From Desulfuromonadaceae bacterium (GTDB taxonomy: Bacteria; Desulfobacterota; Desulfuromonadia; Desulfuromonadales; JAAYDE01), in assembly GCA_012512925.1 (NCBI GenBank), contig JAAZDE010000023.1:1-35909 (forward strand): a stretch of 35,909 nt of DNA, read 5' to 3'. The notes beneath the pieces are model-generated. The model ran no database searches. It was not told where the DNA came from and saw nothing but the letters and a program-made list of their open reading frames with translations. The position numbers and the translations under genes were made by a program. Positions 1 through 35,909 of this stretch are shown here, piece after piece; the stretch's first letter is position 1, and each line of letters opens with the position of its first letter.

Positions 1-257
1 ACAGTATCACTCCGATCACTTTTATTTGCTTAAAATATTTATTGTTCTCAGGAACTCATAGATAAATCATATTTTATTTTTCATGTCAAGGAGGAAAACA
101 ACCCACAGGACCAGCCAGGATTCCACCCAACCAGGCCCTCCCTAAATACCCCAAGAGAAAAACCCCTTGCAAACCAAGGAAACCTTTGGTAGCTTTTTTC
201 CACTCCAAAAAAACCTTTCGTTCCATGTTTCATCTTAAACGAACAGAGATTTTAAGC

Positions 258-293
258 ACTTATCCACAATTGTGGATAAGTTTGTGGATAAGT
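258..293. promoter_or_regulatory. DnaA-box triplet upstream of dnaA (oriC and/or dnaA autoregulation)
   Basis: Three perfect DnaA boxes: TTATCCACA 260-268, TGTGGATAA 271-279 and 283-291. Organised as ACTTATCCACAA|TTGTGGATAAGT|TTGTGGATAAGT, 45 nt upstream of dnaA. Confidence 0.85.
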
Positions 294-338
294 GCGTCGC
301 AACTTTCCATTCCCCCTTCTCCCCTTTGTATGTAGCCC

Positions 339-1724
339 ATGTCAATTGACCATCTCCAAATATGGCAACAAGCCATCACCCAGTTGGAAGACTCCACTGA
401 GTCGCCTTTTTTCTCTACCTGGATCAAATCGATCCACCTCCTGGAAATTCACAACGACCTCGTCGTTTTGGAGGTTCCTAACCGTTTTGTTTTTGAATGG
501 ATCAAAGAAAATTACCTGGATCTTCTCACGGAAAAACTTTCGACCTTGGGGGGAAAAAATTTTGATATATCTATAAAAATTTCCCCATCGCACAATCCGG
601 AAGACTCATCAGATTCGACTTCAAGAACAAACATGGACATACCCTCAACCAACCCGCCGACGACAACCCATTCTCCGGCGCTTACCTTGCAGACCTGTAC
701 CGGTTCCAACAACCTTAACCCAAAATATACTTTCAACGATTTTGTGTCGGGCTCAACTAACCAATTTGCTTACGCAGCTGCAATGGCTGTTGCCAACAAC
801 CCAGGAACAACCTACAACCCCCTTTTCATATATGGTGGTGTAGGTTTAGGAAAAACCCACCTGGTCAATGCAATTGGTAATCTTATTCTTCAAAATCGGC
901 CCGATATGAAAATAAGTTATTATTCATCCGAAAAATTTATAAATGAGCTTATTAATTCATTGCGTTATGCAAAAATGGAAAATTTTCGAAAAAAATTTCG
1001 TTCAGTAGATGTCCTTTTAATTGATGACGTTCAATTTATAGCTGGAAAAGAAAGAACTCAAGAAGAGTTTTTTCATACATTTAATGATCTCTACGAGTCT
1101 CAGAAACAAATAGTCGTCACATCCGACAAATTCCCAAAAGACATGTCAGGCTTGGAGGAACGTCTCAGATCCCGTTTCGAGTGGGGCTTAATTGCCGATA
1201 TACAGCCACTCGATACAGAAACAAAACAAGCTATTTTAAAACTTAAAGCGGAAAAAATAGGAATAAAATTACCCGAGGATGTTTCGCTTTTCCTGGCAAA
1301 TTCAGCAACTACGAACGTTCGGGATCTTGAAGGGTATCTGAACAGACTGAGTCTTTTTTCCCGCTTAAATTCCACACCATTGTCTCTGGATATGGCTCAG
1401 GAAATTTTAAAAGATATTCTTCATAAAAAAAACCAGGAAATCCCTGTGGAAGAAATTCAAAAAGCCGTTGCGGCACACTACAACATCAAGGTCTCAGAAC
1501 TTAAATCCCAAAAAAGATTAAAAGCTTTAATTATTCCAAGACAAGTGGCAATGTACATTTCCAGAACCATGACCTCCTGTTCTTATCCTGAGATAGGCTT
1601 AAAATTTGGTGGCAAGGATCATTCTACGATTATTCACGCGATAAAAAAAATTGAAAAGGCTCTGGAGGACGATTACCGCCTGAGAGCTACAATAGAAACA
1701 ATTAAGAAAAATTTACCAATTTAA
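339..1724 (+). CDS. dnaA: Chromosomal replication initiator protein DnaA
   Basis: 461 aa. Walker A GGVGLGKTHL, Walker B VDVLLIDDVQF, C-terminal DnaA-box binding motif GGKDHSTIIHAIKKIE. Followed by dnaN, recF and gyrB. Confidence 0.98.
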   Translation: MSIDHLQIWQQAITQLEDSTESPFFSTWIKSIHLLEIHNDLVVLEVPNRFVFEWIKENYLDLLTEKLSTLGGKNFDISIKISPSHNPEDSSDSTSRTNMDIPSTNPPTTTHSPALTLQTCTGSNNLNPKYTFNDFVSGSTNQFAYAAAMAVANNPGTTYNPLFIYGGVGLGKTHLVNAIGNLILQNRPDMKISYYSSEKFINELINSLRYAKMENFRKKFRSVDVLLIDDVQFIAGKERTQEEFFHTFNDLYESQKQIVVTSDKFPKDMSGLEERLRSRFEWGLIADIQPLDTETKQAILKLKAEKIGIKLPEDVSLFLANSATTNVRDLEGYLNRLSLFSRLNSTPLSLDMAQEILKDILHKKNQEIPVEEIQKAVAAHYNIKVSELKSQKRLKALIIPRQVAMYISRTMTSCSYPEIGLKFGGKDHSTIIHAIKKIEKALEDDYRLRATIETIKKNLPI

Positions 1725-1760
1725 AATATATTTATATTAGAAAATTATAAATATATTTTT
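1723..1760. terminator. AT-only inverted repeat after the dnaA stop (terminator or unwinding element)
   Basis: Perfect 14-bp arms AAAATATATTTATA (1723-1736) and TATAAATATATTTT (1746-1759), 9-nt loop, right arm ends in a T run. Confidence 0.5.
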
Positions 1761-1943
1761 GCGGCATAAACTGTTTAAAACCTGTCGAGAAAAAGTTTCA
1801 AATTTAACAAAAATTAATATTTTTTCAAAACCATCCACTTCCGTCTACAGGTTGTAAACACATTGATACAAATTTTTCTATTTCCAAAGGCCTGAAAAGA
1901 AATGGTTTTTTTTCATATTCCACTTACAAACAGCAGCTATTGT

Positions 1944-1980
1944 TACTATTATTTTTTAAATTCTTTAAAAAGCAATAGTA
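1944..1980. promoter_or_regulatory. AT-rich hairpin immediately upstream of dnaN
   Basis: TACTATT (1944-1950)/AATAGTA (1974-1980) plus TTTTTAAA (1953-1960)/TTTAAAAA (1964-1971), with a 2x2 internal loop and a TTC loop. Confidence 0.45.
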
Positions 1981-2001
1981 GTTCAGATAATGGAGAAAAC
2001 T

Positions 2002-3120
2002 ATGAAATTCAGTATTGAAAAAGAAATTCTTCTTTCAGGCCTTTCCAAAATTCAGAATATTGCCGAGAAAAAGGCAACTTTGCCTGTACTTTCTTTCGTT
2101 CTTTTTGATGCAAAAGAAAATTTTTTAGTTCTTACCGCAACGGATATGGAAGTGGGAATCAAAGTTTCCCTTCCGGCTCATGTAGATATTAGCGGTGAAA
2201 TTGCTCTTCCTGCCAAAAAGCTTTATGAGGTTATTAGGGAGTTTCCAAATAAAGAAATAAGTTTTGAAGTATCTGAAAATTTTTCAACAAAAATTTCGCA
2301 TGAAAAAATTATATTTAATCTTCTCGGCTTAGAGCCTGATCAGTTTCCAAATTTTCCCAAAATAAAAGAAAATTTTTTATTTGATATTTCTTCTTCTATT
2401 TTGAAAAAAATGATAGATCGAACTTATTTTGCAATGTCAAATGATGAAGGAAAATATAATCTGAATGGAATTTTCTTTCAAAAGTTAATAATAGATGATG
2501 AAATATATATCGCACTAACTAGTACAGATATCCACCGTTTAGCTTTTACAAGAGAAAAGTTAAAAATAAACGATGAATCATTATTTAGTAAAGGAGGAAT
2601 AATACCTAAAAAAGGTATTACAGAAATAAGAAAATTAGTTGAAAATACTGACGCCAACATAAATGTTGGTTTTTTTGATAATAATGCAGTTTTTATAAAA
2701 GATAATATTAATATAATTATCAGATTAGTTGATGGTGAATTTCCTGAGTATCAAAAAGTTATCCCTGAAATTTCAAGTAATTTTGTTTCTATTTCACAAG
2801 ATACTTTTCTAAAAGTTTTACGTCGTGTATCAACTTTAACTAACGAAAGATACCGCGGAATTCGTCTTACGTTTTACAATCAGTATCTGGAAATTTATGT
2901 TAATAATCCTGAATTTGGAGAGGCAAAAGAAGAAATTCCCCTTGATTATGAAGGACAGGAAATTTCAATTGCATATAATGCTCGCTATCTGATTGATGCT
3001 GTTAATGCCTATCAAACTGATTATCTTCGGTTTCAGTTTAAAGACAATATTTCACCTGCTGTTATTACGCCGGTTGATCATACGGACAGTCTTGCCGTAA
3101 TTATGCCCATGCGTCTTTAA
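2002..3120 (+). CDS. dnaN: DNA polymerase III subunit beta (sliding clamp)
   Basis: Clamp family sequence (MKFSIEKEILLSGLSKIQNIAEKKATLPVLSFVLF... VITPVDHTDSLAVIMPMRL). Start at 2002 preferred over 1990 because GGAG lies just upstream of the second ATG. Confidence 0.97.
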   Translation: MKFSIEKEILLSGLSKIQNIAEKKATLPVLSFVLFDAKENFLVLTATDMEVGIKVSLPAHVDISGEIALPAKKLYEVIREFPNKEISFEVSENFSTKISHEKIIFNLLGLEPDQFPNFPKIKENFLFDISSSILKKMIDRTYFAMSNDEGKYNLNGIFFQKLIIDDEIYIALTSTDIHRLAFTREKLKINDESLFSKGGIIPKKGITEIRKLVENTDANINVGFFDNNAVFIKDNINIIIRLVDGEFPEYQKVIPEISSNFVSISQDTFLKVLRRVSTLTNERYRGIRLTFYNQYLEIYVNNPEFGEAKEEIPLDYEGQEISIAYNARYLIDAVNAYQTDYLRFQFKDNISPAVITPVDHTDSLAVIMPMRL

Positions 3121-3137
3121 AATAATTTAAAAGTATA

Positions 3138-4214
3138 ATGTATCTGACCCGTTTTTCTGCCCAAAATTATCGAAATCTTAAAGATTTTTGTATTGATTGT
3201 AAATCAGGTTTAAATTTGATTTGGGGAGATAATGCTCAGGGAAAAACCAATTTCATTGAAGCTATATATTGCCTGGGAAATTTACGAGGATTTCGAGGTT
3301 CGAAAAATAGTGACCTTATTCAGTGGGGCAAAGAGTTCTCTTCCGTGTGTGGTTTGTTCATATCCCCCTTGGCATCCCGTGAAATTCAGATTAAAATAGA
3401 AACCTCAAAAAAAACAGCTCATCTGAACGGAAAACCCGCTTCCAACGCTCGGGAATTTTTCAGTGCTTTTCCTGTGATTCTTTTTTCTCCCGAAGAGATG
3501 GCCTTGATGGACAAGGGGCCGGCCGGTAGAAGGGCGCTTTTGGACCGGGCCGTTTTTTTGGTGGAAAATGATTATCTCGATAAATTTCGTCGTTATCAGT
3601 TTGTATTAAAAACAAGAAATCTTTTACTCCGTGAAAACAAAAACCGGAAAGAACTGGATGTTTGGACAGAAGCTTTTATAGAAACTGCAGTTCCGGTAAT
3701 TGCTGCCAGAAATTTATTTCTTAAAAATATAATCCCGGACCTTGTTCAAATTAACAACTATATATCGGGAAATAATGATAAAATAGACATTGAATTGCAG
3801 AGTGGTGGGGATATTTTCAATAAAATAAATTTTCGGGAAAAAATTGAAAAAGTTTCCGATAAGGAGCAAGAAATTGGATACACCATTGTAGGTCCTCACA
3901 CGGAAGGGCCTGTTTTTCTTTTAAATGGAAAGCCTTTTAAAAATTTCGCTTCCCAAGGTCAAAAGCGATCATTTTTATTGTCATTTAAAATATCCCAAAT
4001 AATAGATTACCAAAAAAAGAATAATAAAACTCCTATTTTGCTTCTGGATGACCTTGGAAGTGAACTCGATATAGATAGACAAAAAAGATTTTTTGAAATA
4101 GTTTTTGGAAAAGTCAAACAGATTTTCTTTACTACAACGGATAAAAAATTTCTTCAAAATTGTGGAATTATCCCTGATAGCTGTTTCCATTTAAACCAGG
4201 GAGATATTAAATAA
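3138..4214 (+). CDS. recF: DNA replication/repair protein RecF
   Basis: FSAQNYRNLKDF, Walker A WGDNAQGKTNFIEAI, signature region SQGQKRSFLLSFK, Walker B PILLLDDLGSELD. Confidence 0.97.
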   Translation: MYLTRFSAQNYRNLKDFCIDCKSGLNLIWGDNAQGKTNFIEAIYCLGNLRGFRGSKNSDLIQWGKEFSSVCGLFISPLASREIQIKIETSKKTAHLNGKPASNAREFFSAFPVILFSPEEMALMDKGPAGRRALLDRAVFLVENDYLDKFRRYQFVLKTRNLLLRENKNRKELDVWTEAFIETAVPVIAARNLFLKNIIPDLVQINNYISGNNDKIDIELQSGGDIFNKINFREKIEKVSDKEQEIGYTIVGPHTEGPVFLLNGKPFKNFASQGQKRSFLLSFKISQIIDYQKKNNKTPILLLDDLGSELDIDRQKRFFEIVFGKVKQIFFTTTDKKFLQNCGIIPDSCFHLNQGDIK

Positions 4215-4228
4215 ATTTTTTTAAGTGA

Positions 4229-6643
<2,415 letters not shown>

Positions 6644-6670
6644 TCCGGATTTATGGGAGATCGGTAGCAA

Positions 6671-9181
6671 ATGTTAAACAAGCCAAACAAGGTGAGTGTC
6701 AATATCGAAGACGAGATGCAGAAATCGTATCTCGACTACGCCATGAGTGTCATTATCGGGAGGGCTCTTCCAGATGTTCGCGACGGCCTGAAGCCGGTAC
6801 ATCGGCGGGTTCTGTTCGCCATGCACGAACTGAACAACGAATATAACAAGCCCTACAAAAAATCGGCTCGTGTGGTCGGTGATGTCATCGGTAAATATCA
6901 TCCTCACGGAGACTCCGCAGTTTATGACACCATCGTCCGTTTGGCCCAGAACTTTTCCATGCGCTATCCGCTGGTGGATGGCCAGGGCAACTTTGGTTCG
7001 GTGGATGGCGACTCGGCGGCGGCGATGCGCTACACCGAGGTGCGGATGGCCCGTATCGCCCAGGAGGTACTGGCCGATCTGGAAAAGGAAACGGTGGATT
7101 TCGGTTCCAACTACGACGATTCCCTTCAGGAACCGCTGGTTCTTCCCTGCCGTTTTCCCAACCTTCTGGTCAACGGTTCCGAGGGAATCGCTGTCGGTAT
7201 GACCACCAAAATTCCTCCCCACAACCTTGGCGAGGTCATCGACGCCCTGGTGACGGTGATAGAACAACCGACCTTGGCCATGAGTGAGTTGATCAAGATC
7301 ATTCCTGGCCCCGATTTTCCCACCGGCGGCATCATTCTCGGCCGCGATGGAATTGAGCAGGCCTATCGGACCGGCCGCGGGATCATTCACGTACGCGCCC
7401 GGGCTTTGGTGGAGAGGGATCGACGGACTTCCAAGGAAAAAATCATCATCACCGAGATCCCTTTTCAGGTCAACAAGGCCAAACTGATTGAAAAGATCGC
7501 CGAACTGGTCAAAGAAAAGAAGATCGACGGCATCACTGATCTCCGGGACGAATCGGACCGGGACGGAATGCGGATCGCCATCGATCTGCGCAAAGACGCC
7601 TACCCCGGCGTGATTCTCAACCAGCTCTACAAGATGACGCCCATGCAGTCATCTTATGGCATCATTCTGCTGGCCATCGTCAACGGCGAACCGAAAGTCC
7701 TTTCTCTGCGGGATGTTCTCGACCGTTTTCTGGAGCACCGCAAAGAGATCATCATCCGCCGTTGCATCTTCGAACTCAAAAAGGCTGAAGCCCGCGCTCA
7801 TATCCTGGAAGGATTGAAAATCGCTCTGGAAAATCTGGACGAGGTGATTCGGATCATCAAATCCTCGCCCGATCCGGCTGCGGCCAAGGCTTCCCTGATG
7901 GAGGGCTTCGCCTTTACCGACATCCAGGCCACGGAAATACTCAACATGAGGCTGCAGCGCCTCACCGGCCTGGAGAGGGACAAAATCCTCAATGAATATC
8001 AGGAAATCCTGGCCCAGATCGCCCGGCTCAAGGAGGTTCTCGGCAGCGAAGTGGAGATCTTCCGCATCATCAAGGGGGAACTTTCGGAGATCCGTGAAAA
8101 GTACGCCGACGCGCGTTTGACCGAGATTGTCGGTCAGCAGGCGGAACTGTCTCTGGAGGATCTGATTGTCGAAGAAGACATGGTGGTAACCGTTACCCAC
8201 AGCGGTTACATAAAACGCAATCCGGTATCCCTCTATCGTGCCCAGCGCCGCGGAGGAAAAGGGAAGACCGGCATCCGGCCCAGAGAAGAGGATTTCGTAG
8301 AGCAACTTTTCATTGCTTCGACCCATTCCTACATTCTGGTTTTCACCGATAAAGGAAAGGTTCACTGGCTCAAGGTTCATGAAGTGCCTCAGGGGGGCCG
8401 GGCGTCCCGCGGCAAGGCGATTGTCAACCTCATTGAGATCGAGGCCGGGGAAAACGTGACCAGTATACTGCCGGTCCGTGAATTCAGGGAGGGCCAGTAT
8501 ATCGTCACCGTTACGGCAAAGGGGATCATCAAAAAGACCGATCTGATGGCCTACTCCAATCCTCGGACGGCGGGAATCATCGCTTTGGATATCGAGGAAG
8601 GGGATCGATTGGTCTCCACCCGGCTTACCGATGGTTCTTATGATATTCTTCTCGCCAGCCGGAACGGCCAGTCGATCCGCTTTTCCGAAACCGGGGTGCG
8701 CCCCATGGGAAGAACCGCCCGCGGCGTGAAGGGGATGGCCCTGGATAAGGGAGATCTGGTGATCGGCATGGAGGTGGTTTCCGATGCCACCGTCGGCAAC
8801 CTGGTGACAGTGACCCGGAACGGTTTCGGCAAGCGGACCCCTCTCGAGGAGTATCGCACCCAAAGTCGGGGTGGCAAAGGTATAATTACCATCAAAACCT
8901 CCGAACGCAATGGTCCTGTGGTCGACATCAAGATGACCGGCGAAGAAGAGGATCTGATGTTCATAACCAGTCAGGGAAAAATTCTTCGCACCCGGGTGGA
9001 TGACCTTTCGGTCATCGGCCGCAACACCCAGGGGGTCAGGTTGATGGAGTTGGATCCCGGGGAGGCCATCGTAGCGGTCGCCAAGCTGGCGGAAAGCGAT
9101 GAACTTGCCGAAGGGGCAGAAAAAGCCGATGAAGGGCCGGAGGAGGATGTCGAGGCGCCCACGGAGGGTGAGAGCGAATAA
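6671..9181 (+). CDS. gyrA: DNA gyrase subunit A
   Basis: 836 aa. [30 protein letters not shown], active-site region [11 protein letters not shown], GyrA box [10 protein letters not shown], acidic C-terminal tail. Confidence 0.98.
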
Positions 9182-9238
9182 GGCTCTTCGTGGACACTGC
9201 GGGACGCTTGCCGGCGGTATTTCGCAAAGGATGCAAAC

Positions 9239-10252
9239 ATGAGGAACATTGCCGTCATCGGAGCGGGCAGTTGGGGAACCGCTTTGAGTCACCTTCTGGC
9301 TTTCAAAGGACACACTGTGACCCTTTGGGCCTATGAGCCGGAGTTGGTGGAAATCCTGCGGCGAAGCGGTGAGAACGAAATCTATCTTCCCGGGGTTGGC
9401 CTGCCTGAAAGCCTGATTTTCACCAACGACCTGCAGGAGGCGGTAAGCGCCAAGGAAATTGTGGTAATGGTGCCCCCTTCGCAACGCCTGCGGGGTTTGC
9501 TCACCGGGGTGGCGCCCTTTCTTGATCCCAACATCCTCCTGGTTTCCGCCTCCAAAGGAATTGAAAACGACACCCTGAGAACCATGTCCGAGGTTGTCGC
9601 CGAAACATTGTCGCCTTCCATCGCCGACAACGCCACCTTCCTTTCCGGGCCCACCTTTGCGAAGGAGGTTGCGGCTCGTCTTCCCGCTGCCGCCGTCGCT
9701 GCGTCGACCCGGGAGGAAACGGCCCGTCGGGTCCAGGAAATCTTCAGCACCGACTATTTCCGCGTCTACACCCACACCGATGTTCGCGGCGTGGAACTGG
9801 GGGGGGCTCTGAAGAATGTCATGGCCCTGGCCTGTGGCATCTCGGATGGTCTGGCGCTGGGAGACAACGCCCGCGCCGCTCTGATAACCCGGGGATTGGC
9901 TGAAATATGCCGTCTCGGGGTGGCCCTGGGAGCCCGCGCTGCCACCTTCGCCGGACTGGCCGGAATGGGGGATCTGGTCTTGACCTGTACCGGGGGCCTG
10001 TCCCGTAACCGCCAGGTTGGTCTTGATCTGGGGCGGGGCAAGACCCTCGACGAGATACTGTCAGCCATGAAAACGGTAGCGGAAGGGGTCAAGACGGCCC
10101 TGTCCGCCTATCAGTTGGCGGGGAAGATAGGGGTGGACACCCCGATAATCGAGCAGGTCTATCAGGTTCTTTATCAGCGGAAAGAACCGAAAGTGGCTCT
10201 AGGCGATCTAATGGAGCGTTCCCTCAAGTCGGAAAGGGAGGCGCTGGAGTAA
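9239..10252 (+). CDS. gpsA: Glycerol-3-phosphate dehydrogenase [NAD(P)+]
   Basis: N-terminal IAVIGAGSWGTALSHLLA, GVELGGALKNVMALACGISDGL, GLAGMGDLVLTCTGGLSRNRQVG. Confidence 0.96.
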   Translation: MRNIAVIGAGSWGTALSHLLAFKGHTVTLWAYEPELVEILRRSGENEIYLPGVGLPESLIFTNDLQEAVSAKEIVVMVPPSQRLRGLLTGVAPFLDPNILLVSASKGIENDTLRTMSEVVAETLSPSIADNATFLSGPTFAKEVAARLPAAAVAASTREETARRVQEIFSTDYFRVYTHTDVRGVELGGALKNVMALACGISDGLALGDNARAALITRGLAEICRLGVALGARAATFAGLAGMGDLVLTCTGGLSRNRQVGLDLGRGKTLDEILSAMKTVAEGVKTALSAYQLAGKIGVDTPIIEQVYQVLYQRKEPKVALGDLMERSLKSEREALE

Positions 10253-10279
10253 GGTCCGTCAAGGTTCCGGGAGAAGGAT

Positions 10280-11035
10280 GTGAACCCCATCGGTGTGATG
10301 ACTTTCAATGTGCGGCAGTGCCGGGGGAGAGACGGCAGGATCGATCCGGAACGGATTCTGCGCGTCATCGACCAGAGCGCCCCGGATATCGTCGCCCTTC
10401 AGGAGGTGGAGAGCTCCTTTGGCTCCGATCATCTCTCCTATCTGGGAAACGGCCTGCGGATGTCCGTTTTCGGCCCTGCGGTGCCGGGAGGCAATGCCTA
10501 TTTGTCCCGTTTTCCCTTGAAGGGGATCCAGCAGTATTCCCTTGGGAACGATGGAATCTGCCTCAAGGCCGATCTCGATCTGCTGGGGAAAAGGGTCCAC
10601 CTGTTCAACGTCCGTCTCCATCCCTCCCCTTTTCACCAGTATCATCAACTTAAAAATCTCTTCGGTTCCGATCTGGTGGGGAATCCTTACTTCCCCTGTT
10701 CCAAACTGATTCTCGGTGACTTCGGCGCCTTCTGCCCCTGGTTCTGGAATCTTCCGTTTCTGTCTCTGGGACGTCTTCGGCGCCCTTTGTGGCGTCTCAC
10801 TTATCCCTCGTGGTTTCCTCTCTTCAGCCGGGACCGGGTTTACCATCTAGGGGATATCGAGGTTCTGCACGCCACCGTGGTCTGGAACCCTCTGACCCGC
10901 TCGGCTTCTTCCCATCTTCCTCTCAATGTCACCGTTAATATCCGGGACAATCTCGATTATCTTCATGCCGAACAGATTCGGGGAGAGATGGGCACGGCCG
11001 CCGGTTGTTTCCGCAAAAAGGCAGCTCTCAGATAA
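10280..11035 (+). CDS. Endonuclease/exonuclease/phosphatase (EEP) superfamily protein, possibly active-site degenerate
   Basis: VMTFNVRQCRG, DIVALQEVES, LILGDFGAF, SSHLPLNVTV recognisable as EEP motifs. GTG start at 10280 or ATG at 10298. Confidence 0.75.
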   Translation: MNPIGVMTFNVRQCRGRDGRIDPERILRVIDQSAPDIVALQEVESSFGSDHLSYLGNGLRMSVFGPAVPGGNAYLSRFPLKGIQQYSLGNDGICLKADLDLLGKRVHLFNVRLHPSPFHQYHQLKNLFGSDLVGNPYFPCSKLILGDFGAFCPWFWNLPFLSLGRLRRPLWRLTYPSWFPLFSRDRVYHLGDIEVLHATVVWNPLTRSASSHLPLNVTVNIRDNLDYLHAEQIRGEMGTAAGCFRKKAALR

Positions 11036-11046
11036 ACAACGGAACG

Positions 11047-11082
11047 CTGTGGATAAATTTGTGGAAACAGTTGATAACTTTT
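11047..11082. promoter_or_regulatory. DnaA-box array A upstream of nth
   Basis: CTGTGGATAAATTTGTGGAAACAGTTGATAACTTTT. One perfect DnaA box (11048-11056) plus two degenerate boxes. About 33/37 aligned columns match 17294-17330. Confidence 0.6.
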
Positions 11083-11148
11083 CAGAATGTCACAAGTTTG
11101 AGGGGAATTTTTGCAACCGTTCTCAACCTTCCCCACCAAGGGACCTCC

Positions 11149-11799
11149 ATGGACAATCCGCCATCATCCTCTTCCGCTCTTCACACTCTCGAAATTCTCG
11201 AAAAATTTTATCCCGAAGCGCACTGCGCGCTAAACTACCGGAATCCCTATGAACTTCTGGTGGCCACCATCCTTTCGGCGCAATGCACAGATATCAGGGT
11301 CAATCAGGTGACAAGGGGATTTTTCATGGATTATCCCGATATTTCCGCCCTGGCCGACGCGGATATGTCGGGAATTGAGGATCGAATCCGCTCCACCGGT
11401 TTTTTTCGCAATAAAGCGCGTCATCTCAAGGAGTGCGCCGAACGCCTTCAACGTGATTTCAACGGCGTGGTTCCCTCCACCCTTGAGGCACTGATCACCC
11501 TTCCCGGCATCGGGCGAAAGACGGCTAACGTCCTCCTCGGCAACGTCTTCGGAATTCCCGGCATGGTGGTTGACACCCATGTCAAGCGGATCTCTTTCCG
11601 CCTTGGCTGGACTCGCCATCGGGATCCCGACAAAATCGAAAAGGATCTCTGCCGGCTGCTTCCCGCGGAACGGTGGACCCAGGCCGGACATGTTCTGATC
11701 GCTCACGGACGGCAGTTGTGCAAGGCGCCCGTCCCCAACTGTAGCCTTTGCCCGGTGGTTGCGGCATGTCCCAAAAACGGCGTCAGCAAACATCGCTGA
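11149..11799 (+). CDS. nth: Endonuclease III
   Basis: HhH-GPD motif LPGIGRKTANVLLGN with catalytic VVDTHVKRIS; Fe-S motif CKAPVPNCSLCPVVAACP. ATG at 11149 is the plausible start. Confidence 0.95.
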   Translation: MDNPPSSSSALHTLEILEKFYPEAHCALNYRNPYELLVATILSAQCTDIRVNQVTRGFFMDYPDISALADADMSGIEDRIRSTGFFRNKARHLKECAERLQRDFNGVVPSTLEALITLPGIGRKTANVLLGNVFGIPGMVVDTHVKRISFRLGWTRHRDPDKIEKDLCRLLPAERWTQAGHVLIAHGRQLCKAPVPNCSLCPVVAACPKNGVSKHR

Positions 11800-11807
11800 G
11801 GAAAATT

Positions 11808-14210
11808 TTAGCGGAGATTTTCCATATCGAGACGGAAAAAGTCTCTGGCTCGAAGGGTGGATTCATCAAGGGCGAAACGGGAGGGAGCGGTGCCGGGAGC
11901 GAAGGCCTCCACCGTCAGTGATCCACTGTCTTCCGGCGTCAGCAGGCCGGTTGTGGGATCGACGGGGCGGAATTCGATGGTATCGGGAACGGCAAATTGA
12001 CGGACCGGCAGGTCCTTGACCGCTTCCTTCATGAAGGCGACCCAGGCGGGCGCGGCGGCTCTGGAGCCGGTTTCTCCCTTGCCGAGGGGTTCCCCCTGGT
12101 CGAAACCGATCCAGCTGACCGCCACCAGTTGGGGCACAAAGCCTGCGAACCAGGCGTCTTTCAAATCATTGGTAGTGCCGGTTTTTGCCGCCGCAGGACG
12201 TTTCAATGCCTTGGCGCGGCTTCCCGTTCCCTCCCTTACCACGCTTTCCATCAGATTGGTGACCAGGTAGGCCGTCTCGGGTGAAAGAACCCGTTCCCTT
12301 TTTACCTCGATGAGCCGCTGCCCCTCTCCTGGACCGTTGGGGAAATCGGCGGGGTCCGTCGATTCCAGAACCTGACCGTTCCGATCGAGGATCTTGACGA
12401 TGTAGCTGGGAGTGATTCTGATACCACCGTTGGCGAAGACGCTGAAAGCGGTGGCCAGTTCCATGGGAGAAAGCGCCGAAGAGCCCAGGGCCATGGTCAG
12501 ATCCTTGAAGATCGGCGATTCGATACCCAACTTGGCGGCATAATTGGCGGCGTAATTAACCCCGATGTCCTGAAGTATTTTGATGGTGACCACGTTGTAG
12601 GAATGGGTCAAGGCCTTACGGAGGGTAGTCGGTCCGGAAAAACGCTGGCTGTAGTTCTGGGGCTTCCATGTAACGATTTTGCCGCCCGGTTTTCTCTCCT
12701 TGAAGACGATGGGGGTGTCCAGAATAATGCTGGCCGGGGTGTATCCTTTGTCGAGGGCGGCGGCATACAGAATCGGCTTGAATGCCGAGCCTGGCTGGCG
12801 GTAACCCTGCACCACCCGATTGAATTGGCTCTCGGCAAAATCGTAGCCGCCCACCATCGCCTTGATCTGGCCATTGGCGGGGTCGAGGGCGACCAGACAG
12901 CTTTGGGCATCGGGGCGCTGCTCAAGGCGCAGCAGAGGACGGTCTTCTCCGCTGGTCTTTACAATCCGGACCAGGATCAGCGCCCCCGGGGGGAGCCAAA
13001 CCGTGTTACGGTTTCGGTCGAGGCGGAAAGGAGCACCCTCTTTGGCCAGGCCCAGGACGCCGGCCCATGGCGTCGACTTTTCCCCCAGGTAACCCTGGAA
13101 GGGACCGAAACGAACGAGAAGGCCTGTTTTGTCGCTTCCTGTGACCACCCCTTCGACGATGGAGCCTTCCTGGGGAGGCTGGTTCCAGGAGCTCTTCTGC
13201 GCCGCCAGAAAGATTTCGGTTTCGGTAGGGGTCAGAATGTTTTCTGGGCCCCGGTAGCCGTGACGCCGATCATAGTCCTCTAGGTTTAATCGAACCGCCT
13301 GCCGTGCGGCCCGCTGCATATGGATATCCAGGGTGGTAAAAACCTTGAGGCCCCCTTGGTAGAGGAGTTCCTCCCCATAGGTTTGTTCGAGGTAGCGTCG
13401 GACCTGTTCGCTGAAATAAGGGGCGGGATTTTTGTCGTCGCCGGCTGAGCGGGGCTGCAGCGTCAGTTCGGCAAGGGCCGCCTCCTCGGCTTCGGCGGCG
13501 GTGATATAACCCTCCTTGGCCATGCGGCCGAGAACGTATCTCTGGCGTTCTCTGGCCCGTTGCAGGTTTCGGTAGGGGGAATAACGGCTCGGCGCCTGGG
13601 GCAGTCCGGCCAGCAGGGCACACTCCGCCAGGGTAAGCTGGTTGACCGGCTTGCCGAAATAGGTCTGGGAGGCGGCTTCTACTCCATAGGAGGCGTGACC
13701 GAGATAAATCTGATTCAGATAGAGATAGAGAATCCCTTCCTTGCTCAGTGCGTTTTCCATGCGCCAGGCGAGGATGGCTTCCTTGAATTTTCGGGTGAAG
13801 GTCTTTTCCGGGGAGAGCAGGAGGCTTTTAGCGACCTGCTGGGTTATTGTGCTTCCCCCCTGGCGGATGCCTCCGGCCCGGACGTTTTTCAGCGCCGCCC
13901 GCAAAATCGATAGAAAATTGATCCCCCGATGCTGAAAGAAGTGGGCGTCCTCCGCGGCGACGAAAGCTTGAATCAGGTGTGGCGGCATCGAGGTAACAGG
14001 AACCACGATACGTCGCTCGTGGGCGTATTCGGCCAGGACCCGACCGTCAAAGCTGTAGACGGAAGTGATGATGGGGGGACTGTAATCCTCCAGGGTGTCG
14101 ACACGGGGAAGGGATGAGGAAAAATAGAAGTAAGCGGAGGCGAGGGCCAGAATCGCCAATAGCGAAGCTGCCGATGCCAGCAGGAGGAAATTGCGCAGCA
14201 ATTTTTTCAT
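11808..14210 (-). CDS. mrcA: Penicillin-binding protein 1A (transglycosylase/transpeptidase)
   Basis: MKKLLRNFLLLASAASLLAILALA TM segment; GT51 motifs EDAHFFQHRGI and RQGGSTITQQVAKSL; transpeptidase motifs QPGSAFKPILY, SYN (THSYNVV), AAKTGTT. Start at 14210 preferred over the longer ORF. Confidence 0.95.
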   Translation of the reverse strand: MKKLLRNFLLLASAASLLAILALASAYFYFSSSLPRVDTLEDYSPPIITSVYSFDGRVLAEYAHERRIVVPVTSMPPHLIQAFVAAEDAHFFQHRGINFLSILRAALKNVRAGGIRQGGSTITQQVAKSLLLSPEKTFTRKFKEAILAWRMENALSKEGILYLYLNQIYLGHASYGVEAASQTYFGKPVNQLTLAECALLAGLPQAPSRYSPYRNLQRARERQRYVLGRMAKEGYITAAEAEEAALAELTLQPRSAGDDKNPAPYFSEQVRRYLEQTYGEELLYQGGLKVFTTLDIHMQRAARQAVRLNLEDYDRRHGYRGPENILTPTETEIFLAAQKSSWNQPPQEGSIVEGVVTGSDKTGLLVRFGPFQGYLGEKSTPWAGVLGLAKEGAPFRLDRNRNTVWLPPGALILVRIVKTSGEDRPLLRLEQRPDAQSCLVALDPANGQIKAMVGGYDFAESQFNRVVQGYRQPGSAFKPILYAAALDKGYTPASIILDTPIVFKERKPGGKIVTWKPQNYSQRFSGPTTLRKALTHSYNVVTIKILQDIGVNYAANYAAKLGIESPIFKDLTMALGSSALSPMELATAFSVFANGGIRITPSYIVKILDRNGQVLESTDPADFPNGPGEGQRLIEVKRERVLSPETAYLVTNLMESVVREGTGSRAKALKRPAAAKTGTTNDLKDAWFAGFVPQLVAVSWIGFDQGEPLGKGETGSRAAAPAWVAFMKEAVKDLPVRQFAVPDTIEFRPVDPTTGLLTPEDSGSLTVEAFAPGTAPSRFALDESTLRARDFFRLDMENLR

Positions 14211-14379
14211 GGGATTGGGAACACTATTGTTTATGGGAAGGGGCAAATAATGGCTATTAATAACACAGGGAACGACAGGCGGCAAATATTTTGCCGTTTA
14301 CCAATCGGGATGTTATAGTCGATGACAGAAGAAGTTTTAATTTTTGAAGCTGATTTGCATGGTTGAGATGTTTTCATTG

Positions 14380-14397
14380 CCCATTTTCGGAAATGGG
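14380..14397 (+). promoter_or_regulatory. Hairpin just upstream of the cytochrome start codon
   Basis: CCCATTT (14380-14386), TCGG loop, AAATGGG (14391-14397). The 3' arm runs into the G-rich putative ribosome-binding site before ATG 14403. Confidence 0.4.
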
Positions 14398-14402
14398 GGG
14401 GA

Positions 14403-14741
14403 ATGATGAAAAAGTGGATGGGGGGGGTGCTGGTCTTCTATTTTGTGATCCTCGGCTGCGCCATGCTGGGCAGTTGGAGAGCGATTCCACCTCCCGGCGG
14501 CTGTGAACAGTGCCACAAGGAGCCGATTTCAGCCAACTGGCAGGTGGCCTACGCCCCGGCCATCATCAGCACCGAAAGGGGGGTGGAGTCCTGGCAGGGA
14601 CCTGAATCGGTCCTTCCCCCCGAGCCGTCCCCTCTGGAACAGAAAAAAATTACCGAACAGCAGTGTTTTCGCTGCCACAAAAGTCCCAACCACGCCCATA
14701 AGGAGTATCGCGGCAACTATCATCATAAGTCGCTTTTTTAA
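14403..14741 (+). CDS. Small diheme c-type cytochrome, putative lipoprotein
   Basis: 112 aa. Two CXXCH motifs (CEQCH, CFRCH). N-terminal hydrophobic signal with lipobox-like ILGC. Confidence 0.8.
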   Translation: MMKKWMGGVLVFYFVILGCAMLGSWRAIPPPGGCEQCHKEPISANWQVAYAPAIISTERGVESWQGPESVLPPEPSPLEQKKITEQQCFRCHKSPNHAHKEYRGNYHHKSLF

Positions 14742-14791
14742 ATCGCATCTGTGGCCCATTCATCCGATGCCGTTTGCGAAGGGATGTTGTC

Positions 14792-16222
14792 ATGAATCGC
14801 CGCACCAAGATCGTCGCCACGTTAGGCCCGGCCACTGAGAACCCCGAAATGATCCGTTCTTTGATGGACGCGGGGGTGGATGTCTTCCGGCTCAATTTTT
14901 CTCATGGCACCAGGGAACAAAAAGCTGAACTCATCTCCATCATCCGCCGGGAGTCGGACAACCGGCTGCAGGCGGTCGCCATCCTCGGTGATCTGCAGGG
15001 ACCCAAGATTCGTTCCGGTCTGATGGAAAACGGCCGTCTGGAGTTGATCCGGGGGAGCGAAGTGACCATCACCATCCGCGACGTTGTCGGCAGGGGCTAT
15101 CTCTTTTCTACGACATACCCCGGCTTGGTGGGGGATGTCGTCGCCGGGGACACAATTCTTCTCGATGACGGCAACCTGGAACTGACCGTACTCGAGGTGG
15201 GCAAAGAAGAGGTGCGCTGCCGGGTCGAGGTGGGCGGCACACTGCGCGACCGCAAGGGGATCAATCTCCCCGGCAGCCGGGTATCGGCGCCGGCGGTCAC
15301 CGACAAGGATAAAAAGGATCTGGAATTCTGCCTGGCCCAAAAGGTCGATTACATCGGCCAGTCCTTCGTCCGCAGGGCCAAGGACGTGCGGGAACTGAAG
15401 GTGCTGATTCACCAGTTGGGGGCCGTCACCCCGGTCATCGCCAAAATAGAGAAACCCCAGGCGCTGGAGGATTTCGACGCCATTCTGGCCGAGGTCGACG
15501 GGATCATGGTGGCGCGCGGCGATTTGGGGGTGGAGATGCGACCGGAAAAGATCCCTTTGATCCAGAAAAGGATTATCCACAGCTGCAATCTGGCCGGCAA
15601 ACCGGTCATTACCGCCACCCAGATGCTCGAGAGCATGATCGGCAACCCGCGTCCCACCCGGGCCGAGACCTCCGATATTCCCAACGCCATTCTCGACGGC
15701 AGCGACGCCGTGATGCTGTCGGGTGAAACGGCGGTCGGCAAATACCCGCTGGAAGCGGTCAGGATGATGGGACGGGTAGCCGACGACGTGGAAAGGGAGC
15801 CCATCCTCAGGCAACGGATCTTTCATCCCCCGACAGATGCCGCTGGGGAGGAGCGCAGCCTTTCGGAAATCATTGCTGAAGCCGCCTGCGATGTCGCCCA
15901 AAATGTCGGCGCCGCCGCCATCCTGACCTTTACTCAGACCGGCCGCACCGCCGCACTGGTGGCCAAGTACCGGCCCGCTCTGCCGATTTTCGCGGTGACG
16001 CCGTCGCCGGAAGTGCGCCGATGGCTGGTCCTCTTCCGCGGCGTGCGCTCCATGCAGGTCTGCGCCGAAGGAGGTACCGAGATTCAGCTTGCCTCGGTGG
16101 CCAAGGCGGCCCTGGAGACGGGGCGCCTGCGTGCCGGGGATGTGGTGGTGATCGTCATGGGCAGCCCGGTTTCCGCCGCCGGCACCACCAACCTGATCAA
16201 GGTGCAGAAGTTGGAGGGGTAA
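14792..16222 (+). CDS. pyk: Pyruvate kinase
   Basis: MNRRTKIVATLGPATENPEMIRSLMDAGVDVFRLNFSHG, GDLQGPKIRSG, MVARGDLGVE, ATQMLESMI, SDAVMLSGETAVGKYP. Start at 14792 preferred over 14774. Confidence 0.97.
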   Translation: MNRRTKIVATLGPATENPEMIRSLMDAGVDVFRLNFSHGTREQKAELISIIRRESDNRLQAVAILGDLQGPKIRSGLMENGRLELIRGSEVTITIRDVVGRGYLFSTTYPGLVGDVVAGDTILLDDGNLELTVLEVGKEEVRCRVEVGGTLRDRKGINLPGSRVSAPAVTDKDKKDLEFCLAQKVDYIGQSFVRRAKDVRELKVLIHQLGAVTPVIAKIEKPQALEDFDAILAEVDGIMVARGDLGVEMRPEKIPLIQKRIIHSCNLAGKPVITATQMLESMIGNPRPTRAETSDIPNAILDGSDAVMLSGETAVGKYPLEAVRMMGRVADDVEREPILRQRIFHPPTDAAGEERSLSEIIAEAACDVAQNVGAAAILTFTQTGRTAALVAKYRPALPIFAVTPSPEVRRWLVLFRGVRSMQVCAEGGTEIQLASVAKAALETGRLRAGDVVVIVMGSPVSAAGTTNLIKVQKLEG

Positions 16223-16333
16223 TTCCTGCCTTGCCATGACCTGCCCTTCGGCCGGTATTTTTCTGTTGCTCCATTCCCTTTTTACTCTCTTGAATTTCCC
16301 CGTCGTTGCGCGCAGAATGCCTCCTTTCCGGTT

Positions 16334-16362
16334 TGAAATTTTTCCGCTGCGGTCGTAAAATC
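16334..16362 (+). promoter_or_regulatory. Predicted sigma-70 promoter upstream of queC
   Basis: TTGAAA (16334-16339), 17-nt spacer, TAAAAT (16357-16362); queC ATG at 16413. Confidence 0.5.
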
Positions 16363-16412
16363 GGCCCTATGTCGGGCGCAGACAGTCCGCTGTCCCTTCG
16401 AAAGCATTTTCC

Positions 16413-17114
16413 ATGACCAAAAAAGCGGTGGTTTTGTACAGCGGTGGGCTCGATTCCACCACCTGTCTGGCGGTGGCCAGAAGCGAGGGTTTCCAGCCGT
16501 ATGCCCTGAGTTTCCGCTACGGCCAGCGCCATTGCGTGGAAATTGAGAAGGCCGTGCGCAACGCGCCGCTGGCAGGGGCGGCGGAACACCGCATCGTCGA
16601 TCTCGATCTGCGCGCCATCGGCGGCAGTGCCTTGACCAGCGACCTGGCGGTACCCAAAAACCACCTCGGCGACGATGCCATCCCGGTCACCTATGTGCCC
16701 GCCCGCAACACCATATTTCTCGCCGTGGCGCTGGGATGGGCGGAGGTGCTGGGCACTTTCGACATCTTTATCGGCGTCAACGCCGTCGACTACTCCGGTT
16801 ATCCCGATTGCCGTCCGCAATTCATCGCCGCTTTTGAAAAGATGGCCGATCTGGCGACCCGGGCCGGGGTCGAAGGGAAGGGTAGGTACCGGATCCACAC
16901 CCCGTTGATCGATCTCAGCAAGGGGGAAATTGTTCGCCTCGCCGCCGGTTTGGGGGTTGACTTCACCCTGACCCATTCCTGTTACGATCCCGATCCCCAG
17001 GGACGAGCCTGTGGCGCCTGCGATTCCTGCCTGTTGCGTCTCAAGGGATTCAGGGAAGCGGGAATAAAGGATCCGCTTCCCTATGTGAAGGGAAGAATTC
17101 GTTTGGATGATTAA
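16413..17114 (+). CDS. queC: 7-cyano-7-deazaguanine synthase
   Basis: PP-loop [39 protein letters not shown], zinc ligands [14 protein letters not shown]. Confidence 0.96.
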
Positions 17115-17293
17115 ATGTTAAAAAAGTATTTTGAGGCTCCTGCCGGCCTATTCACACGATCCCTTGCGAAGGGAATGATCGGAACTTTAAATAGATGACT
17201 TGAGTCTTTTCCTATAGTTAATATCCTATTGATAATATTATAAAAAAAGGAAGTGGCAATAAGGGGGGCTGCTTGTCGAAAAAGGCTGCCGGA

Positions 17294-17330
17294 CTGTGGA
17301 TAAACCTGTGGAAACAGTGGATAAACTTTT
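17294..17330. promoter_or_regulatory. DnaA-box array B upstream of the DUF2064-type gene
   Basis: CTGTGGATAAACCTGTGGAAACAGTGGATAAACTTTT. Boxes TGTGGATAA 17295-17303, TGTGGAAAC 17307-17315, AGTGGATAA 17316-17324. Near-copy of 11047-11082. Confidence 0.6.
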
Positions 17331-17333
17331 GAG

Positions 17334-18017
17334 ATGATGGTGTCTTGGGTTAAAACTGACAGCAGCCGCAGGAAGGTGTTGGGGGTGTTTGCCCGGGAGC
17401 CGCTTCCCGGGCGGGTAAAAACCCGTCTTTCGCCCCCTCTCAGCGCAATCGAGGCGGCGGAATTTTATCGCCTCAGCCTTCAGGAGACCGTCGACAGGAT
17501 GTCCCTGGCCGGATTCGATCCGGTCATTTTTTTTGCCGGCGGCAAGGACTATTTCCGCCAAGCCTTCCCCGCTCTTCTCCTGGTGGAGCAAAGGGAAGGG
17601 GATCTCGGCGCTCGTCTGGACCAGGCGTTGGCGGAGGGATTTGCCGCGGGAGCGGAGGCTCTGGTCCTCATCGGCAGCGATTCTCCCGACATCCCGGTGC
17701 GGTTGGTGGAGGAAGCTTTCGAGTCCCTCAGCGAGGCCGAGGCGGTAGTGGCCCCCGCCGTTGACGGTGGCTATGTTCTGATCGGGGAGAGGCGCCATTG
17801 CCCGGCCCTGTTCCGGGAGGTGCCATGGGGCGGGGCGCGGGTGATGGAGGTGACGCGGAACATTGCCCGCCGTGAAAAAGTGCGCCTAGCCGAGTTGGCG
17901 GAGTGGGATGATGTTGACGATTGGCCCTCGCTGGTGAGGTTTCTGCGACGATCGCCGGGTTTGGCCTCAGCCCGCTATGTCGGCGGTTTGAAATCGGTCA
18001 TGGCCCGGGAAGAGTGA
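17334..18017 (+). CDS. TIGR04282/DUF2064-type glycosyltransferase-like protein
   Basis: LGVFAREPLPGRVKTRLSPPLS, LIGSDSPDIP, VDGGYVLIG motifs of this family. Confidence 0.85.
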   Translation: MMVSWVKTDSSRRKVLGVFAREPLPGRVKTRLSPPLSAIEAAEFYRLSLQETVDRMSLAGFDPVIFFAGGKDYFRQAFPALLLVEQREGDLGARLDQALAEGFAAGAEALVLIGSDSPDIPVRLVEEAFESLSEAEAVVAPAVDGGYVLIGERRHCPALFREVPWGGARVMEVTRNIARREKVRLAELAEWDDVDDWPSLVRFLRRSPGLASARYVGGLKSVMAREE

Positions 18018-18031
18018 GAGAGGAGTCTGAC

Positions 18032-18655
18032 GTGCCTCATGCGGTTTCCTTGAAGCTGGCCGCCATCTATGGCAGTCCGCGGCGCCTGGGGAACACCTCG
18101 CGCCTGTTGAAGCAGGCGGTGGCCGGGGCTGGCGGGGCCGGCGCAACGGTGGAGGAGGTATTTCTTCGCGACCTGAACATTTCCCCCTGTATGGAGGAGG
18201 ACGGTTGCCACGGCACCGGGCGTTGCCTCATCGACGATGATTTCCAGAAGGTTTATGATCTGCTGGAAGAATGTGACGGGGTTCTGCTGGCATCACCGCT
18301 TTTTTTCGGCTCGGTCTCGGCCCAAGCCAAGATTCTCATCGATCGTTGCCAATGTTTCTGGGTGCGCAAATACCTTCTGGGAAAAGGCCGGAGCGGATTG
18401 ACCGAAAGGCCGCGATTGGGCCTTTTCGTTTCGGCGGCGGCCCGACGGGAGCGGGGTGATCTTTTTGATGGGGCGGTGCGCACCGTGCGCTACTTTTTCG
18501 ACGCCCTTGACGTCACCCTGTGGAAAACTCTTCTTTGTCCTGGTCTGGAGAAGGATGACGATGTCCTCGCCCGTGACGATTTTTTGCAGGAAGCCCACGG
18601 TGTCGGAGTTCTCCTGGTGGAGGAACTTCAAAAGAGCCTGGCCGGGAGACGGTGA
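18032..18655 (+). CDS. Flavodoxin-like / NAD(P)H-dependent FMN reductase family protein
   Basis: LAAIYGSPRRLGNTSRLL (flavin phosphate-binding loop) and GVLLASPLFFGSVSAQAKILIDR. GTG start at 18032. Confidence 0.8.
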   Translation: MPHAVSLKLAAIYGSPRRLGNTSRLLKQAVAGAGGAGATVEEVFLRDLNISPCMEEDGCHGTGRCLIDDDFQKVYDLLEECDGVLLASPLFFGSVSAQAKILIDRCQCFWVRKYLLGKGRSGLTERPRLGLFVSAAARRERGDLFDGAVRTVRYFFDALDVTLWKTLLCPGLEKDDDVLARDDFLQEAHGVGVLLVEELQKSLAGRR

Positions 18656-18710
18656 ATTGTCTGTCGCCCTGTTGCTGACTCTGATGAATACAGGAAGAAA
18701 AGGTTAGAAG

Positions 18711-19625
18711 ATGTTTGCCCACCCTTTGCTGCCTACCTTAAGCCTGGTCCTGGCCATGTTGCTCTGGGCCAGTTCCTTTATCGCTCTGAAGCTGGCTTTC
18801 CAGTTCTACCATCCGATGTGGGTCATTTTCGGCCGCATGGCGGTGGCCAGCCTGGTTTTTCTCTTTTGGCTCCCGCTTTTCCGCACCATTCGCTTCCGCC
18901 GCCAGGATCTGCCGATTCTGGCCGGGATGGCCTTGTGTGAGCCCTGTCTTTATTTCCTTCTGGAAGCCAAAGCCCTGGAGAACACCAGTGCCTCTCAGGC
19001 CGGCCTGATCACCACCCTGATGCCGCTGATGGTGGCGGTGGGGGCGGCACTGGTTTTTAAGGAGCGGCTGACCAAGCGGGCCCTGGCCGGTTTTGTCGTG
19101 GCCATCGCCGGCGCCGGCCTGTTGAGTGTCGGCGGGGTGGCCACAGCCAGTGCCCCGAACCCATTGCTGGGAAACCTCTGTGAGTTTCTGGCCATGATCT
19201 GCGCCACCGGCTATACCCTTTTGCTGAAACGGTTGTCCTCCTATTACTCGCCCTTTTTTCTGACCGCCTTCCAGGCCTTCGTGGGAAGCTTCTTTTTTTT
19301 CCCTTTTCTTTTTCTGCCGGGAACAGTTGCTCCGGCCGGATTTTCACCGGTGTCGGCTTTTGCCGTCGTCTACCTGGGGGTTTTCGTCACCCTGGGGGCT
19401 TACGGGCTTTTCAATTACGCCGTCAGCCTCATTCCAGCCGGCCAGGCGGCGGCCTTTGTCAATCTGATCCCGGTCCTGACTTTGCTGCTGGCCTGGCTGA
19501 TTCTCGGGGAGCATCTGACCCTCATCCAGTACCTGGCCGGTGGACTGGTCTTCTGTGGGGTTTTTCTGAGTCAGGAGCGAGTTTCCGAAGCGCAACCGCA
19601 GAAAACTGTCGAATCTCTGGGATAG
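18711..19625 (+). CDS. EamA/DMT family transporter
   Basis: Multi-TM protein with two EamA-like repeats (LLWASSFIALKLAF ... NLIPVLTLLLAWLILGEHLTLIQYLAGGLVFCGVFL). Confidence 0.88.
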   Translation: MFAHPLLPTLSLVLAMLLWASSFIALKLAFQFYHPMWVIFGRMAVASLVFLFWLPLFRTIRFRRQDLPILAGMALCEPCLYFLLEAKALENTSASQAGLITTLMPLMVAVGAALVFKERLTKRALAGFVVAIAGAGLLSVGGVATASAPNPLLGNLCEFLAMICATGYTLLLKRLSSYYSPFFLTAFQAFVGSFFFFPFLFLPGTVAPAGFSPVSAFAVVYLGVFVTLGAYGLFNYAVSLIPAGQAAAFVNLIPVLTLLLAWLILGEHLTLIQYLAGGLVFCGVFLSQERVSEAQPQKTVESLG

Positions 19626-19657
19626 TAGGTTATTTTAGAGGCTTTTCCCCGGTGGCG

Positions 19658-19686
19658 TTGACTTGGAACGCTGTATATTGAATAAT
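19658..19686 (+). promoter_or_regulatory. Predicted sigma-70 promoter of the tol-pal operon
   Basis: TTGACT (19658-19663), 17-nt spacer, AATAAT (19681-19686), upstream of tolQ. Confidence 0.5.
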
Positions 19687-19729
19687 CAGTTGAAAATCAA
19701 AACAAACTATCCTTAGCAGAGGGAATACC

Positions 19730-20395
19730 TTGGAAATCATTTTGGGAGCAGGTCCGGTCGTCAAGGTGGTTATGGCCATTCTGGTCTATCTTTCTGTCGT
19801 ATCCTGGACCATTATCTTTTATAAGTGGCGGATAGTCGGCAGGGCCATGAAAATGTCCAATCGCTTTCTGGAATTCTTCTGGAGCAAGAAGCATTTCGAA
19901 ACCATCAGCCAGAACCTTAAGAGCTATGCGGCCTCTCCCCTTAGTGTGCTGTTCCGGGAAGGTTACCAGGAACTGATCCGCGCCAAACGCAGCCAGGAGC
20001 AGAGCAACGGAACCGAGTCCTTTCCGGTCGGCAGCGACTACATCGCCCGTGTTCTGCGCCGGGCCACCACCAGCGAAACCCAGAGGCTGGAAAGATTCCT
20101 GCCTTTTCTGGCCACCACCGGTTCCACGGCCCCTTTCATCGGGCTGTTCGGCACCGTCTGGGGGATCATGGATTCCTTTCACAGTATCGGCCAGTCGGGG
20201 AGCGCCTCCCTGGCGGTGGTGGCTCCGGGGATCTCTGAAGCGCTGGTGGCGACCGCCATCGGACTGGTAGCGGCGATTCCGGCGGTGGTCGGCTACAACC
20301 ATTTTTCCCACAAGGTCGATGTGCTCAGTGGCGAGATGGACAATTTCAGCCAGGAATTTCTGAACATCGTGGAACGGATGCAGCGGAGAGGCTGA
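19730..20395 (+). CDS. tolQ: TolQ proton channel protein
   Basis: MotA/TolQ/ExbB motifs (FLPFLATTGSTAPFIGLFGTVWGIMDSF, EALVATAIGLVAAIPAVVGYN). TTG start. Followed by tolR. Confidence 0.94.
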   Translation: MEIILGAGPVVKVVMAILVYLSVVSWTIIFYKWRIVGRAMKMSNRFLEFFWSKKHFETISQNLKSYAASPLSVLFREGYQELIRAKRSQEQSNGTESFPVGSDYIARVLRRATTSETQRLERFLPFLATTGSTAPFIGLFGTVWGIMDSFHSIGQSGSASLAVVAPGISEALVATAIGLVAAIPAVVGYNHFSHKVDVLSGEMDNFSQEFLNIVERMQRRG

Positions 20396-20396
20396 G

Positions 20397-20819
20397 GTGG
20401 AAGTAGGAACCCGCCATAGCGGCTCGCGCCGCGCCATTTCCCAGATCAACGTGACCCCCTTTGTGGATGTCATGCTGGTGCTGCTGATCATTTTCATGGT
20501 GACGGCGCCGATGCTGGAGACCGGTGTCGAGGTCAACCTTCCCGAGGTTGAACACTCCCCCGGCCTTCCCGAATCGAAGGAGCCGCTGGTGGTGACGGTG
20601 GACAAAAAGGGAGAGATTACCATCGGCAGGACTGCTGTGGAAAATCCCGCCAAACTGACCCCCGTGGTCCGTCAGATGCTCCAGAACCGCAAAGGCAAGG
20701 AGGTTTTCCTGGAAGCCGACCGCGATGTCCCCTACGGCAAAGTGGTGCAGGTTCTGGCGGCGATCAAGAAGGCCGGGGTCGAGCGCCTCGGCATGGTTTC
20801 CCAGGAACCCCGTCCATGA
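20397..20819 (+). CDS. tolR: TolR (ExbD/TolR family)
   Basis: QINVTPFVDVMLVLLIIFMVTAPML. GTG start; position in tol cluster. Confidence 0.94.
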   Translation: MEVGTRHSGSRRAISQINVTPFVDVMLVLLIIFMVTAPMLETGVEVNLPEVEHSPGLPESKEPLVVTVDKKGEITIGRTAVENPAKLTPVVRQMLQNRKGKEVFLEADRDVPYGKVVQVLAAIKKAGVERLGMVSQEPRP

Positions 20820-21838
20820 GTATTGGTATCGAGGAGAGTCCCATGCCCGGTGGCCGACTGCTCCATCCTCTCATGCAGGCCCGCTCCGATAGCGGAATGG
20901 GACGGATGCTGTTTCTTTCGGTGGCGGCCCATCTGCTGGTGGCACTGCTCTTTTCCGGTTGGTTTGTTCCCCAGGCCAAAAGGGAGGAACGCCCTGTCTA
21001 TTACGTTGATCTGATCAGCAGGCCGGTGGCCAATCCCCAGGCCGGACGTCCCGATGGTGGAGGAGGCGGGAAAGCCCAAGGCAATCCTCCCGCCGAAAAG
21101 GGCGTGGCGCCGGCCCAATCCCCCCCTGCCAGGAATGAAACCGCGCCCCTTCCCGAGAAGGTTTCAAAGAAGGCCGAGACGGTGGCGCTTCCCACTAAAG
21201 CGGAAGTCAAACCTGGGCTCAAGTCCGAAGCCAAAGGCAAACCGGAAGCGAAGCCGGAAGCCAAAGCGAAGACCGATCCCAAACCGGAGATTAAACCTGA
21301 TGTCAAAGCTCAAGCCGCGGCAAAAAGTACCGAGCAGGGTTACCAGCAGGTGCTGAGCGCGGTGGCGGCTCTCCAGAAAAAGAGAGAAAGCGAACAGCAG
21401 AAGGAAGAGATCGCATCCCTGCAGGAGAGAATCGCCGAGATGTCCCGCCGGCGAGGTGACGGGGCCGGGAATGGCGGCGGCGGAACCGGCGGTGCCGCGG
21501 TAGCTGGCGGCAGCGGAGTTGACGCTCCCTTGGGGATGCCCGACGGCACAGGAAACGAAGCGGGTGTGTCATCCAGCCTCTGGTTGCAGACCTTTTTTCG
21601 CTCCAACTGGCGGCTTTCCAAGTACCAGGTCAGCCGCGCCGATCTGGAGACGGTGATTCGCATCGCCTATGATGCCGACGGTAATCTGCTTCGGAAAGAG
21701 ATTGTCAAATCCTCCGGAGACAGAATTTTTGATCAGTCGGTGGAGGATGCCGTCCTCAAGTCGAGAAAACTGCCGATGCCCTTACCTGCTCCTTTCGAGG
21801 GGGAAGTCATTTTCAATCTGAGAGATCTTCAGCAATGA
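20816..21838 (+). CDS. tolA: TolA-like protein (TonB-type C-terminal domain)
   Basis: N-terminal TM, Lys/Pro/Ala-rich middle (KPEAKPEAKAKTDPKPEIKPDVKAQ), Gly-rich linker, TonB/TolA-like C-terminus. ATGA overlap with tolR. Confidence 0.88.
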   Translation: MSIGIEESPMPGGRLLHPLMQARSDSGMGRMLFLSVAAHLLVALLFSGWFVPQAKREERPVYYVDLISRPVANPQAGRPDGGGGGKAQGNPPAEKGVAPAQSPPARNETAPLPEKVSKKAETVALPTKAEVKPGLKSEAKGKPEAKPEAKAKTDPKPEIKPDVKAQAAAKSTEQGYQQVLSAVAALQKKRESEQQKEEIASLQERIAEMSRRRGDGAGNGGGGTGGAAVAGGSGVDAPLGMPDGTGNEAGVSSSLWLQTFFRSNWRLSKYQVSRADLETVIRIAYDADGNLLRKEIVKSSGDRIFDQSVEDAVLKSRKLPMPLPAPFEGEVIFNLRDLQQ

Positions 21839-23139
21839 AATTTTATAGTCATCTTATTTTCTTGGTTTTTTCGGCAATGGTCCTGTCTGTGACCTCGTGG
21901 AGTGCTCCGATCGAGGTTCGCGCTCCCGGTCAGCAGGCTATTCCCGTGGCTGTGACCAGTTTCCTGCCAATGGCTGGCGGGGGTCCGGCGGATGTGGCAC
22001 GCGAGTTCCAGGAGGTGGTGAAGGATGATCTGGAATTCAGCGGGATATTCCGCTTCATTGATCCCGAAGCCTTTCTGTCCGACGCCGGGCGGCTCGGCAT
22101 GGAAAGCTCTCAGGTTGATTTCGAACAGTGGCGGCTGCTTGGGACGGAAGCTTTGGTCAAGGGGGGCTATGTCCTGGAAGGAGAGAATCTGGTCATGGAG
22201 GCGCGTCTCTACGATGTTCTTCGCGGTCGGCTGCTTACCGGGCAACGCTATTCGGGGCGGCGGCAAGATGTCCGCGCCATGGCCCATGCCTTCGCCGACC
22301 AGGTACTCAAGGCGTTGACCGGCAACATGGGAGCTTTCAAGGCCAAGATCGCCTACATCAACGACCAGACCGGTTTCAAGGAACTCTACATGATGGACGT
22401 CGATGGGAATCAGCCGACCCGTCTCACCAGTCATCGCAGCCTGGTTCTCAATCCCGACTTCTCCCCTCAGGGGAAGGAAATCGCTTTCACCTCCTATCGT
22501 TCCGGCAATCCGGACCTCTTTCGCATGGAGGTCTACAGCCGCCGGGAGGCCAGCGTTTCTTCCCGCAAGGGGCTCAACATCGCCGGCCGCTACCGACCCC
22601 CGGCGGGAAGGGAACTGGCTCTCACCATCACCGAAGACGGCAACGCCGACCTCTTCATCATCGGCACCGACGGACGGGTCAGCCGTCGCCTCACCAGCAG
22701 CTGGGGAATCGATGTCGATCCCTCCTGGAGTCCGGACGGCGAGCGCATCGCTTTTGTTTCGGATCGCCTGGGAAATCCGCAGATTTTTGTCATCAATGTC
22801 AATGGCGGCAAGGAAAGGCGGATCACCCGAACCGGTAGTTACAATGTCACCCCGGCCTGGAGCCCGGACGGGGAACGGATCGCCTTCAGCCGCCTTGAAG
22901 GGGGACGATTCGATATCCATACCATCCGTCCCGACGGCAGCGACGAACGCCGCCTGACTTTTGGCGCCGGCAACAAGGAGCATCCCCGTTGGAGCCCGGA
23001 CGGCCGTTTTCTGGTCTATTCCTCGACCGAGAAGGGCAAAAGAGGGATCTATGTTATGCGCGCCGATGGCAGCGGCAGCCGACGGATCTCGTCGGCTGCC
23101 GGAAATTCCTTTCATCCGGCCTGGTCGCCGCGCTGGTAG
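21835..23139 (+). CDS. tolB: Tol-Pal system protein TolB
   Basis: Signal peptide, TolB N-terminal domain, WD40-like repeats (PSWSPDGERIAFVSDRLGNPQIFVINVNGG...). ATGA overlap with tolA. Confidence 0.95.
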   Translation: MKFYSHLIFLVFSAMVLSVTSWSAPIEVRAPGQQAIPVAVTSFLPMAGGGPADVAREFQEVVKDDLEFSGIFRFIDPEAFLSDAGRLGMESSQVDFEQWRLLGTEALVKGGYVLEGENLVMEARLYDVLRGRLLTGQRYSGRRQDVRAMAHAFADQVLKALTGNMGAFKAKIAYINDQTGFKELYMMDVDGNQPTRLTSHRSLVLNPDFSPQGKEIAFTSYRSGNPDLFRMEVYSRREASVSSRKGLNIAGRYRPPAGRELALTITEDGNADLFIIGTDGRVSRRLTSSWGIDVDPSWSPDGERIAFVSDRLGNPQIFVINVNGGKERRITRTGSYNVTPAWSPDGERIAFSRLEGGRFDIHTIRPDGSDERRLTFGAGNKEHPRWSPDGRFLVYSSTEKGKRGIYVMRADGSGSRRISSAAGNSFHPAWSPRW

Positions 23140-23243
23140 GCATTTGTTTTCAGCATTGCCTGATGTATAAATAAGGTGGAGTTTTCAGACATTCATCAAC
23201 AACCCTCGGCATGGGACCCAGGGACAACAAGGAGGAGAAGATC

Positions 23244-23816
23244 ATGAAGGGGTGCAGGGGTTTAACGTATTTCTTTGTCGTGGTGCTGGTGGCGCTTTTG
23301 GCGACGGCATGTGCCAAAAAGCCGGTTGTGGACAGCAGTTCCGCAGGCGAATCGACTTCGGGTATCACCGCTCCCGGAAGTGGTACGACAGGCTATGGGG
23401 GGTTTGGTGAGCAGTCGATCAGCGAACAGGACCGGGCTGCAGCCGGACAGACGGAAGGGTTTCAGGGCATGGGGTCGGCCGTGCCCGGGCTGGAGCGGAT
23501 CTTTTTCGAATTCGATCGCTATACCTTGAGCGACGAGGCGAGGGCGATCCTCTCCCGCAATGCCGATTTCCTCAAGGCCAATCCCGACATGAAAATCATT
23601 GTCGAAGGACATTGTGACGAACGCGGCTCCGACGAATACAACCTGGCCCTGGGTGAAAGGCGCGCCAGGGCGGTGCAGAACTACCTTTCCACCCTCGGCG
23701 TTTCAGCCACCCGTCTGCGGGCCATCTCCTACGGCGAGGAGATTCCCCTCGACCGCAGCGGCACGGAAGCTGCCTGGTCCCGGAACCGCCGCGTCGAGTT
23801 CAAGGAAGACCGATAG
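23244..23816 (+). CDS. pal: Peptidoglycan-associated lipoprotein Pal
   Basis: Lipoprotein signal (VALLATAC) and OmpA-like domain (IIVEGHCDERGSDEYNLALGERRARAVQNYL). ATG 23244 with AAGGAGGAG upstream. Confidence 0.94.
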   Translation: MKGCRGLTYFFVVVLVALLATACAKKPVVDSSSAGESTSGITAPGSGTTGYGGFGEQSISEQDRAAAGQTEGFQGMGSAVPGLERIFFEFDRYTLSDEARAILSRNADFLKANPDMKIIVEGHCDERGSDEYNLALGERRARAVQNYLSTLGVSATRLRAISYGEEIPLDRSGTEAAWSRNRRVEFKEDR

Positions 23817-23867
23817 TTTCATTGAACCGTTTTCCGGATAAAACGGGAGGCGGTTGCAACAGGGAGA

Positions 23868-24680
23868 TTGCCAAAAGTGATCAGAAAAAGCTACCTTCCG
23901 GTCGTTGTGCTGCTGGGATTGACTCTGTCCGGTTGTCTCGCCACCCAGCAACAGGGCACTCTGCAGCGGGACATGGATGAAACAAAGCGCCGTCTGGCCT
24001 ATCTGGAACGAAGGGTTACCACGGAAAGCCTCGACCTCCAGGGGGAAACGGGGCGCAGTCTGTCCTCGGTGGTTCAAAAACAGGCCGATATCCAGGCCGA
24101 CATGGATAACCTGCGGGTGGAACTGCAGTCCCTGAAAGGAAGGCTGGATGAGCTCAACCTGGAGAACAGTCGTCACCAGGAGGAGCTTTCCTTGCTTCGC
24201 GACCAACTGGTCATGAAGACTTCCGATCTGGAGAGTAAACTGCAGCAAGGAGGGGCGGCGGCGGGTTCCGCGACTCTCCCCGTTGCCGCAACGGGGAATC
24301 AGCCGGAAGAGTTGTATAAACAAGGGCTCGATCTGGTCCGGGAAAAAGGGGATTTCTCCGGGGGGCGCAAGGCCTTTCAGCGGTTCCTCCAGGAAAATTC
24401 CCAGCATCCCCTGGCTCCCAACGCCATGTATTGGATCGGGGAGGCTTATTACGCGGAAAAGGATTATGAGAGTGCCATCGTCCAGTTCCAGGAGGTTCTC
24501 CAGAAGCACCCCGAGCATTCCAAGGCCGCTTCCGCACTTTTGAAGCAGGGGCTCTCTTTCCAGGCCATGGGAGATGCCAGGAGCGCACTGATTCTTTTTG
24601 AAAAGGTGACTACCTCCTACCCGGATTCTCCCGAGGTTGACATCGCCCGACAGAAGGTTTCCGAACTCAAGAAAAAATGA
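23868..24680 (+). CDS. cpoB: Tol-Pal system protein CpoB/YbgF (coiled coil plus TPR)
   Basis: Lipoprotein-like N-terminus (LTLSGCLA), coiled coil, YbgF-type C-terminal TPRs (ELYKQGLDLVREKGDFSGGRKAFQRFL...). Start TTG 23868 or GTG 23877. Confidence 0.9.
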   Translation: MPKVIRKSYLPVVVLLGLTLSGCLATQQQGTLQRDMDETKRRLAYLERRVTTESLDLQGETGRSLSSVVQKQADIQADMDNLRVELQSLKGRLDELNLENSRHQEELSLLRDQLVMKTSDLESKLQQGGAAAGSATLPVAATGNQPEELYKQGLDLVREKGDFSGGRKAFQRFLQENSQHPLAPNAMYWIGEAYYAEKDYESAIVQFQEVLQKHPEHSKAASALLKQGLSFQAMGDARSALILFEKVTTSYPDSPEVDIARQKVSELKKK

Positions 24681-24695
24681 GGAGAGTTTTATTCG

Positions 24696-24723
24696 AGGCC
24701 GGTCATTATTGACCGGCCTTTTC
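24696..24723 (+). terminator. Rho-independent terminator of the tol-pal operon
   Basis: AGGCCGGTCA (24696-24705)/TGACCGGCCT (24710-24719), 4-nt loop, followed by T residues. Confidence 0.85.
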
Positions 24724-24917
24724 TATCCAAGCGGAAACGGCAAATTTTTTGCTTCTTCCCATCCTTGCCCACATCATGACTTTTTCCGTTGGTCTTCAAA
24801 ACATTATCATTCCCTTATGTTCGTTGTAAGAAAAATGTAAGATCGCTTTGATAAAATCAACCGCCGAATTTTAAGGATCGGGTTGGCCGGCGTCAGATTT
24901 TTGAGTAAGGAGGAAGC

Positions 24918-25379
24918 ATGTCAGGAAATTGTTGGGAACCATTGGAGAAGATGGCGGGAACGGCTTGGCAAAAATTTTTCACTCGGCTGAGAGATGCCGC
25001 TGTTGGGTACGGATGTGACGAATTGCGGAGTTTTCCAGATCAGGAGCCCATCAGAATGGATTTCAACACCCTGTTGGGAAACCAGTTTTCGGCCTGTCTG
25101 CATTGCGATGATCTGGGAATGGTTTTCGCTCGCTTTCTTGGTTTCGTCAAATACCTTGAGAGTGATGAGGAGGCCATCTTCTTTCTGATGAAGAACGGGA
25201 ATCCCGGGATCAAGATTTTCCTCGACAACAGCCATTTTGGTGAGGATGACTGGCAGGCGGTGCTCTCCTTCGACCATCCTTTGGCAGGGGAAATTCCTTC
25301 CCAACTTTGGTTCACGAGCGTCTTGACCAGATTGGACCAAACCCTGCTCGATCTTAAGCGGGATTTGCAATTGGTCTGA
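24918..25379 (+). CDS. Hypothetical protein, 153 aa
   Basis: ORF with AAGGAGG just upstream of ATG. No family recognised. Confidence 0.7.
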   Translation: MSGNCWEPLEKMAGTAWQKFFTRLRDAAVGYGCDELRSFPDQEPIRMDFNTLLGNQFSACLHCDDLGMVFARFLGFVKYLESDEEAIFFLMKNGNPGIKIFLDNSHFGEDDWQAVLSFDHPLAGEIPSQLWFTSVLTRLDQTLLDLKRDLQLV

Positions 25380-25466
25380 AGTCGGCCCCGCCGAGGGCGT
25401 CTTCTTTATCTTCCCCCCGCAAAAGGTTTTCCAAGGGCAGGAAAAGAGGCTTTCCCTGTCGTTGAA

Positions 25467-25518
25467 AGGGCTTTCTGCGCCTCATTTTGTTTCGGCCGGG
25501 GAAATGAGAGGAAGCCCT
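25467..25518. terminator. Candidate bidirectional structure between convergent genes
   Basis: Nested inverted repeats AGGGCTT (25467-25473)/AAGCCCT (25512-25518) and CTCATTT (25481-25487)/AAATGAG (25502-25508), overlapping the tamB stop. Confidence 0.4.
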
Positions 25519-28500
25519 ATTCAAACTCGATGACATGAAAAAGGTCCACTCCGCTCTCCTTGCCGAGGGTTGATTCCAATTCCAGGTTTTTCCTGATCCG
25601 GTAGCGGAAACGGACCGCTCCCTGCTCACCGAAAAGTCCTCCCAGATCGACATCGATGAAGCCAAATTTTCTCAGAAATCCCGGGCCCTGGGGGAGTAGC
25701 GCGCCTACTCCGATGGCCAGGATGTCTGCTTCCTGCCGGTCGGAACGGAAGGGTCTCCCCAGCAGGATGTAGGCGAGGATGTCCTTGTCGGCCATGCCCG
25801 GACGGGAGTAGAGGTTTATTTCGGGCCGCGCTCCGGTGCCGGAGACCCGCACTCCGGCCTGAATGGCGCCGATCTCCCGCAGCGCCAGCAGGTCGAGGGC
25901 GGGATTCCCCAGGGGGCCGTTGTTGAAGTTGATGTTTCCCCGCTGAACCTCCAGTTTCGCTCCATAGGCGGTAAAGGTTCCTTCGCTGATCCTGATCTGC
26001 CCCTGGCCGGTAAATTTATCAAAGGACCGGGCCGCCACCGTCACCTCCCCCGCAAGGCGGCCGGTGAAGTTCTCGGCGCTGACCAGGGCTTTTTTCCCCA
26101 AGATTACCAGAACCTGCAGATCGAGATTGAGCGCGGCCGCTTTTTTCTCCTCCGCCGCCGGTCGGATGACGATGGCATCTGGGCTGGGGCGCACTTCGGG
26201 GACCTTGCGGGTGCCGGTAACCTTCACTTCCGGCAGCAGAACCTCCCCCTTGATGGCGATCCCTTCTCCATCCCCGCGGATCGACAGTCGGGGGTTGCTC
26301 ACGATCTGTAACTCGGGAAGATTGACCACCTGAAAATCTTCGCCTTGTAGATTCAGGCTGTAGTTAAATCCCCTTTCCGTGGCAAAAGACAGGGAACCGT
26401 TTCCCCGCACTTCTCCAGGACCGGACCGGATCAGAAGCTTGGTGATTTTTGCCTGAGGGCCTTCCAGTTCCAATTGAAAGGTGACCTCGTCAAGTTGAGT
26501 GCCGGTGGCTGGAAGGTAACCGCCGGCACCGGTCAATGAAACGGTTCCTTCCGTCAACGGTCTCGCCGGCGTACCGCCAAGAGCGACATCCACGGTTATC
26601 TCTCCCCGGCTTTCCTGGATCAGGTCGGGGAAAAGGGCGGTGAGCAGGCCTCTTTCCCTGAGATGACCGGCGAGGATACCTGTCAGCGGGGCTTCTTCCA
26701 AGATGGCCACCGGCCAGGTGGTGGTTAGCGGCAGGCTGATCCTGCCGGTAAAGTTGCCGTCTTCCTGCAGATGAAAATTCCAGTTTGCAACGAGGACGTC
26801 CCGTTGCCAGTCCCAGCGGAAATCGGCCCGGTCGAAATGCCCCCGCAGCTCTTCCCGGAGCTCTCCCTTGGTTCTCCAGGAGATTGTGGCTTCGCTGATC
26901 TCTCCATTCCCTTGCCAGCGGATGGCGCGTTCCGGTGACAGGGTGCCTTCGCCGGTGACGTTGAGCTTCCCTCGGAGAGGGAGATCGCCCGGAAGAAGAA
27001 GATTCAGAGCGGCAAGGTCCAGGTTGCGGATCTTCAGGTTCAGAACTCCTCCGGCCGGTTCTCCACCATGGATCGGTTCCGGCGAGGACGCCTGGATAGC
27101 CAGATGCCCCCCATGTCCAAAGTCGGCCCCTGCCGTGGCCTCCAAACCCTGCTGGTCCCATTGCCAGTCGACGTTGAAACGGCGCAGGTCCAGCGATTTT
27201 TTGTCCTTGGCGAGTTCTCCGGAGCCGGTCAGGTGGATGATCAGAGACTGAAGCCCGTCCCGCCGCCAATCAAGAAGAATATTCCCGTCGTTTTTTCCGG
27301 TGAGCGTTGTGCCGGGAAGAGCTTTGGCCAGGGGCGCCAGCGGCAACCCCCGCCATTCCATGGCCACCCCTCCTTCCGCCAGCCGGTTTTGGTGGGCTCC
27401 TTCCAGGGTGATGCGTGTGCCGGAAGAGCCGTTCAGTCTCAGGGGAGAGAAACTCCAGCCCTTCTCGTCGAGTTGAAAAGAAGCCGGGCGGCCGAGAGTC
27501 CACCCCCCCCAAAGGGGATCTCGGGCCGTCAGTTGCGTCAGTTCGTAGCGCCAGGTCCCCGTCTCGAAAGAGCCTGCCAAGGCGGCCTGGAAGGAGGATT
27601 TGCCATCCTCTCCCCTCCCTTCCAGAGAGATGACATGCTGTGCCGCTTTCCCCCGCGCCGTCAGCGTAGCGTTCTGGACCTGCCCGTTCTTGTAGCCCGA
27701 TTGCCCGGCTTCGGCATGGAATTCCAGGGGGCCGTCGGGGACCGGGTGTCGCGCCGCAAACTCCAGGCGGGAGAAATGAAATTCCCGGAAGATCAGTTCC
27801 TTTCCTTCTCCCAGGACAATACCGGTCAGGTATTGATCCTTCCATTTCAGCCACCCGCTCCCCTGGAACTCACCTTTCAACTCCGGGAACCAGAGAGAGA
27901 GGTCTGTGACCATGGCCTGGAAATCGATTCGTTCGTCCAATTTCCCCTTGGCGGCGATGATCAGTCCCTCTCCCCGCAGGTCGAACTGGTCAATGGCCAG
28001 GCTGGAATCCTGCCAGCGGGCGGCCAGATTTCCCGACACTGTCTGGCCGCGCCACTGGCTGGGGCCCAGTTCGGTTTTGACGGTCGCCGTCAAGGGCCGT
28101 CCCGGAAGGAGTTCAAGACCGCCGCTGATGTCGGCGTTGATCCGCCCGCTCCATGCGGCATCGGCAAGATGGGCGGGATCGAGGTCCTCGGCCAGGATAT
28201 CCCCTTTCAGGCGGAAGCCTCCTTCCCAGTTCATATCAAGGTCGCCTCGGACAGTTCCTCCAAGCCAATAGGCGGCCATCCTTTCCAGGCGGAGGCCCTG
28301 CAGGTTCCCACTCACCTCACTGGAAAGCTGGACGCCCAGACGGTCACGGTCCCCGGCCGTTACCCGGCCGTGGTAGATGGAGAGGCTCCCAGCAACGGAA
28401 AGCCGGACGGGAAAGGATGGAGGGAGAGCGAATCGCCCCAGCAGGTCGGGATCGGCCATTTCGGCCGGAAGTCTGACCTCGGCGGCCAGGTCGAGGGAGA

Positions 28501-29092
28501 AGGGCTTGAGCCTCCCCTGGCCCTGGCCGGAAAGGTGGACGTAAGGGGAAACCCACTCCAGGGAGGGGATGAAGAATTCACCGGCGCCGCCGGCAACGCG
28601 TGTGGCCAGAAGCGGAAAGTGAAAAATTTCCTCTCCATCCCGCAGCATCCGGAAGTCCTTTACCCGCAGTTCCTCGATTCCCGTCCGCAACCAGGACGGG
28701 ATGGGCAGAAAAGCCGAAGAAGGCGGTTCCGGGGAGTCGCTTTCCCGGTCCGGTTTTGCGTGGGATTTCAGTTCGATGCGAAGCTGGTCGACAAACAGAT
28801 TTTCGATCTCCAGATGACCCTTCACCAGGCGCAGGGGATGCCAGGAAAGGATCGCCTCGCCGACGCAGATGATGTCGTCGCCGCTGCGGATCCGCAGGCC
28901 GGTCAGGTGCAGGCGGTCGATCAGCCTTCCTTCCAGTTTTTCAGCCGTTATCTCTATAGATATTGCCGAAGAGACGGTTTTCAACAAAAATCGGGCGCCG
29001 TCGCTGGTGGTCAACAGCCAAAACAGGGCCACCGCGGCGACGGCTGTCGACGCCAAAAAGGCTATGGCAATGCCCCATTTCCATCGAATCAT
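25517..29092 (-). CDS. tamB: Translocation and assembly module protein TamB (AsmA-like, DUF490)
   Basis: About 1191 aa. N-terminal TM (MIRWKWGIAIAFLASTAVAAVALFWLL), AsmA-like beta repeats, conserved C-terminus (GARPEINLYSRPGMADKDILAYILLGRP ... FIDVDLGGLFGEQGAVRFRYRIRKNLELESTLGKESGVDLFHVIEFE). ATG overlaps the tamA TGA. Confidence 0.92.
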   Translation of the reverse strand: MIRWKWGIAIAFLASTAVAAVALFWLLTTSDGARFLLKTVSSAISIEITAEKLEGRLIDRLHLTGLRIRSGDDIICVGEAILSWHPLRLVKGHLEIENLFVDQLRIELKSHAKPDRESDSPEPPSSAFLPIPSWLRTGIEELRVKDFRMLRDGEEIFHFPLLATRVAGGAGEFFIPSLEWVSPYVHLSGQGQGRLKPFSLDLAAEVRLPAEMADPDLLGRFALPPSFPVRLSVAGSLSIYHGRVTAGDRDRLGVQLSSEVSGNLQGLRLERMAAYWLGGTVRGDLDMNWEGGFRLKGDILAEDLDPAHLADAAWSGRINADISGGLELLPGRPLTATVKTELGPSQWRGQTVSGNLAARWQDSSLAIDQFDLRGEGLIIAAKGKLDERIDFQAMVTDLSLWFPELKGEFQGSGWLKWKDQYLTGIVLGEGKELIFREFHFSRLEFAARHPVPDGPLEFHAEAGQSGYKNGQVQNATLTARGKAAQHVISLEGRGEDGKSSFQAALAGSFETGTWRYELTQLTARDPLWGGWTLGRPASFQLDEKGWSFSPLRLNGSSGTRITLEGAHQNRLAEGGVAMEWRGLPLAPLAKALPGTTLTGKNDGNILLDWRRDGLQSLIIHLTGSGELAKDKKSLDLRRFNVDWQWDQQGLEATAGADFGHGGHLAIQASSPEPIHGGEPAGGVLNLKIRNLDLAALNLLLPGDLPLRGKLNVTGEGTLSPERAIRWQGNGEISEATISWRTKGELREELRGHFDRADFRWDWQRDVLVANWNFHLQEDGNFTGRISLPLTTTWPVAILEEAPLTGILAGHLRERGLLTALFPDLIQESRGEITVDVALGGTPARPLTEGTVSLTGAGGYLPATGTQLDEVTFQLELEGPQAKITKLLIRSGPGEVRGNGSLSFATERGFNYSLNLQGEDFQVVNLPELQIVSNPRLSIRGDGEGIAIKGEVLLPEVKVTGTRKVPEVRPSPDAIVIRPAAEEKKAAALNLDLQVLVILGKKALVSAENFTGRLAGEVTVAARSFDKFTGQGQIRISEGTFTAYGAKLEVQRGNINFNNGPLGNPALDLLALREIGAIQAGVRVSGTGARPEINLYSRPGMADKDILAYILLGRPFRSDRQEADILAIGVGALLPQGPGFLRKFGFIDVDLGGLFGEQGAVRFRYRIRKNLELESTLGKESGVDLFHVIEFE

Positions 29093-30936
29093 AGTTCGAA
29101 ACCGATGCCGAGGTGGAGCCGCAAGGAGCGGCTGTCTTTTTCCAGAGGATGGGCCAGATCTATTTTGATCGGGCCAATGGGGGTATAGATGCGCAGACCC
29201 ACTCCCGCTCCGCTGATGAAATCCATATCCCGGGCGCTGTTGAAGGCGCTGCCGATGTCGTAGAAGGCCGCTACCCCCCAATGTTTGTGGATCTCCCGTT
29301 CCAGTTCCAGACTGGCCGCCAGGAGACCTTCCCCGCCGATTACGTTGCCGTCGGCGTCGCGGGGGCCTTCCGATTTATGGGCGTAGCCGCGCACACTGTT
29401 GTCGCCGCCGACAAAAAAGCGCAAGGAGGGAGGAAGTTCGTCGAAGGGACTTTCCTTGATGGTGTAGCCGCCGTCAAAGCGAAACAGCAGAAAAAATTTC
29501 TTTCCCAGCGGGCGAAAGACATGACTGCTGGCCAGCATCTGGAGAAGTGATATGTCGGAAAGCAGTCCCTCGGCGCATCCCCTCATTTCCAGGCGGTAAT
29601 GGTAGCCCCTGCGAGGGTTGACCGGATCCTGAAAGGAGCGTTCGACCAGCCGGGCGCCAGCCAGCAGCAGATGGGAAACCTCCTCATCATGGTAGATGTC
29701 GTGCCGCTCCTGCTGAAAGCGCAGGTAGACGGAACCGACCCGATTTTCCCCCAGCGAGAAGAGCTGTTCTCCCTCGGAAAAGAGCGATTCGCTTTCGTAA
29801 CTGGCTGTTTTTTCATGCTGCAGGCCGGCCGAGAGGGCGAAAGCGTCGTCAATATGCCGCTCCTGGGGAAAGATGTATTTGACTTGGGCGCTTTGAGATT
29901 TCTGGCCGAGGGTCATGTCGCTCCTGAATTCGTGCCCGCGACTGAAAACATTGAGGTGCTCGAAATTGACGGTCAGGCGGGGGCCGCTGTTGTCCCCATA
30001 GCCGATGCCGGTGCGAAACCGCTTGGGCGGAAGGGATTCCAGATGGATTTCGACGGGAACATGGCCATCCTCGGCGATGTCGGTTCTCGGAATCAGCTGA
30101 TAATTTTGGAAACGGCCTGATTTCTGGAAATTGGCTCGGGTCTGGCGCTGCTTGGCTTCGGTGAATGTTTGTCCTGGCCGATAAGCGAGAAAACGGCGCA
30201 GGAAGGAAGTGGGATAGTCGTCGGCCCCGGAGAACAGAGTCTGGCCGAAATGGAATTGCGGACCAGAGACCAGTTCAAGATCGATATCGCCGATATTGTC
30301 CTCGGGATAGATTAGAATCTGATGGGATGAATATTCGGCGGTCAGGTATCCCAGGCCGAGGGTGGTATCCCGGAGTTCTCTTTTGCCGGTATCGTAATAG
30401 TCCTGTCGAAGTACGTCCCCTACCTTTAAAGGAAAACGGGACAGCTTTTCCATGACTTCAGTTTCGGTTGCGGCCGGACCGTCGACCGTGATGTCGGCGG
30501 CTCTCAATATGACCGGCGGACCTTGGTCCACCTCCACCAGCAACAGATAATGGTCGGGAGAATTCTGCCGCAACTCGACTTTCGCTGTGGCGTGATAGAA
30601 ACCGAAAGGTTCCAAGGCCGAGGCGAGCCGTTTCGGAATCTGTTTGCGGTAGTGGTCCAGCCAGCGTCTGTTGAGGACGCCGTCACGCACCAGGCCCGGC
30701 GGCAGATCGAGGGTCGCTTCGGCGTTTTGGAGCATGGCTTCGTTCAGGCCGGTGATGCGCAGATCGAGGGTTTCTGCATGGCTGATTGAAATAGAGGAAG
30801 CGACCAAAAAAGGCATGACCAGGTAGAGGATACGGAGTGAACATCGCAGAACAAGGGAAAAGGGGGAAATCGAAAAAAAATTGGTTTTCGAATGATTTTT
30901 TAATATGAAAATAGAAATCTGGCTCGCTTTTTCCAT
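29089..30936 (-). CDS. tamA: TamA, Omp85-family autotransporter assembly factor
   Basis: POTRA-like N-terminus and Omp85 barrel; FFVGGDNSVRGYAHKSEGPRD (VRGY motif), GVGLRIYTPIGPIKIDLAHPLEKD. Start may be internal. Confidence 0.92.
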   Translation of the reverse strand: MEKASQISIFILKNHSKTNFFSISPFSLVLRCSLRILYLVMPFLVASSISISHAETLDLRITGLNEAMLQNAEATLDLPPGLVRDGVLNRRWLDHYRKQIPKRLASALEPFGFYHATAKVELRQNSPDHYLLLVEVDQGPPVILRAADITVDGPAATETEVMEKLSRFPLKVGDVLRQDYYDTGKRELRDTTLGLGYLTAEYSSHQILIYPEDNIGDIDLELVSGPQFHFGQTLFSGADDYPTSFLRRFLAYRPGQTFTEAKQRQTRANFQKSGRFQNYQLIPRTDIAEDGHVPVEIHLESLPPKRFRTGIGYGDNSGPRLTVNFEHLNVFSRGHEFRSDMTLGQKSQSAQVKYIFPQERHIDDAFALSAGLQHEKTASYESESLFSEGEQLFSLGENRVGSVYLRFQQERHDIYHDEEVSHLLLAGARLVERSFQDPVNPRRGYHYRLEMRGCAEGLLSDISLLQMLASSHVFRPLGKKFFLLFRFDGGYTIKESPFDELPPSLRFFVGGDNSVRGYAHKSEGPRDADGNVIGGEGLLAASLELEREIHKHWGVAAFYDIGSAFNSARDMDFISGAGVGLRIYTPIGPIKIDLAHPLEKDSRSLRLHLGIGFEL

Positions 30937-31066
30937 GTTGATCTTCCATGGGTTGCCATGGTTGTCTGTTGCCCCTGGATGTAAAAGCCGACTCCTGTCT
31001 ATATATACATGAAGTTCAGGGAGTATCGAAGATTATTGGCGCTTTGTGGAAGACATTTTTTCCTTC

Positions 31067-31095
31067 TTGGAAGCTTAAAACTATATTGTTATAAA
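31067..31095 (+). promoter_or_regulatory. Predicted sigma-70 promoter of the MalT-like/BTAD gene
   Basis: TTGGAA (31067-31072), 17-nt spacer, TATAAA (31090-31095). Confidence 0.4.
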
Positions 31096-31192
31096 AATGG
31101 CATTTGTCTTTAAAACTTCCTGAACGAAGGCGGATTCCGTTGGTCGAGAGAATGATGGAGACCGGCGCAGAGGTCACACTGTGAGAGGATCC

Positions 31193-34100
31193 ATGCGCGA
31201 TCTGATCAGCCAATTAAAAAGGATTCTTCCTGCCAACAAATTTCGTCCCCCGTATATTGATCCATCCAGCCTGGTCTTTCGTGAATCGCTCATACAGGAG
31301 ATTCTGAACGGGAAATGGGCCAAAAAGCGTTACATCCTGATCGATGCTCAAGCCGGGCAGGGCAAGACGACCCTGGCCGTGCAGCTGCAAAGTCGTTCCG
31401 ACTCCCCCTGTTTCTGGTATCAGGCAGGTTGTGAGGATCGCGACCCGATCTTTTTTATCTCCTCCCTCTATCTGTTCTTTTGTGAATCTTTCCCCGGTTA
31501 TTCGGTTTCGGATCTTGAGGAAAGGATCCGCCTGGGCGCCGTTGCCTTGGACGAGGCGCCGGAGTTCGGCCCCCTCCTGATGGCGGCGGTCAGTGCTTTT
31601 TTGCCGGCGGGGTGTATTCTGGTGTTTGACGACCTTCATTGTCTCGACCAGGCTCCTTTAAGCTGTTCTCTCCTCACCCGTCTGGTTTGCACACCTGTCG
31701 ACAATGTCCGTTTTGTCCTCATTTCCCGCCATAAGGTACCGATTCTTTCGGAAAAGTTGCTTCAGGACAGGACGACCCTGCAACTTACCGGTCACGATCT
31801 GGCCTTGAACCGTCGGGAGGTTTTCGACCTCTCCTCCAAGATTTCGGCCGTTCCTCTTCTTCGGAATGAAGTGGCTGAAATTCATGGGATCACCGAGGGA
31901 TGGGCCATGGGCGTCCGTTTTCTCCTCAAGTACCGGACGTCCTCCTCTGGATCCTCCAAGGGATTACCTGCCGGGGAAACAAGTTCTTCGCTGATCGGTT
32001 TTTTCGTCAGAGATCTGTTGGAAAGCTTCCCCTGGCAAACCAGAAAGACCCTTCTCCTGCTGGCGCAACTGGAGGAAGTTCCTCTGGAACTGGCCGAATT
32101 TCTGGGTTCCGATGCCACCGTGGCAGTTCGCGAGATTCTCGAGGAGATGGCGGAAAAGAATCTTTTTGTCCAGTTTCTGGTCGATAGGGAGGAGACCGGG
32201 TTTGCCCTCGGCACCTTCCGCTTTCACCAGTTGTTCCGGGAAACCCTTAGAAGCATCGCCCTGCAGGAATTGGAAAAACGGGAGATCCGCCGCTTTGGCA
32301 AAGCCGCCGCGGCATGGTTCTTGAGCAAGGACAAACCCCTGTTGAGTCTCCAGTATTTCCTTATGGCCGAGGAATACGAAAGAGCCCAGGAACTCGCCAG
32401 GGAGGCCGGGATCCGCTTCCTTTCCCAGGGGCTGCACATTACTGTCCATCAATTACTGGGACGGATTCCCCCGGTGGTGCTTAAAGAATATCCTTGGTTG
32501 TCCCTGGTTTATGGCATCGCCATGATGGAAATCGAACCGGCCTGCGCCTATCCATATCTGAAGTCGGCCGGCGAACGGTTTGGCCACAGTGAGGACTCTT
32601 TCGGTGAACTTTATGCTCTTGCCCAGCAGATCACTTACCATCTGGCGGTGGACGCCCGTTACGGAGAGGGCAGTCGGCTTCTGCCGCGGACCGATCAACT
32701 GTTTCAGCGCTTGGCGGCGGACCTGGATCCCTTCGCCTGCATGCAGATCTCTTTTGCTCTAGGGCTCGGCTATTGTTTTTTTGACTGTGACCTGGCGGCG
32801 GCTCGTCGCCATACGACCCTTTCAATGAGGCTTGCCACAGAGCACGGCTCCCTTAAATATCAGGCTTCCGGCCGGATGCTGAGCGGCTTCATCCATCTCT
32901 TTGCCGGTGACGGCCTTGGCTGTATCCATGAGATCGAAACATCACTTGATTTGCTGAGCAGCCCGCTGGTGAGTCAGTTTTTCAAGCTGTATCTGTTTCT
33001 TTTCCAGATCAATTTCGTTGCCCTCAGCGGGGATTTTCTCAATTATGAAGGGGTTAAAGGATTCTTTCACCGCTTCTTCAACAACCATCTGATCGTCAAC
33101 AGCGTTGCCGGCCCCTTCCTTTTACTGTGGGATATAGACCAGGCTGTTTCGGAAGGGCGCTTTGACGAAGCCTGGAGGCTGGTGGAAAAGTCCTTGAAAA
33201 CCGAACCTGCAGCCATCAGTGATCACTTCCTGAGTCAATATCTTCAATACGGCGCTTATCTCGCCGCGGCCAGGGGGGAACGGGAAAAGGCTCTCGGCTG
33301 GTCGGAGCAATCGGCGCATCATCGAAAAATTGCCGGAGGGCGATACTATATCGCCCTCAATGAGATGTTTCTGGGGGCGATCTTCAGCTTGTTGAAGGAA
33401 CCAGAGCAGGCGGACCATCATTTCGCCAGTGCTCTGATGGATTTCCGGGGTATGGACAATCCGTGGATGGTGGCGGCGGTCCTCTGCCACCGCGCCTACC
33501 ATCGTTTGCAGGCGGCTAGCAAGGACGGTTTGGCGGATCTGCGGGAGGCCCTGGCTATCATGCGCCGTCACCGGTACCGAAATTTCTACGGATGGGATCC
33601 ACGGATAATGGAGGCACTTCTGAAAGCGGCGGCGGCGGCCAGGATAGAGGACGAATACGGGCGGTGGTTGGCTTGGAATCGGCTCCACCGAATCATTCAG
33701 GCGGATGGGACCATCCTGCCCCTTCTATTCATCCGGGCGCTTGGCCCATTGGAGATTACCTTTGGCAACGGGGCCGGAATCGACGCATCCGACCTGAGCG
33801 AAATTCAGCGACGCTTTCTGGCTATCATCCTCATATCCGTGGGTCAGCAGGTCAATCAGGAAAGCCTGCAGGAGCAGCTATGGCCGGAGTGTAGTGCGGA
33901 AAGGGGACGCAAGAGGTTCGACACTGTTCTTTTCAGGATGCGCAGGATTTTTAATGAACGGTTGCCGTCCCAGAATTACATCCAGCTTCAGTCCGGGATT
34001 CTTTCCTTGAGGAATTGTCGTCTCGATACCGTTGAGTTTGTGGAGAATGCTCAAAAAGGGCTGAGGCATTACCAGAAAGGGAAATATTGGCAGGCCTGCC

Positions 34101-34465
34101 ACGCTTTCAACATGGCTCATTCCCTGTGGCGGGGAACCTTCATGGCCAGTACCCGACTGGAAGGAAGTGCGGAGGTTCATCGCAATGAACTGCTCAACCT
34201 CTATATCGACATCTGCTGCAAATGGGCCGAGATCTGTTCCCATGTCGGGTTCCCCATTGATGCCGAGACGATAGCCTGGAACGCCCTTAAGGAAGATCCG
34301 ACCAGTGAACCGCTGGTCCGTGTGCTCTACAACTGCTACGTGGCCCAGGGAGCGCCGGTCAAGGCCGCCCAGTTGCTGAAAAGGTATGAGGCGGCTCTCC
34401 AAAAGGAAGAGTATCTCGTCGAGGAGATCGACGAGATACTGGAAAATTTCTGGAAATCGCCCTAA
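31193..34465 (+). CDS. MalT-like STAND ATPase transcriptional regulator with SARP-type winged helix and BTAD domain
   Basis: Walker A IDAQAGQGKTTLA, Walker B CILVFDDLHCLD, long helical repeat region, C-terminal LFIRALGPLEITFG...LQEQLWPE...KRFDTVLFRMRRIFNE... plus BTAD-like TPRs. ATG 31193 preceded by AGAGGA; GTG 31181 is also possible. Confidence 0.82.
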   Translation: MRDLISQLKRILPANKFRPPYIDPSSLVFRESLIQEILNGKWAKKRYILIDAQAGQGKTTLAVQLQSRSDSPCFWYQAGCEDRDPIFFISSLYLFFCESFPGYSVSDLEERIRLGAVALDEAPEFGPLLMAAVSAFLPAGCILVFDDLHCLDQAPLSCSLLTRLVCTPVDNVRFVLISRHKVPILSEKLLQDRTTLQLTGHDLALNRREVFDLSSKISAVPLLRNEVAEIHGITEGWAMGVRFLLKYRTSSSGSSKGLPAGETSSSLIGFFVRDLLESFPWQTRKTLLLLAQLEEVPLELAEFLGSDATVAVREILEEMAEKNLFVQFLVDREETGFALGTFRFHQLFRETLRSIALQELEKREIRRFGKAAAAWFLSKDKPLLSLQYFLMAEEYERAQELAREAGIRFLSQGLHITVHQLLGRIPPVVLKEYPWLSLVYGIAMMEIEPACAYPYLKSAGERFGHSEDSFGELYALAQQITYHLAVDARYGEGSRLLPRTDQLFQRLAADLDPFACMQISFALGLGYCFFDCDLAAARRHTTLSMRLATEHGSLKYQASGRMLSGFIHLFAGDGLGCIHEIETSLDLLSSPLVSQFFKLYLFLFQINFVALSGDFLNYEGVKGFFHRFFNNHLIVNSVAGPFLLLWDIDQAVSEGRFDEAWRLVEKSLKTEPAAISDHFLSQYLQYGAYLAAARGEREKALGWSEQSAHHRKIAGGRYYIALNEMFLGAIFSLLKEPEQADHHFASALMDFRGMDNPWMVAAVLCHRAYHRLQAASKDGLADLREALAIMRRHRYRNFYGWDPRIMEALLKAAAAARIEDEYGRWLAWNRLHRIIQADGTILPLLFIRALGPLEITFGNGAGIDASDLSEIQRRFLAIILISVGQQVNQESLQEQLWPECSAERGRKRFDTVLFRMRRIFNERLPSQNYIQLQSGILSLRNCRLDTVEFVENAQKGLRHYQKGKYWQACHAFNMAHSLWRGTFMASTRLEGSAEVHRNELLNLYIDICCKWAEICSHVGFPIDAETIAWNALKEDPTSEPLVRVLYNCYVAQGAPVKAAQLLKRYEAALQKEEYLVEEIDEILENFWKSP

Positions 34466-34490
34466 ACCCGGCCCGGCATTCGGCCGGGTT
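34465..34490. terminator. Bidirectional hairpin between convergent regulator and trpS
   Basis: AACCCGGCC (34465-34473)/GGCCGGGTT (34482-34490), 8-nt loop, no long T tract. Confidence 0.6.
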
Positions 34491-34491
34491 G

Positions 34492-35457
34492 TCAATAGTT
34501 CAGTCCCACCTTCTTGCGCACCTTGGCCATGGTCTTGCGGGCGACATGACGGGCCTTTTCAGAGCCCTGGGCGAGAATGCGCCGGATGCCGTCCTTGTCA
34601 GCCATCAGTTCGCGGCGTTTTTCCGTGAAAGGGGCGAAGAAGTCCCGCACCGTTTCAAAAAGTTCCTCCTTGACCTCGCCGTAGCCCATGCCGCCGGTCC
34701 GGTAGCGGCGGCGCAGAGTTTCCTGCCCCTCCTTGTCGAGAAACAACCGGTAAATTTGAAAAAGGTTGCATCTGTCCGGGTCTTTCGGTTCCTCCACCGG
34801 AGTGGAGTCGGTGACGATGCGCATGATCTGCTTGCGCAGCGCCTTGTCATCCAGGAACAGATCGATGGTGTTGCCGTAGCTCTTGCTCATCTTCTGGCCG
34901 TCGAGGCCGGGGACGGTGGCCACCTCCTCGTCGATATCCGGCTCCGGCAGGGTGAAGACCTCGCCGTATTCGTTGTTGAACTTGATGGCGATGTCGCGGG
35001 TCACCTCGACGTGCTGTTTCTGGTCCTTGCCAACCGGCACGATCTGGCTCTGGAACATCAGGATGTCGGCGCTCATCAGCACCGGGTAGGCAAACAGGCC
35101 GTGGTTGGCGGCGATTCCCTTGGCGACTTTGTCCTTGTAGCTGTGGCAGCGCTCCAGCAGCCCCATCGGCGTGAAGTTGGAGAGCACCCAGGTCAGCTCC
35201 TGGATTTCAGGGAGGTCCGACTGCACCCAGAAGATCGATTTTTCCGGGTCCATGCCCAGGGCCAGGAAGTTGGCGGCCGCCTCCAGGGTGCCCTGGGCCA
35301 GCGCCTTGCCGTCGGCAAGGCTGGTCATGGCGTGGTAGTTGGCGATAAAGCAGAACAGCTCCGCTTTTTCCTGGTAGTCGATCATCTTCTTCATCATGCC
35401 GAAGTAGTTGCCGAGGTGCAGGGAACCGGAAGGTTGAATGCCGGACAGGACTCTCAT
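34492..35457 (-). CDS. trpS: Tryptophanyl-tRNA synthetase
   Basis: VLSGIQPSGSLHLGNYFGMMKKM (HIGH-like), GQKMSKSYGNTIDLF (KMSKS), 321 aa. AGAGAGG upstream of the ATG. Confidence 0.97.
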   Translation of the reverse strand: MRVLSGIQPSGSLHLGNYFGMMKKMIDYQEKAELFCFIANYHAMTSLADGKALAQGTLEAAANFLALGMDPEKSIFWVQSDLPEIQELTWVLSNFTPMGLLERCHSYKDKVAKGIAANHGLFAYPVLMSADILMFQSQIVPVGKDQKQHVEVTRDIAIKFNNEYGEVFTLPEPDIDEEVATVPGLDGQKMSKSYGNTIDLFLDDKALRKQIMRIVTDSTPVEEPKDPDRCNLFQIYRLFLDKEGQETLRRRYRTGGMGYGEVKEELFETVRDFFAPFTEKRRELMADKDGIRRILAQGSEKARHVARKTMAKVRKKVGLNY

Positions 35458-35508
35458 GGATAGCCTCTCTTTAGCGGATGTTGGTTGAAAATTATCGGAG
35501 GATCAGGC

Positions 35509-35549
35509 AAATAAAAGAGCCGTGGATGCTGATATCGCCCACGGCTCTT
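35509..35549 (-). terminator. Rho-independent terminator/attenuator upstream of trpS
   Basis: On the - strand: AAGAGCCGTGG (35549-35539), 13-nt loop, CCACGGCTCTT (35525-35515), then TTATTT. Confidence 0.85.
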
Positions 35550-35686
35550 GATTCTGCATTTTTTTGGTTGCCGCGGACCTCGCGGTCCGAAGCGCCCACC
35601 ACTGGTCAACGTTCCGCAACCGCTCTGAGTTCAGGGGAGCGACGCCACCAGTTGGTTTCATTTTTCAGTTTATTGAAGTCTTTCAT
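35515..35686 (-). promoter_or_regulatory. Putative ribosome-mediated Trp attenuator controlling trpS
   Basis: Trp-Trp leader ORF, protector hairpin CGGACC-GCGA-GGTCCG (35589-35574), alternative pairing GCGGUU (35623-35618)/GACCGC (35587-35582), antiterminator GUCCGCGGC (35578-35570)/GCCGUGGGC (35545-35537), and the terminator hairpin. Confidence 0.8.
35606..35686 (-). CDS. Trp-rich leader peptide MKDFNKLKNETNWWRRSPELRAVAER
   Basis: 27-codon ORF (including stop) with tandem TGG TGG (35650-35645). ATG overlaps the lon TGA. Followed by alternative hairpins and a terminator upstream of trpS. Too short for the supplied ORF track. Confidence 0.8.
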   Translation of the reverse strand: MKDFNKLKNETNWWRRSPELRAVAER

Positions 35687-35909
35687 AATTTGAGAAAATT
35701 ATCAGGTCCATTTTTTTTCGTCAACGGCTTTTTCGTTTTTGCGCCTCTCGCCTTGGCGAAGGCGACCTTGTAGACGTCGTCGTACTCCTTTGCGAAATGA
35801 ACCTCCAGGCCCTCTCTCAGGTAGTCGGGGAGCTCCTCGAAATCCTTGCGGTTTCCCTCCGGAAAGATGAGGATTTTGAGGCCGATACGGCGGGCGGCGA
35901 TGGTCTTCT
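35683..35909 (-). CDS. lon: Lon protease, C-terminal fragment (5' part outside window)
   Basis: Reverse-strand translation ...KTIAARRIGLKILIFPEGNRKDFEELPDYLREGLEVHFAKEYDDVYKVAFAKARGAKTKKPLTKKNGPDNFLKL*, a Lon P-domain C-terminus. Partial, absent from the ORF track. Confidence 0.9.
   Translation of the reverse strand, partial: KTIAARRIGLKILIFPEGNRKDFEELPDYLREGLEVHFAKEYDDVYKVAFAKARGAKTKKPLTKKNGPDNFLKL
35696..35724 (-). promoter_or_regulatory. Predicted promoter for the trp leader/trpS, inside the 3' end of lon
   Basis: On the - strand: TTGACG (35724-35719), exactly 17-nt spacer, TAATTT (35701-35696). Leader ATG starts at 35686. Confidence 0.55.

Follow-up and report, generated by a model that had tools for sequence, protein, structure and literature searches.

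A candidate tryptophan-codon transcription attenuator before trpS in a Desulfuromonas-related order of anaerobes

The gap between lon and trpS in the window (the whole 35,909-nt stretch of DNA that was analysed) was read as a ribosome-mediated Trp transcription attenuator of trpS, with a three-hairpin relay like that of the his operon, and this reading is considered probable (about 0.85) from the sequence and from modelled RNA folds. Control of trpS by a Trp-codon attenuator had been proposed in a first-pass annotation of this DNA, and that core reading gained good support from conservation of the two Trp codons (WW) and their geometry in relatives and from folds constrained by a ribosome footprint. 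If true, a shortage of tryptophan would be answered at the level of tRNA charging in this lineage.

The following mechanism is strongly suggested by the anatomy. Transcription would start a few bases 5' of the leader ATG and the leader would be translated right behind RNA polymerase. With ample charged tRNA-Trp, both Trp codons would be passed by the ribosome, a protector hairpin of segments 3 and 4 would form, and the terminator would stop transcription before trpS. With no ribosome on the leader, segments 1 and 2 would form a hairpin of their own, again leading to the protector and to termination. When charged tRNA-Trp is scarce, a ribosome stalled on TGGTGG would cover segment 1, leaving segment 2 to pair with segment 3 and open the protector; the 5' arm of the terminator would then be taken up by pairing with segment 4, and transcription would continue into trpS.

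The lon-trpS junction

All features described here lie on the minus strand. The putatively controlled gene, trpS (34492-35457), encodes a tryptophanyl-tRNA synthetase of 321 aa (Pfam PF00579, tRNA-synt_1b, E 4e-59), and the gene upstream of the leader is the C-terminus of Lon (Pfam Lon_C, E 7e-11). The gap between them contains an 81-nt leader ORF (MKDFNKLKNETNWWRRSPELRAVAER*, 35686-35606) without a Shine-Dalgarno site, in which tandem Trp codons (TGGTGG, 35650-35645) form the proposed stall site. The Trp-Trp leader peptide and terminator that the first-pass annotation had placed before trpS are both present, with the protector and terminator 3' of the ORF. The sequence ATGA at 35683-35686, seen directly, overlaps the lon stop codon TGA with the leader ATG; lon readthrough transcripts might couple leader translation by way of this overlap. 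Short ORFs such as the trpS leader may escape annotation in this lineage.

A -35 element (TTGACG, 35719-35724) was predicted inside the 3' end of lon and a -10 element (TAATTT, 35696-35701) downstream of it, with a spacer of 17 (rarely 18) nt that is conserved in loci with the leader. The promoter consensus at WW leaders was TTGAC(G/C)-N17-TAnnnT, with a spacer of 18 in locus L010, and the leader ATG lay 7-10 nt beyond the -10 box in every WW leader found. Transcription is expected to start near 35689, ~3 nt 5' of the leader ATG, and a start at the usual distance from the -10 box would leave a 5' UTR of about 1-4 nt. Because the ATG sits so close to the -10 box, translation of the leader is predicted to take place on a nearly leaderless RNA, without a Shine-Dalgarno site. 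Neither the terminator nor the promoter of the leader was reported by a simple scanner for such elements, presumably due to the interrupted stem and weak -10 box, and the evidence for the promoter is therefore its conservation. The pattern of promoter, ATG and TGGTGG gave one match in this 2.6-Mb genome, at trpS. Over 136 genomes of the order, the promoter-WW pattern was matched in 46, mostly at trpS, and a reversed control pattern gave 5 matches.

Downstream of the ORF, the protector hairpin (segments 3:4, CGGACC-GCGA-GGUCCG) occupies 35589-35574, followed by the terminator hairpin (segments 5:6, 35549-35515, -20.6 kcal/mol), 57 nt before the trpS ATG, and its U tract (UUUUAUUU, 35509-35516). 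The intrinsic terminator between leader ORF and trpS has its counterpart in relatives, where a comparable hairpin and U-rich tract were found, and a hairpin was assigned at the protector place in 37 of the 39 leaders scored; in the other two (L007 and L029) the terminator call fell on the protector. The 251-nt leader region folded 2.8 sd below dinucleotide shuffles, with none of 200 shuffles as stable. Rfam covariance models run on both strands detected no T-box, Trp leader or other family and returned only two chance-level microRNA/snoRNA matches below the gathering score, and a T-box, an Rfam Trp leader or another known RNA family was set aside as the identity of the element.

Alternative pairings under a ribosome footprint

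Nascent RNA was folded with the expected ribosome footprint masked, the size of the footprint being assumed. In MFE folds of the state without a ribosome, a 1:2 hairpin that includes the Trp codons was obtained (35598-35656), and in the nascent RNA of the window the protector had a probability of 0.98 and the antiterminator of 0.02. The shorter helix CGCUC/GAGCG drawn for this step in the first-pass annotation had a probability of ~0 in every fold and gives way to this longer pairing. With the ribosome on the Trp codons, segment 2 (35606-35627, including GCGGUU at 35623-35618) paired with segment 3 at a probability of 0.94. In the same state segment 4 (GUCCGCGGC, 35570-35578), the 5' arm of the antiterminator, formed 9 bp with segment 5 (GCCGUGGGC, 35537-35545), which serves as the 3' arm of the antiterminator and is part of the 5' arm of the terminator; the probability was 0.96-1.0 at RNA lengths of 150-160, before the terminator 3' arm exists. 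The antiterminator was favoured by 8.2 kcal/mol in the stalled state at this stage. Both the 2:3 pairing and the antiterminator of the first-pass annotation were supported by these folds, and the comparison of masked and unmasked RNA that it had suggested moved the window from the protector (98%) to the antiterminator (96-100%) when the Trp codons were covered. Shuffling of the sequence that separates the stall site from the protector lowered the antiterminator of the window from 9.0 to 2.9 bp. When the complete leader was folded at equilibrium, the terminator was favoured in every state, so antitermination would have to be kinetic.

The same procedure was applied across loci with a crude model (assumed footprint, equilibrium pairing at one length), which gave family means for the antiterminator of 5.3 bp in the stalled state versus 2.6 bp without a ribosome (33 loci), and of 2.9 bp in the stalled state with the post-stall segment shuffled. 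With this simple model a clear stall-dependent gain of the antiterminator was seen in only 17 of the 33 relatives. A further step of the first-pass annotation, in which a ribosome at the leader stop codon restores termination, came out ambiguous in the window (protector 0.83 versus 4.6 bp of antiterminator). It fails in family f4a (L031, L033, L034, L039 and L044), where the stop abuts the protector and a ribosome resting on it would open that hairpin.

Covariation in the switching helices was weak and is suggestive at best. Of the columns of the antiterminator helix, the five central ones pair in each of the 32 loci scored and the outer ones less often, and in the window's own family the helix is kept through G-C to C-G and U-G to U-A changes. 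Several swap tests were run on these GC-rich, partly palindromic arms: swapping across families gave p = 0.03 (4:5) and 0.05 (2:3) by duplex energy, and p = 0.15 for 4:5 by pair counts. These figures bear on the compensatory changes for which the first-pass annotation had proposed to search.

Occurrence among trpS loci and rival explanations

A search of 98 genomes of the order found TrpS in 93, this genome included, and 87 distinct trpS loci with enough upstream sequence were evaluated, among them the window; named relatives in the collection comprise Desulfuromonadales, Desulfuromonas and Pelobacter records. The TrpS of the window is 91% identical to that in the same genus and 76-86% identical to that in most other genomes of the order. 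The complete set of a promoter, a short WW- or WWW-bearing ORF, a protector and a terminator was present in 35 of the 87 loci (the window being one), 12 were decayed and 40 had no leader, where intact and decayed classes were assigned by reading and L003 (WWCW) and L005 (CWRWW) were counted as intact. Conserved WW codons in relatives, another check put forward in the first-pass annotation, were accordingly found as WW or WWW with conserved geometry in those 35 loci. In the leaders measured, WW lay 30-45 nt 3' of the leader ATG, and the leader peptides were highly divergent between loci except for the Trp run, mostly with Arg directly after it. A lon match was found upstream in 19 of the intact loci and none was detected in 16, some of the upstream stretches being short, so that lon may be missed; the leader appears to be independent of its lon neighbourhood. 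On a quick TrpS tree, intact leaders fell on both sides of the root, and 9 to 13 changes were needed depending on how decayed loci were counted. This distribution suits an old feature with repeated loss, on a tree whose root is the midpoint only and many of whose forks are weak.

Taken together, the loci offer a phylogenetic series in which attenuators range from intact to decayed. The leader has a single Trp codon in L008 and L036 and lacks Trp in L041 (MKLSG), and in L040 the frame misses the Trp codons, possibly by a sequencing error in an A run. L028, L035, L053 and L047 have lost the Trp leader but retain the promoter near trpS; two of them, L035 and L053, also keep a terminator-like hairpin ~10-40 nt after the predicted start. 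Genus g16 (L011, L016, L018 and L020) lacks the leader and has a conserved small ORF (MTVAELKQAVLALSRE...) in the lon-trpS gap.

Outside the order, short near-leaderless WWW leaders (WWWR/WWWH) with a terminator were found in families f56 and f71 of the phylum, 6-11 nt after a TAnnnT box, before an apparent trpE (L226, L228, L229 and L231) or trpD (L225), both genes being recognised by eye from translated sequence. Other phylum-wide matches of the promoter-WW pattern outside the order were mostly out of frame or inside ordinary genes and were discarded, only those before trpE/trpD being kept. A WWW variant of the promoter pattern gave no match in sister orders of the class, and no WW leader was found in the upstream sequence read for trpE of the window's own genome (L203). 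We tentatively suggest, at somewhat less than even odds, that an ancient near-leaderless Trp-attenuator module of the phylum became attached to different genes by lineage (trpS in this order, trpE/trpD elsewhere) and decayed repeatedly, leaving promoter and terminator remnants; in this order, uncharged tRNA-Trp would then raise its own synthetase, with trpE of the present genome lacking such a leader.

Three other explanations were weighed against attenuation. The hairpin could be the terminator of lon only, the ORF with its two Trp codons a chance frame, and trpS transcribed from a promoter of its own; the start of the ORF at the lon stop without a Shine-Dalgarno site would suit this, as would the absence of the leader from 40 of the 87 evaluable loci. 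It is nevertheless very improbable, since leader and terminator stay with trpS in 16 of the 35 intact loci without a lon match upstream, WW is held in frame and at much the same spacing from a conserved promoter in peptides that otherwise diverge, and the pattern is rare in controls.

That divergence outside the Trp run also argues against a shared protein function, and with it against the proposal of a trans function for the terminated leader RNA or for the peptide in place of trpS attenuation. A near-leaderless terminated RNA does resemble trpL of Sinorhizobium (PMC7298713), but the pairing logic in cis suffices, and a trans role is regarded as very improbable. The least probable explanation is that termination is relieved by another signal, such as a general slowing of translation or a leader-binding protein, with the Trp codons not acting as sensor. 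A few decayed loci (L008, L036 and L041), in which promoter and terminator survive beside a single Trp codon or no Trp codon, are compatible with it, whereas the peptide of intact loci is conserved in its Trp run, which is placed just 5' of segments 1 and 2.

Comparison with known systems

In the trp attenuator of E. coli and the his attenuator of Salmonella, stalling of the ribosome at sensor codons selects between alternative hairpins. The likeness to the Salmonella his leader lies in three hairpins with two shifted pairings (general knowledge); the present element differs from both in having a synthetase gene as its apparent target, a nearly leaderless ORF and an unrelated sequence. Ribosome-mediated attenuation of an auxiliary trpS of Streptomyces has reportedly been shown experimentally. 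A candidate leader attenuator was predicted before trpS2 of Streptomyces avermitilis (PMC1262725), and trpL2 before trpS of S. lividans was found by RNA-seq to be transcribed leaderless (PMC8079986), so that the Streptomyces trpS leaders likewise have a Trp-containing leader ORF before trpS. The S. lividans trpL2 (MMTRTCTQLWRAA), from the Actinobacteria, contains a single Trp codon and lacks a U-rich terminator tract; leaders in the window's order carry two or three Trp codons together with a U tract and a predicted three-hairpin relay. In Caulobacter crescentus, of the Alphaproteobacteria, a ribosome profiling study describes a small leader CDS on the trpS mRNA (PMC4117421), which is alike in being a small CDS before trpS. 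The first-pass annotation had supposed a Trp leader for trpS to be uncommon and perhaps undescribed in this lineage. In general this needs amending, given these three cases (PMC1262725, PMC8079986, PMC4117421); for this order, no report of a Trp leader before trpS was found among open-licence papers.

A likeness in transcript form is also seen with trpL (rnTrpL) of Sinorhizobium meliloti, which controls trpE(G). Its RNA starts directly at the ATG of a short ORF carrying consecutive Trp codons and is terminated if Trp is available, and trans functions of rnTrpL and of the peptide peTrpL have been proposed (PMC7298713). A near-leaderless Trp leader, predicted in the present case, is common to both, with trpE(G) as the target there and trpS as the apparent target here. 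On the present reading, control of an aminoacyl-tRNA synthetase by a leader peptide would extend to these anaerobic relatives of Desulfuromonas. Switches of this kind are known; the one considered here occurs across many families of one order, for which no earlier description was found.
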